Shown: in pieces, positions 1-64,000 of the stretch
Position numbering within the stretch: position 1 is the stretch's first letter
Layout of the letters: every line of letters starts with the position of its first letter
The notes under the pieces: model-generated
Seen by the model: only the letters and a program-made list of their open reading frames with translations
Database searches by the model: none
Told to the model about the DNA's origin: nothing
Position numbers and translations under genes: made by a program
Source of the DNA: Microbacterium aurum
Lineage (GTDB): Bacteria; Actinomycetota; Actinomycetes; Actinomycetales; Microbacteriaceae
Length of the DNA: 64,000 nucleotides
Direction of reading: 5' to 3'
Assembly: GCF_016907815.1 (NCBI RefSeq)
Contig: NZ_JAFBCQ010000001.1
Span: 992,001 to 1,056,000, forward strand

Positions 1-1
1 A

Positions 2-509
2 GCTAATGCCCCACAGCGCAGTCCTCAGCCGGTTTCGTGGTGTGTCCGTTGTGATTTCGACCATCTCGATACCTCCTCAACCTACTTCACACCTTGTCAC
101 CGTGACAATGTCAAACGCTCGGAGCCGGACGGAGATTCCTTCACCCATCGGGTGAACTACTGCATCGTCCACAAAGTCGACCGCCTCGCGCGCAACCGCC
201 TGGACGACGTCGAGATCCACCGCGCCTTGATCGAGGCCGGGGTGACGCTGGTGTCGGCGACGGAGAACATCGACGAAACACCCTCCGGGATGTTGCTGCA
301 CGTGATCATGTCGGGCATCGCCGAGTTCTACTCCAAGAACCTCGCCACCGAAGTATCCAAGGGATTGCGGCAGAAGGTCGCCACCGGTGGAACACCCATG
401 CGGGCACCGATCGGGTACTTCAACGTCCGCCAGCGCGACGCCCAAGGACGCGAGTACCGAACCGTTGAACTCGACCCGCTACGCGCGTCACTTGTCGCGC
501 GTCAGACTA
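2..509 (+). pseudogene. Serine recombinase (resolvase) catalytic-domain fragment
   Basis: From about position 152 the translation reads as the second half of a resolvase catalytic domain: a VHKVDRLARNR block, then SATENIDETPSGMLLH, IAEFYSKNLATEV and the start of the recombinase domain (GYFNV). The usual N-terminal beta strand with the catalytic Ser and the YxRVS motif is not recognisable in the open frame upstream (open from base 2 to 151), so the 5' part is missing or replaced. The C-terminus stops after about 120 residues, where an IS3-like element begins near 510. Full large serine recombinases are 450-550 residues, so this is a remnant. It probably comes from an integrated element whose other pieces may lie to the left of the window. 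Confidence 0.75.
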
Positions 510-1468
510 TGTGGCACGGGTAGTTAGTTGCTGATGCAACGCCCCAGCTGAAAGGTCTGAATGTCATGAGTCGTCCACCGACGATCCCCGCGGAGAAGAA
601 GCTCCGCATCGTGTTGAGCGTGCTCCAGGGCGAGATCACGATCGCTGAAGCAGCCCGCCGCGAGAAGGTCTCTGAGCAGGCCATCGGGAACTGGAAGCGC
701 CAGTTCCTCGAGGGCGGGCAAAGCCGGTATCGAAGCGGGCAAGTCCAAGCCCTCGACTCGAGAGCAGCAGCTCGAGGACGAGGTCGCTGAACTTACGACC
801 GCGCTGGGTGAGGCGGCCGTCGAGATCCGGGTCGGCGCAAGGCCGCGTTCGCGAAGGAACCGACGGGCCCGAACGAGGTCTGGCAGCTCGACTTCTCCGA
901 GTACGAGACCACGGCGGGCGGGACGTGGCGGATCGCGGCGTGCCGGGACTACTGGTCGAAGTACGAGTTCGACGCGCACGTGTCTCCGACGGCGAACATG
1001 CACGACGCCGTCGAAGCCGTGCAGAAGGCCCTCGACGAGACCGAACGGCTTCTCGGCCACCCGCTCATCGACGACGCGGTCGTGAACGCTGAGACGGGTG
1101 AGATCGAGCCGGTCCTCACGATCGTCACCGACAACGGCGGCCCGTTCCGATCAGCGACGTTCGAGCTGTTCATCATGCGTCACCCCGAGCTCAAGCAGGT
1201 GCGCACGAAGGTCCGCACCCCCGGGGAGAACGGCTCACGTGAACGCGGCTTCGGGACGATGAAATACGAGTGGCTGTTCCGCGAGGAGATCGACGACGCC
1301 CTCCAGCTCGTCGAGCACGTGAACGCCTACCGGCAGGACTACAACCACGTTCGCCCGCACGAAGCGATCGCCTGGAACCGACCCGCCGACGTCTACGCCG
1401 GCCGGGCCGACCCCACCACCCCCAACTTCGAAATCGAAGAAATCCTGCCAACTACTTGACGCGAGACA
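510..1468 (+). mobile_element. Degenerate IS3-like insertion sequence
   Basis: The element contains a broken transposase (566-1459). The left edge begins TGTGGCACGGGTAGTT near 510. The right edge, read on the minus strand from 1468, begins TGTCTCGCG and carries the same GTAGTT core, so the two ends look like weak inverted repeats. No target duplication is visible at these edges (CTA on the left, GTT on the right), consistent with an old or rearranged copy. It truncates the recombinase fragment on its left and abuts an IS256-type copy on its right. Boundaries are approximate. Confidence 0.5.
566..1459 (+). pseudogene. IS3-like transposase, frameshifted and internally deleted
   Basis: Residues 1-50 form a helix-turn-helix of OrfA type (EAARREKVSEQAIGNWKRQF). 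At about 716-719 an extra G in a G-run shifts the frame. The next stretch (GIEAGKSKPSTREQQLEDEVAEL) is in another frame, and the original frame resumes near 838 after an apparent deletion of roughly 90-100 codons. The C-terminal part is a retroviral-integrase-type DDE domain with WQLDFSEYE (first Asp), VTDNGGPF (second Asp) and GSRERGFGTMKYE (Glu), ending in HVRPHEAIAWNRPADVY. The catalytic triad is therefore still visible, but no continuous protein can be made. Confidence 0.8.
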
Positions 1469-1489
1469 GTTTCTCGACACCGTGCGGGT

Positions 1490-2852
1490 CAGCTGGTTTT
1501 GATTATGCCGCGGTCAGTTCCGGGATGGCCACCTCCTCGGGTTCGGTGAGGAGCAGGGCCATGGAGTGCTCGCTGAAGTAGCGGCGGTCGGCGCCGTCCC
1601 ATTCGTCGTGCTGCTCGAGGAGAACGTGCCCGGCGAGGCGGAGCAGCGCGGCGGGGTTCGGGAAGGTTCCGACGACGTCGGTGCGGCGTTTGATCTCCTT
1701 GTTGACCCGTTCGAGAGGGTTCGTGGACCAGATCTGACGCCAGTGCTGGAACGGGAACTGGCAGAACGCGAGGAGCTCGTCTTGCGCGTCCTCGAGCATG
1801 CCGGCGACTTTCGGATGCGACCGGGTGAGCATGCGCACGACTTCGTGGAACTGCGCGAACACGTGCTCCGTGTCGGGCTGGGCGAAGATCGTGCGGATGA
1901 TCGACGCGACCATCGGGCCAGCGGTCTTGGGGACGGCGGTGAGCACATTCCGCATGAAATGAACCCGGCAGCGCTGCCAGCTGGCGCCTTGGAACACGGT
2001 CTGGATCGCCGCGACCAGCCCGGTGTGCGCGTCCGAGATCACCAGCTTCACCCCGCCGAGCCCACGGGCCTTCAGCGAGCGGAGGAAAGTCGTCCAGAAC
2101 GGTTGCGACTCGGTCTCCCCGACCTCGAACCCGAGCACCTCACGGCGCCCATCCTGCGCGACCCCGACCGCGACGACCACGGCTTGGGAGACGACCCGGC
2201 GCCCGACACGGGCCTTGCAGTAGGTCGCGTCGAGGAACAGAACACATACGGGTAGGCCTGGTCCGCCAGGGGCCGGTCCCCGAACGCGGCGACGTCCTCG
2301 TCCAGGTTCGCGCAGATCCGGGAGACTTCGGACTTGCTGATCCCGGTGTCCGCGCCGAGCGCTTTGACGAGATCGTCGACCTTGCGTGTCGAGACGCCGT
2401 GGACGTAGGCCTCCATCACCACCGCGAACAGCGCCTGATCGACCCGCCGGCGCCGCTCCAGCAGCGACGGGAAGAACGAACCCTGCCGCTGCTTCGGGAT
2501 CCGCAGCTCCAACTCCCCGGCCGTGGTCGTCAGGGTCCGCGGGCGGGTGCCATTGCGTTGCGCGACCCGGGCCGGGGTGCGCTCGAACGGGACGGCGCCG
2601 ATGAACGCGGCCGCTTCCGCATCGATCAACTCCTGATAGAGCGTCTCGGTCGCGACCGGATCCGGTCAGTGACATCGGTGAGTTTCAGTCCCCCGAGGAG
2701 CTCGAGGAGGGCAGACTGGCGGGGAGCCATCGTGCATTGTGTCTTTCTGTGAGTAGCTTTAGTCGGTTCTCACTGACCACCGCACGATGGCTCACCACGT
2801 CAACGACGTGACACCCAGCACCGAGAACTACACCACCCCAGGGGACGTCACC
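1490..2852 (-). mobile_element. IS256-family element, left end unclear
   Basis: This is the element holding the broken transposase 1503-2730. Its upstream terminus at 2839-2852 (CAGGGGACGTCACC) matches the upstream terminus of the intact IS256 copy at 21157-21180 when both are read outward-in: GTCCC, three or four bases, then GTGGTGTA. The opposite end, just past the transposase stop at 1503, has no good match to the expected inverted repeat. It may have been lost when the neighbouring IS3-like copy and this one were juxtaposed. Confidence 0.6.
1503..2730 (-). pseudogene. IS256-family transposase with two frameshifts
   Basis: Read on the minus strand from the ATG at 2730 (MAPRQSALLELLGGLKLTDV) to the stop at 1503, the gene encodes a full-length IS256-type DDE transposase, including LFLDATYCKAR, ISDAHTGL, WQRCRVHFMRN and NPLERVNKEIKRRTDVVG. 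Two lesions split it. A missing base lies near 2655-2665, between the DRIR and ATETLYQ segments. A second frameshift is caused by an exact 5-bp tandem duplication (GAACA GAACA, plus strand 2235-2244). Removing one GAACA copy restores PYVFLDATYC. The upstream terminal repeat (GGGTGGTGTA core) ends at about 2852. The left end is not recognisable between 1469 and 1502. Confidence 0.85.
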
Positions 2853-2949
2853 TCCGCCACCTCCGCCAGTGAACTCACCCCGGATGTGGCCAAGGTCGGA
2901 TAGCGCCGCACGTGAGGGACTTCTGCGGCTGACCGGTCTGAGCTGATCA

Positions 2950-3192
2950 TCAGCGGTTGACGTTTCGGAGGGTTTCGTACTGGAGGGCGATCTCCCGAGC
3001 AGCCCGATACTCCGGTATCTGCTCTCTATGGTCGGAGTACTCGGCGCTCGTTCGTCTGCCCCCGGATGTATAGAGCGTGCTGATGAACTGACTCACAAGC
3101 CCTCCGCTTCGCCGGTGTGGCGCCTGCGAACAGGCGACTCGCTGGGCGCGCTGATCCAAGGACACCCGTTTCGGCTCTTCGTCGCCGCTCAT
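2950..3192 (-). CDS. Small hypothetical protein, 80 aa
   Basis: This is an 80-residue reading frame starting MSGDEEPKRVSLDQRA. It is preceded by AAAGGA eight bases before the ATG at 3192, a plausible ribosome binding site. The product is charged and Arg/Ser-rich, with no membrane segment or family motif I recognise. A copy of the GTAC-N6-ATACGAGTTAT motif found twice elsewhere lies 160 bp upstream in the same orientation (3353-3373 on the minus strand). Against a real gene are its short length and its position between an IS end and the TetR gene. It may be a remnant. Confidence 0.3.
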   Translation of the reverse strand: MSGDEEPKRVSLDQRAQRVACSQAPHRRSGGLVSQFISTLYTSGGRRTSAEYSDHREQIPEYRAAREIALQYETLRNVNR

Positions 3193-3352
3193 GAGTCTGT
3201 TCCTTTCGCGTCGTCACGTTGACGCCCCTGTCGTGGTCTGGACGCTGCCCGCAGCGCACTCGCCAGCGAGCAACACGGGGCTGACACCAGATGTGAGACG
3301 CTCGACCGCCCGCACCACAACTCGGACATCTGTGATTGAGTTATCTCAAACT

Positions 3353-3373
3353 ATAACTCGTATATTGGAGTAC
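3353..3373 (-). promoter_or_regulatory. Copy 1 of motif GTAC-N6-ATACGAGTTAT
   Basis: On the minus strand this reads GTACTCCAATATACGAGTTA followed by T. The 11-bp core is identical to two other copies in the window (3571-3581 and 10145-10155), and GTAC lies at the same distance in all three. It faces the small reading frame that starts at 3192. It could be an operator or promoter element; see the findings. Confidence 0.5.
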
Positions 3374-3560
3374 GGGTAGTGCAGCGTCCCACCAGATTTG
3401 AACCAAGATCATCAAGTGACCTAGGAGCTCGCAGCTCGGGCCGGACAGATCAACGGGTTCACCGCGCGCCACGGTCCAGCTTGGGCGCCGAGCGCGCCAA
3501 ACCTGTTGAGACAGATCTCGGTCAGATGTATGTGGCCCGGGCCCCGTGTTACGCTAGCCC

Positions 3561-3581
3561 GTACAGTCCTATACGAGTTAT
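3561..3581 (+). promoter_or_regulatory. Copy 2 of motif GTAC-N6-ATACGAGTTAT, upstream of tetR
   Basis: The site ends 18 bases before the GTG start of the TetR-family gene at 3600. An autoregulatory operator overlapping the promoter is therefore a natural reading. The core has short symmetric arms (ATAC-GAG-TTAT), weakly palindromic as for TetR sites. Which protein binds it is inference. Confidence 0.5.
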
Positions 3582-3599
3582 CGCAGGGGTGGGATCGGC

Positions 3600-4226
3600 G
3601 TGAGCAGCAGTCCGAGGGACGACGCACCAGACCAAGCCAGGATCGCCAACCAACGCGCAGACGCGCAGCGGAACCGCGCCTCAATTCTCGTCGCCGCAGC
3701 CAGGGCGCTGCGACGAAACCCCGAAGCTTCCGTGGCTGAGATCGCAGCTGAAGCCGGCCTCGGACGGATGACCGTCTACGGGCATTTCAAGACCCGTGCC
3801 GAACTCATCGATGCCGCCATGATCGAGAGCCTGGGACGCGGTGAGGACATCCTGGCCCAGGTGCCGCTGGACGGACCACCCGCCGAAGCGTTCGGCAGAC
3901 TCATCGAGTCAAGCTGGACGCTTGTTAACGAGTCCCGTGGCCTGCTGGCCGCAGCACAGGAAGAGCTGCCGTCCGAGCGCGTGCGGGAGCTGCACGCAAA
4001 GGCGGAAGCACGAGTGCGCGGCGTCCTTGAGCGAGGGCAGCAAGAAGGAGCGTTCCGCACTGATCTCCCCATGCATTGGCTGCTGACGACGACGCATGTG
4101 GTGATGAATGCTGCGGCTGACGAGGTGGTTGCCGGCCTCGTGACCAGTGAGGACGCCGCGCGCCTCATCATCGCCGTCCTCCAACCAGCGATCGCGGCCG
4201 CTCCGGGCCGTGAGCAGCAGTGCTGA
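3600..4226 (+). CDS. TetR-family transcriptional regulator
   Basis: This 208-residue protein starts at GTG 3600. Its N-terminal TetR DNA-binding domain spans about residues 17-65: RASILVAAARALRRNPEASVAEIAAEAGLGRMTVYGHFKTRAELIDAAM is the classic helix-turn-helix and helix 4, split here by residue order only. The remaining 140 residues form an all-helical ligand-binding domain without a recognisable ligand motif. A candidate operator lies 18 bases upstream (3571-3581). The gene precedes a DHFR-like reductase and lies 2.3 kb upstream of a disrupted MFS pump, a common TetR arrangement. The ligand is unknown. Confidence 0.9.
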   Translation: MSSSPRDDAPDQARIANQRADAQRNRASILVAAARALRRNPEASVAEIAAEAGLGRMTVYGHFKTRAELIDAAMIESLGRGEDILAQVPLDGPPAEAFGRLIESSWTLVNESRGLLAAAQEELPSERVRELHAKAEARVRGVLERGQQEGAFRTDLPMHWLLTTTHVVMNAAADEVVAGLVTSEDAARLIIAVLQPAIAAAPGREQQC

Positions 4227-4269
4227 CGCCGGCAGAACCTCGGCCAGGATGACTGACCTGGAGTCACCG

Positions 4270-4839
4270 ATGAGACCCCTTCGTTATTCGATCAATGTCA
4301 CGCTTGACGGCTGCTGCCACCACGAGGCCGGGCTCCCGCCAGACGAGGAGTCGATGCGCTACTGGACCGCCGGGCTGGCACGAGCCGACGCTCTGCTGTT
4401 CCGCCGGGTGACCTACCAATTGATGGAATCGGCGTGGCGGAAGCCGGCCAGCGGCACCTGGCCTGATTGGATGGATGATTGGCAGATCCTGTTCGCCGAG
4501 ACCATCGATCGAGCGAAGAAGTACGTCGTGTCCAGCACCTTGACCAGGGTCGATTGGAATGCCGAGCTGATCCGGGGAGAGTTGGGGCAAGCGATCCAGC
4601 AGCTCAAGCAGGAGCCCGGCGATGGCCTGTGGGTGGGTGGCGTGACGCTCCCGCGCACGCTGGCCGACCTCGGGCTGATTGACGAGTACGAGTTCCTCGT
4701 GCAGCCGGTCATTGCCGGCCACGGTCCGACCTTGTTCGCCGGTCTGCGGGAGCGGATCGAACTCGACTTGGCGGGTCGCCAGCAACTCGTTTCGGGTGCG
4801 GTCGTCCTGCGCTACCGATCACCGCGCGTCCTAGCCTGA
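4270..4839 (+). CDS. DHFR/RibD-C family reductase
   Basis: This 189-residue protein opens RYSINVTLDGCCHHE, the first strand and loop of the dihydrofolate-reductase/RibD C-terminal fold. It later carries LWVGGVTLPRTLADLGLIDEYEFLVQPVIAGHGPTLF, which is the GG-containing nucleotide-binding strand and the conserved P-V-hG-G-hF ending. Start 4270 is chosen because GGAG lies five bases upstream; the in-frame ATG at 4249 is an alternative. It begins 43 bases after the TetR gene and is probably co-transcribed with it. Members of this family are usually NAD(P)H-dependent reductases of unknown substrate, not essential folate enzymes. Confidence 0.85.
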   Translation: MRPLRYSINVTLDGCCHHEAGLPPDEESMRYWTAGLARADALLFRRVTYQLMESAWRKPASGTWPDWMDDWQILFAETIDRAKKYVVSSTLTRVDWNAELIRGELGQAIQQLKQEPGDGLWVGGVTLPRTLADLGLIDEYEFLVQPVIAGHGPTLFAGLRERIELDLAGRQQLVSGAVVLRYRSPRVLA

Positions 4840-4861
4840 GCCCATGGCCGTCCTGCTGCCG

Positions 4862-5452
4862 TTACTGGCTCAACCCAATGTCGTAGGAGAGGGCGACACT
4901 CCCCATGGACGTCGTCGAGCAGTTGGTGAGGGTCAGCGAGCATGGCAGGTCGAGGGCTCCGAAGAGCCGCTTGCCGGAGCCTAGGAGCAGTGGATGGATG
5001 AACAGGCGCAGCGAATCCAGCAGGCCCTCATTCAGCAGGGATCGGACCAGAACGCCACTGCCGAGGATGGCGATATCTCCGTCACCGGTCAGCTTCAGGG
5101 TGCGCACAGCCTGAAGGACATCACCCTCCAGCGCAGAGGTCTGCTGCCAATCGAAGGCAGACACTGTGGTGGTCGCGACATACTTGGGAGTCGAGTTCAG
5201 GTGAGCGGCCATCGGGTTGTCGTCGGGCACATACGGCCAGTAGGCGGACATCTTCTCGTAGGTCTTCCTGCCGAAGAGATAGGCGGTCGTTCCGTCCAGC
5301 CCTCCCGAACTGGTCGACGAGTGGATGCCCGCGGCGTACGGCGCGCCCCAGCCGCCGTGCTCAAATCCGCCCTCGCGGTCCTCGTCCGGCGAGCCCAGAC
5401 CTTGCATGACTCCATCGACCGAGAGAAACTCGATCGCGATCAACTTGCGCAT
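4862..5452 (-). CDS. DHFR/RibD-C family reductase (second copy, opposite strand)
   Basis: This 196-residue protein starts at the ATG at 5452, with AAGGAG seven bases upstream. The N-terminus (MRKLIAIEFLSVDGVMQG) and middle (YLFGRKTYEKMSAYWP) are typical of the YyaP/YwjB-like dihydrofolate-reductase family. The GDGDIAILGSGVLVRSLLNEGLLDSLRLFI stretch (shown only to mark the nucleotide-binding strand) leads to HPLLLGSGKRLF. It is convergent with the first DHFR-like gene and divergent from the AraC-type gene, with 88 bases between, so the latter may regulate it. The substrate is not known. Confidence 0.88.
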   Translation of the reverse strand: MRKLIAIEFLSVDGVMQGLGSPDEDREGGFEHGGWGAPYAAGIHSSTSSGGLDGTTAYLFGRKTYEKMSAYWPYVPDDNPMAAHLNSTPKYVATTTVSAFDWQQTSALEGDVLQAVRTLKLTGDGDIAILGSGVLVRSLLNEGLLDSLRLFIHPLLLGSGKRLFGALDLPCSLTLTNCSTTSMGSVALSYDIGLSQ

Positions 5453-5540
5453 GATGCACTCCTTTCTCAGTCCAGGATCCCCTGGGTGAGACGGCTGCGT
5501 CTTGAAGATTTCTGACCGGATGTGGCCCATCGGTGACCAC

Positions 5541-6416
5541 ATGAGCACGTCAACGGAATTCTCAGGTCCAGTCCTGACCCGACATCGGGTCCGTCCTGAG
5601 TTCGCCGGGCTGGTGGCAGGTATCGTCGGCTTCCAGGAATGGACGAATCGCCCGGTGATCCGTCGTCAGGTGGCCGGGAGCCTGATACCGCTGGTGCTGT
5701 CGTCCGGCCCCACCCTCGACGTGGTCGGCCTTTCCCACGGACGCGGTATCGGTCGCCACGTGTCGTTCATCGCGGGGCTCATGCCTGGCTACGCCACCAC
5801 CCGCTTTGACCGGGTGCAGGAGTGCGTCCAGATCTATCTCACGCCGTTGGGCGTCGTCTGCCTGCTGGGTGTGCCCGGTCGTGAGCTGGCCGAAGCCGTG
5901 GTCGGGGTTGCCGACGCGGCCCCCGCTTTCGACGACAGCTTCCAGGACCGGCTTTGGGCCACGCCGACCTGGCCTGGCCGATTCGACCTGATCGATCGCA
6001 AGCTGCTCGCCCTGCTGGCCCGCGGCCCTCGCCTGGAACCGTTCGTCAGCTGGATGTGGCAGCAGATTGAAGCAACCGGGGGCCGGGCCCGGATCGGCGA
6101 GCTGATCGGCCAGACCGGATGGAGTGAGCGCCACGCCATCTCCCGTTTCACCGAGCAGATCGGCCTGGGTCCCAAAACGGCTGCCCGCGTTGTACGTTTC
6201 GAGCGCGCCCACGAGGCGTTCCGCCATGACTCCAGCGCGAATGTCGCCGCGCGATTCGGCTTCTCAGACCAGAGCCACCTGATCCGCGAGGTTCGCCGGT
6301 TTGCCGGAGCGCCACCCACCACACTGATCCGAACCAACCCGCCGACCGCGCATAGCGCCATAGGGCGGGCCCCGAGTGCCGAATCGTCAGGCCATTCGGC
6401 GCGTCACGAGCGGTAG
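5541..6416 (+). CDS. AraC-family transcriptional regulator
   Basis: This protein of about 291 residues is counted from ATG 5541; ATGs at 5502 and 5520 are in-frame alternatives. The N-terminal 180 residues form a sensor region of the kind found in AraC proteins that start with a cupin-like DUF6597 module. The C-terminal domain (about 195-285) has the two helix-turn-helix motifs of AraC/XylS: IGELIGQTGWSERHAISRF, then ANVAARFGFSDQSHLIREVRRFAGAPP. It is divergent from the DHFR-like gene at 5452 and lies just upstream of the MFS pseudogene, so either could be its target. Confidence 0.88.
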   Translation: MSTSTEFSGPVLTRHRVRPEFAGLVAGIVGFQEWTNRPVIRRQVAGSLIPLVLSSGPTLDVVGLSHGRGIGRHVSFIAGLMPGYATTRFDRVQECVQIYLTPLGVVCLLGVPGRELAEAVVGVADAAPAFDDSFQDRLWATPTWPGRFDLIDRKLLALLARGPRLEPFVSWMWQQIEATGGRARIGELIGQTGWSERHAISRFTEQIGLGPKTAARVVRFERAHEAFRHDSSANVAARFGFSDQSHLIREVRRFAGAPPTTLIRTNPPTAHSAIGRAPSAESSGHSARHER

Positions 6417-6821
6417 GGCCGGCCGCCCGGTTGGGGCGAAGATTGTCGCGCGTGGTGACGACGCGCCTTCGTTCGGTTCCCGCGGGTTTGCATTGAGCCA
6501 TTTCGGGCCTTGTGGGCCACCGCCACTTCGGCCAATCTCGGCGATGGTGTTGCCCTGACGGCCTCGCGGTTGATCGCCTTGAGTGTCAGCGCGAGCGCTT
6601 CCGAGGTGGCGCTCGTCACCACAGTGGCTACAGCGGCTTGGCCACTGTTCGGACTGCATGCCGGATGGGTGGTTGACCGAGTGCAGACGGGACGTCCGAT
6701 CTTGCTGGTGAACCTGGCGCGAGCGGCCGCCCTGCTCATCCTCGCGGGCGCAATCGCGACCCAGGTTTCGGTAATGCCTGCCGTCTACGCTGCGGCACTC
6801 ATCTACGGTGTCGCGGAGCCG

Positions 6822-7833
6822 CTAGTTGTATGAGGCCATGACGTTGTTGACGCGTGCCGGTGTTGCAGAGGCAGGCGGTTGCCCGTCGTGAGCGCCGTGG
6901 GGACGGTGATAGTTGTAGTGCCGGTTTCACGTTTTCAGCGCGGAAGCGCGTTCGGCTTCTGAGTGCCAGATGCGGGCGTAGAGGAACTCTTCGGCGAGGA
7001 TCCGGTTGTAGCGCTCGACTTTGCCGTTGTGTCGAGGCGTGTATGGCGTAATGCGCTGGTGTCGGCTGGTGCCGACCGCCTCGCGGAAGGCTGCAGATCG
7101 GTAGCAGGAACCGTTGTCAGTCACGACGCGCTCGATTCGGGTGATGCCGTGCGCGGCGAACCAGGCTCTGGCCCGCTCGAGGAATGCGACTGCGGTGACG
7201 GCTCTCTCGTCCGGTAGCGCTTCGGTGTAAGCGAGTCGGGTGTGTCCGTCGATGGCGGAATGCAGGTAGACGTACCCGGTCCTCGTACCGCGGGTCTTCG
7301 TGCGGGCGACTGCTTTGGCTTTATCGCTGCCTTTGCCGTGCACTCGCCATCCGCCGCCGTCGGGGATGCGCCCGACCTTCTTCACGTCCAGATGCACCAT
7401 GTGGCCGGGACGCTTCGCGTTGATGCTTTGCGGCTCCCGGTTCGTCTCGCCGTTCGGGTCGATGAACTTCCGCCGGTTGAGGCCTAGCTGCGCGAGGAGC
7501 CGGGTGATGGTGCGACGGCTGACCGGTGTTCCTGCCTGCTCGAGCTCGAACGCGATACGGGACGCCGACCATTTGTGTTCGCGCCGCATCGACTCGATCT
7601 GCTCCACCAGGCGGCCAGGCGTTGCAGATGGCTGTCGCTGTCGGAGACGACGAGCGGTCCAGTAGGCCGATCTTCCCGAATCGCTTGTATCTGTTGACCC
7701 ATTTCGAGGCGGTCGCGCGGGAAATCCCCATCTCGGCGGCCACGTGGGAGATGGGGCGGCTACGGCAGCGTTCTATCAGGCGACGTCGGCCTTCGGGTGA
7801 GAGGGGAGCGTTGGCATTCGTAGGCGAGGTCAT
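6822..7833 (-). pseudogene. IS481-family transposase, frameshifted and with an early stop
   Basis: The N-terminal helix-turn-helix (SHVAAEMGISRATASKWVNRY) starts at ATG 7833. After LLDRSSSP the frame shifts at about 7620-7640. The second part has KWSASRIAFEL, HLDVKKVGRIP (first Asp), YLHSAIDGHTRLAY, RVVTDNGSCYRS (second Asp) and RHNGKVERYNRIL (Glu), so all three catalytic acids survive. Before NRHYNYHRPH a TGA interrupts the frame at about 6927; the downstream frame runs to TAG at 6822-6824. The protein is not produced intact, so this copy can move only if a related transposase acts in trans. Confidence 0.85.
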
Positions 7834-7850
7834 GGCTGCTCTCAGCGATC

Positions 7851-8969
7851 TCAGATCAGCTCCATCACCGGGCCCTCATGCACGGCCTCGTAGATCACGT
7901 TGCGGATCACGTTGGCCTCATCCGAGGTCAAGGTGCGGTCGATGGGGCGCAACACGATTCGCAGCAGGAGATTGACCTGTCCGTCCAGAATGCCGAGCCT
8001 GGAGCGCGCGGCCTCGGGCAGTCCGTCGTGGGGCGTGCGACTGAGAACCTCGAGAGACTCGATGACGTCGGCGTTGTCTCCGAGAGCGACACGGATGCGG
8101 TCACCAAGCGTCTCCTCGTCTTCTTCTGCATCAACGACGACTGAGAGGTCGCGTCGTGCCGCAGGCAGAAGTGAAACGTGCTGCCATGGATCCAGGGTGA
8201 GCATCTGGGTTGCTATGCGAGGGTCTTCTGCCCGGAGGTAGCGGATGTCAGGGATGCCCTTGCGCAGCATAAGTGCCCGTTCAAGCCCCATGCCGAGAGC
8301 CAGGCCGGACCATCTCTCGGGGTCGAGGCCTGATCCGCGCAGCACCTCGGGATGGATGCGGCCGCACTCGGCGAGTTCAAGCCATTCGCCGTCGTGGCGC
8401 ACATCGATCTGCCGGCCACCGACGGTGTACGGGTGCGCCACGTCTGTTGTTCTCCACTGCGCATCCGGGAGGACTGCCTCGACCAATTCGCCGATCATCG
8501 AGAGCATGTCCTGGTCATCGGTATCCGGAGTGCTGCGGATACGCCACAGGTCCACCTGGTGCGGTTCCCCCACGTGGGTGCGATCGACGGCGTCGCGACG
8601 GTAGACGAGGCCGGATGCCACGAGTAACTCATCAACTTCGGACATTCCCGCATAGTCCTCAAGGGCGCGCGGGAGTTCGGCGCTCATGTGACTGCGGAGC
8701 ATCACGGCGGGGCTGATGTAACGGGTGTACCGGCGAGCCCGAGTGACATCACCTGGGTCGTAACCGAGGCGGTCGTAGTTGTCCCGAACAGGAACGACCG
8801 GCGAGCTGCGCACATACCGGAGGGAGCTGTCCCACTCAGGCTGCAGACGGTCGATGACTGATTGCAGGAGTGCCTGGATGGCGTGACGTCCCTGGTCGGG
8901 ATCGGTGAGGTCGCGCACGTTGAGAGCACGATAGAGCTGGTCGGAAGTCAGATAGTCGGTGTGCGACAT
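7851..8969 (-). CDS. srmL: PheRS-like ligase (SrmL-like), transposon passenger
   Basis: This 372-residue protein is built like a single-chain phenylalanyl-tRNA synthetase. It has a class II catalytic core with a motif-2-like block at about 121-138 (VYRRDAVDRTHVGEPHQVD), a motif-3 block at about 221-246 (GLALGMGLERALMLRKGIP) and a C-terminal FDX-ACB anticodon-binding-like domain from about 262. It lacks the N-terminal coiled coil of bacterial PheS. Related actinobacterial proteins are annotated, as I recall, as PheS-related mystery ligase SrmL; the substrate is unknown. It starts at ATG 8969 with GGAG eight bases upstream, and that site is sequestered in a predicted RNA stem. It lies inside an IS481-type transposon and directly upstream of the transposase. 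It could be a backup or resistant PheRS, or a ligase with another substrate. Confidence 0.85.
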   Translation of the reverse strand: MSHTDYLTSDQLYRALNVRDLTDPDQGRHAIQALLQSVIDRLQPEWDSSLRYVRSSPVVPVRDNYDRLGYDPGDVTRARRYTRYISPAVMLRSHMSAELPRALEDYAGMSEVDELLVASGLVYRRDAVDRTHVGEPHQVDLWRIRSTPDTDDQDMLSMIGELVEAVLPDAQWRTTDVAHPYTVGGRQIDVRHDGEWLELAECGRIHPEVLRGSGLDPERWSGLALGMGLERALMLRKGIPDIRYLRAEDPRIATQMLTLDPWQHVSLLPAARRDLSVVVDAEEDEETLGDRIRVALGDNADVIESLEVLSRTPHDGLPEAARSRLGILDGQVNLLLRIVLRPIDRTLTSDEANVIRNVIYEAVHEGPVMELI

Positions 8970-9047
8970 GAGAAGGTCTCCAAGAAGATGGCAGGTAGGT
9001 GAAAGAGGAGAAACTTCCCCCGGCCGTACCTGCGGAGACCTACTGCG
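8970..9047 (-). promoter_or_regulatory. srmL leader: stem that hides the ribosome binding site
   Basis: On the minus strand, a 15-base block AGGTCTCCGCAGGTA (9041 to 9027) is complementary to two downstream blocks in the right order: TACCTGC (8997-8991) and GGAGACCT (8981-8974). The second contains the srmL Shine-Dalgarno GGAG. The two pairings are nested, with a 9-base bulge. The upstream arm begins six bases after the stop of a leader ORF, so a ribosome finishing the leader would cover it and free the srmL start. Seen directly: the complementarity. Inferred: the regulatory function. Confidence 0.6.
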
Positions 9048-9119
9048 CTACGACTGCGCGTCGAAGACCCCGCGGCCATATCCCGGCCGGGGGTCTTGAA
9101 ATCGCTGCTGCATCCGCAT
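9048..9119 (-). CDS. Leader peptide upstream of srmL (23 aa)
   Basis: The ATG at 9119 opens a 23-codon frame beginning MRMQQRFQDP and ending GRGVFDAQS with TAG at 9048-9050. A possible -10 element (TACACT) lies just upstream, inside the palindrome ACACTGGTGT, so the transcript may start at or near the ATG. Codons 8-19 overlap a strong hairpin (AAGACCCC with GGGGTCTT, about 9063-9098). The frame ends six bases before the arm that pairs with the srmL ribosome binding site. It has no codon run that would mark a classic amino-acid attenuator: two Phe and one Tyr codon only. Confidence 0.5.
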   Translation of the reverse strand: MRMQQRFQDPRPGYGRGVFDAQS

Positions 9120-10134
9120 GACACCAGTGTAGCTGCGCGACCAGCCAGCAGCGAGAAACGTCAACAACCTCATGGCCAGCAACAGCTAGTCGACACGGCG
9201 GTCAACGCGGCAGTGCCGCGCCTCGTCCCGACCGCTACCCTCACGAGCGCGAACAGCCAGCTGTATGCGACAAGCACAATGCTCAACAGCTTCGTTGGCC
9301 CACCTGTCGCGGGCCTACTGATCGGGATCTCCACGGTTCTCACCGCCGTGACCGGCGGTGCGCTCTACGCCCTCGCCGCACTCAGTTGCCTGTTCTTGTT
9401 GCGCTCACTCGACCAACCGGGACACCAGCGGGAATCCCACGCCGACGACCACGGCCGCGTCCGAGACGGTCTCGCTTTTCTATGGCGGCATGTACTGCTC
9501 AGGCAACTGGCGATCCTAACTGCCGTCATGAATCTTGTCTGGGGTGCCTGGACGGCGCTGTTCGTCATCTACGCCATCGCGCCGGGCCCACTCAACCTCG
9601 ACCCGGTCGCATACGGAGGGCTGATCACCGCCATGTCGGTCGGTGGAATCGCAGCCAGCATTGCCGCTCCACTGCTGCGCCGGGTCTTTTCGGTACCCAC
9701 GCTGCTGTTCGCCGACCTCGTCGGCACTGTGCTTCTGGTATTGCCAGCCGCGATGGGAGGACCGCTGTGGACGGTCGTGGCCGGCATCGTCGCCGCCGGC
9801 GCAGGGGCGAGCCTGTGGAGTGTGCTTGTGGCGGTTTTGCGGCAGGAACGAACCCCGCCGGCGCTGCTGGGTCGGGTGTACTCGGCGTCACGTGTTCTCA
9901 GCTGGGGCGCACTGCCGCTCGGATCTGCCCTAGCAGCCTTCCTGGCGCACTGGCTTGACGTGGGGCAAATCCTGGGTGCCGCAGCCGTCCTCGCGATCAT
10001 GATGGCGGCCTGGTTCCCGCTCCTCCGCATAACCGGCACCTTGCAGCGGAGGAGGCTCAGGTTTCCCTGAAGGAGCAGGGTCGACCACTGCCCGACTTCA
10101 GCAACTCTCCAGATCCCGACGCTCAAGTATGATC

Positions 10135-10155
10135 TAGTACATACATATACGAGTT
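10135..10155 (+). promoter_or_regulatory. Copy 3 of motif GTAC-N6-ATACGAGTTAT
   Basis: This reads GTACATACAT followed by ATACGAGTTAT, with the same 11-bp core and the same GTAC spacing as the copies upstream of the TetR gene and near 3353. It lies 73 bases before the ATG at 10228 and could put the operon starting there under the same regulator as the TetR gene. Confidence 0.5.
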
Positions 10156-10227
10156 ATGGCACTCGAGCCTTGTCAGTGACATAGCAGGCGTTGCGCGCTC
10201 AAGGCATCAACGAACGGAGGGTGAGAG

Positions 10228-10443
10228 ATGACGCAACTAAAGACAAGAAGTCCCCTGGCTGACTTCAGGGCTGCCGTCACCCCAGGGTTGACAGTTGAAG
10301 CCTGGGATGCGACGCTATCAACATGGATCGTAACCCCAGGGGTGACAAATTGCAGCCCGGCCCGGCGGATTCCGCGGCGGACCAGTGGATACGCGTCCTG
10401 GCGCATCGCCGGAAGGACGCTCCCGCAACGGTCGCGTCAGTGA
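10228..10443 (+). CDS. Short leader-like ORF before the regulator gene, or its frameshifted 5' end
   Basis: The ATG at 10228 has a strong ribosome binding site (GGAGGG). The first 40 residues (MTQLKTRSPLADFRAAVTPG onward) look like ordinary protein. After about residue 41 the frame is only a shadow of the regulator frame that starts at 10323. Either this is a short translated leader that overlaps the next gene, or the two frames were once one gene and a single-base change separated them. I cannot decide between these from the sequence. Confidence 0.35.
   Translation: MTQLKTRSPLADFRAAVTPGLTVEAWDATLSTWIVTPGVTNCSPARRIPRRTSGYASWRIAGRTLPQRSRQ
10276..10292. promoter_or_regulatory. 17-bp palindromic operator-like site A
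   Basis: GTCACCCCAGGGTTGAC is symmetric at 14 of 17 positions. It is paired with a very similar site 54 bp further on (10330-10346). Both lie in the leader of the regulator-ABC-two-component operon. Confidence 0.5.
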
Positions 10444-10796
10444 TCGAGCGGTTCGATGCTGCCGGAGTAACACCGAACCAGGTTGCGTCCCACCTCGAAG
10501 ACGGCGGGGACCGGCTCTATGCCGCTGCCAGTTCGGGGGGTGCAGACTGGGCCGTCGAGTTCGGCGGGGAGCGAGCCGTCGCTCTGCTGGCCGCTGAGGT
10601 CAGCACGTTGATGTCGCACCTGGTTGCCCGGGCCGCGAGCGTCCGTTCGGTGTGCATCGGGGCGCTGCTGGACGAGTACAGCGCAGTGACCGTCGCCAGC
10701 GCGATCGGCGTGGCCCGCCAGAAGGTCTACGAACTCGCCCGGCCGAGCGTGGATCCCGATTACCTCAAGACGACACCTTGGAGAAACCATGAATGA
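10323..10796 (+). CDS. Putative DNA-binding regulator of the ABC/two-component operon
   Basis: This protein has about 157 residues if started at ATG 10323. Its C-terminal segment AVTVASAIGVARQKVYELAR reads as a helix-turn-helix; the rest is helical and Ala-rich, with no family I can name. The start is uncertain because a palindromic site overlaps the first codons and a better ribosome binding site serves the out-of-frame ATG at 10228. The stop overlaps the next gene by 8 bases, so it is the first clear gene of a tightly coupled operon running to 14843. A role as local autoregulator acting at the two 17-bp palindromes is plausible but inferred. Confidence 0.6.
   Translation: MDRNPRGDKLQPGPADSAADQWIRVLAHRRKDAPATVASVIERFDAAGVTPNQVASHLEDGGDRLYAAASSGGADWAVEFGGERAVALLAAEVSTLMSHLVARAASVRSVCIGALLDEYSAVTVASAIGVARQKVYELARPSVDPDYLKTTPWRNHE
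10330..10346. promoter_or_regulatory. 17-bp palindromic operator-like site B
   Basis: GTAACCCCAGGGGTGAC has the same 17-bp symmetric arrangement as site A. It overlaps the first codons of the 10323 reading frame. If it is an operator, the real start of that gene may be further downstream, for example TTG 10350. Confidence 0.5.
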
Positions 10797-11466
10797 CCTG
10801 CATGAGGCAGTGACCCTGCCCGACCCTGCCGTGAAACGGCTGCTACACCCCGCTGACCTGCCCCAGGCGCGTCCGCTGTACCTGCGCGGCTGGTGGTTCG
10901 GGCGGCTCTGCTCCCTGCCAATCGTCGTTGCGCTCGGCGCGGTGGTGTGGACGCTCACTGGAAACCTGTTCGCAGCGCTGGCAGCGCCGATCGGCACCTT
11001 CGCGGTCGGTTTCGCGGCGAGCCGCTGGCACCAGGCTCGCGCCTGGGACTTCATCCCCAGGAAACGACAAGACCCCACCGACGCCGGCCCGTGGCAGCTG
11101 ATCGCAGCCGTGCTGGACGCGGTTGCGCTGCTCGTCACGGCGGGCGCGGCCATCCTGGCGATCACCACCGCGCCGATCCCGCCAGGAATCGTCGCCTACG
11201 CCGTTGGCTCCGGGCTCGGGATCGCGGTGCTGCAGATCGCGGAGATCGTCCTGGCGGCCCGCAATCGACAGAACAGTTCGATTGCGTCCCAAGTGATCCT
11301 GCTGGCGGCGGTGATCACCGCGGCCGTGCTGGTAGCCGTGCTCGGCGGCGTCGCCTGGGGCCCGGGTGCGTACGCATTGGCTGCGGCTGGCCTTGTGACG
11401 CTGCTGCTCGCTTACGCGCTGTGGTCAATCTTCACCCAGCGCAGCAAGCAGGACAAAGAGCGATGA
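10789..11466 (+). CDS. Integral membrane protein of an ABC/two-component operon
   Basis: This 225-residue protein has about six hydrophobic segments in three pairs: LPIVVALGAVVWTL with FAALAAPIGTFAVGF, then AVLDAVALLVTAGAAIL with GLGIAVLQIAEIVLA, then VILLAAVITAAVLVAVLGG with ALAAAGLVTLLLAYALW. It has a charged C-terminus ending KQDKER. No catalytic motif is visible. It overlaps the regulator gene upstream and the ABC ATPase gene downstream by four bases (ATGA), so all are probably translated together. It may be an accessory sensor or immunity membrane protein for the exporter; the function is unknown. Confidence 0.8.
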   Translation: MNDLHEAVTLPDPAVKRLLHPADLPQARPLYLRGWWFGRLCSLPIVVALGAVVWTLTGNLFAALAAPIGTFAVGFAASRWHQARAWDFIPRKRQDPTDAGPWQLIAAVLDAVALLVTAGAAILAITTAPIPPGIVAYAVGSGLGIAVLQIAEIVLAARNRQNSSIASQVILLAAVITAAVLVAVLGGVAWGPGAYALAAAGLVTLLLAYALWSIFTQRSKQDKER

Positions 11467-12263
11467 ACACCGGCACGCAGAGCCTCGCGGCGGAACCACC
11501 AGGCCAGCCCTCGGTCGCCGTGGCCGTCCGCGAACTGCGCAAGACGTTTCCGGGGGTTGTGGCTGTCGATGAGGTCAGCTTCTCTGTCCGGGTCGGGGAG
11601 GTGTTCTGCCTGCTCGGCCCCAACGGTGCCGGCAAGACCACCACGGTGGAATGCCTCGCCGGAGCCCTCACCCCCGACGCGGGCCGGGTCGAGGTGCTTG
11701 GCCTCGACCCGGCGAAGGACCGCGCTCAGGTGCGTGAGCTCGTGGGGTATCAGATGCAGGCGTCGGTCCTTCCCGCCACGTTGCGGGTGGAAGAAGCGGC
11801 AAAGCTGTTCGCCTCGTTCTATCCAGCGCCGATCGCGATTGAGGAGCTGCTGCAAACGGTCGGGCTCAAGGATCAGCGGAAGCGGGCCTTCGGCAAGCTC
11901 TCCGGCGGCGAGAAGCAGCGGCTCTCCATCGCCCTCGCGCTGGTTGGCTCGCCGCGCATCGTCGTGCTGGACGAACTCACCACCGGCCTCGACCCGCAGG
12001 GACGACGCAGCGTCTGGCACCTCATCGAGCAGATCAAAGCTCGTGGGGTCACCATCATCTTGGTCTCCCACTACCTCGACGAGGTGCAACGACTGGCCGA
12101 CCGGCTCGCCATCATCGCCGCTGGGCGAACCCAGTTCGTCGGAACGCCGGCGGAACTCCGAGCCGCCGCCGCGGTCAGGTCGCACGCCACGCAGACCCTT
12201 GAGGACGCCTACCTCACCTTCCTCGACACAATCGACCCGAGCAACGCCGGGAGAGCAGCATGA
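11463..12263 (+). CDS. ABC exporter ATP-binding protein
   Basis: This 266-residue protein has all the ABC ATPase motifs in order: Walker A LLGPNGAGKTTTVECL (about residue 53), the Q-loop YQMQASVLP, signature LSGGEKQRLSIALALVG (about 148), Walker B IVVLDELTTGLDPQGRR and the switch His in LVSHYLDE. The DEL sequence in Walker B in place of DEP is typical of DrrA/CcmA-type exporters. It is overlapped by the membrane protein gene upstream and overlaps the permease gene downstream by four bases. It energises the ABC-2 permease encoded next. Confidence 0.95.
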   Translation: MNTGTQSLAAEPPGQPSVAVAVRELRKTFPGVVAVDEVSFSVRVGEVFCLLGPNGAGKTTTVECLAGALTPDAGRVEVLGLDPAKDRAQVRELVGYQMQASVLPATLRVEEAAKLFASFYPAPIAIEELLQTVGLKDQRKRAFGKLSGGEKQRLSIALALVGSPRIVVLDELTTGLDPQGRRSVWHLIEQIKARGVTIILVSHYLDEVQRLADRLAIIAAGRTQFVGTPAELRAAAAVRSHATQTLEDAYLTFLDTIDPSNAGRAA

Positions 12264-13015
12264 GCGCCCTCACAACGTTGACCGTGACCGAGGCACGGCT
12301 GTTCCTGCGAAATCCGACCAGCGTGTTCATGGCGCTGCTGCTGCCCTCGTTGCTTCTGCTGCTCCAAGGGTTCGCCATCCCGGGCACGATGGACCCCATC
12401 AGGAGTGACAACCCCGCCCTGGTGGGGTTGCGGGTGATCGACTTCTTCGTCCCGATCTCGATCACCGTCGCACTGTTGAGCGTCGCCGTCACCAACTATC
12501 CATCCGCTATCGCGGCGTACCGCGATAGCGGCGTGCTCCGGCGCCTCGATGTCACACCAGTGGGCGCGCGCCGGGTGCTGTTCGCGCAGTGGTTGGTCAG
12601 CGCTGCCACGTTCGTCGCGGCAATCCTCATGACCGCTCTGCTCGCTCGGGCCGCTTTCGGCGCCTCCGCCCCACGAAGCGTTGCCCTGGTCGCCGCGGTC
12701 ATCGGCATCGGGACCCTCGCCATGATGGCCGTGGGATCGCTGATCGCGGCGACCGCCGGGAATGCCCAGGTCGCGTACGGGGTCGGGATGCTGGTCTTCA
12801 TGGCTTGTTTGTTCACCGCAGGTATGTGGACGCCCGGACCCATGATGACCCCGGCGATGCAGTTGATCACCGGCTTCACCCCGCTCGGCGCGATGAGCCA
12901 GGCGCTGACCTCTGCCTGGTACCAGGGAACCGCCGACATCGTCGCGTACATCGTCATGTCCGTCTGGGCAGTGCTCTGCGGGCTCATCTCGGTGAGAGCA
13001 TTCCGATGGCGATAG
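12260..13015 (+). CDS. ABC-2 type permease
   Basis: This 251-residue protein has six hydrophobic helices. The second half carries the ABC-2 pattern (GMLVFMACLFTAGMWTPGPMMTPAMQLITGFTPLGAMSQAL, marking the conserved TP-h-P loop before the last helix). It pairs with the ATPase upstream to form a small drug or peptide exporter. Its end overlaps the kinase gene by ten bases. Confidence 0.93.
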   Translation: MSALTTLTVTEARLFLRNPTSVFMALLLPSLLLLLQGFAIPGTMDPIRSDNPALVGLRVIDFFVPISITVALLSVAVTNYPSAIAAYRDSGVLRRLDVTPVGARRVLFAQWLVSAATFVAAILMTALLARAAFGASAPRSVALVAAVIGIGTLAMMAVGSLIAATAGNAQVAYGVGMLVFMACLFTAGMWTPGPMMTPAMQLITGFTPLGAMSQALTSAWYQGTADIVAYIVMSVWAVLCGLISVRAFRWR

Positions 13016-14232
13016 GCCCGGCCAGCAGTCGAGATCTCAGTGAGTTCGCGGGTTACGGTGGCCCGCTCACAGGACTTAGTCACCGAGTGGTCGGCTCTCC
13101 CCAGGACGTGGCGTTGGAGTCCAGCCTGCTCCAACGGCCCCGGCTGAGTCCTCGTCTGATCGTGCTGGGCGTGCTGATGGCCTGTTTCGCCTGGGCGGTG
13201 ATCATCCCGTGGTCGTTAACCGCGCCACCGACCGCGCTGCTCCGCACCCTTTATGTGGTCGGTCTCACTGGGTTCGGGGCTACGCTGCTCTGGGTGCTGT
13301 GGTCTTCGGTGAGCCCCGACCTCACCAGCGGCGCCAAGTGGTTCCGGGCCGCACTGCTCGTGACGGTTTCATTGGCGCTGTGGGCGCCAGCGCATCTATG
13401 GGCGGGGCCCGGTCACCAGCCCTGGGCGTGGCTGGCCGGTTTCGCGATCGCCGCGTGCGCCCTGTTCGGTTGGCGTATGGCTGCAGCCGCCGCAGGGACG
13501 CTCGCGGCCGCGACCCTGGTTGGTGGCCAGGTTATTCACGCGTCGCTTGCGGTGGGCGTGCTGATCACGCTCACGACGGCCGCCGCGGTCTGGGTGATGT
13601 GCCAAGGGCTGGTCTGGATGCTCCGGCTGTTGTGGGAGGCGCAGGCCGGTCGGGAGGCGCAGGCGAACCTCGTGATCGCTCAGGAACGATTGCGAGTCAG
13701 TCGCGAGCTTCACGATGTACTCGGGCATCGTCTCAGCATTATCGCCTTGAAAGCAGAACTCGCAGAGAATGACGAGATCCGCACGCTTGCCACCGAAACG
13801 CTTCGGGACGCGCGCCGGGCCGTGTACGACCAGTTGACCACCGACCTTCCCAGCCAGCTTCACACCGCTGAACTCGTGCTCTCCTCCGCTGGGATCAGAG
13901 TGTCCATCGATGCACCTCAGGACGTGATCAATCGGGCATCCCAGGCCTGTTCCGAGCTCATGGCCACGGTGGCCCGGGAAGCCGTAACCAACCTGCTCCG
14001 TCACAGTGCGGCTACCCAGGTCGCGATCTCACTTACTACCGAAGAACCTCACCTGAGGCTGACTATCGCCAACGACGGCGTGTCCAGGCGCCGGGAGTCG
14101 TCGGACGGCACCGGGCTGGCGAGCCTCGCTGCACGCTGCGCGACGCAGGGCGCGAGCCTGACCATTATCCAGAACGAGTCCTGGTTCGAACTCCGCCTCC
14201 GGTGCTCGGCTGATTCGGCAGGTTTCCGATGA
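13006..14232 (+). CDS. Sensor histidine kinase (NarL/DesK class)
   Basis: This 408-residue protein starts at ATG 13006, inside the end of the permease gene. Residues 45-215 contain about six transmembrane helices and almost no extracytoplasmic loop, so the signal is probably sensed in the membrane, perhaps with the partner exporter. The dimerisation/phosphoacceptor block is RLRVSRELHDVLGHRLSIIALKAEL (HisKA_3, His in RELHDVLGH). The ATPase domain has EAVTNLLRHSAATQV and DGTGLASLAARCATQGA. It overlaps the response regulator gene by four bases. Confidence 0.93.
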   Translation: MAIGPASSRDLSEFAGYGGPLTGLSHRVVGSPQDVALESSLLQRPRLSPRLIVLGVLMACFAWAVIIPWSLTAPPTALLRTLYVVGLTGFGATLLWVLWSSVSPDLTSGAKWFRAALLVTVSLALWAPAHLWAGPGHQPWAWLAGFAIAACALFGWRMAAAAAGTLAAATLVGGQVIHASLAVGVLITLTTAAAVWVMCQGLVWMLRLLWEAQAGREAQANLVIAQERLRVSRELHDVLGHRLSIIALKAELAENDEIRTLATETLRDARRAVYDQLTTDLPSQLHTAELVLSSAGIRVSIDAPQDVINRASQACSELMATVAREAVTNLLRHSAATQVAISLTTEEPHLRLTIANDGVSRRRESSDGTGLASLAARCATQGASLTIIQNESWFELRLRCSADSAGFR

Positions 14233-14843
14233 CGACGCCGATCCGGGTTCTGCTAGCCGAGGACGACGAGCTGATCCGGGTGGCCCTGGTGAGTCTCCTG
14301 GAACGCGAACCGGACATTGCAGTAGTCGGCACCGTTCCAGACGGCAGACAAGCGGTCGAGCAGGCGCTACGTCATCGACCAGCGGTCGCGGTCGTCGACC
14401 TGGAAATGCCCAAGCTCGACGGAATCAGCGTGATCAAGGAGCTGCGCAGCACCCTGCCCGAGTGCGCCGGCGTGATCCTCACCGGCCACGGCCGCCCGTA
14501 TCTGTTGCGCCAAGCGCTGCTGTCTGGCGCCCAAGGATTCCTCGCCAAGGGCGCGCCCGGCACGGCTCTGGCGGACGTGATTCGCCGCGTCCACGAAGGA
14601 CAACGCTACGTGGACCCCGTTCTCGCCGCAGACGCCCTCACGATCCAGTCGAGCCCGCTCACCCCCCGCGAGACCGAGGTGCTGGTAGCGGCGCACGCGG
14701 ATCGTCCGGTGCGCGATATAGCGCGCGAGTTGTTTCTCTCACCGGGCACGGTGCGCAACTACCTAGCGTCCATTGCCCAGAAACTCCACGCCGAGTCGAG
14801 AGCAGAAGCCCATCGAATCGCTCGCGAGAATGGCTGGGTTTGA
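14229..14843 (+). CDS. Response regulator, NarL/LuxR type
   Basis: This 204-residue protein has a receiver domain with acidic pocket AEDDE, phosphoacceptor Asp in VAVVDLEMPKLDG and the conserved Lys in GFLAKGAPG. A LuxR-type helix-turn-helix follows: LTPRETEVLVAAHADRPVRDIARELFLSPGTVRNYL. It is partner of the kinase upstream and most likely controls its own operon, the usual design for bacteriocin/antibiotic-responsive DesKR- or LiaRS-like ABC modules. Confidence 0.94.
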   Translation: MTTPIRVLLAEDDELIRVALVSLLEREPDIAVVGTVPDGRQAVEQALRHRPAVAVVDLEMPKLDGISVIKELRSTLPECAGVILTGHGRPYLLRQALLSGAQGFLAKGAPGTALADVIRRVHEGQRYVDPVLAADALTIQSSPLTPRETEVLVAAHADRPVRDIARELFLSPGTVRNYLASIAQKLHAESRAEAHRIARENGWV

Positions 14844-14917
14844 CCGTGCGTGCCACCCAGGATCTTCGTGACAGATCCACGGGATCACCAGGCTCCAGTC
14901 GCACCCAGACTGAGGCT

Positions 14918-15526
14918 ATGAATAACACCACTCACCTCGACAGTCACGTCCATCAGCCCGCAGCCGGCCGGGTTGCGCGGGGAATCCGGCACGTGATCTC
15001 CCGTTGGCCGTCCGCGCTCGGCCTCCTGGCACTGCTCGCTAACCTGGCCAGTGGAGCCGACCCCCACGTCACCGCCATGATCATCATCATTGCGGCCACC
15101 TGTTACCTCGGGGCGGCCGTCCTCGGCTCTCAGCGAAGCGTATGGGTGATGGTGATCGTCGCCAGCGCCGCGGTCGTCCTCGCCAAACTCACCGGTCTGG
15201 ATTCCACCGCCACGCTGATCGTGATGGGCATCGGCCTGGCAGTCTTCGGGCTCATCCGCGCCACAGGAACCCACCGCTACACCATCGGTGTACAGACCCT
15301 GGGCTTCCTCGGCTACACCGCCATCGGACTGGCGGCGATGATGTCCGGCCCCACCTGGACCATCTACCTCGCCGCGATCGCCGCGCTCGGCCACACCGCC
15401 TGGGACATCGCGCACTTCGCCCGCAACAAGGTGGTGAGCCGGTCCCTCGCCGAAGCCTGCTTCGTCCTCGATCTCGGGCTCGCCGTTGCACTCCTGGTGT
15501 CCGCCTGGACCGCGCTGCCCCACTGA
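14918..15526 (+). CDS. Membrane protein, about six helices
   Basis: This 202-residue protein has six or seven hydrophobic stretches (ALGLLALLANLASG, MIIIIAATCYLGAAVL, VWVMVIVASAAVVL, TLIVMGIGLAVFGLI, VQTLGFLGYTAIGLAAMM, and others). HTAWDIAHFARNKVVSRSLAEACFVLDLG near the end is the most distinctive part. It starts at ATG 14918, 74 bases after the response regulator. I do not recognise the family. It may be the last gene of the exporter operon or the first of a short run with the methyltransferase. Confidence 0.75.
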   Translation: MNNTTHLDSHVHQPAAGRVARGIRHVISRWPSALGLLALLANLASGADPHVTAMIIIIAATCYLGAAVLGSQRSVWVMVIVASAAVVLAKLTGLDSTATLIVMGIGLAVFGLIRATGTHRYTIGVQTLGFLGYTAIGLAAMMSGPTWTIYLAAIAALGHTAWDIAHFARNKVVSRSLAEACFVLDLGLAVALLVSAWTALPH

Positions 15527-15541
15527 CCCGAAGCTGAACCA

Positions 15542-16291
15542 ATGAACAATCTCGATCCGATGCACTTCAACGCGGTGGCGGCCAACTACGGCTCCGCCCG
15601 ACCGCACTACCCAGCCGCGCTGTGGCGGGATGCCGCCGCGACCGGCCTGGTCGAACCCGGCCGACGCGCGCTTGACCTCGGAGCCGGCAGCGGAGAGGCG
15701 ACCGGCGAGCTCCTCGCCCGCGGGATGGACGTGGTCGCAGTCGAGCCAGGCGAGAGCTTAGCGGCAATCCTTCAACAACGATTCCCGGCGGCCACTGTGG
15801 TTCGCTCGCGCGCCGAAGACATCCGGCCGGACACTGCGGCCTTCGACCTCGCCATCGCAGCCACCTCAATCCACTGGATGGACCTCGACGTCGTGCTGCC
15901 GCTCGTTCACAAAGCGCTCACTGCTGAAGCCAGGCTCCTGGTCTGGCGCAATGTCTTCGGTGACCCTGACGCGGAAGTGACCCCATTCCGCCACGAAATC
16001 CAGCGCATCGTCGATCGCCGAGGCACCACCCGAGAAGGCAACCCGGAGGACCTCGAACACACCGCGGCGAAGATCGCCAGAACGCAGCTATTCACCGTCG
16101 AGCAGATGCACCGCTACCGGTGGTCGATCGAGCTGACCGCCGACCAGATTCACGCCCTGTTTGCGACCTTCAGCGACTGGTCGGAATCCGAGGTGAGACA
16201 AGCAGCATCCATCGCCGAAACACTCGGTGGCACCGTGACCGAACACTACAGCTCCTGGCTGATCAATGCTCGCCCCAGCCCAAACGAATGA
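15542..16291 (+). CDS. Class I SAM-dependent methyltransferase
   Basis: This 249-residue protein has motif I RALDLGAGSGEATGEL (about residues 42-57), followed by VVAVEPGESL (acidic residue after strand 2) and DLAIAATSIHWMDLD (motif IV region). This arrangement is that of the UbiE/Methyltransf_11 type, with an N-terminal FNAVAANYGSARPHYP block. The substrate is not predictable. The stop overlaps the start of the NUDIX-CYTH gene (ATGA at 16288), so the two are translationally coupled. Confidence 0.9.
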   Translation: MNNLDPMHFNAVAANYGSARPHYPAALWRDAAATGLVEPGRRALDLGAGSGEATGELLARGMDVVAVEPGESLAAILQQRFPAATVVRSRAEDIRPDTAAFDLAIAATSIHWMDLDVVLPLVHKALTAEARLLVWRNVFGDPDAEVTPFRHEIQRIVDRRGTTREGNPEDLEHTAAKIARTQLFTVEQMHRYRWSIELTADQIHALFATFSDWSESEVRQAASIAETLGGTVTEHYSSWLINARPSPNE

Positions 16292-17265
16292 GAGAACACA
16301 TGCACTTCACGGAGTACGACACGCGCCTGGCAGCATACGTGCTGCTCACGGATGAGCGGCGGGTCCTGCTCACTTGGTTCCGGGGGGACGAACTCAACCC
16401 GCCCTGCTGGACCCTGCCCGGCGGGGGCATCGAGTTCGACGAATCGTTACGCGATGCCGCCATTCGAGAGACCTACGAGGAGACCGGCTACCACGTCTCG
16501 GTGCAGCGGATACTGGCCGACTCCTACGAAACTGCGCCCGCCACATCCGACAGCAGGCCATTCCGATCCCAACGATTCCTCTACGCCGGCACCATCACCG
16601 GCGGCATGCTTGGCACCACCGAGACCGACGGTTCCACGGAGTTCGCACGCTGGATGCCGATCTCCGAGCTCCATGAGCTGGAGTCACGCGGAACTATCGT
16701 CGACATGGCCATCGACGTGCTCCTGACGGGAGAGTCCTCAGCGAGCGAGGCGGCATCAGATGCGCAAGAGCGGGACCATCCGCTGAAGTACGCGGTAGTC
16801 GAACGAGAACGCCGCTACGTCCTTCTGTCGCTTCCCGACGGGGTGACCAGCACCAGGGACATCATCGATCGATACGTCATCGGGACACGTCTAAGTCTCC
16901 GCGAAGTGCATGATGCGGATGGGACGGTCACCCACAAGTTGAGCCACAAAATCCGGTTGGGCCCAGGCCCTCACGAGGTCGCGTGTACCAATCTGTACCT
17001 CAACGACCAGGAGTGGAACCTGCTCAATTCGCTGCCTGCGCACACCCTCCGCAAGCGACGCCACATCGCACGACAAGGTGGAACGACAGTCGCAATCGAC
17101 CAGCATGAGGACGGCAGCCTCGTCGCTGAGATTGACGACGGGGGGCAGACGCCCGCCGACATTCCAGACTGGCTGGATACGCTGCAGGACGTAACCAACG
17201 ACGAGGCCTGGACCGGAGCAGGACTCGCACTGGCAAGAGGCACCGCACAGCCCGCAGCACGATGA
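16288..17265 (+). CDS. NUDIX hydrolase fused to a CYTH-like domain
   Basis: This protein has about 325 residues. Residues 10-150 form a NUDIX domain; the NUDIX box runs GGGIEFDESLRDAAIRETYEETGY and keeps the REXXEEXGU pattern (RETYEETGY). Residues 175-300 resemble a CYTH phosphohydrolase/triphosphate tunnel domain: VERERRYVLL (ExExR opening), IDRYVIGTRLSLREV, KLSHKIRL, LRKRRH and LVAEIDDG. CYTH domains act on tri- or polyphosphorylated substrates and NUDIX on nucleoside diphosphate-X, so a joint role in phosphate-ester clearance is conceivable. Start 16288 is chosen for the ATGA overlap; ATG 16300 is in frame. The fusion is unusual to me. Confidence 0.82.
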   Translation: MREHMHFTEYDTRLAAYVLLTDERRVLLTWFRGDELNPPCWTLPGGGIEFDESLRDAAIRETYEETGYHVSVQRILADSYETAPATSDSRPFRSQRFLYAGTITGGMLGTTETDGSTEFARWMPISELHELESRGTIVDMAIDVLLTGESSASEAASDAQERDHPLKYAVVERERRYVLLSLPDGVTSTRDIIDRYVIGTRLSLREVHDADGTVTHKLSHKIRLGPGPHEVACTNLYLNDQEWNLLNSLPAHTLRKRRHIARQGGTTVAIDQHEDGSLVAEIDDGGQTPADIPDWLDTLQDVTNDEAWTGAGLALARGTAQPAAR

Positions 17266-17464
17266 GCGCGGCGGACGCTCCGCCCACGATGACCACATGA
17301 TCATCCAGCCCGCCTTGGACGCGGATCGGGCCGTCCTCGTTGAGATGGCCCGCCCGGCCTGTGCCGCTGAGAGAAGGCGCGCGGTACCTACGGTGGATGA
17401 GGCAGAGGATGCGGAGATCTGCCCGACCAGGCGATCTGGCCCTGGTTACCATCGATTACCAAAG

Positions 17465-18385
17465 TCAGCTCAGTGCCGCCGCATGGCGATCGAGATACGC
17501 TGCGAGCCCAGGGCGACGAAGAGTCAGGGCTAAGTTGACCATGACGATCCTTCTGGAAACGAACAGCTGACGGAGGCGTCCAGCGTCCAGATCCGGCCAC
17601 GCCGCGTGGCGCTGGTAGCCAGCCCGGAACAGCGCGGTGACCGTCTCGTCCAGCTCTCCTCGCGTAATGCCATAGATCGTGTTCGCAATGTCCTGCGCCG
17701 GATGCCCCCAAGCGAGGTCCTGACAGTCGATGACGGCAAGGCGACCATCCGCGAGCTGAAGCACGTTTCTAGGCGTGAGGTCGAAGTGCAATACGCGCGG
17801 CATTTCGTTCGCGGTCGACCATACCTCGCCTAGGCACGCTTGAGCTTCGCTGAACCTTCGCCGAAAGAGAGCACGGTGGGCTGATGGTGCGGTAGAAAGC
17901 AGGTCGGGGACGGCAAAGAGGATCGGGTTGCTGGCATCGAGAACACCTGGAGTGCGAGTAGCTGTGGGCGACACGGCACGGTGCAGTTGCGCGCTCAGCT
18001 CTCCCAGCAGTTCGATCTGCCCCGGCGTGAGAGGCCACTGAAGGTCGGTGCCGTCCAGCCATGTGAGAAGCACGGCCTGGCCCCCCTCGCCGCGCCCTTC
18101 GGTGAGGACGGTGCTGCCATCGAACGCCCGGATCAGCTGTGGAGCGGCGAGTCCGGCCCCGCGAACCCGGTCCGTCCAGGCCTCTTCAGCCTCTGTCACA
18201 TCTGGTTCATGGATGCGCTGTGGAGGGCTCACACGAAGCATAAACTCGCCCTGGTCAGCGGACACTCGATAGATAGTGTTGAAGGATGACGTGACGTAAC
18301 TGACCACGGCGTTCGTGAGCGCATGTCTGGCGATGACGGTCGATAGGATGCGATCCGCCGACCGTTGCTCCCCGGGCCGTGTCAT
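17465..18385 (-). CDS. Aminoglycoside phosphotransferase-fold protein
   Basis: This 306-residue protein has the choline/aminoglycoside kinase core. RVLHFDLTPRNVLQL carries the catalytic Asp and Asn of the HxDxxxxN motif (about residue 205), and LAVIDCQDLAWGHPAQDIA carries the metal-binding Asp. The N-terminal lobe has YRVSADQGEFMLRVSPP with the ATP-binding Lys replaced by Arg (LRV). This fold is used for antibiotic phosphorylation but also for many small-molecule kinases, so resistance should not be assumed. It stands alone on the minus strand. Confidence 0.85.
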   Translation of the reverse strand: MTRPGEQRSADRILSTVIARHALTNAVVSYVTSSFNTIYRVSADQGEFMLRVSPPQRIHEPDVTEAEEAWTDRVRGAGLAAPQLIRAFDGSTVLTEGRGEGGQAVLLTWLDGTDLQWPLTPGQIELLGELSAQLHRAVSPTATRTPGVLDASNPILFAVPDLLSTAPSAHRALFRRRFSEAQACLGEVWSTANEMPRVLHFDLTPRNVLQLADGRLAVIDCQDLAWGHPAQDIANTIYGITRGELDETVTALFRAGYQRHAAWPDLDAGRLRQLFVSRRIVMVNLALTLRRPGLAAYLDRHAAALS

Positions 18386-18441
18386 CTGTTGACTCTACTC
18401 TCGCGCCGCCAGGTGTCTTCGGACCGACCTGTGATCCAGGC

Positions 18442-18936
18442 TCAGCTCTGCAGCAGGCGCTGACGCAGGCTGTCGAAATCCAGTTGATGCCCTTCGAGGT
18501 GTTCGTGACGTAACTCGCGCATGAACTGCCCTTGTAGTCGTGGCCCGCCGGAGTCTAGCGTCGCAGCGGCATCCCCCAACTCCGGGTCAGCCGGCAGCCA
18601 CCTGTTGCCCCACGCACCGATCGCCGTGAGGACGGGGACGAAGTCGATCGCCGCCTCGGTGAGGTGGTAGCGCACCTTCTGGCGGTGGTGCTCATCCTCA
18701 TGACGGGTGAGCATGCCTGCGGCAACAAGCTTGTTGAGTCGGCTGGTCAGGATGTTCGTCGCGATCCCTTCCATTGAGCCAGTCAGAATCTCGCGGAAGC
18801 ACAGCGGTCCGCGAAAGGTGAGATCGCGCAGGACGACAATGCTCCACCGATCCCCAAGGAGTTCGACGGCAAGGTTGATCGGGCAGGCCGACCGTCCGAC
18901 CGTGACATCAAGACCACCCGGTTCCAGTTGCGTCAT
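18442..18936 (-). CDS. HxlR-family transcriptional regulator
   Basis: This 164-residue protein has the HxlR winged helix: CPINLAVELLGDRWSIVVLRDL (Cys and DRW hallmark), then F-R-E-I-L and GIATNILTSRLNKLVAAGMLTR. It is longer than most members because of a C-terminal tail of about 50 residues. It is divergent from the YciI-like/MFS pair, with 60 bases between that include a short palindrome (18966-18978). Repression of that pair is the likely role. Confidence 0.92.
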   Translation of the reverse strand: MTQLEPGGLDVTVGRSACPINLAVELLGDRWSIVVLRDLTFRGPLCFREILTGSMEGIATNILTSRLNKLVAAGMLTRHEDEHHRQKVRYHLTEAAIDFVPVLTAIGAWGNRWLPADPELGDAAATLDSGGPRLQGQFMRELRHEHLEGHQLDFDSLRQRLLQS

Positions 18937-18965
18937 GCAAGCAGTCTACGCTAGAGTCAGAGCAC

Positions 18966-18978
18966 TTGCAAAACGCAA
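18966..18978. promoter_or_regulatory. HxlR-type operator candidate
   Basis: TTGCAAAACGCAA has perfect four-base arms (TTGC/GCAA) around a five-base spacer. It sits in the only intergenic gap between the divergent HxlR gene and the YciI-like/MFS operon, eight bases before the latter's ribosome binding site region. Confidence 0.45.
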
Positions 18979-18996
18979 CCGGAAGGAGAGGGGCAG

Positions 18997-19326
18997 ATGT
19001 CTCGCTATCTTGTGATGACGAAGTTTGTACCCGGGCACGGTCCCGCCGAAGGATCGCCTGAGCACGCGGCGGAGATGCGCGCCTGGGATCGCTTCAACCG
19101 CGAAATCGCCTCCTCGGGTCAGCTCGTGCAGTCCTTTGGTCTTGAGCTGGCCACGCACAGTGTCCCCGCAGACCGACCCGAACGTGAGAACGGCGAGGTG
19201 GTGTTCGCGCAGTATGTGATCGAAGCCAACTCGCTTAGGGGTGTTGAGCAGTGGGCACAGCGTATGCCCGTGGTGGAGTACGGTCGTGCGGAAGTCCGCC
19301 GAGTGCTGTTCGACAACACGCTATGA
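18997..19326 (+). CDS. YciI-like (YCII) protein
   Basis: This 109-residue protein belongs to the YCII/DGPF group: opening SRYLVMTKFVPGHGP, the central W-x-R-F-N-R-E block, and VIEANSLRGVEQWAQRMPVVEYGRAEVR with strands of the ferredoxin-like fold. Its ribosome binding site is GGAAGGAG. The stop overlaps the MFS gene (ATGA), so they form a two-gene operon under the divergent HxlR regulator. Such proteins may detoxify reactive small molecules; the chemistry here is unknown. Confidence 0.85.
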   Translation: MSRYLVMTKFVPGHGPAEGSPEHAAEMRAWDRFNREIASSGQLVQSFGLELATHSVPADRPERENGEVVFAQYVIEANSLRGVEQWAQRMPVVEYGRAEVRRVLFDNTL

Positions 19327-20843
19327 GCATTCGCTCGCCTCGACAGGCACTAGTCCTTTTGGCGCTTCCCGCATTGGTCGTGGCGATGGATCAGAACGTG
19401 CTGTTCCTCGCCCTCCCGACTCTGACGGACGATTTGGGAGCGTCTGCAACGAGCCAGCTGTGGGTCAGTGACATCTATGGCCTCATGGTGGCCGTCTTCT
19501 TGATCCCGTTCGGCGTTTTGGCTGACCGAGTCGGCCGCCGTCGGCTTCTCCTTGCCGGATCGGCCGTATTCGGCATCCTGTCGCTGATCGCCGTGTTTGC
19601 TCCGTCGATCGAAGTCCTCATCATCGCGCGAGCACTACTGGGGATCGCCGGGGCGACTATCGCCCCAGCGAGTCTCGGTCTCATCGTGACCTTGTTCCCG
19701 GATTCAAGTGAACGAGCAAGGGCGATCGGACTGTGGATGGCATGTTTCATGGTTGGAATCGCGCTCGGCCCGAGCATGGGCGGTGTGCTCTTGGAGCACT
19801 TCTGGTGGGGCGCTGTCTTCTTGCCCGGGGTTCTCATCATGGTCGCTGTGCTGGTGACTGGTCGCCGCATGCTTCCTGAATCGGAGATTAAGGTGGGGGC
19901 CTCGATTGACGTTCCTGGCGCCCTCCTGCTCGGCGCAGCGATCTTCAGTCTGGTATTCGGCTTGAAGACCGCTGTTCTGTCGAGCGCTACCGGTGCGGTT
20001 GCTGCGATCGGCGGATTCGTGCTCACCGCGTTAGCGCTAGCGCTGTTCACCTGGCGCTCTCGAAGCCACGAGCGCCCAGTCATTCCGGTGGCTCTGTTCA
20101 CTCAACGGCGCTTCTCCGCAGCAGTCGGACTAATGACGATGTGTGCTGTGCTGATCGGTGGCACCTACTTCTACTTCTCCCAGTATCTCCAGCTCGCTGC
20201 AGAACTCTCGCCCATTCAGGCCGGGCTTGTCATGATCATCCCGGCGGTGGCATTCGGCATCGGCTCCTCTGTTGGCCCCGTCCTGACCCGGTGGATCACG
20301 CCAGCTCAGGCCCTCGCCGCCGGCCTGCTCGTCGCAGCAGTAGGCTTCGCCGTCCTCGCCTTCACGGTGGACCAGCGGGGTGTCCTCTTTGCCATTGTCG
20401 GATTCTCGCTGGCCTATCTCGGCTTCGGCCCAGGGGCGGCGCTTGGCACGGACATCATCGTGGGCACCGTGCCGAGCCGGGAAGCCGGGGCATCATCGGC
20501 GATCTCTGAGACGAGCACAGAACTCGGTCAAGCCCTTGGTATCGCTGTTCTCGGCAGCGCCGGCACCATGGTCTACCGCAACTATCTCGCGCCACACGTG
20601 GAGATGCTTGAAGCAAACCAGGGGCACGCCCTGAATCAGGGGGTAGTCGAGGCCTTGAATCAGGTTCCCCACCTGACGTCCGTCATCCAAGCAGCGTTTG
20701 CGCACTCTTTCGCCCTCGTCGCGACCGGGGCCAGTCTGGGCACTCTCTTGCTGGCCGCGCTGGCCCTGCCGCTTCTCCGCCCCGCGGATTCTCCTCGTGA
20801 CGCGCGGGACAGCGCGCGAGATCACGAGCGCAATGAGGTGTGA
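19323..20843 (+). CDS. MFS drug exporter (DHA2/EmrB-QacA type)
   Basis: This 506-residue protein has 14 predicted helices. Start 19323 overlaps the YciI stop. Motif A of MFS pumps is visible as GVLADRVGRRRLLL (loop 2-3), and motif C as ALLGIAGATIAPASLGLIVTLFP in helix 5. The N-terminus AMDQNVLFLALPTLTDDLG carries the first-helix motif D1 of the 14-TM family. HxlR and YCII neighbours point to an inducible detoxification operon. Confidence 0.93.
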   Translation: MSIRSPRQALVLLALPALVVAMDQNVLFLALPTLTDDLGASATSQLWVSDIYGLMVAVFLIPFGVLADRVGRRRLLLAGSAVFGILSLIAVFAPSIEVLIIARALLGIAGATIAPASLGLIVTLFPDSSERARAIGLWMACFMVGIALGPSMGGVLLEHFWWGAVFLPGVLIMVAVLVTGRRMLPESEIKVGASIDVPGALLLGAAIFSLVFGLKTAVLSSATGAVAAIGGFVLTALALALFTWRSRSHERPVIPVALFTQRRFSAAVGLMTMCAVLIGGTYFYFSQYLQLAAELSPIQAGLVMIIPAVAFGIGSSVGPVLTRWITPAQALAAGLLVAAVGFAVLAFTVDQRGVLFAIVGFSLAYLGFGPGAALGTDIIVGTVPSREAGASSAISETSTELGQALGIAVLGSAGTMVYRNYLAPHVEMLEANQGHALNQGVVEALNQVPHLTSVIQAAFAHSFALVATGASLGTLLLAALALPLLRPADSPRDARDSARDHERNEV

Positions 20844-21090
20844 CGCGCAGATAACGGAGCGCTACCGACTCCTACCTCGACTCGACCGCGAACGCGGCCC
20901 GATGGGCTCGCCCTCGAATGCGGGTCACCCGATCGCACATCAAGCGAGGCATCGGGGGTCAGGTCTCGACACCTTTTGACTCCCCGAGCTCCACCTCATC
21001 GCCTGACCATCACCCACCAAGGAGCAACCGGAGTGACACCACTCCACGGGACTTGACCCGCATCCCACTGGAAGCTACGTGATGCGGGTG
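20844..21090. other. Intergenic segment with a solitary IS256-type end
   Basis: No gene is supported here. At 21036-21058 the sequence ACACCACTCCACGGGACTTG (plus ACC) closely matches the right terminus of the intact IS256 element (ACACCACTACCGGGGACTTG at 22552-22571). It looks like the leftover end of another copy. The stretch GCATCCCACTGGAAGC-TACGTGATGC just before the next IS can form a weak hairpin. Confidence 0.4.
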
Positions 21091-21156
21091 TGTCAGATTA
21101 ACGGTGGATCTGGTCTGGCGCATTTCAGTTGATTCGGCCTTCGAAGGTGATCGCGA

Positions 21157-22574
21157 AGTGGCGTCCCGCATAGTGGTGTAACTGCTCGGTGGTCGGCCTC
21201 GTCGTGAACGTGGGCGCGGTCACCGTGTGATCCTTCGAGGAATCTCCTACAACCCTCTCGAATGGAGTCATCACGATGACCGCTCCTCACATTGTCGACC
21301 CTGCTGGCCTGCTCGGTGAAGCCCTCGCTGAGGCGTCGCCGGATCTGATGCGGCAGCTGCTGCAGACGATGATCAACGCGCTGCTGTCCGCGGACGCAGA
21401 CGCCGTCTGCGGCGCCGAATGGGGCAAGCCCAGCCCCGACCGGGTGACGCAGCGCAACGGCTACCGGCACCGCGAGCTGGACACCCGTGTCGGCACGATC
21501 GACGTCGCCGTCCCCAAGCTCAGGAAGGGCACATACTTCCCGGAATGGCTGCTCGAGCGCCGCAAGCGCGCCGAGGCCGCGCTGATCACCGTCGTCGCCG
21601 ACTGCTACCTCGCCGGCGTCTCCACCCGCCGGATGGACAAGCTGGTCAAGACGCTCGGCATCGACTCGCTGTCCAAATCGCAGGTGTCCCGCATGGCCGC
21701 GGATCTCGACGAGCACGTCGACCAGTTCCGCCACCGTCCGCTCGGGGATGCCGGGCCGTTCACGTTCGTCGCCGCCGACGCCCTGACGATGAAGGTCCGC
21801 GAAGGCGGCCGCGTGATCAACGCCGTCGTCCTCGTCGCCACGGGTGTCAACGCGGACGGGCGCCGGGAGGTCCTGGGCATGCGCGTCGCGACCAGCGAGA
21901 CCGCCTCGGCCTGGAACCAGTTCTTCGCCGACCTCGTCGCCCGCGGTCTCACCGGCGTCCGCCTCGTCACCTCCGACGCCCACCAGGGTCTGGTCGAGGC
22001 GATCGCGGCGAACCTGCCCGGAGCGGCCTGGCAGCGCTGCCGCACCCACTACGCGGCGAACCTGATGTCCGTCACCCCGAAGTCCCTCTGGCCCGCGGTC
22101 AAGGCGATGCTGCACTCCGTCTACGACCAGCCCGACAAGGACGCCGTCAACGTCCAGTTCGACCGGCTCCTCGATTACGTCGAAGACAAGCTCCCCGACG
22201 CGTTCGAGCACCTCGACACCGCGCGGGCGGACATCCTCGCGTTCACCGAGTTCCCCGAAGGCCTCTGGTCGCAGATCTGGTCCAACAACCCCAACGAGCG
22301 ACTCAACCGCGAGATCCGTCGCCGCACCGACAGCGTCGGCATCTTCCCCAACCGCGACGCCATCGTCCGCCTCGTCGGCGCCGTCCTCGCCGAGCAGACC
22401 GACGAATGGGCCGAAGGCCGCCGCTACCTCGGCCTCGACATCCTCGCCAAGTCCCGCCTGCGCCTGCTTCCCGACACCGGCCCCGAGGAGGTGACCGACA
22501 GCATCCTCGAACTCAGCGCCTGACCCAGCACCGAAGGATCACAAGGCGGCTACACCACTACCGGGGACTTGACC
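21157..22574 (+). mobile_element. Intact IS256-family element A nested inside element B
   Basis: This is a 1418-bp element with inverted repeats sharing TAGTGGTGTA (21171-21180; complement at 22551-22560) and GTCCC. It is flanked by exact GATCGCGA copies (21149-21156 and 22575-22582), the 8-bp duplication expected for this family. It holds one intact transposase gene. Removing the element with one repeat restores the 3' end of the element B transposase. Confidence 0.92.
21276..22523 (+). CDS. IS256-family transposase (intact)
   Basis: This 415-residue protein has the full Transposase_mut architecture: N-terminal RNGYRHRELDTRVGTIDVAVPKLRKG, first catalytic Asp in FVAADALTMKV, second in LVTSDAHQGLVEAI, the C/H region WQRCRTHYAANLM, and catalytic Glu in NPNERLNREIRRRTDSVGIFPN. 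Length is normal for the family and no frameshift is present, so it is potentially active. Both ends of its element are present. Confidence 0.96.
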   Translation: MTAPHIVDPAGLLGEALAEASPDLMRQLLQTMINALLSADADAVCGAEWGKPSPDRVTQRNGYRHRELDTRVGTIDVAVPKLRKGTYFPEWLLERRKRAEAALITVVADCYLAGVSTRRMDKLVKTLGIDSLSKSQVSRMAADLDEHVDQFRHRPLGDAGPFTFVAADALTMKVREGGRVINAVVLVATGVNADGRREVLGMRVATSETASAWNQFFADLVARGLTGVRLVTSDAHQGLVEAIAANLPGAAWQRCRTHYAANLMSVTPKSLWPAVKAMLHSVYDQPDKDAVNVQFDRLLDYVEDKLPDAFEHLDTARADILAFTEFPEGLWSQIWSNNPNERLNREIRRRTDSVGIFPNRDAIVRLVGAVLAEQTDEWAEGRRYLGLDILAKSRLRLLPDTGPEEVTDSILELSA

Positions 22575-23855
22575 GATCGCGAAGGCGTTGAGTGCGGGCT
22601 TCCACCTCGCCACCCAGCGTGCCCGACCCCGGCCGGTGGGGTCAAGCGACCGGGTAACGAGGTAGAGGCACTTCAGTGCGGCCGCGTCGTTCGGGAAGTG
22701 CCCGCGCGCTCTGACCGCGCGCCGGTACCGCGCGTTGAGGGACTCGATCGCGTTCGTCGAGCAGATGATCCGGCGGATCTCGACGTCGTAGTCCAGGAAC
22801 GGGATGAACTCGCTCCACGCGTTCTCCCACAGCTGCCGGATCGCCGGATACATCGTGCACCACTTCTCCGCGAACTCCTCGAACCTCGCCCTCGCGGCGG
22901 CCTCGGTCGGGGCCGTGTAGACAGGCTTGAGGTCGCGGGCGATCTGGTCCCAGTACTTCCGCGACGCGAACTTGAACGTGTTGCGAATCAGGTGGATGAT
23001 GCACGTTTGCACGACCGCGAGCTCCCACGTCGTGTTGATCGACTCCGGCAGCCCCTTCAGGCCGTCGCAGACGACGATGCAGACGTCCTCGACACCGCGG
23101 TTCTTGATCTCGGTGAGCACCCCGAGCCAGAACTTCGCGCCCTCACCGCCGTCGCCGGCCCAGATGCCCAGGATGTCGCGTTCTCCGGCCGTGGTGACGC
23201 CCACAGCGACGTAGAACGGCTTGTTGCGCACCTGCCCGTCCCGGACCTTCACGACGATCGCGTCGATGAACACGACCGGGTAGACCCGGTCCAGCGGACG
23301 GTTCTGCCACTCGGTCATCTCCTCGATCACCTTGTCGGTGATCTTTGAGATCGTGTCCTTGCTGACGCTGGCACCATAGACGTCGTCGAAGTGCGCGGCG
23401 CTTCACCCGTGGTCAGCCCGCGTGCGGTCAGGGAGAGAACGATCTCGTCGATTCCGTCCAGGCGGCGCTGCGCCTTGCGGACGATCTTCGGCTCGAATGA
23501 CCCGTCGCGATCCCGGGGGACCTCGATCTCGACCGGGCCAATCTCGGTCAGCACCGTCTTCGACCGTGTCCCGTTCCGGGCATTCTCGCTCGTGGTGACC
23601 GCGTGCTTCTCATAACCGAGGTGCTCAGTCATTTCCGCTTCGAGCGCGGTCTCGAGCACCGTCTTCGTCAACCCGCCGAGCAGGCCTCCCGGCCCGACGA
23701 GGCTGACGCCCTGTTCCCTCGCCTGCGCGAGCAACTGCTCGGCGATCTGTTGCTGATCGATGATCTCTCCCGTCACAGGATCGATCATCTCGATGGTCTG
23801 GCTCATAGCCCTTCCTTTCGGTCAGGCCAGTACCAGATCCACCGTCTTCCTGACA

Positions 23856-24234
23856 GTCCCCGTGATGCTCGATTGAGGCGATCGTGCTCTTCCTTCGTGA
23901 CCCAGCACTTTTGAAGGAGACCGTCGAAGATCGCCAGCAGGTGTTCAGGCGAGGTCGCCGGGCCGCCTGCGATGGGATCAGCGTGGCTGTTCGACCTCGG
24001 ATCAGCCTGAGCCGGATCGACGATCTCGATGACGATGCGCTTCATCGGAAGGATGTGCTCCACTACGCGCTCTCCGCGAGGGAGAGCGAGTGCAGCGTCC
24101 GTGGCGAATGTCACTTCGTGAGCCGAATCGAGCCCACTGAGCATCTGCCGAAGGCGGCTCGGGTACCCGCCGGAGCCTTTCGACCACAGTCGACCACCCG
24201 CAGCTATCAGTGGGCGTACCTCTGACTCAATCAA
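23856..24234 (-). pseudogene. Hypothetical protein, 3' end cut off by IS256 element B
   Basis: The frame opens at ATG 24234 (MIESEVRPLIAAGGRLWSKG) and keeps about 125 native residues (KRIVIEIVDPAQADPR, then LLAIFDGLLQKCWVTKEEHDRLNRA). At about 23856 it runs into the IS256 terminal repeat and ends on IS-encoded residues (IWYWPDRKEGL) at 23803. I do not recognise the family; there is no membrane segment. The missing 3' end is not found on the far side of the element (before 21091), so the insertion was accompanied by a deletion or rearrangement. Confidence 0.55.
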
Positions 24235-24330
24235 GGCATAAACATCCGCCGCGATGGCCAGGCGGGGGACTGCTGCACGGATAGGTGACAGTTCTGACCT
24301 GCCCCACGGATTCGGTTCCAGTCCGGGTCG

Positions 24331-24701
24331 CTAACTCGCGGCGGGGATGTCGTTGATTTCGAGTGTCTCGTATTCGATTGGGGTGCGGTAGCCGAGAGCG
24401 GAGTGTCGGCGCTGACGGTTGTGGAAGATCTCGATGTACTCGAAGATCGCGTTGGCGAGCTCGACCCTCGTCTTCCACTTCTTCCGGTTCAGCAGCTCGA
24501 TCTGCATGGATGACCAGAAGCTTTCCATCATCGCGTTGTCCAGCCCGTCGCCGACCGATCCGAATGAGGGCAGTAGTCCCGTCTGCGTTCCGGCGGTCAC
24601 GCTGTAGGTCAACGAGCCATTTGCTTCGTCGGTGACTGTGAGATTGACCGAGCCGTTGGGGGAGGTGATGGTGTCTCTGTCAGCGTTGTTTGGACCCGGT
24701 T
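24331..24701 (-). pseudogene. IS3 transposase C-terminus joined in frame to a GH97-like N-terminal fragment
   Basis: The frame has two unrelated halves. From 24579 to 24331 it is the end of an IS3-family OrfB (GSVGDGLDNAMMESFWSSMQ, carrying the last catalytic Glu region, then HNRQRRHSALGYRTPIEYE). From 24701 to 24580 it reads DRDTITSPNGSVNLTVTDE and SLTYSVTAGTQT, which resembles the first beta-sandwich strands of GH97 glycosidases (alternating strands after a S-P-D/N-G start). The GH97-like piece is cut on its upstream side by the IS21 end at 24702. The fusion is most likely an IS insertion scar. Confidence 0.65.
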
Positions 24702-24816
24702 TGTCGGAACTGAGTGGCTCCACTTGCCGACGTGCCGGTGGGTTGTGTCGGAGATAAGTGGCCCCACCTGAACGTGGTCCCGTCAGCAGTTACGTGCATG
24801 AACGGGAGGGCCCAGG

Positions 24817-26511
24817 ATGGGGTCGAAGGTGAATTTGTTCGCAGCGATCCGGAGGGACGCACGAGTCGAGGGTCTGAGCCGTCGGGCTCTTGCCCGGAAG
24901 TACCGGGTGCATCGGCGCACGATCGCGCAGGCACTGGAATCACCGGTGCCTCCGGAACGGAAGCCGAGAACGCAGACGGCACCGAAGCTCGATCTGGTCC
25001 GCGCTCACATCGACGCGATGTTGCGGCAGGACCTCGACGCGCCACGGAAGCAGCACCAGACGGCGACGCGGATCTGGAACCGCCTGATCGACGAGCACGA
25101 AGCGGAGGTGTCCTACGCGGTCGTCCGAGACTACGTGCGCCGGCGCCGTCCGGAGATCGAGACCGAGGCGGGCAAGCGGGTCGTGTCGGCGTTCGTGCAG
25201 CAACAGCACGCACCGGGCATGGAAGCCGAGGTCGATTTCGGTGAGGTCTGGGTGGTGCTTGCCGGGGTAAAGACGAAGTGCCACCTGTTCGTGTTCCGGC
25301 TCTCCGCGTCCGGGAAGGCCGTGCACCGGGTCTATCCGACGCAGGCGCAGGAAGCGTTCCTCGAGGGGCACATCGCCGCGTTTGAGACGATCCAAGGTGT
25401 CCCGGCACTGCACATCAAGTACGACAACCTCACCCCGGCCGTCGTCCGGGTGATTCACGGGACGCGGGATCGGGTGGAGAACGACCGGTGGGTGCTGTTC
25501 CGCTCCCACTACGGTTTCGATGCGTTCTACTGCGAGCCCGGGATCGACGGCGCGCACGAGAAGGGCGGTGTCGAGGGTGAGGTCGGCCGGTTCCGCCGCA
25601 CCTGGCTGTCACCGATGCCGGTCGTTGACAGTCTTGACCAACTCAACGCGATGATCGCCGAGTGGGACGCCCGCGACGATGCGAGGCGCATCACCGGCCG
25701 CCGGTCGAGTGTCGGGGAGGACTTCACGCTCGAGCAGCCGCTGCTGCAGTCGTTGCCGGCGGAACGGTTCGATCCCGGCCTGGTGCTGCATCCCCGGGTT
25801 GACCGGTCCGCGCTGGTCACGGTCTGGCAAGCGAAATACTCCGTCCCCGCCCGGCTGATCGGCCGGCAGGTTCGTGTCTCGTTGCGCGCATCGGAGCTGG
25901 TCGTGTTTGACGGCCGCCAGCAGGTCGCCCGGCATCCCCGGGTCGTTGAACGGTTCGGGGAGTCGATCGTCTTGGACCATTACCTCGAGGTGCTGCAGCA
26001 CAAACCCGGCGCGTTGCCTGGGTCGACCGCGCTGGCGGCCGCCCGCACATCGGGCACGTTCACTGCCACGCATGAAGCGTTCTGGCAGGAGTCGAGGAAA
26101 GTCAACGGTGAAAGCCGCGGCACCCGGGAACTGATCGACGTGCTCCTGCTGCACCGCAGCATGCGCGCCGCAGATGTAATCGCGGGAATCCGGGCCGCGC
26201 TGACGGTCGGCGCGGTCACTGCCGATGTCGTCGCGGTCGAAGCGCGCCTGCACGCCTCCGGGACGGTCCTCGCGGGTGGGTCCAGCTCGGACCGTCATCT
26301 CGCTCGACAGAACGACGACGACGGCAAGCGGGTTGTCAGTCTCACCCAGCGCCGGCTCACCGACCCGGCCGCGGTCATCGCGGGCCTGCCTGCGGACGCA
26401 CGTCCACTGCCTTCCGTCGCGGCTTACGACGAACTACTGCAGCGGCGCACCAAGACCACCCCACCCAGCGGCGTCGACGTCGCTGGGTCATTGGAAGGAA
26501 GCACCGCATGA
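24817..26511 (+). CDS. istA: IS21-family transposase IstA
   Basis: This 564-residue protein has an N-terminal helix-turn-helix LSRRALARKYRVHRRTIAQAL, then the DDE integrase core: Asp in GMEAEVDFGEVWV, second Asp in LHIKYDNLTPAVV, Glu in GAHEKGGVEGEVGRFRR. A C-terminal beta-rich domain (YSVPARLIGRQVRVSLRASELVVFDG) follows. Full length for the family with no lesion. It overlaps the istB start by four bases (ATGA). It needs IstB for efficient transposition, and IstB is broken here. Confidence 0.95.
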   Translation: MGSKVNLFAAIRRDARVEGLSRRALARKYRVHRRTIAQALESPVPPERKPRTQTAPKLDLVRAHIDAMLRQDLDAPRKQHQTATRIWNRLIDEHEAEVSYAVVRDYVRRRRPEIETEAGKRVVSAFVQQQHAPGMEAEVDFGEVWVVLAGVKTKCHLFVFRLSASGKAVHRVYPTQAQEAFLEGHIAAFETIQGVPALHIKYDNLTPAVVRVIHGTRDRVENDRWVLFRSHYGFDAFYCEPGIDGAHEKGGVEGEVGRFRRTWLSPMPVVDSLDQLNAMIAEWDARDDARRITGRRSSVGEDFTLEQPLLQSLPAERFDPGLVLHPRVDRSALVTVWQAKYSVPARLIGRQVRVSLRASELVVFDGRQQVARHPRVVERFGESIVLDHYLEVLQHKPGALPGSTALAAARTSGTFTATHEAFWQESRKVNGESRGTRELIDVLLLHRSMRAADVIAGIRAALTVGAVTADVVAVEARLHASGTVLAGGSSSDRHLARQNDDDGKRVVSLTQRRLTDPAAVIAGLPADARPLPSVAAYDELLQRRTKTTPPSGVDVAGSLEGSTA

Positions 26512-27313
26512 GTCCCAGCGCCACCTCCATCACCACCACCTTGCGTCGGCAACGCGGGATGACCGAGGAAGCTGCGTAAGCCGCCGTTGACCAAGCCTGC
26601 CGCCGGCTGCGCCTGCCCACGGTCCGCGCGGTTATGGATGAAGCCGTCGATGCGGCGAACCGGGGGCAGAGGTCCTACCAAGGCTTCCTCGCCGAACTCC
26701 TCCTCGCCGAGTGCGATGACCGGGACCGTCGCTCAACGATCCGTCGAGTCAATGGCGCCGGGTTCCCTCGCCAGAAGTGGCTCGGGAACTTCGACTTCGA
26801 CGCCAACCCCAACGTCTCCGCAGCGACGATCCACACCCTTGCACAAGGCGACTGGATCCGCCGCGGCGACCCCTCTGCCTCATCGGGGACTCCGGCACCG
26901 GGAAGAGCCATCTGCTGATCGGGCTCGGCACCGCCGCAGCGGAGCAGGGCTACCGGGTGAAGTTCACCCTCGCGACGAAGCTCGTCAACGAACTCGTCGA
27001 AGCCGCCGACGATAAACAACTCGCGCGCACCATCGCCCGCTACGGCCGCGTCGACCTGCTCCTCATCGACGAGCTCGGCTACATGGAACTCGACCGCCGC
27101 GGCGCCGAACTGCTCTTCCAAGTCCTCACCGAGCGGGAAGAGAAAGCCTCCGTCGCGATCGCGTCGAACGAGTCCTTCAGCGGTTGGACGAAGACCTTCA
27201 CCGACCCACGTCTCTGCGCCGCGATCGTCGACCGGCTCACGTTCAACGGCACCATCCTCGAAACCGGCACCACCAGCTACCCACTCGGACACACCCGCAC
27301 CAGCCATCTCTGA
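26508..27313 (+). pseudogene. istB: IstB ATPase with a premature stop and a frameshift
   Basis: The frame starts at ATG 26508 (MSPSATSITTTLRRQRGMTEE). An in-frame TAA lies at 26577-26579, where the family has a sense codon before AAVDQACRRL. A missing C near 26871 shifts the frame just before the Walker A region LCLIGDSGTGKSHLLIGLG. The rest keeps Walker B LLLIDELGYMELD and the sensor region IASNESFSGWTKTF, and ends near the normal C-terminus (ILETGTTSYPLGHTRT). Two independent lesions make a functional ATPase unlikely. Confidence 0.9.
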
Positions 27314-27335
27314 CGAACACGGCTCGACTCGTCGT

Positions 27336-28385
27336 TCACAGCACTCGATAGAGCATTCCCATGGCTGCACGCACCTCACCCAGCGTTGTTTCGGCCATCT
27401 CGTTGGCGCGATTGTTTCCGGCGAGGAGCACTTCCGTGACGAACGCCGGGTCGGCTGCGAACTCGTTCCGCCGTTGGCGGTGGTCGGCGAAGCGGGTGTT
27501 CACCGCGTCGATCGTGTAGTCCTTCAGCGCCCCGCTTCCGGCTGCACCAATGTGTCCCGCGACCTCCTCTGGCTGGACGCCAGCGCACAGAGCCGCCGTC
27601 GTGAGCAGCGCGGACACTCCAGGACGTGTGACCGGATCAAACGTGATCACCCGATCGCTGTCGGTTGGCGACTTCCTGATCACCGCTGCAGTCTCGTCCG
27701 CAGTCATGGACAGCGCTATCGCGTTCCCATAGCTCTTCGACATCTTCCGACCATCAAGGCCCGGTACTTCCGGTGTCGCGGTGATCAGCGGCTCCGGCTC
27801 AGGAAACACCGGCCCGAACCGTTCGTTGAACCGTCGCGCGATCGTCCGGGTCAGTTCCACATGTGGCAGGTTGTCTTTCCCGACCGGCACTAGGTTGCCC
27901 TTGCAGAAGAGAATGTCCGCAGCTTGATGCACGGGATAGGTCAGCATCAGGCCGCTCAGACTCCGACCCGACGCCGCAAGCTCTGCCTTCACAGTCGGAT
28001 TGCGGTGCAGTTCCGCCTCCGTCACGAGACTCAAGAACGGCAACAGGAGCTGATTCAACGCGGGCACCGACGAGTGCGTGAAGATCGTCGTCGACGCAGG
28101 GTCCATGCCAGCAGCGAGGTAGTCCAAGATTGCGTCCCGCACGTTCACCGCCACGTTGTCGGCGGTGTCGCGGTCCGTGATCACCTGGTAGTCCGCCAAT
28201 ACCAGCACGGTTTCAACACCGAGGCCCTGCAAGCGGACACGCTCGCGCACAGTCCCGAAGTAGTGCCCCAAGTGCAGCCGGCCCGTCGGCCGTTCCCCGG
28301 TCAGAACACGGAACCGGCCCGGTTCAGCAGCGACCCGAGCTTCCAACTCCGGCATCCGGAGCGTCGTCGTCGCAAAAGAATCCAT
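27336..28385 (-). CDS. trpS: Tryptophanyl-tRNA synthetase, leader-controlled
   Basis: This class I synthetase of about 349 residues has the HIGH-type motif in GERPTGRLHLGHYFGT (about residues 30-45) and the KMSKS motif in DGRKMSKSYGN. LADYQVITDRD and LTYPVHQAADILFCKGNLVPVGKDN form the Trp/tRNA pocket. The start is placed at ATG 28385 (MDSFATTT), six bases after GGAGG; the ATG at 28388 sits too close to it. A leader peptide with three consecutive Trp codons and competing hairpins precede it, so charging of tRNA-Trp probably controls translation. Streptomyces carry an auxiliary, indolmycin-resistant TrpRS under ribosome-mediated attenuation, a useful parallel. Whether this is the only trpS of the genome cannot be seen here. 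Confidence 0.95.
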   Translation of the reverse strand: MDSFATTTLRMPELEARVAAEPGRFRVLTGERPTGRLHLGHYFGTVRERVRLQGLGVETVLVLADYQVITDRDTADNVAVNVRDAILDYLAAGMDPASTTIFTHSSVPALNQLLLPFLSLVTEAELHRNPTVKAELAASGRSLSGLMLTYPVHQAADILFCKGNLVPVGKDNLPHVELTRTIARRFNERFGPVFPEPEPLITATPEVPGLDGRKMSKSYGNAIALSMTADETAAVIRKSPTDSDRVITFDPVTRPGVSALLTTAALCAGVQPEEVAGHIGAAGSGALKDYTIDAVNTRFADHRQRRNEFAADPAFVTEVLLAGNNRANEMAETTLGEVRAAMGMLYRVL

Positions 28386-28476
28386 CATCACCCTCCACAT
28401 TGAGGGTTGCGCGACAGTCACCACGTCACAGATTCGCGGGCTGCCATGCAACCCACGAGACACACGTCAAAGGCTG
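28386..28476 (-). promoter_or_regulatory. Translational attenuator of trpS
   Basis: On the minus strand the blocks, in order, are: GGCTGCC (28487-28481, overlapping the last Trp codon), GCAGCC (28477-28472), GGGTTGC (28454-28448) then GGCAGCC (28445-28439), GCAACCCTC (28410-28402) and GAGGGT (28395-28390, containing the Shine-Dalgarno). GGGTTGC can pair with GCAACCC. ACCCTC can instead pair with GAGGGT and hide the ribosome binding site; these two pairings share bases and exclude each other. GGCTGCC can pair with GGCAGCC or with the nearby GCAGCC. A ribosome stalled on the Trp codons would mask GGCTGCC and favour the first pairing, exposing the trpS start. Complementarity is seen; the mechanism is inferred. 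Confidence 0.75.
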
Positions 28477-28515
28477 CTAGGGCAGCCACCACCACGAAGA
28501 ACGAAGCGAACGCAT
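28477..28515 (-). CDS. Trp-rich leader peptide MRSLRSSWWWLP
   Basis: The ATG at 28515 opens a 12-codon frame with three TGG codons in a row (28494-28486), ending in TAG at 28477-28479. It is 89 bases upstream of the trpS start. A possible -10 element (TAGTGT) lies so close to the ATG that the transcript may be leaderless. Three tandem Trp codons in a 12-residue peptide directly upstream of trpS are the hallmark of a ribosome-based Trp sensor. Confidence 0.85.
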   Translation of the reverse strand: MRSLRSSWWWLP

Positions 28516-28607
28516 ATCCCGACACTACCGGTTCACTCGCCGCAGGCTGTAGCTTGGTGACCTCGCCGTAGGGGCGAGCGCACGACTGGCGCCTGTAGGA
28601 GGCACCG

Positions 28608-28670
28608 ATGAGCACGACTCTCAGCACCATCGCTGAACGTCTGGCCGTTGAGATCAGAGCGCAGGACTAG
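28608..28670 (+). CDS. Short ORF, 20 aa, possibly a truncated gene
   Basis: The ATG at 28608 has a good ribosome binding site (AGGAGG). It encodes MSTTLSTIAERLAVEIRAQD before a TAG. The sequence after the stop, in another frame, continues protein-like (EIERIARGTTADHIKARIAR), so the original gene may have been longer and broken by a frameshift around 28665. The function is unknown. The region 28671-28919 holds no other supported gene. Confidence 0.35.
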   Translation: MSTTLSTIAERLAVEIRAQD

Positions 28671-28919
28671 CGAGATCGAGCGCATCGCCAGGGGGACCAC
28701 TGCGGATCACATCAAGGCACGCATCGCGCGGGGTCGCCACGGCGACACGCGTCTGAAGAGGGCGCAGGTTGGTCGAAGCCCAGTGAGACGCGAGCACCCA
28801 TCGAGGTCCCGGTCAGCGTCGAATGCGGTCCGTCGTGCGAGGAGACACGGTCGCCAAGAGGGGCAGGGCGCGGGCTGCATGCGCGCGTCTAGCCGCACGA
28901 ATCCGCCAGACTGTGCGAC

Positions 28920-29372
28920 ATGGAAGTCAACTGGGCTGAGGTGCTCATCGGTGGGGCCCTCTTCTTCGTGCTGGGTGCGCTGTTCACCATCTTCGTGCAA
29001 CCGGGCCTCGAGCGACGGCTCGAGGATCGACGAACGAAAAAGCAGATCGAACGCGAGAAGGCGGATGCCGAGCTGGCTGCTCAGGTCAAATTGATGGCAG
29101 TCACGCCAGATCTCTTTGCGGCACGCTATCGCGAGGGTGCGATGCGGGTTGTCGGCCTCATTGTGTCGGCGATCATCCTCGCGTTGACGGGGTTGGGTAT
29201 GCAATCCATACCTGTCCCCTTCGTATACGACTTGGCCTTTGTTCCATTCCTTGTCGCGGTTCTCTTGGTGGTACCCGCCGCTTCAGCGTGCTTGGAGATG
29301 GTGCGGCTCAGCGGCGGAGTCCGACGGGTGCTCGAGGAAACTTCAGCGCCGCCGGCGGAGGAGACCGCATAG
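28920..29372 (+). CDS. Small membrane protein, 150 aa
   Basis: Residues 5-25 form one transmembrane helix (VLIGGALFFVLGALFTIFV), followed by a charged, probably coiled-coil stretch (GLERRLEDRRTKKQIEREKADAELAAQV). Two more helices follow (VVGLIVSAIILALTGLG and LAFVPFLVAVLLVVPAASACL). The C-terminus is acidic. I do not recognise a family. It stands alone between the trpS region and a repeat-rich interval. Confidence 0.6.
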   Translation: MEVNWAEVLIGGALFFVLGALFTIFVQPGLERRLEDRRTKKQIEREKADAELAAQVKLMAVTPDLFAARYREGAMRVVGLIVSAIILALTGLGMQSIPVPFVYDLAFVPFLVAVLLVVPAASACLEMVRLSGGVRRVLEETSAPPAEETA

Positions 29373-29481
29373 AAGACGGATTGGGTTCCTTGCCCGGTGG
29401 CGGGGCATCGTCTGCTCGCCGCCCGTTTACGGATCCCTTCTTGGGGCGGAATATGGCGCCAAGCGGATCTATGCGATTGCT

Positions 29482-29522
29482 GACGCCAACGCCAACGCCA
29501 ACGCCGACACCGACACCGACGT
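29482..29522. repeat. Hexanucleotide repeat tract
   Basis: Several CGCCAA units are followed by GACACC units (about 29482-29522). Read on the plus strand it would code alternating Ala-Asn then Thr-Asp, and on the minus strand alternating Gly-Val, so neither reading is convincing as a gene. The stretch 29373-29640 has no supported gene besides this tract. Confidence 0.6.
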
Positions 29523-29653
29523 CGAGGAGGCCATGGGGTCCGAGGAGACCGTCGAGGACGAGCGTGACGATGATCGTCGTGACGACAATGACGGGCAAGA
29601 AGGACACGAAGAAGCCCCGCGGTCATGTTAGGGCGCAATCGCTAATGCCTAGG

Positions 29654-29709
29654 ATGACGCCATGACGCCATGACGCCATGACGCCATGACGCCATGACGC
29701 CATGACGCC
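29654..29709. repeat. Seven tandem copies of ATGACGCC (8 bp)
   Basis: Seven exact head-to-tail ATGACGCC units are followed by a partial one. The unit length is not a multiple of three, so gain or loss of one copy would shift any reading frame across it. The array lies 150 bp upstream of the gene at 29859. On the minus strand a 60-codon frame (29824-29642) crosses it and translates as repeated WRHGVMAS. Confidence 0.9.
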
Positions 29710-29858
29710 ATTTCCTGACGCTCAGAAGCAGCCGTGCGATGCGATGGCCCCGCTCCGGCGCCGGGGACTCAGGCTCAAATTCTGTGAGCGTCATGTCGAT
29801 CCCCGGCGGCTGAGGTTCCGACATGCTATAAATATTCGTCTAGCAGAAGGTCTTTGAC

Positions 29859-30176
29859 ATGGCACAGGAGATCGCAACATCCGAGGCCGCCCGCCGGCTC
29901 ACCTACTTGCACGGTGTCGCGCTCGACGCCGCGACGGCTGCGCCCGAAGACCTCGACGTGATCGAGGTTCCGGCCGGCTCGTGGGCGGTGTTCCGCACCA
30001 GCGGACCCTATCCAGCGGCGTTGCAGGAAACATACGCGGCATCAGCCTCCGAGTGGTTCCCCTCGAACCCGTGGAGACTCCGCCCCGGCCCCTCGATCGT
30101 CGCCGTCCTTGATCGCGCCGAGGATTTCAGCACCGCGACCACCGAGCTCTGGATGCCGATCGAGCGCGCTTTGTAA
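29859..30176 (+). CDS. GyrI-like effector-binding domain protein (short)
   Basis: This 105-residue protein matches the C-terminal half of the AraC/Rob-type small-molecule binding domain: LDVIEVPAGSWAVFRTSGPYPAALQETY, W-F-P-S-N-P-W, then SIVAVLDRAEDFSTATTELWMPIE, ending in the typical E-h-W-h-P-h strand. The domain is normally about 150 residues, so the N-terminal strands are missing or replaced. The gene may be a truncated copy with a new start. A TATAAATAT element lies about 25 bases upstream. The next gene starts three bases after its stop. Confidence 0.65.
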   Translation: MAQEIATSEAARRLTYLHGVALDAATAAPEDLDVIEVPAGSWAVFRTSGPYPAALQETYAASASEWFPSNPWRLRPGPSIVAVLDRAEDFSTATTELWMPIERAL

Positions 30177-30178
30177 TC

Positions 30179-30643
30179 ATGTCCAATGCAATGCTCACTG
30201 CTCCTTGCGAGTGCGGCGCTGACAGCGATTGCCACCCCGTCTGGTACGAGGCCCTCGCCGAAGAGCGTCTCGACGCGCTCATGGGTCAGTGGCACAACCC
30301 GCTGGTGTGCGTTTTCGTTCTCCAGCACCCTTCTATGTTCAAACTGGAGTTCGCCGACGGCCAAGTGCAGTTCCTTCAACTGCTTGTCGAGAAAGGAATC
30401 GGCGCCGTCAACGCCGTCGCCCGCCACCAACGCGCACGCAACAAGGGCACACGGCCAACACTCGATATGTCAGAACTCGCTGCCTATCCGGGCGTCAGCG
30501 ATGCTGATCTGCCGCTGCCCTTCGCATTGAGCCTGCACCACCTACGCTCCGACGACGGTGGCTTTCTCAGTGATGGCTATGACGCATACGATCGCCGGAT
30601 GGTAGAGATCGCGATGGCCACCATCGACGCCTGGTGCAAATGA
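30179..30643 (+). CDS. DUF5946-like hypothetical protein
   Basis: This 154-residue protein opens with a Cys-rich block (CECGADSDCHPVWYEALAEE) and then VCVFVLQHPSMFKLEFADGQVQFLQLLVEKG. This resembles actinobacterial DUF5946 proteins, which have an N-terminal C-x-C-G-A motif and a Y-A-x-Q-H-P block. The C-terminus ends in the helix RMVEIAMATIDAWCK. It starts two bases after the upstream stop, so the two are co-translated. The biochemical role is unknown. Confidence 0.6.
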   Translation: MSNAMLTAPCECGADSDCHPVWYEALAEERLDALMGQWHNPLVCVFVLQHPSMFKLEFADGQVQFLQLLVEKGIGAVNAVARHQRARNKGTRPTLDMSELAAYPGVSDADLPLPFALSLHHLRSDDGGFLSDGYDAYDRRMVEIAMATIDAWCK

Positions 30644-30862
30644 GGGGGCGCGCACCGAACCTTCGCGCCAGTGTGGCGTACGTCGACCCGATGCCGTGAC
30701 TCGCGGCTCGGGCGGCGCACCTTCGATCCTCGCAGTCTTACAACTATCGCCGCGAACTTCTATCCTGAATAGGAGGCAGCGTTTCTAAACTCTGGAATGT
30801 TCTTCGGGATCGTCCCTTTTGAGCCACTCATCATCTGCCTCCTCGACGGAGAAGTACGTCTG

Positions 30863-30985
30863 ATGAGAGGTTCGATCATGTTCCGACTGCTGTGGGCTCT
30901 GAGTTCCCGCATCCACTACTTCCTGCGGTCGTTTATGCCGACCAGCATCCTGATCGGCACGATGGTTGCCCGTAGAGGTCGAGCT
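30863..30985 (+). pseudogene. N-terminal fragment of a small conjugative-element membrane protein
   Basis: From ATG 30863 (or 30878) the frame reads MFRLLWALSSRIHYFLRSFM and continues PTSILIGTMVARRG. From memory this is the start of a short membrane protein often mislabelled sulfate permease in actinobacterial plasmids and integrative elements. The hydrophobic helices expected after residue 45 are missing, because the frame runs into the truncated methyltransferase. It is a remnant of a conjugative element. Confidence 0.45.
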
Positions 30986-31500
30986 GACTCGTCTCCCAGA
31001 CCCCACGGGTCGGGTTCCAGATTGCGAACGGCTGCTGCGCGGAGGGTTACGGTTGCGGGGTTGCGTCGTTCATCGTCGTCTCCTTCCGGGATGGAGTGGG
31101 TTGCGGTTGCGGAGAGCAGTCCTCGCACGTTCTCGATGACGACCCATTGAGGTTGCAGTGCGTCGATTGCTATCGCCATGTGCGCCCAGAGACCGGAGCG
31201 TATGACTGGGGCGAGGCCCGCCATCTTCCCGACCGTGGATACGTCCTGGCAGGGAAAGCCGACGCAGAGAATGTCCACCGGCTCAACGCTGCTCCAGTCG
31301 ATTGTGGTGATGTCTCCGAGGTTCGGGGTGTCGGGCCAGTGGTGGGCGAAGACGCGGGCGACGGGCTCGTTGATCTCGGAGAACCAGACAGTGCGGGCGT
31401 CGAAGACCTCCTCGACGGCGAGGTCGAGCCCGCCGTAGCCGGAGAACAGCGACCCGACCCGTAGGCGACGGTCGGTGCGCGCATCGTCGGTTTCTGACAT
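30916..31500 (-). pseudogene. C5 DNA cytosine methyltransferase, C-terminally truncated
   Basis: From ATG 31500 (GGAG upstream) the protein has motif I VGSLFSGYGGLDLAVEE, motif IV with the catalytic Cys in CVGFPCQDVSTVG, and motif VI WVVIENVRGLL. After ARPLRA (about 30968) the native sequence stops and about 12 foreign residues lead to a stop. Target recognition domain and motifs VIII-X are missing, so no active enzyme is expected. No restriction gene is adjacent. It belongs with the neighbouring conjugative-element fragments. Confidence 0.8.
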
Positions 31501-31762
31501 GAGGACTCCGCCTGATCGGTGATCCCGGTCGTCGTCCGCTCGTGAACCTGACGCCGGGCTGGTCACCTGTCAGGTGCTCGCGCCGGCTCCCATGCCCGTC
31601 GCAGCTCGCACCCGCGTCAGCCGTCCATCACGTCGTCGTCTCGACCCGTCCTCAGAGTCACCACGCCTCTTGCAGATCGAGGGGGTGTCAACTTTCGTTG
31701 ACACCCGATGACAGAAGTCACAAGCTTTTGACGACAGCTACCACAGGGAGTACCTGTCCGGC

Positions 31763-32633
31763 ATGACAGTTTCGATGCGCGTGATGTCGGCGGGCGACGG
31801 CTACAAGTACCTGCTCCGCACGGTCGCCGCAGCAGACGGGGACAGGTCGCTCTCGACCCCGCTGACGAGGTACTACAACGCCGAGGGGACACCTCCGGGC
31901 CGGTGGCTCGGCGCTGGCGTGGCCGCGCTCGGAGGCGGGCAGATCATCGAGGGTGATCAGGTCTCCGAAGCCCAGCTCCAGCTCCTCGTCGGCATGGGCC
32001 GCGACCCCATCACCGGCAAGCCTTTGGGCCGCGCCTATCCCGAGTACCAGGCCGTTGCGGAACGGATCGTTGAACGGGTCGCGGCCCTCGATCCCGCCCT
32101 GGGGCCGGTCTCCCGTGCCGAAGCCGTCGCAGCTATCGAGGCCGAGGAGGGCGAGCGTGGCAGGCGGCGAGCGGTTGCCGGATACGACTTCACCTTCTCT
32201 ATCCCCAAGTCCGCCTCGGTGCTGTGGGCTGTCGCCGACGCCGGCACGCAGGCTCTCATCGCGCAGGCGCATCACGCGGCGGTTGCGGAGGTGGTTGCGT
32301 TCATGGAGCGGGAGGTTGCAGCGACCCTCACGGGTGCAACCTCCCGCAACGGTGCGGTTGCACAGGTCGATGTGACCGGGCTGATCGCTACCGCGTTCGA
32401 CCACTACGACTCACGCTCGGGCGACCCGCACCTGCACACGCACGTCGTCATCTCGAACAGGGTGCAGACCGTCCTCGACGGCAAGTGGCGCTCCCTCGAC
32501 GGACGGCCGATGCACGCCGCGACCGTGGCCCTGTCGGAGCTGCACGAGGCGGTGTTCGCCGATCATCTGACCCGGATGTTCGGCGTGGAGTGGGAGGCCC
32601 GAGAGAAGGGCAGGGATCGAAACCCCGTAGTGC
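31763..32633 (+). pseudogene. MobF (TrwC/TraA-type) relaxase, N-terminal fragment
   Basis: About 290 residues of the relaxase domain are present from ATG 31763. Possible catalytic Tyr residues are in LTRYYNAEG; DFTFSIPKSASVLWAV is the conserved strand pair. The metal-binding His triad sits in the region HYDSRSGDPHLHTHVVISNR, the diagnostic MobF motif. Native sequence ends after WEAREKGRDRNP at about 32633, where it joins a VirB4-like gene in inverted orientation. The frame runs on to 32767 with meaningless residues. The helicase part expected after residue 300 is missing; a C-terminal piece of such a relaxase lies at 53403-54151. Confidence 0.88.
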
Positions 32634-33690
32634 CTCGCGAGCCGCCAGTGCGCGTCCATTCTGCGCAGGAGCGCCGGGTGGGACATGAGTCGCCATGCCT
32701 CGTCGTAGACGACCCATCTGCGGCCCCCGTTGGGGTCGAGCAGGGCGGCTTCCATCCATGCGGATGAGCAGGTCATCAGCACCGAAATCGGCGTGCTGTT
32801 TCTCGGTGACGCGCGACAGATCGAGACTGACCATCGGCAGCGACGGGTCGAACCTGACGGTGCTCGGCCCGTCGAACAGGCCCGCCAGGTCCCCGGCGAC
32901 GAGGCGGCGCAGCGCGTGGCCGACCTGGCGGCCGTCCTCGGTGAGTCGGCCGTCCGGGTCGTCGGCGTGGTCGGGGCGCAGCAGCCGGTCGACCACCATC
33001 GGCAGGATCGGCACGTCCGCGTCGCGCACCGCGCCGGCCAGGGCGGTGTCGATCGCGGTGTGCTCCAACGGCGCCAACCGCCGATCTAGCACCGTCTCCG
33101 TCAAGGCTCCGAGCAGAGCGCGGCGTCGCGCGGCGAGGGTGGTGGCCCACTCCTGGTCGGACAGGCCGCCGGGCCGGTAGCCCTCATCCAATGGGTTGAG
33201 CCTGTTGCCCATCCCGTGCCCGAGGATGATCGCTTTTCCGCCGACTGCTTCCGCGACGCCGGAGTGCTCGCCTTTGGGGTCGCCGGGAACGTAGACGCGG
33301 TACCCGAAGGGCAGACCGCGGGTGTAGAGGCTCTTGGCGAGCGACGATTTCCCGGAGCCGACGATCCCGGCCAGGATCAGGTTCGGCGCGGTGATGATGC
33401 CCCTGCGGTACAACTCCCACGGGTCGTACACGAACGATGAGCCGCTGTAGAGGTCTTGGCCGATGAAGATTCCCGCGGCTCCGAGCCCGGCTTCGGCCAG
33501 GAACGGGTACTGCCCAGCGAGCACGGCGCTGGTGTCCTGATGCCGGGGCACTCGGAAGCGGCCCGGTGTCCTCAGCGCCGCCGGGCCGGGCTCGCCGGCG
33601 GCGGACAGGTAGACCGTGGCGCGGCGCTCGGCCCGTTCGGCGGCGGCCTTGGCCTGGGCCGCTTCCTTCTCGACGTGACGCTGCTCGGCG
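32630..33690 (-). pseudogene. VirB4/TraC-like conjugation ATPase fragment
   Basis: The minus strand encodes HVEKEAAQAKAAAERAERRA, then LAGQYPFLAEAGLG, the Walker A region LILAGIVGSGKSSLAKSLYT, and RVYVPGDPKGEHSGVAEAVGG. Near 32790 a frameshift separates VSLDLSRVTE from VLMTCSSAWMEAALLD, and the Walker B-like block RRWVVYDEAWRLMS follows. The fragment is cut at both sides: against the relaxase at about 32630 and against an ECF sigma gene at about 33690. Type IV secretion ATPases of this group are encoded in actinobacterial conjugative elements. Confidence 0.8.
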
Positions 33691-34672
33691 CCGAACGCGC
33701 AGCGCGCGCCTCTTACGGCCGGCTCGTCGCGCTCCTCGCGGCCGGCACGAGCGACCTCGCCCTCGCCGAGGACGCGCTCAGCGACGCCTTCGAGCGCGCA
33801 CTGCGCACCTGGCCGTCGACCGGTGTCCCCGCCAACCCCGAGGGATGGCTGATGACAGTCGCGCGCAACCGGCTCCGGGATCTCTTCCGTTCTGCCGCGA
33901 CGCGACGCACCGATCTCCCAGAACACCTCGTCATCGCCGTGGACGACGCCGATCCCCAGGCCATTCCGGATCGGCGGCTTGAGCTGCTCCTCGCCTGCGC
34001 CCACCCGGCCATCGATCCCGCCGTCCGCGCGCCGCTCATGCTCCAGGTGGTGCTCGGCTTCGACGCGCGACGGATCGCGACGGTCTTCGCGATCGAACCC
34101 GCGGCGATGGCGCAGCGGCTCGTCCGCGCGAAACGCCGCATCCGCGACGCCGGCATCCGGTTCCGCATCCCAACTCGTGACGAGATGCCGATGCGCGTGA
34201 CCGCGGTGCTGGAGGCGATCTACGGCGCGTACTCGATCGACTGGCTCGACCAGGGGGACCGTATGCCGACTCGGTCGCCGACGAGGCACGTTGGCTCGCG
34301 GTGCTCACCGCCACGCTGCTGGACACCGAGCCCGAGGCGTGGGGACTCGCCGTCCTGCTCACCTTCGCGCAGTCGCGCGCCCCGGTCAGAGCGCAGCGGG
34401 GGTGGGCCCCGCTTGACGAGCAAGAGACAACGCTCTGGGATCGCGCACTGATCCGGGAGGGCGAGCGGCTCCTCCGTCGAGCGTCCGCTCTGGGTGCGCC
34501 GCTCGGTCGGTTCCAACTCGAAGCGGCCATCCAATCGGTTCACTGCGATCGTGCGCGAACAGGCACCGTGGACCAGGCCTCGCTACGCAAGCTCTATCGC
34601 GGGCTCGTCACCGTCCACCCCACTCGGGGCGCGCTTGCGGCGCTTCGGGCCGTGGAGAACGGGTTCCGATGA
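33691..34672 (+). pseudogene. ECF sigma factor (SigJ/ECF42-like), truncated and frameshifted
   Basis: The frame has RASYGRLVALLAAGTSDLALAEDALSDAFERALRTWP (region 2), PEGWLMTVARNRLRDLFR, the middle PDRRLELLLACAHPAIDPA (the DDR-L-h-h-h-F-x-C-C-H-P pattern of this sigma group) and region 4 VLGFDARRIATVFAIEPAAMAQRLVRAKRRIR. The first ten or so residues are replaced by the junction with the VirB4-like fragment. A one-base change near 34255-34262 moves the C-terminal extension (EARWLAVLTATLLDTEPEAWGL onward, stop 34672) to another frame. It is not expected to work. The interval 34673-34956 holds no supported gene. Confidence 0.8.
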
Positions 34673-34956
34673 AGGAAGTCGTTCAGGACGGCGCAGGCGA
34701 CAGGACTCCTCTGCTCACCGCGGAGGTAGCCCCGTCGCCAACACCGCCCTCGCCTGCGAACTGGCCGACTGTGCTGGTCCGTGCCCGTGATGACTGGCCC
34801 TCCCAGACTGCTCGCCTCCGCGCGCGACGGAAGGCATGCAGCGTGAAGAGTGGACCGGTGGTTCGCCTGTGAGCAGTCTCCCAGGGCCACGCTCGACTTC
34901 AGGCAAGCCGGAATGCTCTCGCCGAAAAGGGTCATGCGGTAACCAATCCGCGCACA

Positions 34957-35727
34957 TCAGTCGACCACGCGCACGTCGACGCCGCCGCGACGCAGGGCGC
35001 GAATGTCGGCGGCCGGGGCGCCGGCATCCGTGACCAGGACGTCCACGCCGGTCGCGGCGGCGACCGGCACCAGCGACGCCTCGCCGAACTTGCTGGAATC
35101 CAGAAGGGCGATCACCCGGTCGGCCGCGGCCACCATCTTCTTCCGCACGGCCGCCTCGAGCGGATTGGGGTCGGTGAAGCCGCGATCTAGGGTCAGCCCG
35201 GTGGCCGACACGAAGGCCGTATTGCCGTGGAAGCCGTCGAAGAACGCCTCCGCCTGGGGACCGACGTAGGTGAACGACATGTCCCGGAGGATGCCGCCGC
35301 TGGAGAGCACCGTGACCTGGGGAACGAGGAAGCTGAGCTCGTTGGCCGTGTAGAGCCCGTTGGTCACGACGGTCAGGTTCCGGCGGTCGCGGAGGTGTTG
35401 GATCATCGCGGTGACGGTCGTGCCGCCTTCGAGCAGTAGGACGTCTCCGTCGTCCACGAGATTCTCGGCGGCATAGCGGGCGATGCGGGCTTTGAGTGGA
35501 GCATTGACCTGCTGTTTGGCCGCATACCGCGGCTCGGCTCCGATCGTGCGCGCGAGCGACACCGCCCCGTGACTGCGCTGCACCCGGCCGCCGGCCTGCA
35601 GCGCGTCGAGGTCTCGGCGGATCGTCATGTCCGAGACGCCGTAGCGGCCGCTGAGGTCCACGACCGTCGCCTGACCGCGGTCCTCGAGGTGGCGGAGGAT
35701 GTCCGCTCGGCGCTCGGCGTTCCGCAC
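34957..35727 (-). CDS. DeoR-family sugar-responsive regulator
   Basis: This 256-residue protein has an N-terminal DeoR winged helix: VVDLSGRYGVSDMTIRRDLDAL then GRVQRSHGAV. The C-terminal DeoR sensor domain shows LLEGGTTVTAMIQHL, the phosphate-binding VVTNGLYTAN, LSSGGILRDMSFTYVGPQAE, and the ADRVIALLDSSKFG motif. Effectors of this family are usually phosphorylated sugars. It is divergent from the isomerase operon, and a TGTTCG-TT-CGAACA palindrome lies in the shared promoter region, so it probably represses both directions. Confidence 0.94.
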   Translation of the reverse strand: MRNAERRADILRHLEDRGQATVVDLSGRYGVSDMTIRRDLDALQAGGRVQRSHGAVSLARTIGAEPRYAAKQQVNAPLKARIARYAAENLVDDGDVLLLEGGTTVTAMIQHLRDRRNLTVVTNGLYTANELSFLVPQVTVLSSGGILRDMSFTYVGPQAEAFFDGFHGNTAFVSATGLTLDRGFTDPNPLEAAVRKKMVAAADRVIALLDSSKFGEASLVPVAAATGVDVLVTDAGAPAADIRALRRGGVDVRVVD

Positions 35728-35780
35728 GATGATCCCTTCGTCGCTGAATGAAGGATAGCCGAGCGATCGCCCGGCAAGGA

Positions 35781-35794
35781 TGTTCGTTCGAACA
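35781..35794. promoter_or_regulatory. DeoR-type operator candidate
   Basis: TGTTCGTTCGAACA has perfect six-base arms. It lies between the divergent DeoR gene and the isomerase operon, directly upstream of a likely -10 element TTAGAG and the ATG at 35817. Confidence 0.55.
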
Positions 35795-35816
35795 AGAAGT
35801 CTGTTAGAGTCAACGC

Positions 35817-36401
35817 ATGGATCTCGCAGTCGATAAACTCGTCCACGATTTCGGAATCGCCGGCTCGCTCGCCGACGGCGACGTCGTCGAACGGCGCCTC
35901 AGCGATCTGGGCGGCACGTTCGCCGATGACGACGCCCTCCGAGACGCCGCCGCCGCAAACGACCGCATCGTGTACACCGTGACGAGCGCCGCCGGCGGCG
36001 ACGGAGAAGGCGACCTCGGCTACGGCCTCGGCGTGCTGCAGCCCGGGCGGGTCGGCGACGAATACCACCTCACCAAGGGGCACCTGCACGCCTGGCGTCC
36101 GGCCGCCGAGGTCTACATCGGGCTGCGAGGAAGCGGTGCGATGCTGCTGCAGGACGAGGACGGCGGCGGCAGCCGGCTGGTCCCGTTCGGCGCAGGAGAG
36201 ATCGTCTACGTCCCCGGCGACACCGCCCACCGTACCGTGAACACCGGCGACGAGCCGCTGGTGTACCTCGGCGTGTACCCGGCCAGAGCGGGCCACGACT
36301 ACGGCGCGCTGGCCGAGAGCAACTTCCGGCACGTCGTGCTCGCCGGGCCGGACGGGCCTGTGCTGCGCGAGCGCCGCGAGCTCGACGAGGAGAGGAGCTG
36401 A
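35817..36401 (+). CDS. Cupin-type phosphoglucose isomerase-like protein
   Basis: This 194-residue protein matches the cupin phosphoglucose isomerase family (PF06560). YHLTKGHLHAW gives two metal-binding His, AEVYIGLRGSGAMLLQ the Glu and beta-barrel strand, and PGDTAHRTVNTG the third His. Cytoplasmic, with no signal peptide. It is first gene of a five-gene isomerase/kinase run and starts 23 bases after the operator candidate. It likely interconverts an aldose and ketose phosphate in the island's pathway; the exact substrate is not shown. Confidence 0.88.
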   Translation: MDLAVDKLVHDFGIAGSLADGDVVERRLSDLGGTFADDDALRDAAAANDRIVYTVTSAAGGDGEGDLGYGLGVLQPGRVGDEYHLTKGHLHAWRPAAEVYIGLRGSGAMLLQDEDGGGSRLVPFGAGEIVYVPGDTAHRTVNTGDEPLVYLGVYPARAGHDYGALAESNFRHVVLAGPDGPVLRERRELDEERS

Positions 36402-36403
36402 CG

Positions 36404-36799
36404 ATGTCCGAGCAGATCATCGGAGAGATCCCCGACGGCGTGCCGCCGGTGACGCAGACCGACCGCCCGTGGGGGTCGTTCCGCCAGTACGCGCACAACC
36501 GTCCCGTCACGGTCAGCCTGATGACGGTGGAGCCGGGTCGGCGTCTCAGCCTGCAGTCCCATCCCGGACGCGGCGAGCTGTGGATCGTGCTCGACGCCGG
36601 CGCCATCGTGCAGGTCGACGACGAGCAGTGGGAGGCCGAGGCGGGCGAGGAGATCTGGATCCCGGCGAACGGCCGTCACCGCCTCGGCAGCGCCGGCGCA
36701 CGCGTGCGCGTGCTCGAGGTCGCGTTCGGCAACTGGCAGCAGGACGACATCGTCCGGTACGCCGACGACTACGACCGCCCGAAGGAGGGCGAGGCATGA
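36404..36799 (+). CDS. Cupin protein related to type II mannose-6-phosphate isomerase
   Basis: This 131-residue single cupin is equivalent to the C-terminal domain of ManC/type II phosphomannose isomerase. Its features are TDRPWGSFRQYAHNR, VEPGRRLSLQSHPGRGELWIVL (metal-binding His and Glu), IWIPANGRHRLGSAG and LEVAFGNWQQDDIVRYADDYDR, the last being the family signature ending. It starts two bases after the previous stop and overlaps the next gene by four bases, so the isomerases are made together. Confidence 0.88.
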   Translation: MSEQIIGEIPDGVPPVTQTDRPWGSFRQYAHNRPVTVSLMTVEPGRRLSLQSHPGRGELWIVLDAGAIVQVDDEQWEAEAGEEIWIPANGRHRLGSAGARVRVLEVAFGNWQQDDIVRYADDYDRPKEGEA

Positions 36800-38577
36800 C
36801 CGTCGCCGAGGCGTTCCGACGCACCACCCAGAACCTGCTGCCGGCCCGGCCCGAGCCGGTGGATGGCTACGACGTCTACCCCACTCATCCCATGCGCGCG
36901 GGCGCGATCGCGATCGGACACGACGCGCTGGCCGCTCGCCTGGCCGGTGTCTCCCGCGTCGTGATCGACGGCTTCGGGGGCGTGCTCTGGGAGGAGTTCC
37001 GGGGACGGCTCGATGCGGCGCTGACCGACCGCGGCCGCACGGTCGCCTGGCACGACGTGTCGGCGGCACTCCGTCCCGCCGCGGACGTCGACGCGATCGT
37101 CGAGCCCTTCCTCGGCGGCGACGACCCGCTGTTCGGCACCCGGTTCACGGGAACCCTCGCCGACTTCTTCGACCCGGCGGCGCTGGCCGGCATCCGGCCC
37201 GATCCGACGGCGGACCTGTCCATCGTGTACGGCACCGGCGCGGCGCTGGCGGCGTGGGACGCGCCGATCGTCTACCTCGATGTGCCGAAGAACGAGATCC
37301 AGTTCCGCGCGCGCGCCGGCGCCGTGCGCAACCTCGGAGCGGCGGTCGCGACCGATCACCGCTCGACGTACAGGCGCTGCTACTTCGTCGACTGGCCGGC
37401 GCTCACGGCCCACCGCGCGAGCCTGCTCGGCAGGATCGACGTGATCGTGGACGAGCAGCGGCCGGAGGAACCCGCCCACGCCGCGGGCGCCGACGTGCGC
37501 GAGGCGCTCGACCGGCTCGCGCACGGCGTGTTCCGGCCCCGCCCGTGGTTCGAGCCCGGCCCCTGGGGCGGACAGTGGATGAAGCGGCGGTTCGCCCAGC
37601 TTCCACAGGACGTCCCCAACTACGCCTGGTCGTTCGAGTTCATCTCGCCGGAGAACGGCCTGCTGCTGGAGAGCGACGGTGCGGTGCTGGAGGTCTCCTT
37701 CGACACGCTGATGGCCGTCGGCCACCGTGCGGTGCTCGGCGAGAGCGCGGACCGGTTCGGGCACGCGTTCCCCATCCGATTCGACTTCCTCGACACGGTC
37801 GACGGCGGCAACCTGTCCATCCAGGTGCACCCCCGCCCGGAGTACATCCGGCGCGGCTTCGGTGAGGCGTTCACGCAGGACGAGACCTACTACATCCTCG
37901 ACTGCGAGCCCGGCGCCGAGGTGTATCTCGGACTCACCGAGGACGCCGACCCGGCGGCGTTCCGTGCCGAGCTGGAGCGCAGCGTCGCCGAGGCCGCGCC
38001 CGCCGACATCGACCGCTTCGTGCAGCGGCATCCGGCGTCGCGGCACGACCTGTTCCTCATCCCCAGCGGCACCGTGCACAGCTCCGCGCGGGGCAACCTC
38101 GTGCTGGAGATCAGCGCGACGCCGTACATCTTCACGTTCAAGCTGTACGACTGGATGCGCCTCGACCTGGAGGGCCGCCCGCGCCCCCTGAACATCGACC
38201 GGGCGTTCGAGAACCTGGAGACCGACCGGCGAGGAGAGCGGATCCGCCGCGAGTTCATCTCCCGGCCGCGCGAGATCGCCTCGGGGGAGAGCTGGCGTCT
38301 GCTGCACCTGCCCACCCACGAGGAGCACTTCTACGACGTCCATCGCCTCGAGTTCACCGGCGCGGGCTCCGTCGAACTGCCCACCGACGACAGCTGCCAG
38401 GTGCTGAGCCTGGTGGAGGGCGACGAGGTCGTGGTGGAAGCCGGCGGCATGAGCCGCACCGTCCGCTACGCCGAGACGTTCGTGGTGCCGGCCGCGGCCG
38501 GCAGCTTCACGTTGCACGCCGCGCAGCCCGCGAAGGTGCTCACGGCGTTCATCAAGAAGGGCCGAGGGCCGGAGTGA
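36796..38577 (+). CDS. Large class I mannose-6-phosphate isomerase-like protein
   Basis: This 593-residue protein has two parts. Residues 1-205 form a P-loop-free alpha/beta domain (VVIDGFGGVLWEEFRGRLDA) seen in long ManA-like proteins. Residues 240-590 form the ManA beta-barrel with zinc ligands in LSIQVHPRPEYIRRGF (Gln and His), DETYYILDCEPGAEVYLGL (Glu) and FLIPSGTVHSSARGNLVLEIS (His). Ordinary ManA is about 400 residues, so the extra N-terminal domain is notable. It starts at ATG 36796 overlapping the cupin stop, and its stop overlaps the kinase start. Confidence 0.88.
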   Translation: MTVAEAFRRTTQNLLPARPEPVDGYDVYPTHPMRAGAIAIGHDALAARLAGVSRVVIDGFGGVLWEEFRGRLDAALTDRGRTVAWHDVSAALRPAADVDAIVEPFLGGDDPLFGTRFTGTLADFFDPAALAGIRPDPTADLSIVYGTGAALAAWDAPIVYLDVPKNEIQFRARAGAVRNLGAAVATDHRSTYRRCYFVDWPALTAHRASLLGRIDVIVDEQRPEEPAHAAGADVREALDRLAHGVFRPRPWFEPGPWGGQWMKRRFAQLPQDVPNYAWSFEFISPENGLLLESDGAVLEVSFDTLMAVGHRAVLGESADRFGHAFPIRFDFLDTVDGGNLSIQVHPRPEYIRRGFGEAFTQDETYYILDCEPGAEVYLGLTEDADPAAFRAELERSVAEAAPADIDRFVQRHPASRHDLFLIPSGTVHSSARGNLVLEISATPYIFTFKLYDWMRLDLEGRPRPLNIDRAFENLETDRRGERIRREFISRPREIASGESWRLLHLPTHEEHFYDVHRLEFTGAGSVELPTDDSCQVLSLVEGDEVVVEAGGMSRTVRYAETFVVPAAAGSFTLHAAQPAKVLTAFIKKGRGPE

Positions 38578-39479
38578 GCGGGTACGCCCTCGGCATCGAC
38601 GCCGGCGGCACCAGCACCGTCGCGGTGATCGCCGATGGGGCCGGCCGGGTGGTCGGCGAAGGACGAGCCGGCGCGGCGAACCCCGACGACGTCGGCGCCG
38701 ACGGAATGGCCGCCGCGCTGCGCGCCGCGACGGAGGCGGCGCGCTCGGCCGCGGGCGTCCGCGCCGACCTCGAGACGGCCTTCCTCGGGGTGGCGGGCGT
38801 GATCTCCGAGGACGACCGCGCGCTCGTGCGGTCAGCCGCGGCCGGCCTGGCACGACGCATCGAGGTCGACCACGACTGCCGGATCGCCCTGGCCGGGGGG
38901 CTGTCCGGCCGGCCAGGCATCGTGCTCATCGCCGGCACCGGATCGTCCTGCTACGGGCGCACCGCCGGCGGTCGGGACTGGCGCGCCGGCGGCTGGGGAG
39001 CCCTCGCCGGCGACGAGGGCGGCTCGTACTGGCTCGGCGTCGGTGCGTTGCGCGCGGCGGTGCGGTCGGCCGATGGCCGTGGCCCGCGGTCGACGCTGGA
39101 GGAGCCGGTTCTCGCCCATCTCGGTCTGACCGGCTTCGACGAGCTGCTCGGGCGGCTGCACGTGGAGGGCGCCACCCGCGCCGAGATCGCCGCACTCGCA
39201 CCGTCCGTGATCGCCGCCGCCCGCGAGGGTGACGAGGCGGCCGCGGGGCTGCTCGCGGCCGCCGCCCGAGAGCTCGCCGGCTGTGTGCGGGCCGTCGCCG
39301 CGCGCCTCGAGCTGGAGCAGGTGGAGGTCGCCCTGGTGGGCGGGCTGTTCGCCGCCGGCGCGATCCTGCGCGATCCGCTGGAGCACGCCGTGGCCTCGCT
39401 GGTGCCCGGGGCGAGGCTGGTCGACGCGGAGCGGCCTCCGGCGGTCGGAGCCGCGCTGCTGGCGGGCGACCTGGGCTGA
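38574..39479 (+). CDS. BadF/BadG-type sugar kinase (N-acetylglucosamine kinase-like)
   Basis: This 301-residue ASKHA-fold ATPase has the phosphate-1 motif YALGIDAGGTSTVAVIADGAG, the connect region HDCRIALAGGLSGRPGIVLIAGTGSSCYGR (phosphate-2), LAGDEGGSYWLG, and the adenosine motif VALVGGLFAAG. This matches BcrAD_BadFG sugar kinases such as GlcNAc/glucosamine kinases. The GTG start at 38574 overlaps the ManA-like stop. It would phosphorylate the incoming sugar so the isomerases can act. Confidence 0.9.
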   Translation: MSGYALGIDAGGTSTVAVIADGAGRVVGEGRAGAANPDDVGADGMAAALRAATEAARSAAGVRADLETAFLGVAGVISEDDRALVRSAAAGLARRIEVDHDCRIALAGGLSGRPGIVLIAGTGSSCYGRTAGGRDWRAGGWGALAGDEGGSYWLGVGALRAAVRSADGRGPRSTLEEPVLAHLGLTGFDELLGRLHVEGATRAEIAALAPSVIAAAREGDEAAAGLLAAAARELAGCVRAVAARLELEQVEVALVGGLFAAGAILRDPLEHAVASLVPGARLVDAERPPAVGAALLAGDLG

Positions 39480-39540
39480 GCCCGTCACGCGCCGGCGCGC
39501 ACTCCGGCTCGTCGCGTGGATCTCGATGCGACCGTCGCGC

Positions 39541-40359
39541 TCAGCGCGTCGGCCCGCGGCGAAGCGGCATCTGCTCCGCATTGCCGCGGGTGATCGCCGC
39601 CAGGGCCGCGTCATCGAGTCCCGAGGCGGCCAGCTGCAGCGCCGTCGGGACCGGCTCCTGCACCGGGAACCCGCTGCCGAAGACCCAGCGCCCCGGATCC
39701 TCGCCCAGCAGCTTAGCGACGCCCAGCGGGCCGTTCACATGCCAGAGGTCGAAGCGCACCCACGCAGGCACGTCGTCGGCGAGGTGGCGCGCCACCTCGC
39801 CGTACTCCGCCCGGTTGAGCCCGCTGATCACCAGCGGATGCGGCGGCGCGCTCCGGATGAGATCGGCGATGTCACGCAGCTCGAGCTCGCGCGACGACGA
39901 CATCGGATGCCTGCTGCGGGCGTCGTCCAGCCGCACGATCAGCTGCAGCGGCAATCCGGCGGCGGCGCAGGCGTCGATCAGCGCGCCCGCGTCGACCGCG
40001 CGGCATCCGTGGAAGCCGGGCGCGACCCGGATGCCGGCGAAGCCGGTGTCCGCGGCCCACGCCAGCTCCTCGCGCCATGCGCCGTCTCGCGGGTCCAGCA
40101 CCGCGAACGGGTGCAGCACGGCGTCCCCGGCGCAGGCCCCCCAGCACACCTCGTTGCCGGTGCGGGTGTCGAAGCCGAACAGAGCGGCCAGGTGCGAGAC
40201 CCACACCCCGGTCAGGCCGTGACGGGCGGCATGGCCGCGCAGGTCGTCGGCGTCCGCGGCGGCGTGCAGCCGGTAGGGCCACTGACCGAGGAAGCAGGCG
40301 GTGTCCACCGCGCCGAACCGGGAGAAGCCGTCGAGCAGATCGCGGGCTGCGCGCGTCAT
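39541..40359 (-). CDS. Amidohydrolase-like TIM-barrel protein, metal site degenerate
   Basis: This 272-residue protein is related to the PF04909 amidohydrolase_2 group (ending FGSGFPVQEPVPTALQLA), but the usual N-terminal H-x-H is replaced by VDTACFLGQWPYR. The barrel His residues are also sparse; only VSHLAALFGFD and LRGHAARHG stand out. It may be a non-metal or non-catalytic homologue. Its start overlaps the end of the true amidohydrolase gene by four bases. It is the last gene of the ROK operon and faces the kinase gene end-to-end. Confidence 0.75.
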   Translation of the reverse strand: MTRAARDLLDGFSRFGAVDTACFLGQWPYRLHAAADADDLRGHAARHGLTGVWVSHLAALFGFDTRTGNEVCWGACAGDAVLHPFAVLDPRDGAWREELAWAADTGFAGIRVAPGFHGCRAVDAGALIDACAAAGLPLQLIVRLDDARSRHPMSSSRELELRDIADLIRSAPPHPLVISGLNRAEYGEVARHLADDVPAWVRFDLWHVNGPLGVAKLLGEDPGRWVFGSGFPVQEPVPTALQLAASGLDDAALAAITRGNAEQMPLRRGPTR

Positions 40360-41105
40360 GCCGCCACCTCCGCGAGCCAGCGGCGCGCCGTCCCGCCGAA
40401 CACGCGTTCCTCGTCCGGGGGTGTCAGCGACGCGGCGAGGACCTTGCCGACGTTCGCGACGAGGTCGACGTGGGGGAGGTCCGATCCGAACAGCACGCGA
40501 TCCGCGCCCAGGCGCCGCACGGCGAGCGCGACCTCGCCCGTGGAGATGAGGGTGCCCGAGGTGTCCACGGCGACGTTGGGCAGCTCGCGCACCGCGTTGA
40601 CCGCCGACTCGGCCTGGCCGCCGAGGTGCGCCATCAGGAAGCGCGTCTGCGGATGCCGCCGGGCGGCGCGCGCGATGTTCGCCGCGGTCGACTCGTAGGG
40701 GAACCCGCCGACCGTCTTCCGCCAGGCGTGCGTCAGGACGACGAGTCGGTGCTCGGCGGCGTACTCCAGGATCGGATCGGAGGTCTCGTCGTCGGCCAGC
40801 GTGGCGATCCACATCTTGACGCCGACCATGCCCCGCTCCTCGACGTTGTGGCGCAGGTCGTCCATCGTCGCCCTGCCGTAGCGGGGGTTGACGTAGCAGT
40901 ACCCGCGCAGCCGCTCGGGGTATCGCCGCAGCTCGCCCGCGAGGACGCGGTTCATCTCGCGGACGTCGTCCAGGCTCGGGTGCGGCCGGAAGTCGCCGAT
41001 GTTGCTGCACACGAACAGCTCGATGCCGAGCCGGTCGCCCACCTCGAACGCCGCGGGATCGAACCGGTCCTCCCGCAGGTGGGTGTGCATGTCGACGCCG
41101 GTCAT
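40356..41105 (-). CDS. Amidohydrolase-family metal-dependent hydrolase
   Basis: This 249-residue protein of the amidohydrolase_2 type has metal site residues in VDMHTHLRED (H-x-H), LVVLTHAWRKT (His), FLMAHLGGQAES (His) and DRVLFGSDLPHVD (catalytic Asp). This family hydrolyses or decarboxylates lactones and aromatic or sugar acids. It is translationally coupled to the aminotransferase upstream (four-base overlap) and the second amidohydrolase-like gene downstream. Confidence 0.88.
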   Translation of the reverse strand: MTGVDMHTHLREDRFDPAAFEVGDRLGIELFVCSNIGDFRPHPSLDDVREMNRVLAGELRRYPERLRGYCYVNPRYGRATMDDLRHNVEERGMVGVKMWIATLADDETSDPILEYAAEHRLVVLTHAWRKTVGGFPYESTAANIARAARRHPQTRFLMAHLGGQAESAVNAVRELPNVAVDTSGTLISTGEVALAVRRLGADRVLFGSDLPHVDLVANVGKVLAASLTPPDEERVFGGTARRWLAEVAA

Positions 41106-42292
41106 GTCACCGGCTCGAGCCATGCCGCCTCGAGGCGGCGGAGCGATTCGTCGATGTCGGCGTCGGTGTGCGCGGCGGTGACGTAGCAGACCCGGTACAT
41201 CGACACCCCGTGCCGGTACGCCGCTCGGAGGAGGTCGTCGATCGCGCCGGGATCCCCGGTCAGCTGGGGGCAGGGTCCCGCCCCCGTCATCCGGACCGGC
41301 GAGCCGCGGCGGGCGAACAGGCCGTTCACACCGTCGCGGAACCGCTCGCCGGCCTCGCGGAGTCGCGGGATCACGGTCTCGTCGCGCAGCGTGGTCATGG
41401 TCGCCGTCGCCGCGGCCAACGACAGCGTCTCGCCGCCGTGCGTCGAGGACACCACCACCTCGCCGCGGTCGAGCACCGACATCACCTCGCGACGGCCGCT
41501 GTACACCGACAGCGGCATCCCGTTGGCGACGCCCTTGCCGTGCACGGCGAGGTCGGGCACGACTCCCGTGTACTCGGCCATCCCGCCGAGCGCGACCCGG
41601 AAGCCGGTGACCATCTCGTCGTACGCGAGGAGGCTCCCGTGGCGGTCGACGAGCTCGCGCAGGAAGCGGTAGAAGCCGCTCGCCTCGGGGATGGAGGGAT
41701 AGTCGGCGGCGACGAGCACGAGGGCGACCGGATGCCGGGAGAAGAGCTCCTCGAGCCGGTCGCGGTCGTCCCATTCGACGGCGTGATGCAGGGCGGACAG
41801 AGCCGTCGGCACGCCGGGGAGCTCGGCGGCGACCTGTCCGGGCAGGACCCGGGCGCCGGGCGCGAGCGTGTTCAGCCATCCGTTGTAGCCCAGCTGCACG
41901 ACGTGGTCGCGGCCGGTGTAGGCACGGGCGATCCGGATCGCCGCCGCCAGCGCCTCGCCGCCCGTCTTGAGGAATCGCGCCGCCTCCGCGCCGGGCACGA
42001 GCGAGCAGAACAGCTCGGCGGTGGTCGTCTCCAGCGGGTGCGGATGACCGAACAGGATGCCGTCCGTCAGCTGCGCCGCGATTGCGGCGTCCACGGCGGG
42101 GTGGCGGTAGCCGAGGCTCACGGCGCCCAGCGCGCAGCGGTAGTCGATGAACTCACGCCCCCGGTCGTCCCAGACCCGGCACCCGCTCCCGCGGACGATG
42201 ACCTCCGGCTCGTCCGGCAGCAGCGTCGGCGCCTTGGAGTTCGTGCTGGAGCCGACCGGCATCACCGCCAGAGCGCGCTCCCGCCAGGTCAC
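41102..42292 (-). CDS. Class III aminotransferase (glutamate-1-semialdehyde aminomutase-like)
   Basis: This 396-residue PLP enzyme has GCRVWDDRGREFIDYRCALGAVSLGYRHPAV, the cofactor region FLKTGGEALAAAIRIARAYTGRDHVVQ, LAYDEMVTGFRVALGG (Asp to the pyridine N) and the Schiff-base Lys in LAVHGKGVANGMPLS. It belongs to the HemL-like subgroup also used for amino-sugar and 2-amino-acid conversions in catabolic clusters. The GTG start at 42292 overlaps the ROK gene stop. Its presence suggests the substrate carries, or gains, an amino group. Confidence 0.9.
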   Translation of the reverse strand: MTWRERALAVMPVGSSTNSKAPTLLPDEPEVIVRGSGCRVWDDRGREFIDYRCALGAVSLGYRHPAVDAAIAAQLTDGILFGHPHPLETTTAELFCSLVPGAEAARFLKTGGEALAAAIRIARAYTGRDHVVQLGYNGWLNTLAPGARVLPGQVAAELPGVPTALSALHHAVEWDDRDRLEELFSRHPVALVLVAADYPSIPEASGFYRFLRELVDRHGSLLAYDEMVTGFRVALGGMAEYTGVVPDLAVHGKGVANGMPLSVYSGRREVMSVLDRGEVVVSSTHGGETLSLAAATATMTTLRDETVIPRLREAGERFRDGVNGLFARRGSPVRMTGAGPCPQLTGDPGAIDDLLRAAYRHGVSMYRVCYVTAAHTDADIDESLRRLEAAWLEPVT

Positions 42293-43452
42293 AGCGCCTC
42301 CAGGACGGACAGCCCGCGTTCGTCGGGGCGCAGCGTCATGGCGGGGACCGGCATCTGGGCCAGCCCGTAGATGGCCTCCGCGTGGCGCCCGAAGGCGTGC
42401 ACCAGGGCGCCGTGCGCCGCGGCATCCGCACCGAGCCGCGCCTCGACGACGGGCATCTCGAAGGAGAGCCGGATGTGCCGGGGGAGGGCGGCGCGCAGCG
42501 GGTCGAGGAACTGCTCGTGCGCCGCGGAGAGCCCGCCGCCGATGACCACCATCGCAGGATCCACGGTCATCACGAGTGTCGCGATGCCGTGCGCCAGCTC
42601 GTCGACGAACTCGTAGATCTCCTGCTGCGCGCCGGTGTCGCCGCGGCGGGCGCGCTCGAAGACCTCGATCGCCGTCGGGGCGCTGCGCCACGTGATCTGG
42701 CCGGTCTCGCTGCCGAGGCCGCGGAAGGCCAGCCGGCCGATGTCGCCTGCGACGTTGTGCGCGCCGCGCCGTGGCCGTCCGCCGAGGATAAGACCCATCG
42801 CGATGCGGTGCCCGACAGAGAGGTAGAGCACGTCGTCGACGAGCTGGGCGACGCCGACGTGGTGCTCGGCGACGGCCGCCAGCCGCACGCCGTTGTCGAT
42901 GGCGACCGGGCATCCGAACGTCTGCCTCAGCTGTCCGCCGATGTCGATGCCGGACCACTCCGGGATGATCACCGAGGTGATCACGTGCCCCGCGCCGTCG
43001 ACGATCCCCGGCAGCGCCACGCCGATCGCGCGCACCCGTGACGCCGGCACTCCCAGGCCGGCGAGGGCCGCGCGGATGTCGCCGATCACGGCGGCGAGCT
43101 TCGCGGGGCCGCCGTCGTGATCGGCGATGCCGGGGAAGTCCCGCTGGTCGAGGACGTCTCCGGCGAGATCGGCCGCGATCACCCGGACGCTGGCGATGCC
43201 GATGTCCACGCCGATGACCACGCCGGCTGCGGCATGGAAGTGATACCGGCGAGCGGGCCTCCCGGCGCCGCGGCCGCTGAGGGCGGGACCTTCGACGACG
43301 AGGCCGATGTCGGCGAGGGTGGTCATGGCGTTCTCGACCGAGGTCCGGGACAGCTCCAGGGTGCAGGAGATGTCGTTGACCGTCGCCGGCCCCGTGTCGC
43401 GGAGCTGGACGGCGCACCGCACCGCGATCGAGAGCGGTTGCTGCGGTGCCAT
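42289..43452 (-). CDS. ROK-family transcriptional regulator
   Basis: This protein of about 387 residues starts at ATG 43452 with GAGGAG upstream. It has an N-terminal winged helix (ATVNDISCTLELSRTSVENAMTTLADIGLVVEG) and a sugar-kinase-like ROK domain with VVIGVDIGIASVRVIAADLAG and VALPGIVDGAG. The ROK zinc motif (C-x-C-G-x-x-G-C) is absent: the corresponding region reads RLAFRGLGSETG, so zinc is not used here. It is divergent from the binding-protein gene at 43633 and probably controls both the importer and its own operon. Confidence 0.9.
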   Translation of the reverse strand: MAPQQPLSIAVRCAVQLRDTGPATVNDISCTLELSRTSVENAMTTLADIGLVVEGPALSGRGAGRPARRYHFHAAAGVVIGVDIGIASVRVIAADLAGDVLDQRDFPGIADHDGGPAKLAAVIGDIRAALAGLGVPASRVRAIGVALPGIVDGAGHVITSVIIPEWSGIDIGGQLRQTFGCPVAIDNGVRLAAVAEHHVGVAQLVDDVLYLSVGHRIAMGLILGGRPRRGAHNVAGDIGRLAFRGLGSETGQITWRSAPTAIEVFERARRGDTGAQQEIYEFVDELAHGIATLVMTVDPAMVVIGGGLSAAHEQFLDPLRAALPRHIRLSFEMPVVEARLGADAAAHGALVHAFGRHAEAIYGLAQMPVPAMTLRPDERGLSVLEAL

Positions 43453-43568
43453 GGCGCTCCTCACGGAAGGGACGGGTCGCGATCAAAATAGCACGCGCTG
43501 GTGACGAAACCACCATGATGTTCGAGGACGTGATCTCGAACGCTGGAGAAATCAGCGAAAACGAAGGC

Positions 43569-43599
43569 TTGACTAATTATCCCAGTGTGATGCCATAAT
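43569..43599 (+). promoter_or_regulatory. Likely promoter of the sugar importer operon
   Basis: TTGACT (43569-43574) and CATAAT (43594-43599) are separated by 19 bases, rather long. ACTAA next to the -35 and TTAGT at 43618-43622 are inverted partners about 45 bp apart and may be half-sites for the ROK regulator. Confidence 0.45.
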
Positions 43600-43632
43600 G
43601 CGGATACCCCGAACGGTTTAGTAAGGAGCACC

Positions 43633-44880
43633 ATGCGCACCAAGAAGGTTCTCGGCATCACCGCCGGTCTCGCCGCCGCTCTGCTGGTGGCCGGCTGTTC
43701 CGGGGGAGGCGGCTCCGGCGACGGAGACGGCTCCCAGGATCAGCATGTCACCCTCTGGCTCTACCCCATCCTGGCCGACGAAGCCGCCCACAAGGCTCAC
43801 TGGGATCAGGTCGTGGAGGACTTCACGGCCGACCATCCCGAGATCACCGTGGACTACGAGATCTTCCCGTGGGCGAATCGCGATGAGGCGCTGCAGACCG
43901 CGATCGCCGCCAAGACCGGGCCGGATCTGGTCTACCTCATCCCCGATCAGCTCGCGGCCTATCAGGACGCGATCGAGCCGATCGGGCCGTACCTCAGCGA
44001 TGAGCGCAAGAGCGACCTGCTCGACAACGTCATGGAGTCGGTCACCCTCGACGGCGAGCTGATGGGCGCGCCCATGCTCACCTCCGCGCTGCCGCTGCTC
44101 TGCGACGGCCAGGTCTTCGAGGCCGCCGGTCTCACGGAGTACCCCGAGACCTGGGACGACGTGCTCGAGATCGCCCCGCAGCTCAGCGAGCAGGGCCTCT
44201 ACACCATCTCGTACTCGGCTTACCCGGAGATGACCCTCAACCAGTCGTTCTACCCGCTGCTCTGGCAGGCCGGCGGGAGCATCTACTCGGAGGACGGCTC
44301 GTCGGTCGGCTTCAACGAGGAGCCCGGCGTCGAGGCCCTGAGCTTCCTCACCGAGCTGGCCGAGCAGGACGCGCTCGTCCCCGATGCGCTGACGACCAAC
44401 GTGCCGATGGAGCAGACCGCGATCGCGCAGCACAAGGTCGCCTGCACGTGGAACCACTCGGTCGCCGAGGTGCAGCCGTTCTGGGACGACATCCACGTGG
44501 TGGCGCCGCTGAAGGACAAGGAGTCCGTGGCCTACGGCACCGTCGGCTCGCTGGCGATGCTCACGGGCGCGCAGGACAAGGAGGCCGCCGCCGCCTTCGC
44601 CGAGTACGCCACCGGCGAGGACGTCGTCGTGCCGTACCTCACGCAGGCGGGCTTCTTCTCGGCGCTGAAGTCGACCGGCGAGCTGTACGCGGACGACCCG
44701 GTTCTCTCGGCCGTCGAGGCGACCATCCCGAGCACGACGGTCGGCGAGCTGAACACCAGCTCGCGCGAGCTCATGGGTGTGCTGGTCCCGGAGATCCAGG
44801 CCGCGCTGCTGGGGCAGAAGTCCGCACAGGAGGCGCTGGACGCGGCCGCCGCCGCGGCAGAGCCGCTGCTGGCGAAGTAG
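43633..44880 (+). CDS. ABC importer sugar-binding lipoprotein
   Basis: This 415-residue protein has a lipoprotein signal peptide (MRTKKVLGITAGLAAALLVAGC) with lipobox VAGC and Cys 22, then a Gly/Asp-rich linker. The mature part is an SBP_bac_1 fold with VTLWLYPILADE, PDLVYLIPDQLAAYQ and LYTISYSAYPEMTLNQSFYPLLWQAGG. It is anchored outside the membrane and delivers a sugar to the permeases encoded downstream. A strong terminator separates it from them (44887-44930), which would raise its dose relative to the permeases. Confidence 0.94.
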   Translation: MRTKKVLGITAGLAAALLVAGCSGGGGSGDGDGSQDQHVTLWLYPILADEAAHKAHWDQVVEDFTADHPEITVDYEIFPWANRDEALQTAIAAKTGPDLVYLIPDQLAAYQDAIEPIGPYLSDERKSDLLDNVMESVTLDGELMGAPMLTSALPLLCDGQVFEAAGLTEYPETWDDVLEIAPQLSEQGLYTISYSAYPEMTLNQSFYPLLWQAGGSIYSEDGSSVGFNEEPGVEALSFLTELAEQDALVPDALTTNVPMEQTAIAQHKVACTWNHSVAEVQPFWDDIHVVAPLKDKESVAYGTVGSLAMLTGAQDKEAAAAFAEYATGEDVVVPYLTQAGFFSALKSTGELYADDPVLSAVEATIPSTTVGELNTSSRELMGVLVPEIQAALLGQKSAQEALDAAAAAAEPLLAK

Positions 44881-44886
44881 CGTGAC

Positions 44887-44930
44887 GCGGGTGCGCCGGG
44901 CCGGCCGCCGGTCCGGCGCACCCGCTTCTT
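44887..44930 (+). terminator. Strong intrinsic terminator after the binding-protein gene
   Basis: GCGGGTGCGCCGG (44887) pairs with CCGGCGCACCCGC (ending 44925), with a small inner stem, and is followed by TTCTTT. Located inside the importer operon, it likely acts as a partial terminator. Confidence 0.85.
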
Positions 44931-44964
44931 TCGACCGAGTCACGACGAGCCGAGGAGGACCTCG

Positions 44965-45879
44965 ATGACGACCACGACCATGGCATCGCCGCGGCGGCCG
45001 GTGAGGACCCGCGCGATGCGCGTGCTCGCCCGCCGTGAGGCCCGCATCGCCCTGCTGTTCGTGCTGCCGGCATTCCTGCTGTTCCTGGTCTTCCGGTTCG
45101 GCCCGGCGATCGTCGGCGTCGCGCTGAGCTTCTTCGACTACAGCATCGTCGGCGAGATCGGGTGGCGGGGGCTCGACCATTTCCAGCGGCTGTTCGTCGA
45201 TCCGCTGTTCTGGCGGGCGCTGACGACCACTGTGCTGTACACCGCATTCTCGGTTCCGATCGCGATCGCCCTGGCCATGGCCATGGCGCTCGGCGTGCGC
45301 CGGGCCTTCCGCGGATCGCGCTTCTTCCGCTCGATCTTCTTCCTTCCGGTGATCACCTCGCTCGTGCTGGCCGGCTCGATCTTCTCGTGGATCTTCTCCG
45401 CCGACGGTCCGTGGGCGGCGCTCATGGAGCCGCTCGGACTGGGGCGGAGCTGGCTGGCCGACCCCGTCCTCGTGCTCCCGGCGCTGGTCATCATCGGCGT
45501 CTGGTCTCGGTTCGGCTACGGGATGATGATCTTCGTCGCCGCGCTCCAGGACGTGCCGCGCGAGCTCGAGGAGGCGGCGCTGATGGACGGCGCGAACGCC
45601 TGGCAGCGGTTCCGGGCGATCATCCTCCCTCAGACGCGGCCCACGATCTTCTTCCTCGCCGTCATCGAGACCACGTTCGCGTTCCAGGTCTTCGAGCTCA
45701 TCTACGTCACCACCGGCGGCGGACCGGCGAACGCGAGCTATTCCCTCGTCTATCTGCTATACGACCAGGGCTTCAAATACACCAACTACGGGTACGCCGC
45801 CGCCGTCGGCGTCGCGCTCTTCGTGATGACCCTGGTCGTGGCGCTCATCCAGCGTCTCGTGATCGGAAGGCAGCGATGA
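44965..45879 (+). CDS. ABC sugar permease, MalF type
   Basis: This 304-residue membrane protein has six helices: IALLFVLPAFLLFLVFRFGPAIV near the N-terminus, then ALTTTVLYTAFSVPIAIALAMAM and others. The cytoplasmic EAA loop is EEAALMDGANAWQRFRAIILPQTRP, the docking site for the ATPase. GAGGAGG precedes the ATG. It forms a heterodimer with the next product. No ATPase gene is nearby, so a shared multitask ATPase must serve it. Confidence 0.94.
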   Translation: MTTTTMASPRRPVRTRAMRVLARREARIALLFVLPAFLLFLVFRFGPAIVGVALSFFDYSIVGEIGWRGLDHFQRLFVDPLFWRALTTTVLYTAFSVPIAIALAMAMALGVRRAFRGSRFFRSIFFLPVITSLVLAGSIFSWIFSADGPWAALMEPLGLGRSWLADPVLVLPALVIIGVWSRFGYGMMIFVAALQDVPRELEEAALMDGANAWQRFRAIILPQTRPTIFFLAVIETTFAFQVFELIYVTTGGGPANASYSLVYLLYDQGFKYTNYGYAAAVGVALFVMTLVVALIQRLVIGRQR

Positions 45880-46757
45880 CCACCACGACCAGCATCGTCC
45901 TGCCCGGCAAGGCCGGCCGGCGGCGCTCGTTCCACGCGCTCGAGCCGACGGGCTTCGGCGTGGTGCTGCGCTGGCTGTGGCTCGGGCTGGCGGCCGTCCT
46001 GTCCTTCTTCCCGTTCTACGCGATGGTGGTCCTCAGCCTGAAGCCGGGGGCCGTCGTCGAGCTGCCCGGCTCGCTGCTGCCGTGGAACCTGTCGTTCGAC
46101 TCGTACGCGCAGGTGCTGTCCGGACAGAACCTGCTGATGTGGCTGCTGAACACGATGGTCTACGCCGTGGTGTCGGTGGTCGCCGTGCTGTTCTTCTCCG
46201 CGCTCGCGGGCTACGCGTTCGCCAAGAAGCGCTTCGCCGGCAAGGAGGTGATGTTCTGGTCGTTCCTGGCGATGGTCATGGTGCCCTTCCACGTCACCCT
46301 CATCCCGACGTTCATCCTCATGGCCAATCTCGGCGCGGTGAACACCTATTGGGGCCTCATCCTCCCCACGCTCGCCAACGCGCAGGCGGTGTTCCTGATG
46401 CGCCAGTTCATCCAGGGCCTGCCGGACGAGCTGTTCGAGGCGGCGCGGATCGACGGCGCCGGAGAGCTGCGGATGTTCCTCGGGCTCGTGCTGCCGCTGT
46501 GCAAGCCCATCCTGGCCACACTGGGCGTCTTCGTGTTCCTGTGGCACTGGAACGACTTCCTCTGGCCGCTGATCGTCGCGAAGTCGAGCAGCATGTGGAC
46601 CCTCACCGTCGGCATCGCGTCGCTGCAGCAGCAGAACGTGCCCTTGAGCGTGATGCTGGCCGGCTCGGTCGTCGCCCTCGTCCCGATCTTCTTCGCGTAC
46701 CTCATCGCCCAGCGGTACGTCCAGGAGGGCGTCACCGGAACGGGGATCAAGGGATGA
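45876..46757 (+). CDS. ABC sugar permease, MalG type
   Basis: This 293-residue protein has six helices, with the EAA loop ELFEAARIDGAGELRMFLGLVLPLCKP. VPFHVTLIPTFILMANLGAVNTYWGLILP and FVFLWHWNDFLWPLIV are characteristic of the MalG partner. It overlaps MalF and the following oxidoreductase by four bases each, so importer and enzymes are co-expressed. Confidence 0.94.
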   Translation: MTTTTSIVLPGKAGRRRSFHALEPTGFGVVLRWLWLGLAAVLSFFPFYAMVVLSLKPGAVVELPGSLLPWNLSFDSYAQVLSGQNLLMWLLNTMVYAVVSVVAVLFFSALAGYAFAKKRFAGKEVMFWSFLAMVMVPFHVTLIPTFILMANLGAVNTYWGLILPTLANAQAVFLMRQFIQGLPDELFEAARIDGAGELRMFLGLVLPLCKPILATLGVFVFLWHWNDFLWPLIVAKSSSMWTLTVGIASLQQQNVPLSVMLAGSVVALVPIFFAYLIAQRYVQEGVTGTGIKG

Positions 46758-47833
46758 CCGACAGGCAAGACGCCCGACGACGAAAGGGACCACACGACGT
46801 GACAGAGCGACGATTCGCCTCCGAGGCGGAGCTGGAGGAGGCGCTCACCGCGCCCGACCCGGGACTGATCGAGGACCTGGCCCGCGGAAGCGGAGATCTG
46901 GTGATCCTCGGCGCGGGCGGGAAGATGGGACCCACGCTCGCGGTGCTGGCCCGCCGCGGGCTGGACGCCGCGGGGCGCTCGGGCGACACGGTGTACGCCG
47001 TGTCGCGGTTCGGCGACGCCGCGGTGCGGGAGTGTCTGCAGTCGGCGGGGGTCCAGGCGATCCCCTTCGACCTCATCGAGAACGACGATCTCTCCCCGCT
47101 TCCGGACGCCGAGAACGTGGTGTTCATGGTCGGCGCGAAGTTCGGGGCGGCGACCAACGCCTCCTGGGCCTGGGAGGTCAACGCCGCCCTGCCCGACCGC
47201 GTCGCCCGCCGCTATCGGTCCAGCGCGATCTCCGTGCTGTCTACGGGCAACGTCTACCCGTTCGTGCCCGCCTCGTCCGGCGGCGCCTCCGAGCACGTCG
47301 CTCCGGCGCCGATCGGCGAGTACGCGCAGTCCTGCCTCGGTCGGGAGCGCGTGTTCGAGTTCGGCGCGCAGGAGCGTGGCACGCGGGTCGCCGTCATCCG
47401 GCTCAACTACGCCGTCGACCTCCGCTACGGCGTCCTCGCCGACATCGGAAGCGCGGTGCTCGCGGGGGAGCCGGTCTCGCTGGCGACGGCGAACGTCAAC
47501 GTCGTCTGGCAGGGATACGCGAACGAGGTCGTGCTGCGCAGTCTCGGTCGCGCCTCCTCCGACGTGTTCACGATCAATCTCACCGGGCCGGAGCTGCTGA
47601 GCGTCGAGTCCGTCGCGCGGGAGTTCGGCGAGCTGCTCGAGCGCGAGGTCGTCTTCGACGGAGAGCCGCAGCCCACCGCGCTGCTGAGCGACGCCCGGCG
47701 CTGCATGGCGGAGTTCGGTTATCCGCAGGTGCCGGCGGACGCGCTCATCCGCTGGCAGGCCGCCTGGCTGCGCGACGGGCTGCCGATGACCGCAAAGCCC
47801 ACGAAGTGGGCCGTGCGGGACGGGAAGTTCTGA
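46754..47833 (+). CDS. NAD-dependent epimerase/dehydratase-like protein
   Basis: This 359-residue extended SDR-type fold has the nucleotide-binding VILGAGGKMGPTLAVLARRG. SVLSTGNVYPFVP carries the catalytic Ser/Thr strand. The expected Y-x-x-x-K appears as YAQSC, so the catalytic Lys is replaced by Cys, which may mean altered chemistry or a non-catalytic role. GTG 46799 is an alternative start. It is coupled to the permease gene by a four-base overlap. Confidence 0.8.
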   Translation: MTDRQDARRRKGPHDVTERRFASEAELEEALTAPDPGLIEDLARGSGDLVILGAGGKMGPTLAVLARRGLDAAGRSGDTVYAVSRFGDAAVRECLQSAGVQAIPFDLIENDDLSPLPDAENVVFMVGAKFGAATNASWAWEVNAALPDRVARRYRSSAISVLSTGNVYPFVPASSGGASEHVAPAPIGEYAQSCLGRERVFEFGAQERGTRVAVIRLNYAVDLRYGVLADIGSAVLAGEPVSLATANVNVVWQGYANEVVLRSLGRASSDVFTINLTGPELLSVESVAREFGELLEREVVFDGEPQPTALLSDARRCMAEFGYPQVPADALIRWQAAWLRDGLPMTAKPTKWAVRDGKF

Positions 47834-48894
47834 TGGCGGCGCCCGCACTGCGCGCCGAGGCCGCGCGGGCTCTCGCCGAGGGCGTCGTGATCCCCGCGCA
47901 CCCGCTCGCCCTCACCGCCGAGCGGACGCTGGACGAGAGGCGCCAGCGTGCCCTCACCCGGTACTACCTCGATGCGGGGGCCGGAGGCATCGCCATCGGC
48001 GTGCACACGACGCAGTTCGAGATCCGCGACGAGGAGCACGCGCTCTTCGAGCCCGTGCTCGCCCTCGCCGCGGAGGAGCTGGACCGCGGCGGACGTCCCG
48101 ACGTCATCCGGGTCGCCGGCGTCGCCGGCGACATCGAGCAGGCCGTGGCCGAGGCGGAGCTGGCCCGGTCGCTCGGCTACGACGCCGTGCTGGTCAGCCC
48201 CCGGGTCGCGGGCGCCGACGAGCAGGCGCTCCTGCAGCGGGCGGCCGCCGTCGCCGAGGTGCTGCCCGTGATCGGCTTCTACCTGCAGGCCGCGATCGGC
48301 GGTCCCGTGCTGGACCGCGACTTCTGGTGCGCCTTCGCGCGCATCCCCTCGGTCGTGGCCGTGAAGGCGGCGCCGTTCGACCGCTACCGCACGCTGGAGC
48401 TCGTGCGCGGGGTCGCCGCCTCCGGCCGCGCCGACGAGATCGCGCTGTACACCGGCAACGACGACACGATCGTCTCCGATCTCCTCGCGGAGTTCCACGT
48501 GGACACCCCGCAGGGCCCGCGGACCATGCGCTTCGTCGGCGGTCTGCTCGGTCAGTGGGCGGTCGGCACGCGTGCGGCGGTGGGGCTGCTGCAGAAGGCG
48601 CACCGCGCCGCCGCGGGCGACGAGGCGGCGTATCGCGAGCTCGGCCGGCTCTCCGCGGACGTGCTCGACCTCAACCAGGCCGTCTTCGACCCCGGCAACG
48701 ACTTCCACGGCGTGATCGCGGGCGTTCACGAGATGCTGCGGCAGCAGGGGCTGCTCGCCGGCACCTGGTGCCTGGATCCGGACGAGGGGCTCTCACCGGG
48801 GCAGGCCGAGGAGATCTCCCGGGTGCGCAGCGCGTATCCCGCCCTCACCGACGACGCCTTCGTCGCCTCGCACATCCGGGACTGGCTGGCGTGA
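47833..48894 (+). CDS. DUF993-type dihydrodipicolinate synthase family aldolase
   Basis: This 353-residue protein shares VIPAHPLALTAERTLDERRQRALTRYYLDAGAGGIAIGVHTTQF with the DapA/NAL TIM-barrel family. The likely Schiff-base Lys is in SVVAVKAAPFDRYRTLELVRG, and FYLQAAIGGPVLDRDFWCAFARIP and ALYTGNDD fit the DUF993 branch. Such enzymes cleave or condense 2-keto-3-deoxy acids. The ATG at 47833 overlaps the previous stop (TGATG), and the stop overlaps the next start. Confidence 0.88.
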   Translation: MAAPALRAEAARALAEGVVIPAHPLALTAERTLDERRQRALTRYYLDAGAGGIAIGVHTTQFEIRDEEHALFEPVLALAAEELDRGGRPDVIRVAGVAGDIEQAVAEAELARSLGYDAVLVSPRVAGADEQALLQRAAAVAEVLPVIGFYLQAAIGGPVLDRDFWCAFARIPSVVAVKAAPFDRYRTLELVRGVAASGRADEIALYTGNDDTIVSDLLAEFHVDTPQGPRTMRFVGGLLGQWAVGTRAAVGLLQKAHRAAAGDEAAYRELGRLSADVLDLNQAVFDPGNDFHGVIAGVHEMLRQQGLLAGTWCLDPDEGLSPGQAEEISRVRSAYPALTDDAFVASHIRDWLA

Positions 48895-49898
48895 CCCCGC
48901 CGAGCCTCGTCGCGGCCGTCTCCGAAGGCCTCATGACCGAGTTCTTCGCTCCGGACGACAGGGCGCGGCTCGAGGCCGCCGCCGAGCTGCTGGGCGGCTC
49001 GTTCCTGCGCGTGGACGCGCTCGCCGACGTCCCCGACACCTCCCGGGCGCGGGTGGTCGTGACCAGCTGGGGCGCCGCGCCGTTCACGGCGGAGCTCCTG
49101 GACGCCCTTCCCGCCCTCGGGCTCGTCGCCCACACCGGCGCATCCGTCCGAGCGCTGGTGACCGACGAGGTGTTCGATCGGGACGTGCTGGTCACGCAGG
49201 CGGGGACAGGGATGGCGCGGTCGGTCGCCGAGGTGTCGCTGGCGTTCACCCTCGCGCTGCTGCATCGCGTGCCGCGGATGCACAACGCGCTGCGCGACGG
49301 ATCGGCCGCCTGGCACCGGCCGGAGTCCGCCGGCGTGCAGCACGAGATCCTCGGCGCCCCGATCGCCGTCGTCGGCGCCTCCCGCACCGGACGCGCCTAC
49401 CTCGAGCTGATCGGGGCGCTCGGCGCCGAACCGCTGCTGGTCGATCCGACGCTCGGGGCGCAGGAGGCGGCGGCGCTGGGCGCGGAGCTCGTGGGGCTGG
49501 ACGAGGCGCTCACGAGGGCGCGCATCGTCGCCCTGCATGCGCCATCGCTGCCCGTCACGCACCGGATGCTCGGCGCGAGGGAGCTCGCGCTGATGCCCGA
49601 CGGCGCGGGGCTGGTGAACACCGCCCGCTCCTGGCTGGTCGATGAGCGCGCGCTGCTGCGCGAACTGGAGACGGGAAGGATCGACGCCGCGATCGACGTG
49701 TTCGACGAGGAGCCGCTGCCCGCCGGGAGCCCGCTTCGGCGGCTTCCCAACGTGCTGCTCACGCCGCATCGAGCGGCCGGCACGTGGGAGGGACGGCTCC
49801 GGCAGGGGCGGATCGTGGCGGATGAGATCGAGGCCTTCGCGCGGCGCGTGCCGCTGCGGCACACCGTGAGCCGAGAGCCGCTCGCCGTCCTGGCATGA
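48891..49898 (+). CDS. D-2-hydroxyacid dehydrogenase
   Basis: This 335-residue protein has the catalytic Arg in VNTARSWLVDERAL, Glu in DVFDEEPLPAG and His in VLLTPHRAAGTWEG: the complete triad of the family. The NAD motif IAVVGASRTGRAYLELIGALGAEPLLVD is a slightly degenerate G-x-G-x-x-G. It would interconvert a 2-keto acid and a D-hydroxy acid, consistent with the aldolase before it. GTG start 48891 overlaps the previous stop. Confidence 0.88.
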   Translation: MTPPSLVAAVSEGLMTEFFAPDDRARLEAAAELLGGSFLRVDALADVPDTSRARVVVTSWGAAPFTAELLDALPALGLVAHTGASVRALVTDEVFDRDVLVTQAGTGMARSVAEVSLAFTLALLHRVPRMHNALRDGSAAWHRPESAGVQHEILGAPIAVVGASRTGRAYLELIGALGAEPLLVDPTLGAQEAAALGAELVGLDEALTRARIVALHAPSLPVTHRMLGARELALMPDGAGLVNTARSWLVDERALLRELETGRIDAAIDVFDEEPLPAGSPLRRLPNVLLTPHRAAGTWEGRLRQGRIVADEIEAFARRVPLRHTVSREPLAVLA

Positions 49899-50842
49899 GC
49901 CGGCCGCTGCAGATCGGGTTCGCGGGCCTGGCGCACTCGCATCCGTACTCCGATGCCGAGAACGCGCTCGCCGTCGGCGCGGAGATCGTCGGTGTGGCGG
50001 ACCCCGACCCCCGCCGCCGCGCCGAGTTCGCCCACCGGTTCGGCTGCCCCCAGCGCGACTCGCTCGCCGCGCTCTGCGCCCGGCGCCCCGACCTGATCAT
50101 CGCGACGCCGCATCTCGACGACGTGCCCCGCACTGCGGCGCTGCTCGCCGCGTCCGGCGCGCCGGTGTTCTTCAACAAGGTCATCGCGGCGAATCGGCGG
50201 CAGCTGGAGGCGTGGGACGAGGCGGTCGACGGGGTCCCGTCGTCGCTGATCGGGACGAGCTCGGTGCTGCGGTTCGCTCCCGCCGTGCAGGAGCTGCGTC
50301 GAGCGACGGCGGATGCGGAGATCCTCGGCATCCGCGTGATCGCGCAGCACGACAACGCCCTGTTCCGCTCCGCAGGCCGGGAATGGCAGGACGATCCCAC
50401 CGTCGGCGGCGGCACGCTCGTCACCGTCGGGGTGCACGCCTGGGAGATGGTCGACGTGCTGCTGCCCGGCGCCGTGCTCACCGGCTCGACGGGATGGGTG
50501 CGACGGCGGGCGGGTTCACCGACACGCTCCGAAGACGCCGCAGCGGTGTCGGGAACGCTGAGCCTGCCCGGCGGGGGCGCGGTGCCGGTCGAGGCATGGG
50601 TGACCGGCGTACCCGGCCCGGACCGCTATGCGATCGAGGCCCTCACGGCCGACGGGGTCGCCGCCGCCGACATCGGCCGCGACGCCGACGCGGACGAGGC
50701 CATGGGCTTCGCCGGACTGATCCGCGAGCTCGCCGCCGCCGCGCGAGAGGGGCGGCTGCCCGTGGACGGCGCGCAGTCCCGGACGGTGGTCGCCAACACA
50801 ATCCGGGCGGCCGAGATCGCCAGGGGCACGGGCGCCTCATAG
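49895..50842 (+). CDS. Gfo/Idh/MocA-family oxidoreductase
   Basis: This 315-residue protein has the N-terminal Rossmann fold IGFAGLAHSHPYSDAENALAVGAEIVGVADPDP. The usual catalytic E-K-P motif is altered to FFNKVIAANRRQLEAW, with the Lys retained. GVHAWEMVDVLLPG in the C-terminal domain contributes the active-site His. Family members oxidise sugars or inositols. It is the last gene of the importer operon, ended by the bidirectional terminator at 50859. Confidence 0.88.
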   Translation: MSRPLQIGFAGLAHSHPYSDAENALAVGAEIVGVADPDPRRRAEFAHRFGCPQRDSLAALCARRPDLIIATPHLDDVPRTAALLAASGAPVFFNKVIAANRRQLEAWDEAVDGVPSSLIGTSSVLRFAPAVQELRRATADAEILGIRVIAQHDNALFRSAGREWQDDPTVGGGTLVTVGVHAWEMVDVLLPGAVLTGSTGWVRRRAGSPTRSEDAAAVSGTLSLPGGGAVPVEAWVTGVPGPDRYAIEALTADGVAAADIGRDADADEAMGFAGLIRELAAAAREGRLPVDGAQSRTVVANTIRAAEIARGTGAS

Positions 50843-50858
50843 CCCCCGCGCTCGAGCC

Positions 50859-50895
50859 GTCGGAGGCCGGCCCACCCGAAGGGCCGGCCTCCGAC
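50859..50895. terminator. Bidirectional hairpin terminator between convergent genes
   Basis: A perfect 15-bp stem (GTCGGAGGCCGGCCC with GGGCCGGCCTCCGAC) closes a 7-base loop. It sits between the oxidoreductase stop (50842) and the stop of the secreted protein (50906). No T-run follows on either side. Confidence 0.75.
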
Positions 50896-50905
50896 GACGC
50901 CCGGA

Positions 50906-53257
50906 TCAGCCGGCGGGCTGCCAGGGGCCCCAGGGATCGCCGGGCATCTGGTTCCTGGTCCACCACTTCGCGGTGTAGACCACGCTCTCATGCACGGCGG
51001 TCTCGCCGGCGACGAAGATGCGCGACGGCGTCCACAGGGCGGTGCCGTCCTCGGTCTCTGCGATCTCCTGCCACGGGCCCGACGGATCGCCCGGCTCCTG
51101 GTTCTGCGTCCACCACGTGGCACGCCAGGTGCTTCCGGCGCGACGCACCTCGTCGCCCGTGTCGTAGACGGCGCCGCTGTCCCACGGCGCGGGCAGGACG
51201 TCGCCCAGCGCGAAGTTCCAGCGGTACAGGGTCGCGACCCTGGCGTAGTACAGGTTGCCGTCGGAGCCCTCCGTGAGGTGCCCCGCGCCGTCGGCGGCGA
51301 GCAGCTCCGCGGTGAAGGAGGCCGGATCCACGCGCCACAGCGAACCGCTGGCCGTCGCGTACAGGTAGCCGTCGTCACGGAACACGATCGAGCGGTCGGC
51401 CGCGTACATGCTGGTGCGGTGCGGGAAGACCTGCTCGGAGCGGATCACCGAGCCATCGACGGGGTCGACATTGAACAGGTACCCGTCGGCGATGCCCCAC
51501 AGCACGCCGTCCTCGTCGAAGGTCAGCGCGTTCACCGACACCGCGCCCGGCACCGGCACCGTGCGGTACACCACGTCTCCGCTCTCCGGATCGAAGGCGA
51601 ACAGCTCGGCCTCCGCGGCCGTGGGCTCGGTGCCGTACCCGCCGTTGATCGTCGTGCCGGCGTAGATCAGTCCGTCGCGTTCGGCGAGCGAGACCACGCC
51701 CTGATCGGGCACCAGGTTGCGATGCACCTCGGTGTCGCCGGTGGCCGGATCCCACAGGGTGATCGCCCCACCGAGGCGACCGGAGACCGGAACCGTGGAC
51801 ACCGCCATCCGGTCGCCGACGCGGACCAGGGAGTGCGGACGATCCTGCTCGTCCCCGATGCTCACCGGCGCGCCGGGGTTGGTGCCGTTCGCCCACGGCT
51901 GCGTGGTGTCGTAGCGGAGCAGGTCGGCCTTGGGGTAGCGGCCGAGCACCAGGCTGTCGCCGAACGTGCCGATGCCCTCGATCTGCCCCGCTCCGGGCAG
52001 CAGCGTGTACTGATCGGTCGCAGGGTCGAACCGCGACATCCCGGGAGGGGAGAGGAAGCCGCTGATGTAGAGGCCGCCGTCCGGCCCGGCGCCGATGGTC
52101 TGGATCGGGTTCGGCGTGCTCTCCAGGTCGGCCTCGCCGAAGTAGAGACCCTTGCGCTTGGTCTCGTTCCAGGTGTAGATCCGGCCGTTGTAGTAGGTCA
52201 TGATCGCGGTCATGCCGGGCCAGGTCTCCTGGTCGGGATCCTCGTACCACATCCACGCGCCGGGGAAGGCGTTCGGATTGAAGCCGAGCGGCGAGTAGGT
52301 GTGCGTCTCGAGGTCGTACCGGTAGATGCCCACGGGATCGACGCCGTTGTTGAGGCGGAACCACACCGACTTCCCGGACGGATCCGCCTGCGAGATCACC
52401 CGTCCGGTGACCTTCGGCACCGTGTTCACGACCGACAGATCGGAGGTGTCGTAGACGATCAGCGTGTTGATCGGCTCCACTCTGACGAAGAGGTATCCGC
52501 CGGCGAGCGTCATGTCGTAGGTCGTCCCCTGTCCGGCGATCGGGATCGGGATGTCGGTCACCTCGCCCGTGTGGCGGTCGTAGCGCGCGAGCTTCGCGTT
52601 CGGCTGGCTCCCGGCGTAGACGTAGTCGTCGTCGATCGCCAGCGAGCGCAGGTAGGTCTCCCCGGCGTTCACCTGACCGAGGTCCGCTGTCTGGCCGGTC
52701 GTCGGATCGAGTGAGAACAGCCGTCCGCCGGGGTAGGTCCCGCCGTAGACCATGCCGTCCGGCGCGGTCGCCAGTCGCCAGATCTGCTGTCCGGGGAACG
52801 GCGTGCCGTGGTCGGTGATCTCCTGATCCCCCGGCTTCCAGCTGTAGAGCTGGCCCTCGGTCATGCCGAAGTAGACCGTCCCGTCGACGGCGTTGAAGGT
52901 GTTCGCCCAGCTGTTGACGCCCGCGGGCACCCGCTGCTTGAAGATCACCTTGTTGCCGGTGCCGCCGGCGGTGTCGGGCAGCACCTCGGTCACCTGGAAC
53001 ATGGCGGGGACCTCGGCGTTGCCGTTCGTCACCCAGAAGGCGAGCGGCGTGCCGTCGGCATCGGTGCCGAGCGATGACTCCGGGGAGAGCACCTTCCCGT
53101 CGATCGGATATCCGAGGTCCTCCTCGGCGCCGGCGCGGGCGGTCGTCTCCGGTGCCGGCGCGTCCTCCGGGGCGGCGAGAGCGGGTGAGCCGAGCATCAG
53201 CGTCGAGCCGATGACTGCGGCCGCGATGGTCGCGGCCACCATCCTGCGAGTACCCAT
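50906..53257 (-). CDS. Secreted beta-propeller protein with two CBM5/12-type modules
   Basis: This 783-residue protein starts with a Sec signal peptide (MGTRRMVAATIAAAVIGSTL, cleavage near PALAA at residue 29). About 640 residues of WD/PQQ/SMP-30-like repeats follow (recurring YxG-x-LYxW, D-x-T-G-x-T and A-x-DG-x-VYGGTYPGG blades). Two C-terminal chitin-binding-type modules then appear, each ending W-x-x-x-x-x-P-G-D-P-x-GPWQ: DTGDEVRRAGSTWRATWWTQNQEPGDPSGPWQ and SVVYTAKWWTRNQMPGDPWGPWQ. It is convergent to the importer operon. It likely binds or cleaves a polysaccharide outside the cell; no catalytic residues can be named. Confidence 0.88.
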   Translation of the reverse strand: MGTRRMVAATIAAAVIGSTLMLGSPALAAPEDAPAPETTARAGAEEDLGYPIDGKVLSPESSLGTDADGTPLAFWVTNGNAEVPAMFQVTEVLPDTAGGTGNKVIFKQRVPAGVNSWANTFNAVDGTVYFGMTEGQLYSWKPGDQEITDHGTPFPGQQIWRLATAPDGMVYGGTYPGGRLFSLDPTTGQTADLGQVNAGETYLRSLAIDDDYVYAGSQPNAKLARYDRHTGEVTDIPIPIAGQGTTYDMTLAGGYLFVRVEPINTLIVYDTSDLSVVNTVPKVTGRVISQADPSGKSVWFRLNNGVDPVGIYRYDLETHTYSPLGFNPNAFPGAWMWYEDPDQETWPGMTAIMTYYNGRIYTWNETKRKGLYFGEADLESTPNPIQTIGAGPDGGLYISGFLSPPGMSRFDPATDQYTLLPGAGQIEGIGTFGDSLVLGRYPKADLLRYDTTQPWANGTNPGAPVSIGDEQDRPHSLVRVGDRMAVSTVPVSGRLGGAITLWDPATGDTEVHRNLVPDQGVVSLAERDGLIYAGTTINGGYGTEPTAAEAELFAFDPESGDVVYRTVPVPGAVSVNALTFDEDGVLWGIADGYLFNVDPVDGSVIRSEQVFPHRTSMYAADRSIVFRDDGYLYATASGSLWRVDPASFTAELLAADGAGHLTEGSDGNLYYARVATLYRWNFALGDVLPAPWDSGAVYDTGDEVRRAGSTWRATWWTQNQEPGDPSGPWQEIAETEDGTALWTPSRIFVAGETAVHESVVYTAKWWTRNQMPGDPWGPWQPAG

Positions 53258-53402
53258 GAGTATCCTTCGACCTTGCTTCCGAGATGGACTGAATTAGCAC
53301 AGGGCGCAGAGAAAACTCGTACATGCTTCCCTGATACCTATGCGCCGTGGTGGGGTCCAATATCACAGATATGTGTGATAATCGCAAGACCTACATGAGG
53401 TG

Positions 53403-54151
53403 TTCGTCAACGTACGCCGTGAGCGCACGGTGGAGGCCTCTGAGATGCCGTGGCGCGGGGAGCACCTTCCGCCCCGCGAGTCAGACCGCTGGGCGACCTT
53501 GCTCACCGCGTCCGGGCTCACCGTCGAGCAGGTCGAAGACGTGCTCAGCTCCGACGCCTACGGCGCACTGTCGGCCGAGCTGCGTCACGCCGAAGCCAAC
53601 CACCATGACCTTGATGCGCTGCTCCCGCGTCTGGTGGCGGCGCGGAGTCTGGACGATGCCGACGACATCGCCTCTGTCCTCCACACCCGCGTGGCACGCG
53701 CCACCGCCCGGCCCGCCGGATCAGGCCGAACCCGCAAGCGCCCGATGCTTATCGTCGGCCTGATCCCGCACGCCGGCGGACAGATGACCGACGACGTGCG
53801 GCAAGCCCTGGACGAGCGCCGCGAGCTGATCGAGGCTCGCGCCGGGCCGTGCTCCGTGGCTCCTTGACCGATGAGGAACCGTGGACGGCAGACCTCGGCA
53901 CGGCACCGAGGGGCGAAAAGGAGAAGGCGGCGTGGTGGCGCGCCGCCTGCACCATCGCGGCCTACCGCGACCGCTACGGCATCACCGACGACCGGACCCC
54001 GCTCGGCGCGGCACCGGAGAGCACCAGCCAGAAGATCGACGCCATCCGCGCCCGCGCCGCCCTCAACCGCGCCCACGCCATCACCAACGACGAGCAGTCG
54101 GCGCAGCAGGTACGACAGACCGCGGCGGCTCGGCCCGCTCGGAGCCTGTGA
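53403..54151 (+). pseudogene. MobF relaxase, C-terminal fragment with a frameshift
   Basis: The first frame (to about 53845) reads DRWATLLTASGLTVEQVEDVLSSDAYGALSAELRHAEANHHD then LLPRLVAARSLDDADDIASVLHTRV and RKRPMLIVGLIPHAGGQMTDDVRQALDERRELIE. Near 53845 the frame shifts and continues VLRGSLTDEEPWTADLG and YRDRYGITDD-x-TPLG. From memory this whole stretch is the conserved tail of actinobacterial TrwC-type relaxases. The start is missing: native sequence begins at about 53403 just inside the promoter region of the beta-propeller gene. Its N-terminal counterpart is at 31763-32633. Confidence 0.8.
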
Positions 54152-54219
54152 CGAGCGGAGTTGCACGGACCGAGCTACAACATGCCGTGAGTGTCGGTGC
54201 TCGCGGATACGGTCAAGAC

Positions 54220-54396
54220 ATGAGCGACACGCACAAAGTGAGCCCCTACGGCTCGGCGCGCGATCTTCCGTCCGTCAAGGAGATGGAGCAGCAGATCGCA
54301 GCGTTCAAGCTGCTTGGCTTGCTGCTGCCGAAGGCGCAACGGAAGCAGCTCAAGAACTTGCAGAGTGAGCACCGGCGCATCATTGGGATTGTTGAC
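54220..54396 (+). pseudogene. Small protein cut by an IS3 remnant
   Basis: From ATG 54220 the frame reads MSDTHKVSPYGSARDLPSVK and then EMEQQIAAFKLLGLLLPKAQRKQLKNLQSEHRRIIGIVD. The latter looks like an amphipathic helical protein. At about 54396 the native sequence is replaced by IS3 sequence, and the open frame beyond is only the antisense of the transposase. It directly follows the relaxase tail, so it may be an accessory gene of the conjugative element. Confidence 0.5.
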
Positions 54397-54469
54397 TGTC
54401 TTCCATGGCCCGGATCGAGCGGGTCCGCGGACGAGTTCGGCCTTGTAGTAGCCGTTCACCGTGCATCTT

Positions 54470-54679
54470 CCGGCGCCCGTAGACGCCGTAGTTCTCCGCA
54501 TGCAGCCGCACGACCTCCGGGACGAGGAGATCGTCCTTCAGTTGCCTGGCCGACGGCGCACGGCCGACAGCGGCGCGGTTGCCGCGTGCGGTGAGGAAGC
54601 CCTGGACCGCCGGTCGGAGGACCCGGCAGATGAGCTCGACCCCGAAACGATCCCGGTGCTCGTTGATGAACCGGATCAT
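54470..54679 (-). pseudogene. IS3 OrfB, N-terminal fragment
   Basis: MIRFINEHRDRFGVELICRV then LRPAVQGFLTARGNRAA and LHAENYGVYGRRKMHG are the first 70 residues of the second reading frame of an IS3 element, including the HTH_21-type region. The DDE catalytic domain is absent; after MHG the frame continues with unrelated residues to 54380. It normally would be made by frameshifting from OrfA. Confidence 0.8.
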
Positions 54680-54684
54680 CTCGG

Positions 54685-54990
54685 TCAGGGGCGGTCGAGC
54701 TCCTTCGCGAAAAACACGCTCGCAGCCTTGAGGATCTCGTTGGCCTTGCGCAGCTCGGCGTTCTCCTTCCGCAGCCGCTTGATCTCCGCCGCCGCATCGG
54801 TGGTCAGCCCAGGCTTCACGCCCGCGTCGACCTCGTATCGGCGCTGCCAGAGTCGCAGCGTCTCGGGGCTCATCCCGAGCAGCCCGGCGACATGCCGCAC
54901 GGCGCTCATCATCGTCGGGTGCGACGGTCGCGTCTCCGCGAGCATCCGCAACGCCCGCTCACGCATCTCCGGCGAATACTTCCTGTTCAT
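54685..54990 (-). CDS. IS3-family transposase OrfA
   Basis: This 101-residue protein has the HTH_Tnp_1 fold: YSPEMRERALRMLAETRPSH, VAGLLGMSPETLRLWQRRYE, then a leucine-zipper-like helix AEIKRLRKENAELRKANEILKAASVFFAKELDRP. Complete, but useless for transposition without OrfB. Confidence 0.88.
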   Translation of the reverse strand: MNRKYSPEMRERALRMLAETRPSHPTMMSAVRHVAGLLGMSPETLRLWQRRYEVDAGVKPGLTTDAAAEIKRLRKENAELRKANEILKAASVFFAKELDRP

Positions 54991-55147
54991 CGAGTTCCAT
55001 CCTTGCTAGAAGAACGGAACGAAAGTCAGGCCGATTCATATCGTCGAGTTCATCCTTGCGACTCGGACGGAGCCTTGACCGACCGTCAAGCGACAGGACA
55101 TGCCCGTAATGGAAGGCCTCCGCCAAATCTCAGGGTCGCCAGGTCGG

Positions 55148-55187
55148 TTGACGTGGGCCTGGAGGTCTCCCTCCAGGCCCACGTCAA
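55148..55187 (-). terminator. Perfect 17-bp hairpin after the DUF5107 gene
   Basis: TTGACGTGGGCCTGGAG pairs with CTCCAGGCCCACGTCAA around a six-base loop. It lies one base after the DUF5107 gene stop. There is no T-run, as is common for high-GC actinobacterial terminators. Confidence 0.75.
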
Positions 55188-55188
55188 C

Positions 55189-58100
55189 TCATTTGGGCGG
55201 GAATAGCAGCAGGTCCGGAAGCGAGGTCGCGAAGTAGTCGATGGTCCCGTCCTCACCTATCGGCCGCACTTCTGTCGACGCGCGGATTCGCTTCCGCACT
55301 TCGTCCGCCTGCTGAAGATCTCCCGTGCGTTCTAGGAGATCAGCCCATCGTCCGAAGAGCGTCGTCGTGTCGGCGAGCGGATGCCGATCCTCGCCGATGT
55401 TAGGGGGCACAGCCACCGCTGTCGCAATCGCGTTGAGTGCCCCTGTGAGGTCGCCGGACCTTTCCGCTTCCTCGGCACGAACGAGGCCGATCCGCTCCCA
55501 AACGCCCAGCACTTTCCCCTCCCCTCCTTCCCAGGGCGCGAAGGGGCGCGTTTGAAGAACTTGCAGTGCCTCTTCCCATCGACCCACGTCAACCAGAAGG
55601 TCTGTGTACTCGACGGTGAGGTCATCGCGCGAGAAGGCTATGTCGCGGTGCGGCTCCAACAGGCTGAGCCTATCTTCGGCAGACACGGCCATCCGTTCGA
55701 GCAGCTGATCCCTCTCGAACAGCAGTCGACCGTCGGGTTTCGCTTCGATCGCACGGTTGTAGAGACCGCTCGCAGCGTCGAGGTCACCTTCGACCGCATA
55801 CACGGCTAAGGCAGCATTCCGCAGCGCTCGCGTCGACGCTGTCGGACGGGCGATCACCTCGCGCCACAGCTTCAACGCTTCCGCTTGGCGCCCGCGGTCG
55901 AAAAGGAGCATCGCCAGCAGATCTTGGGCCCTTTCGTCATCAGGGTCGGCGCGAAGCGCGGCCTGTAGCGCGTCGTGATCGTCGAGTCCCGCAGGGAAGC
56001 AAAGCGCATCTGGAACGAGATGGGCAGCCTCTCTTGCAGCAGCGGCGCCGTGCGAGTCGCCCAGAAGCTCCAGTAGCTGCGCACGACGATAATGGGCGAT
56101 CGGTCGGACTTCGCCAGCCGGGGTTACGTCCGCGCGGCCTGCGATCTCGAGCAGTCTCAGCGCGAGTTCGGTTTCACCGGCAGCGCTGAGATCGGTTGCC
56201 ACGTCCATGATCGTTCGGCCGTCGAGTGAGCCGGCGGCCTCTTCCCCGTCACGCAGAACACGAGCGACGTGATCGAGAGGGTCGGCGGCCAGCAGGTGAT
56301 CCACCAACCTGGTCGCATCGTCCGTCCGCCCGGACTTTCGCAGAGTTATAGCGCGGATGACAACTGCTCGTGCGTCTGCAGGATTACTCGCAAGCACCTG
56401 ATCGATTTTCTCAATTGCGACAGAGCGGTCACCCCGTTGAAGCGCGAGTCGTGCGATCTCAACCCCTGCGGGAGCTGCCCATCGCCCGTCCCACGCTGCC
56501 TTCGCCAGCGCATCGACGGCCTCATCGTGACGACCAGTGCGAGCGAGAACCATCCCGAGTAGGTAAGAAGCCTCACCGTCACGCGGGTTTCCGTTCAGCG
56601 CGGTAGCTCGCTCCAGGCCTACACGAAGGTGCGTTTCAGCTACCAGATACTCACCGCGGCGATATGCCACGTCGGCCAGAGCCACTCTGCACCTGGCGTC
56701 GCCGGGATCGCGCCGGATCGCTTCTTCCCAGTACGGCAGCGGAGAGCGGGTTGGATGCCGGTACTGATGGAGGTGCATGCCGGTCCAGAACAACTCGTCG
56801 TTGCTCTGGATGTCACCCGGGAGCGGAGGTGCCGATGCTGTCCGCGGTTCCGTCGCGGGGCCCTCCACCCGAGGCCGACGCTGGAGGACGATGTCCGCGC
56901 CCTGAGTAACGCGCACTTCGAGGTCGGCTGCCTCAGTCCCGGCTGGCAGAGATCCTGTCCAGGTCCATGCGTCTCCGGGGACGAGGTCTGATTCCACTCC
57001 CAGAATCTCTTCGTCGCTGGCAATGATCTCGATGCGCGAGCCGGGGCGCGCAAAAGTCACGGCAACTCCGATCGCTACCCGGTCCGCGCTCAGGATTTTG
57101 ATGCTGATGGCACCTTCCGGGGAGGCGTAGTCGACCGGGCCGATTCTCTGAATTGGGAACCATGTCTGGGTGAACTGTTTCGTCTCACCTGGCTCCAGCC
57201 AAGCGAAGTCCGGCTGGTTGTCTGTGTACACGCCAGCCATGAGCTCCACGTAGGGTCCGTCGCCATCGGTCAAGAGGCGGTCCCAGGCGTGTCCGAATGG
57301 GGAGTTCCCCCACGTCCACTGCTTCTTCCCGGGAGCGATGTGTCGGTCGGCGACGTGGACGAACCCTGCCTCCGCGTCGTGGTCGTACCCGCCGAAGAAG
57401 TCTTCCTTGGTCGCTGTGACCATGTACGAGGTGGGGACTGGGATGTTCTTGTACCAGTCCAAGCGATCACCCCCATCCTTCGCCATCGCAGGGTAGTCGA
57501 CGCCGTAGTAGGGGCGGTCCGCGTGTGGGAACGCCGTGATGGCCCTGCGCGCGTGGTCCGCGACGAAGTGCACATCGCTCGGGAAAAACGATTGGTAGTT
57601 GTCGTGAACTCGCGCGGCCACGTTCGCCCACCAGAGAAATGTTTGCGACTCGCTCGTCCTGTTGTGCAGCTTGACGACGAGTTCGACAGCGGCCCTATCC
57701 GGGTGCAGCCGGATCCCGTGCATCCCCTTCATTCGCGCGAACGGGTCGTGGTCAGAACACCACACGGTGACTGTTCCATCTGGCGCCTGTTCGATGTGAG
57801 TTGAGACGGGGAGGTAGGTCGCCGGCCTGTGATGCTGCGGCCAGTTGAATTCCACTCCCCCAGATACCCACGGGCCAGCGAGGCCTACGAGCGCCGGCTT
57901 GATCACGTTGTTCCGGTAGAAGAAGTCGTACTCGGCCGTCTTGTCGTAGCCGATATGGATCCGCCCTCCTAGTTCGGGCAGTACGACCAGCCTGATCCAG
58001 CGATTCTCGAGGTGGATGGCCTGCCACTGCCGTGGCGCGCCCTCCGTATCCACCCTGTCGATGAACGGGATTGGGTACACGCGTCCACTAGACCCCTGAT

Positions 58101-58317
58101 ACACCCGACGGTCGACGAAGAGGGGGTACGGGTCGGGGTCACCCACCTCATAGGTGTGGACCGTGATCGGCTGGGACCACGCAACACTGCCGCCGGCTGC
58201 GAGTTCGGCGGCAAGATGCGGTGGAGCGGACGGGAGCTGTATGCGGGGCGTCTCTGACACCCTCACAGCAAAACCTGACCGGTAGGCCCGGGACAGTGGC
58301 AAATGGCGCGTCGGCAT
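55189..58317 (-). CDS. DUF5107 domain protein with TPR repeats
   Basis: This protein of about 1040 residues has two regions. Residues 40-370 form the DUF5107 beta-rich domain (QAIHLENRWIRLVVLPELGGRIHIGYDKTAEYDFFYRNNVIKPALVG, then GGVEFNWPQHHRPATY and WGNSPFGHAWDRLLTDGDGPYVELMAGVYTDNQPDFAWLEPGE), which resembles galactose-mutarotase/GH folds. Residues 530-1000 form tetratricopeptide repeats (YRRGEYLVAETHLRVGLERAT, GRHDEAVDALAKAAWDGRW and more). No signal peptide is visible. GTG 58260 is an alternative start. It is divergent from the GH97 gene, with about 120-180 bp shared promoter region. It probably acts on cytoplasmic oligosaccharides; this is inferred. Confidence 0.85.
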   Translation of the reverse strand: MPTRHLPLSRAYRSGFAVRVSETPRIQLPSAPPHLAAELAAGGSVAWSQPITVHTYEVGDPDPYPLFVDRRVYQGSSGRVYPIPFIDRVDTEGAPRQWQAIHLENRWIRLVVLPELGGRIHIGYDKTAEYDFFYRNNVIKPALVGLAGPWVSGGVEFNWPQHHRPATYLPVSTHIEQAPDGTVTVWCSDHDPFARMKGMHGIRLHPDRAAVELVVKLHNRTSESQTFLWWANVAARVHDNYQSFFPSDVHFVADHARRAITAFPHADRPYYGVDYPAMAKDGGDRLDWYKNIPVPTSYMVTATKEDFFGGYDHDAEAGFVHVADRHIAPGKKQWTWGNSPFGHAWDRLLTDGDGPYVELMAGVYTDNQPDFAWLEPGETKQFTQTWFPIQRIGPVDYASPEGAISIKILSADRVAIGVAVTFARPGSRIEIIASDEEILGVESDLVPGDAWTWTGSLPAGTEAADLEVRVTQGADIVLQRRPRVEGPATEPRTASAPPLPGDIQSNDELFWTGMHLHQYRHPTRSPLPYWEEAIRRDPGDARCRVALADVAYRRGEYLVAETHLRVGLERATALNGNPRDGEASYLLGMVLARTGRHDEAVDALAKAAWDGRWAAPAGVEIARLALQRGDRSVAIEKIDQVLASNPADARAVVIRAITLRKSGRTDDATRLVDHLLAADPLDHVARVLRDGEEAAGSLDGRTIMDVATDLSAAGETELALRLLEIAGRADVTPAGEVRPIAHYRRAQLLELLGDSHGAAAAREAAHLVPDALCFPAGLDDHDALQAALRADPDDERAQDLLAMLLFDRGRQAEALKLWREVIARPTASTRALRNAALAVYAVEGDLDAASGLYNRAIEAKPDGRLLFERDQLLERMAVSAEDRLSLLEPHRDIAFSRDDLTVEYTDLLVDVGRWEEALQVLQTRPFAPWEGGEGKVLGVWERIGLVRAEEAERSGDLTGALNAIATAVAVPPNIGEDRHPLADTTTLFGRWADLLERTGDLQQADEVRKRIRASTEVRPIGEDGTIDYFATSLPDLLLFPPK

Positions 58318-58435
58318 GGACGTTTCGATTCATCCGAATGTCCAGGCAGACACCGCCGAATCACTATACGGCGTGCCGCTGGAAGCGCATAGTGTCTCCC
58401 CAGGCGAAGAGATCGCCAAGGAATCAGGAGACGAA

Positions 58436-60907
58436 GTGGTCACTGCTGTCACACCCCTCATCAGCCTCAACAGAGGGCTGCATCGGGTCGATGTCACAGC
58501 GGAGGAGTCCGGCCTCTACGCGGCCGTTCGCACGCAGAGCCAAGAGTTCCTCAGGGTTCGTCTCGGGCTCACGGTGGGCGGGAGACGACTCGCGAACGGC
58601 ACAGAAGTATTCCGCTCGTCGGAACGTCAGGTAGCAGAACGAATCGAGCCGGTGTCGGGGAAAACTACGCTGCCGACGCTACGAAACCACGATGAAGCGA
58701 CGATCTCCTTCGTGGAACGCGACGGATTCGAGTGGTCGGTTGTGCTTCGCCTCGCCGAGGACGGACTCGCTCTCCGCTACGACATCCCCGATCTCTGGGG
58801 CGTAAGCACGCTCGATGCGGAGCACACTGCAGTCCAGCTTTCGACGTGGGAGCGGGCGTGGATGTTGGATTACCAGACCTGGTATGAAACGCCGCGTTTC
58901 GGATCCGCAGTCAAGGAGCTCGCACCTGGAAGCTACGGCTTTCCGGCACTGCTAGAGAACGCGGCGGGAGGATATCTCCTCATTTCCGAAGCGGCGATCG
59001 ACGGACGTTACAGCGGAGCGCACGGCGTGGTCGACCAGGGGCGTCAGGAACTCACATTCGAAACCGCCGACGTGTCGACCGAGATTGCGCGCGGAACCGT
59101 GACCCCGTGGCGCGTCTTCGTCTTCGGTGACTTGACGGCGATCGTGGAAACGAACCTCGTCGACGAGGTCGCGCCCGGACGCCACGCGTCGATGACAGAT
59201 GCCTCCTGGGTCCGGCCCGGCCGGGCTGCATGGTCGTGGTGGTCGGACTTCTACTCGGGTGCCCAGATCGAGCACCAGAAGCATTTCGTGGACGTTGCAG
59301 CTGAGATGGGTTGGGAGCACCTCCTCATCGACTGCGGCTGGGAGGAGACATGGGTACCGGAAATCGTCGCCTACGCCAGTAGCGCCGGCATACAGGTTCA
59401 CCTGTGGTGCGTGTGGCACGACCTGGATGGGCCCGAAAAGATCTCGAAGCTCGCTCTGTGGAAATCGTGGGGCGTAGCTGGAATCAAGGTCGATTTCATG
59501 GAGTCAGAGTCTAAAGACAGGTACCGCTGGTACGACTCGATCCTCCAGGAGAGCGCCCGACTTCGACTCATGGTGAATTTCCATGGTTCGGTCATCCCCC
59601 GAGGCTGGGCGAGAACCTGGCCGCAGGTTGTCAGCTACGAAGCAATCAGGGGATCTGAATACTACGTCTTCTACCAAGACACCCCCCTCACATCGAGCCA
59701 CAACGTCATCCAGCCATTCACCCGAAACGTTGTCGGAGCCATGGACTACACGCCCGTCGCTCTCAAAGCACCCGGGAGAACGACCAGCGCTGCTCACGAG
59801 CTCGCGATGGCTGTGGTTTTTGAGAGCGGAATCACCCATTTTGCGGACGACGTCGACGTCTACGCCGCGGAGCCGGCGGTCTCGCGCCTTCTCCAGGAGC
59901 TCCCGTCGAAGTGGGATGAGACGAGGCTCCTCGCCGGGTCACCCGATACTGAGGCTGTGTTGGCTCGGCGCAGTGGCGACCGTTGGTTCGTCGGAGCACT
60001 CGCGACGGGACCTTCCCGCCATCTCAGTGTCCCGCTCGACCGGCTCGGCAACGATGGGACCTTCAGAGCGTGGGTAGTCACGGACGCAGGCGACGGTGGG
60101 TTCGAAGAGTCCGTGGTGAGTGTCGAGAAGACTCTCGAGGTGGACATCGCGAACGACGGGGGCTTTGCGGCCATTCTCGTCGCTGAAGCGGCCGAGTTGT
60201 TCCGTGCTGAGCCGAATCAGCGACGCGGCCTGCCCTGGACTGCGGCACCGATCGTGGAGGCGGACGAATCCGGGCGTGCGGAGGTGCACGTCGATGAAGT
60301 GGCGACTCTGCGGGTGCCGCCGCGATGGTCTGCGAAGTCGCTCGGGCAAGGCAGATGGGAAGTCCATCACCCGGATGACCTCCGTCCGGGGTGCGCCGGA
60401 GTCGTGATGGTCGAAGTCAACGATGGTGGAGCGGTTCCACTCTTCTCGCCGGTGCGCGTTTTCCGTCCCTTCACCGGCGAGGCTCAGCTGTCGAACTTGA
60501 CCATGATCGAGTTTCGCAACGAGTCCGGTCCCGTCGAGCGAGACATGAGCAACGGCGGCGGCAACCCCGGGGACGGGCAGCGCTTGCGGGTGGGCGACGT
60601 GCAAGCAGGGACGGGACTGGGCATGTCGTCACCCGGACACGCCAGCTTCCATCTCGGGGGTCATGCCTCACATTTGTCTGGGGAGGTCGGGGTTGACAAC
60701 GAGACGCCGAACACCAGCGCGGTCGCCATTGTCGAAGCCGACGGACGTGAACTCTTCAGAGCGGAAATCCGGGCAGGCGAACCCCCCGTGCCTTTCACAG
60801 CAGACCTCGACGGCGCAAAAGTCCTGACCCTGCGAACCCTCGCAATCGGAGAAGACCCCGCACACGTCGACTGGCTCTCCCCCGTGTTGTACGAGACCCG
60901 AACCTGA
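58436..60907 (+). CDS. GH97-family glycosidase with C-terminal NPCBM-like domain
   Basis: This protein has about 823 residues from GTG 58436 (GGAG six bases upstream). The frame is open to an ATG at 58316, but that start has no ribosome binding site. An N-terminal beta-sandwich (LEFRVRLGLTVGGRRL region) is followed by the GH97 barrel: SWWSDFYSGAQIEHQKHFVDVAAEMGWEHLLIDCGWE, AGIKVDFMESES (Asp of the retaining subgroup), NFHGSVIPRGWARTWP. A C-terminal NPCBM-type module follows (NGGGNPGDGQRLRVGDVQAGTGLGMSSPGHASFHLGG). No signal peptide, so it likely cleaves imported alpha-galactosides or alpha-glucosides in the cytoplasm. An ABC importer operon follows. Confidence 0.9.
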   Translation: MVTAVTPLISLNRGLHRVDVTAEESGLYAAVRTQSQEFLRVRLGLTVGGRRLANGTEVFRSSERQVAERIEPVSGKTTLPTLRNHDEATISFVERDGFEWSVVLRLAEDGLALRYDIPDLWGVSTLDAEHTAVQLSTWERAWMLDYQTWYETPRFGSAVKELAPGSYGFPALLENAAGGYLLISEAAIDGRYSGAHGVVDQGRQELTFETADVSTEIARGTVTPWRVFVFGDLTAIVETNLVDEVAPGRHASMTDASWVRPGRAAWSWWSDFYSGAQIEHQKHFVDVAAEMGWEHLLIDCGWEETWVPEIVAYASSAGIQVHLWCVWHDLDGPEKISKLALWKSWGVAGIKVDFMESESKDRYRWYDSILQESARLRLMVNFHGSVIPRGWARTWPQVVSYEAIRGSEYYVFYQDTPLTSSHNVIQPFTRNVVGAMDYTPVALKAPGRTTSAAHELAMAVVFESGITHFADDVDVYAAEPAVSRLLQELPSKWDETRLLAGSPDTEAVLARRSGDRWFVGALATGPSRHLSVPLDRLGNDGTFRAWVVTDAGDGGFEESVVSVEKTLEVDIANDGGFAAILVAEAAELFRAEPNQRRGLPWTAAPIVEADESGRAEVHVDEVATLRVPPRWSAKSLGQGRWEVHHPDDLRPGCAGVVMVEVNDGGAVPLFSPVRVFRPFTGEAQLSNLTMIEFRNESGPVERDMSNGGGNPGDGQRLRVGDVQAGTGLGMSSPGHASFHLGGHASHLSGEVGVDNETPNTSAVAIVEADGRELFRAEIRAGEPPVPFTADLDGAKVLTLRTLAIGEDPAHVDWLSPVLYETRT

Positions 60908-60944
60908 TCGATCACAGACGACCGATCGCACCCAAGGAGAAAAC

Positions 60945-62210
60945 ATGAACAAGAGATGGCTCTTGCTTCCCGCTGTCGTGAGCGCTGCTGCACTCACGGC
61001 GTGCTCTGGAGGCGCCACCAGCGAGAACCCGAGCGCCGAACAGGTTGAGATCACCTACGGCGTCTGGGCCGGAACACAGACCCCTGCGATGCAGAAGATC
61101 GCCGACGCGTTCCATGAGAAGAATCCCAACATCACAGTCAAGGTCGAAGAGCGACCCTGGCCCGAATACTGGTCGACCCTGCAGACCGGCGCGGCCGGAG
61201 GAACGGCACCCGACGCCTTCTGGATGCTCGCGCAAAACATCCGTCCGTACGCGTCCGGGGGCCAGCTGCTGGACATCTCAGATGAGATCGAAGCGGAAGG
61301 CGTGGACCTCACCAAGTACCCACAGGCAGTGCTCGACCTGTACGACCAGGGCGACGGGAAAACCTACGGACTGCCGAAGGATTTCGATACCAATGCTGTT
61401 TGGTACAACAAGGCAATCTTCGACGCGGCCGGGGTCGAGTACCCGTCAGCCGACTGGACGTGGGAGGACTTCCGACAGACGGCCAAAGAACTGACCGACA
61501 CATCCGCAGGCGTGTGGGGTGTAGCTGCACCGATCGACTACCAGGGCGGCTACTACAACACAATCTTCCAGGCCGGCGGCAAGGTAATCTCCGACGACGG
61601 GCAGAGCGCTGAAATCGACTCGCCGGAGGCGCAAGCAGGCATCAAATTCTGGACAGACCTTCAAGCGGACGGCTCGTCCCCGACGCTCCAGCAGTTGTCC
61701 GATACCGAAGCGGTAACGATGTTCGAGCAGGGGAAGATCGGGATGTACATGTCCGGGGCGTACTGGGCGCTCCAGCTGTACAGCAACGAGGCGATCGCGT
61801 CGAACATTGATGTCGCTCCACTCCCGACCGGTAAGCAGAAGGCCACGGTGACCAGCGGCATCGCCAACGTCGGGTACGCAGGCACGAAGCATCCGGAGGC
61901 GGTCAAGAAGTTCCTGGTGTTCGCCAGCGGCCCCGAGGCCGCAGACATCCAGGCCGAGACCGGAGCCGTGCTGCCCGCTTACGAAGGCGGAGAGGAGAAG
62001 TGGATGGCAGCGATGCCTGAGTTCAAGAACCTGCAGGTCTTCATTGACGCTAAGGAGTATTCCGTCCCGCTGCCCGTCCAGGGCAACGCCGCGGAATGGC
62101 AGGGCGAGCAGACGAAGTACCTCACGGACGCCTGGAACGGAACTACGAGCGTCGAAGACGCGACGAAAGCCTACGCAGAGGCGATCGATAAGGTTCTGGC
62201 CAACGGCTGA
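60945..62210 (+). CDS. ABC importer sugar-binding lipoprotein
   Basis: This 421-residue protein has signal peptide MNKRWLLLPAVVSAAALTAC with lipobox LTAC and Cys 20. The SBP_bac_1 core shows VEITYGVWAGTQTPAMQKIADAFHEKNPNITVKVEERPWPEYW, KTYGLPKDFDTNAVWYNKAIFDAAGV and KIGMYMSGAYWALQL. AGGAG precedes the ATG. It starts 37 bases after the GH97 gene, so the enzyme and importer are one transcription unit. Confidence 0.95.
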   Translation: MNKRWLLLPAVVSAAALTACSGGATSENPSAEQVEITYGVWAGTQTPAMQKIADAFHEKNPNITVKVEERPWPEYWSTLQTGAAGGTAPDAFWMLAQNIRPYASGGQLLDISDEIEAEGVDLTKYPQAVLDLYDQGDGKTYGLPKDFDTNAVWYNKAIFDAAGVEYPSADWTWEDFRQTAKELTDTSAGVWGVAAPIDYQGGYYNTIFQAGGKVISDDGQSAEIDSPEAQAGIKFWTDLQADGSSPTLQQLSDTEAVTMFEQGKIGMYMSGAYWALQLYSNEAIASNIDVAPLPTGKQKATVTSGIANVGYAGTKHPEAVKKFLVFASGPEAADIQAETGAVLPAYEGGEEKWMAAMPEFKNLQVFIDAKEYSVPLPVQGNAAEWQGEQTKYLTDAWNGTTSVEDATKAYAEAIDKVLANG

Positions 62211-63160
62211 TGACGGACACCCTCAACCGGCCGGGGCGGCTCACAAGCCGCCCCGGCACGGCTATCAGCCCCGGCCACCGAAGGCGACGCGGAGGAGTCG
62301 ACTGGTGGGCCTTTGCAATGATCGCACCAGCGTTCGTCGGACTCGCCGTCCTCTACCTCTGGCCGTTCTTGTCGACCTTCTTCAAGAGCTTCATGAACGT
62401 GCCTGTCTTTGGCCCCGGCGAGTTCACAGGATTGGACAACTACGCCTCGCTACTGGCCGACGGTGATTTCTGGCTAGCCCTGCGCAACTCTGCGGTGTAC
62501 ACCGCTCTTGTCCTGTTGGGGATACCGATCGCTGTCGTTGTTGCCGCTCTCATCGAACAAGTGGCAAAAGGACGCACCCTCTATCGCATCCTGTTCTTCC
62601 TGCCGGTCGTCACGCTGCCTGTGGCAGTCGGTATGGTCTGGCGGTTCATCCTCAACGGTGATTACGGGATCCTGAACTACCTGCTGTCCCTCGTCGGCAT
62701 CCCAGGAGAGTACTGGGTCGCTGACGACCGGTTCACCATTTACGCGTTCGCGGTCGTCGGCATCTGGATGGGCCTGGGAGTGAACCTCATCATTCTCGGG
62801 GCGGGACTGCAGAGCATCCCGCTGGACCTCTACGAGGCGTCCTCTCTCGACGGCGCTGGGCGCGTACGCCAATTCTTCGCAATCACCCTTCCGATGTTGA
62901 GCCCGAGCATCTTCTTCGTCACGGTGCTCACAACTATCTCGGCGCTGCAGATGTTCGACCTGGTCTTCGTGATGCTCGGCAGCGTGAACAACACTGCGAT
63001 CGACGGTTCGAAAACGATCGTCTACCTCTTCTACGAAGCAGCGTTTGTCCAGTTCAAGCAGGGTTACGGCGCCGCGATCGCGATCGTTCTCTTGCTCCTC
63101 ATCATGATCGCCACGATCATTCAGTTCCGTTTGCAGAAGAGGTGGGTGACGTATGACTGA
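62210..63160 (+). CDS. ABC sugar permease, MalF type
   Basis: This 316-residue protein has a basic N-terminus then six helices (WAFAMIAPAFVGLAVLYLWPFL, SAVYTALVLLGIPIAVVVAALI, LYRILFFLPVVTLPVAVGMVWRFIL). The EAA loop is LYEASSLDGAGRVRQFFAITLPMLSP. Its ATG shares a base with the binding-protein stop (TGATGA), and its stop overlaps the next gene. Confidence 0.94.
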   Translation: MTDTLNRPGRLTSRPGTAISPGHRRRRGGVDWWAFAMIAPAFVGLAVLYLWPFLSTFFKSFMNVPVFGPGEFTGLDNYASLLADGDFWLALRNSAVYTALVLLGIPIAVVVAALIEQVAKGRTLYRILFFLPVVTLPVAVGMVWRFILNGDYGILNYLLSLVGIPGEYWVADDRFTIYAFAVVGIWMGLGVNLIILGAGLQSIPLDLYEASSLDGAGRVRQFFAITLPMLSPSIFFVTVLTTISALQMFDLVFVMLGSVNNTAIDGSKTIVYLFYEAAFVQFKQGYGAAIAIVLLLLIMIATIIQFRLQKRWVTYD

Positions 63161-64000
63161 CTCACTGCTCAAGCCCCAGGTCGTCGCGTCAACGCGGCGA
63201 CGGTTGGCTGCCCGGGGCCAGTGGAAGCTGCACGTGCTTCTTGGCGTCGCAGTAGCACTCATGATCGTGCCGTTCGTGTGGCAGATCCTGACCTCCTTCA
63301 AAACCACCAATGAGGTGGCGTCGCTACCGCCAACGATCTTCCCGTCCACCCCCTCCATCGCGGGATATGAGACGTTCTTTGAGGGCTCGCCGTTCTGGCT
63401 TCAGTTCTCTGTCTCCGCAATGTCGCTGATCTTGCGGGTAGCTGGACAGGTTCTGGTGGCCGCTCTCGCGGGGTACGCATTCGCGCGGCTCCGGTTCCCA
63501 GGGCGCAACTTCCTGTTCGCCTTGTTCATTCTGATGTTGATGGTTCCCAGTCAACTGTTCCTGCTCGGCCAGTTTGACGTCATCAAAGGGTTGGGTCTTC
63601 TCAACACCGTTCCCGCTCTCGCCATACCGGGCATGTTCTCTGCATTCGGCACATTCCTGATGAGACAAGCGTTCTCGACCATGCCCAAGGACTACGAGGA
63701 GGCGGCCCGCCTCGACGGCGCGGGGACTCTCCGTGTCTTCTGGAGTGTGATGCTTCCGATGGCTCGTCCGATGCTGGCGGCGCTGGCGGTCCTTACCTCC
63801 CTTTACTCGTGGAACGACCTCCTCTGGCCCCTGATCGTGACCCCCGCCGGGGACAATCGACCTCTCACAGTTGGGCTGGCCAGCATGCAGGGCCAGTTCG
63901 GGACCAATTACCCCGCACTGATGGCGGGAGCGCTGATCTGCACGTTGCCCCTAGTGATCGTGTTCGTCGTTCTGCAACGGCAGTTCTTCGCCGGGATCGC
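63153..64000 (+). CDS. ABC sugar permease, MalG type (runs off window end)
   Basis: The frame is open from ATG 63153 to the end of the window (282 codons visible). MTDSLLKPQVVASTRRRLAA leads to the first helix VLLGVAVALMIVPFVWQILTSFKTTNEVA, then LILRVAGQVLVAALAGYAFARLRFPG. The EAA loop is DYEEAARLDGAGTLRVFWSVMLPMARP, followed by LYSWNDLLWPLIVTPAGDNRPLTVGLASMQGQFGTNYPALMAG. Nearly complete: such proteins are 280-300 residues. It overlaps the MalF gene by eight bases. Confidence 0.93.
   Translation, partial: MTDSLLKPQVVASTRRRLAARGQWKLHVLLGVAVALMIVPFVWQILTSFKTTNEVASLPPTIFPSTPSIAGYETFFEGSPFWLQFSVSAMSLILRVAGQVLVAALAGYAFARLRFPGRNFLFALFILMLMVPSQLFLLGQFDVIKGLGLLNTVPALAIPGMFSAFGTFLMRQAFSTMPKDYEEAARLDGAGTLRVFWSVMLPMARPMLAALAVLTSLYSWNDLLWPLIVTPAGDNRPLTVGLASMQGQFGTNYPALMAGALICTLPLVIVFVVLQRQFFAGI

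Follow-up and report, generated by a model that had tools for sequence, protein, structure and literature searches.

A probable Trp-codon attenuator upstream of a second tryptophanyl-tRNA synthetase gene of Microbacterium aurum, with related leaders across Actinomycetota

Introduction

Vecchione and Sello reportedly described in 2010 (J Bacteriol 192:3565) the ribosome-mediated transcriptional attenuation of an auxiliary, antibiotic-resistant tryptophanyl-tRNA synthetase (TrpRS) gene, which we take to be that of Streptomyces coelicolor. In the translational attenuators of erm and cat genes, a ribosome stalled on the leader redirects the pairing of the RNA and the Shine-Dalgarno (SD) sequence is exposed. 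A classical attenuator has been predicted at trpS2 of S. avermitilis, and the Trp leader peptides of trp operons were described with UGG repeats and complementary triples, in the sections of that article devoted to these genes (Seliverstov 2005, PMC1262725). For S. lividans, the relevant part of another article reports the leader trpL2, MMTRTCTQLWRAA, before trpS, which is leaderless and has two hairpins, with no uridine-rich stretch downstream (PMC8079986). In the literature collection searched, this was the only report on point for leaderless Trp leaders with SD control or for Microbacterium trpS leaders, and nothing on point was found for trpS as a passenger of IS21 elements.

Here we analyze a trpS gene and its upstream region in a stretch of 64,000 nucleotides of the Microbacterium aurum genome, hereafter the window. 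The locus is of the same kind as the Streptomyces auxiliary TrpRS attenuators, and its apparent output is different. As in the S. coelicolor system, a second TrpRS, plausibly of the antibiotic-resistant type, appears to be under ribosome-mediated attenuation, and Streptomyces relatives of the window gene have leaders with adjacent Trp codons (WW leaders). Unlike that system, which is reportedly transcriptional, the window has no U-run and has instead a hairpin covering the SD together with a rival helix, B:C. The erm and cat attenuators differ in that their signal is a drug on the ribosome and not uncharged tRNA, and they have fewer segments. The S. lividans trpL2 shares with the window a Trp leader before trpS (in the window a probably leaderless one), two hairpins and the absence of a U-run, but it has one Trp codon and, in the part of the article that deals with it, no SD-covering model (PMC8079986). 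The attenuators in the sections cited above from PMC1262725 are of the terminator type, in contrast to the window, translational control being proposed there for ileS T-boxes.

Results

The leader and its helices in the window

An earlier sequence-only reading had described, on the minus strand upstream of trpS, a 12-codon frame with three consecutive Trp codons (28515-28477) and the blocks GGGTTGC (28454-28448), GCAACCC (28410-28404), ACCCTC (28407-28402), GAGGGT (28395-28390) and GGCAGCC (28445-28439); when the minus strand was read, the frame and every block were found at these positions. The leader peptide gene, MRSLRSSWWWLP (28477..28515, minus strand, as all features of the element), runs from the ATG at 28515-28513 through TGG TGG TGG at 28494-28486 to the TAG at 28479-28477, and relatives have WW or WWW leaders. 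A candidate -10 box, TAGTGT (28522..28527), stands 6 nt 5' of the leader ATG, as would suit a leaderless start. Segment A (GGCTGC, 28482..28487) overlaps the third Trp codon, and segment A' (GCAGCC, 28472..28477), which begins at the last base of the leader stop, can pair with A or with B. Segment B (TCGTGGGTTGC, 28448..28458) is the 5' arm of the B:B' hairpin, with the loop ATG at 28447-28445, and B' (28434..28444) is its 3' arm, corresponding to the terminator arm in those relatives that have a U-run. Segment C (GCGCAACCCTC, 28402..28412) offers GCAACCC to B and ACCCTC to the SD region, and segment D (28390..28396) holds the SD, GGAGG at 28396-28392, overlapping GAGGGT. In the spacer between A' and B (28471-28459 in the window), many leaders have a GCATG-like stretch.

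The RNA from 28520 to 28380 has a folding energy of -60.9 kcal/mol; 200 dinucleotide shuffles average -49.7, and one of them folds equally well (z -2.96). Its minimum-energy fold has three hairpins, GGCUGC/GCAGCC across the last Trp codon and the stop, CGUGGGUUGC/GCAGCCCGCG, and ACCCUC/GAGGGU across the SD, and no U-run follows the hairpins in the window. The most stable partner of the block over the Trp codons is GCAGCC at the stop (28477-28472), and the partner named in the sequence-only reading, GGCAGCC, serves chiefly as 3' arm in the B hairpin. No Rfam family covers the element at the gathering score in a covariance-model search, and neither Trp_leader nor T-box matched; the single Rfam match in the window is an ALIL pseudoknot at 54602-54718 on the minus strand (52.2 bits). 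ALIL pseudoknots are usually frameshift signals of IS3-family transposases. We take the element to be more than chance because Trp-codon leaders recur 5' of related genes.

The trpS gene and the second TrpRS copy

The gene downstream (27336..28388, minus strand) encodes a TrpRS, matching TIGR00233 with 233.9 bits against a cut-off of 176.75. Two in-frame ATGs follow the SD, at 28388 and 28385, and the second has the usual SD spacing and gives the MDSF start seen in close relatives. Among proteins of solved structure, its best relatives are 1yi8 and 2a4m; the entry 2a4m bears the name tryptophanyl-tRNA synthetase II, and both are presumably Deinococcus proteins. The genome, a single contig of 3.41 Mb, has a second TrpRS with 33% identity (G000:C1:3126443), in line with an accessory enzyme, and the 500 nt upstream of that copy yielded no WW leader. 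By motif, the residue matching Bacillus His43 is Gln in the window TrpRS (DYQVIT) and His in the other copy (DLHALT). Among the 71 leader-bearing loci described below, Gln was found at this position in 57 by motif (45 DYQVIT, 12 DYQVLT) and in L102 by eye, while the fetched stretches of the remaining 13 end before the motif. A change of His43 to Asn gave indolmycin resistance, according to the part of PMC4899734 that treats this residue. It is plausible, therefore, that the window TrpRS is of the resistance type, in keeping with the earlier suggestion of an inhibitor-resistant enzyme, and the window trpS is a second, probably antibiotic-resistant copy of the gene for the tryptophan-loading enzyme.

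Leaders in related genomes and the link with two TrpRS

Including that of the window, 71 Trp-codon leaders were collected 5' of related trpS genes in Actinomycetota, examples being MNFNRSAWWWLR, MRFAVSSWWWLHKQP, MIPQSWWWLPPQP and MHLSSCLSWWRSS; two of them (L105 and L109) have no adjacent Trp codons. The Bifidobacterium, Collinsella and Treponema relatives examined showed no WW leader. A scan for promoter-spaced frames with at least one Trp recovered 70 of the 71 and yielded eight further leaders outside this set (L150, L151, L161, L162, L176, L199, L169 and L197), mostly with one Trp or WRW. When 5-8 nt and upstream in-frame starts were allowed, a TANNNT box stood 5' of the leader start in 70 of the 71, at 6 nt in 55 and at 7 nt in 15, and a looser test (4-9 nt, starts unmoved) gave 55/71 leaders against 6/906 control positions. 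Because of this spacing, the leader mRNA is probably leaderless.

The presence of the leader follows the number of TrpRS genes: 64 of the 66 genomes that have two TrpRS carry it before trpS, as against 3 of the 45 that have a single one, by TIGR00233 counts uncorrected for kinship. The test covered the 112 genomes whose upstream regions were examined, a part of those available, since one listing alone had 164 matching genomes of 396. Among the 66 two-TrpRS genomes, 58 have a leader from the set of 71, and six of the other eight were supplied by the one-Trp scan (L150, L151, L161, L162, L176 and L199); in G311 and G761, neither the set nor the scan gave a leader. The single-TrpRS genomes were 46, of which one (L172, with only 123 nt upstream) was left out. 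As for the three hits among these, L124 looks like chance, and L169 (VLTSWQSS, genome G362) and L197 (MTTAPANATSWWRRWVRH, genome G918) look real, with a promoter-spaced Trp leader despite the single TrpRS; thus the leader is not strictly confined to spare copies. The contrast is repeated within families f1, f14, f18 and f12. For the first 80 of the 112 genomes the counts were 51/52 against 0/28, and with the other 32 the link became weaker yet stayed clear. In G560, which has two TrpRS of the window kind, the leader stands before one copy (L111), and before the other (L159) nothing was seen beyond a WW frame that overlaps the start of the gene.

Pairings kept among the leaders

The leaders have the core of a classical attenuator, in which A lies over the Trp codons, A' at the stop, and B:B' forms a hairpin, with A:A', A':B and B:B' mutually exclusive. 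Pairing statistics were taken from 26 close leaders (alignment A1). The 6-bp helix A:A' is present in 26/26, with 100% of cells paired and one pair with a double change; B:B' has 99.1% of cells paired; and A':B has 100% in 26/26, where A' and B hardly vary. The 11-bp helix between C and B plus its loop (B:C) has 97.5% of cells paired, against 29-51% in slid controls, and all 11 pairs vary, three with changes on both sides. In the window one such double change turns C-G into U-A (UUGC/GCAA, where the others have CUGC/GCAG). When the 3' letters were shuffled, B:C stood above 500/500 shuffles in cells paired and in covariation score, whereas shuffles were as good in 17/500 for pairs with double change and in 76/500 for pair types, which are weaker controls. 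For the window duplex itself, the fraction of 200 shuffles as good was 0.005, or 0.045 with other segment limits.

In the whole collection, 49 of 71 leaders pair B plus loop with their own downstream region at the level of the best 5% of shuffles, including all nine of f38, with an 11-bp helix. This pairing was not significant in the other 22, among them all six of f9, where the picker chose other hairpins; an earlier test with other segment limits had passed in 33/50, and in 2/6 for f9. In f9 loci, inspection by eye had suggested long B:C pairings, which the automatic test did not bear out. A leader's own C beat the mean of other groups' C in 46/50 and was in the top 5% in only 11/50, probably because C is similar across groups. 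The A':B test, with a fixed A' window of 18 nt, passed in 40/71. As a fixed-column helix, C:D had 71.1% of cells paired; its register slides, and the structure holding it was no better than shuffles, and C:D was judged by SD accessibility in place of fixed columns. A helix B':E, considered as a helper of the hand-over, was seen by eye in several leaders and was dropped, since only 3/71 beat shuffles. By eye, L174, L179, L180 and L025 have a B-like sequence (GGGCCGTCC) repeated in the downstream segment, which would pair with B' and not with B, a different wiring.

The earlier proposal of a Trp-codon attenuator before an accessory TrpRS gene is thus strengthened by the conservation of the leader and its Trp codons, by the compensatory changes through which the rival pairings are kept, and by the link with two-TrpRS genomes.

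U-run or SD cover

In the Streptomyces-like members B:B' ends in TTTT or longer. A U-run after B:B' was scored in 14 of 71 leaders, of which L103 is a weak case; L025, L029 and L196, with three T, were scored as having none. Median SD accessibility was 0.20 without a U-run (n=57) and 0.50 with it (n=14), p 1e-4, uncorrected for kinship. Among the 23 leaders of the window's group, 20 have an SD of lower accessibility than the mean shuffle, although individually p <= 0.10 in only six, and for the window p is 0.21.

Since the window has no U-run and C can pair either with B plus loop or with the SD and start region, a translational or dual output is likely, judging from the sequence. The sequence-only reading had assigned the switch to translation rather than to a terminator. 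The missing U-run and the SD-covering hairpin with its rival partner speak for this; nevertheless, termination without a U-run may occur, because B:B' is the counterpart of the U-run terminator of relatives.

Folding models

At equilibrium, the combination of B:B' and C:D prevails in nearly all leaders irrespective of the ribosome footprint, and B:B' is more stable than B:C, with a median difference of 6-7 kcal/mol; the switch would therefore have to be kinetic. With B:C forced and the ribosome on the first TGG, the SD is freer than with B:B' in 23/26 leaders and the start codon in 22/26. In the window, forced B:C leaves SD access at 0.20 with the ribosome on TGG; under the two remaining masks it drops to 0.08 and 0.06, though the start codon opens. 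When the ribosome footprint is masked, equilibrium SD access hardly switches.

A co-transcriptional heuristic was also run, in which the RNA is extended base by base and refolds only over barriers of up to 6 (or 9) kcal/mol. At 6 kcal/mol, a ribosome at the stop gave B:B' in 24/26 leaders, and a stall at the first TGG gave A':B and B:C in 10 leaders each and B:B' in 6; with 9 kcal/mol allowed, B:B' formed in 25/26 at the stop, and A':B, B:C and B:B' in 8, 9 and 9 on stalling. In both runs the window went to B:C when stalled and to B:B' at the stop, and only this model ties the rival pairings to ribosome position. The predicted opening of the SD barely changes (0.38 vs 0.25 at 6 kcal/mol, 0.23 vs 0.25 at 9), while that of the start codon rises (0.67 vs 0.56 and 0.67 vs 0.49, respectively). 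As SD opening barely changes, the direction of control and the level on which it acts are, like the response to Trp, what we infer.

The IS21 setting

On the plus strand, tail to tail with trpS and its leader (24817-28527), lie an istA gene for an IS21-family transposase (24817..26511, an open frame) and an istB-like helper gene (26565..27298), which has an IstB_IS21 Pfam match and whose istB matches are divided between two frames. An identical block of 3911 bp, holding leader, trpS, istB and istA, is found between different flanks on two plasmids of Microbacterium sp. No. 7; the leader lies 98 bp inside the block, and so gene and switch probably moved together there. The block suggests that trpS is within an IS21-transposed unit in that strain, and it gives substance to the mobile setting that had been noticed in the window. 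No target duplication is visible at the 3911-bp block, and an inverted-repeat search did not find the ends of the window IS21 element. Matches to istB and istA also adjoin trpS at L097. On plasmid B of Microbacterium sp. No. 7, the full trpS unit has upstream of it a second, partial copy of its left end, 926 bp long (L083:665-1590).

Near trpS, the window also has a TrwC-type relaxase frame of only 334 aa (31763-32767) and a DNA cytosine methylase match (30916-31566), possibly a decayed conjugative element around the gene. At 29859-30643, a protein with a GyrI-like/Cass2 binding domain is followed by a DUF5946 protein, perhaps as a small operon.

Discussion

We consider it fairly probable that an auxiliary TrpRS gene is here controlled by an attenuator based on ribosome stalling, which turns the gene on when Trp-tRNA is short and whose output is probably translational, possibly with termination as well. 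The mRNA would begin at the leader ATG or immediately beside it. When Trp-tRNA is ample, the ribosome would reach the leader stop and cover A', so that B:B' would form, C would lie on the SD and start region, and TrpRS would be off. When Trp-tRNA is short, or the main TrpRS is inhibited, the ribosome would stall on the UGG codons and cover A, and A':B would then form and delay B:B'. C, made later, could take over B via the loop nucleotides that B:B' would have buried, and once B:C had formed the trpS start would be opened. The output would probably be translational, with termination at B:B' as a possible addition. More tentative, and in our judgment rather doubtful, is the fuller version in which control is dual-level and kinetically gated, B being parked on A' and handed to C, so that a transcription attenuator would have been rebuilt as a translation switch, and resistance gene and switch would travel as one cassette on an IS21 element.

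The classical order A-A'-B-B' and the U-run terminator that B:B' forms in Streptomyces-like relatives could also be read as purely transcriptional attenuation, in which B:B' terminates without a U-run, with help from Rho/NusG, and the hairpin over the SD arises incidentally from nearby pyrimidines. A TG step some 10-12 nt past a hairpin is a feature of RNA polymerase pause sites, and by eye many leaders have such a pause-like step at about that distance after A:A'; moreover, the window SD has no equilibrium control. However, this would leave B:C without a role, yet B:C is kept through base changes, and the SD tends to be buried in leaders without a U-run; we regard a purely transcriptional switch as unlikely.

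It is very improbable that the sense of control is reversed, such that stalling would favor A':B, leave C free for D and turn trpS off at low Trp-tRNA. Although the equilibrium model has the SD about equally closed with A':B and with B:B', shutting off a spare synthetase in this situation would make little sense, relatives with a U-run have the opposite logic, and the Streptomyces TrpRS gene was reportedly found to be induced (Kitabatake, 2002). That there is no regulation, with a short frame and GC-rich hairpins brought together by chance, is hardly credible: high-GC upstream regions do fold readily, and WW frames without promoter spacing occur before a few single-copy genes (L141 and L155), but such an account has to face 71 leaders, promoter spacing in 70 of them, the kept pairings and the link with two gene copies.

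The ribosome-stalling attenuator that we favor extends a single studied Streptomyces case to many families of Actinomycetota, and its leader is strongly associated with the possession of a spare TrpRS. The terminator-type and SD-covering attenuators form a natural series that can be compared gene by gene. Finally, a leader travelling with its gene beside an IS would account for the arrival of a spare synthetase that is coupled from the outset to the level of Trp-tRNA in the cell.
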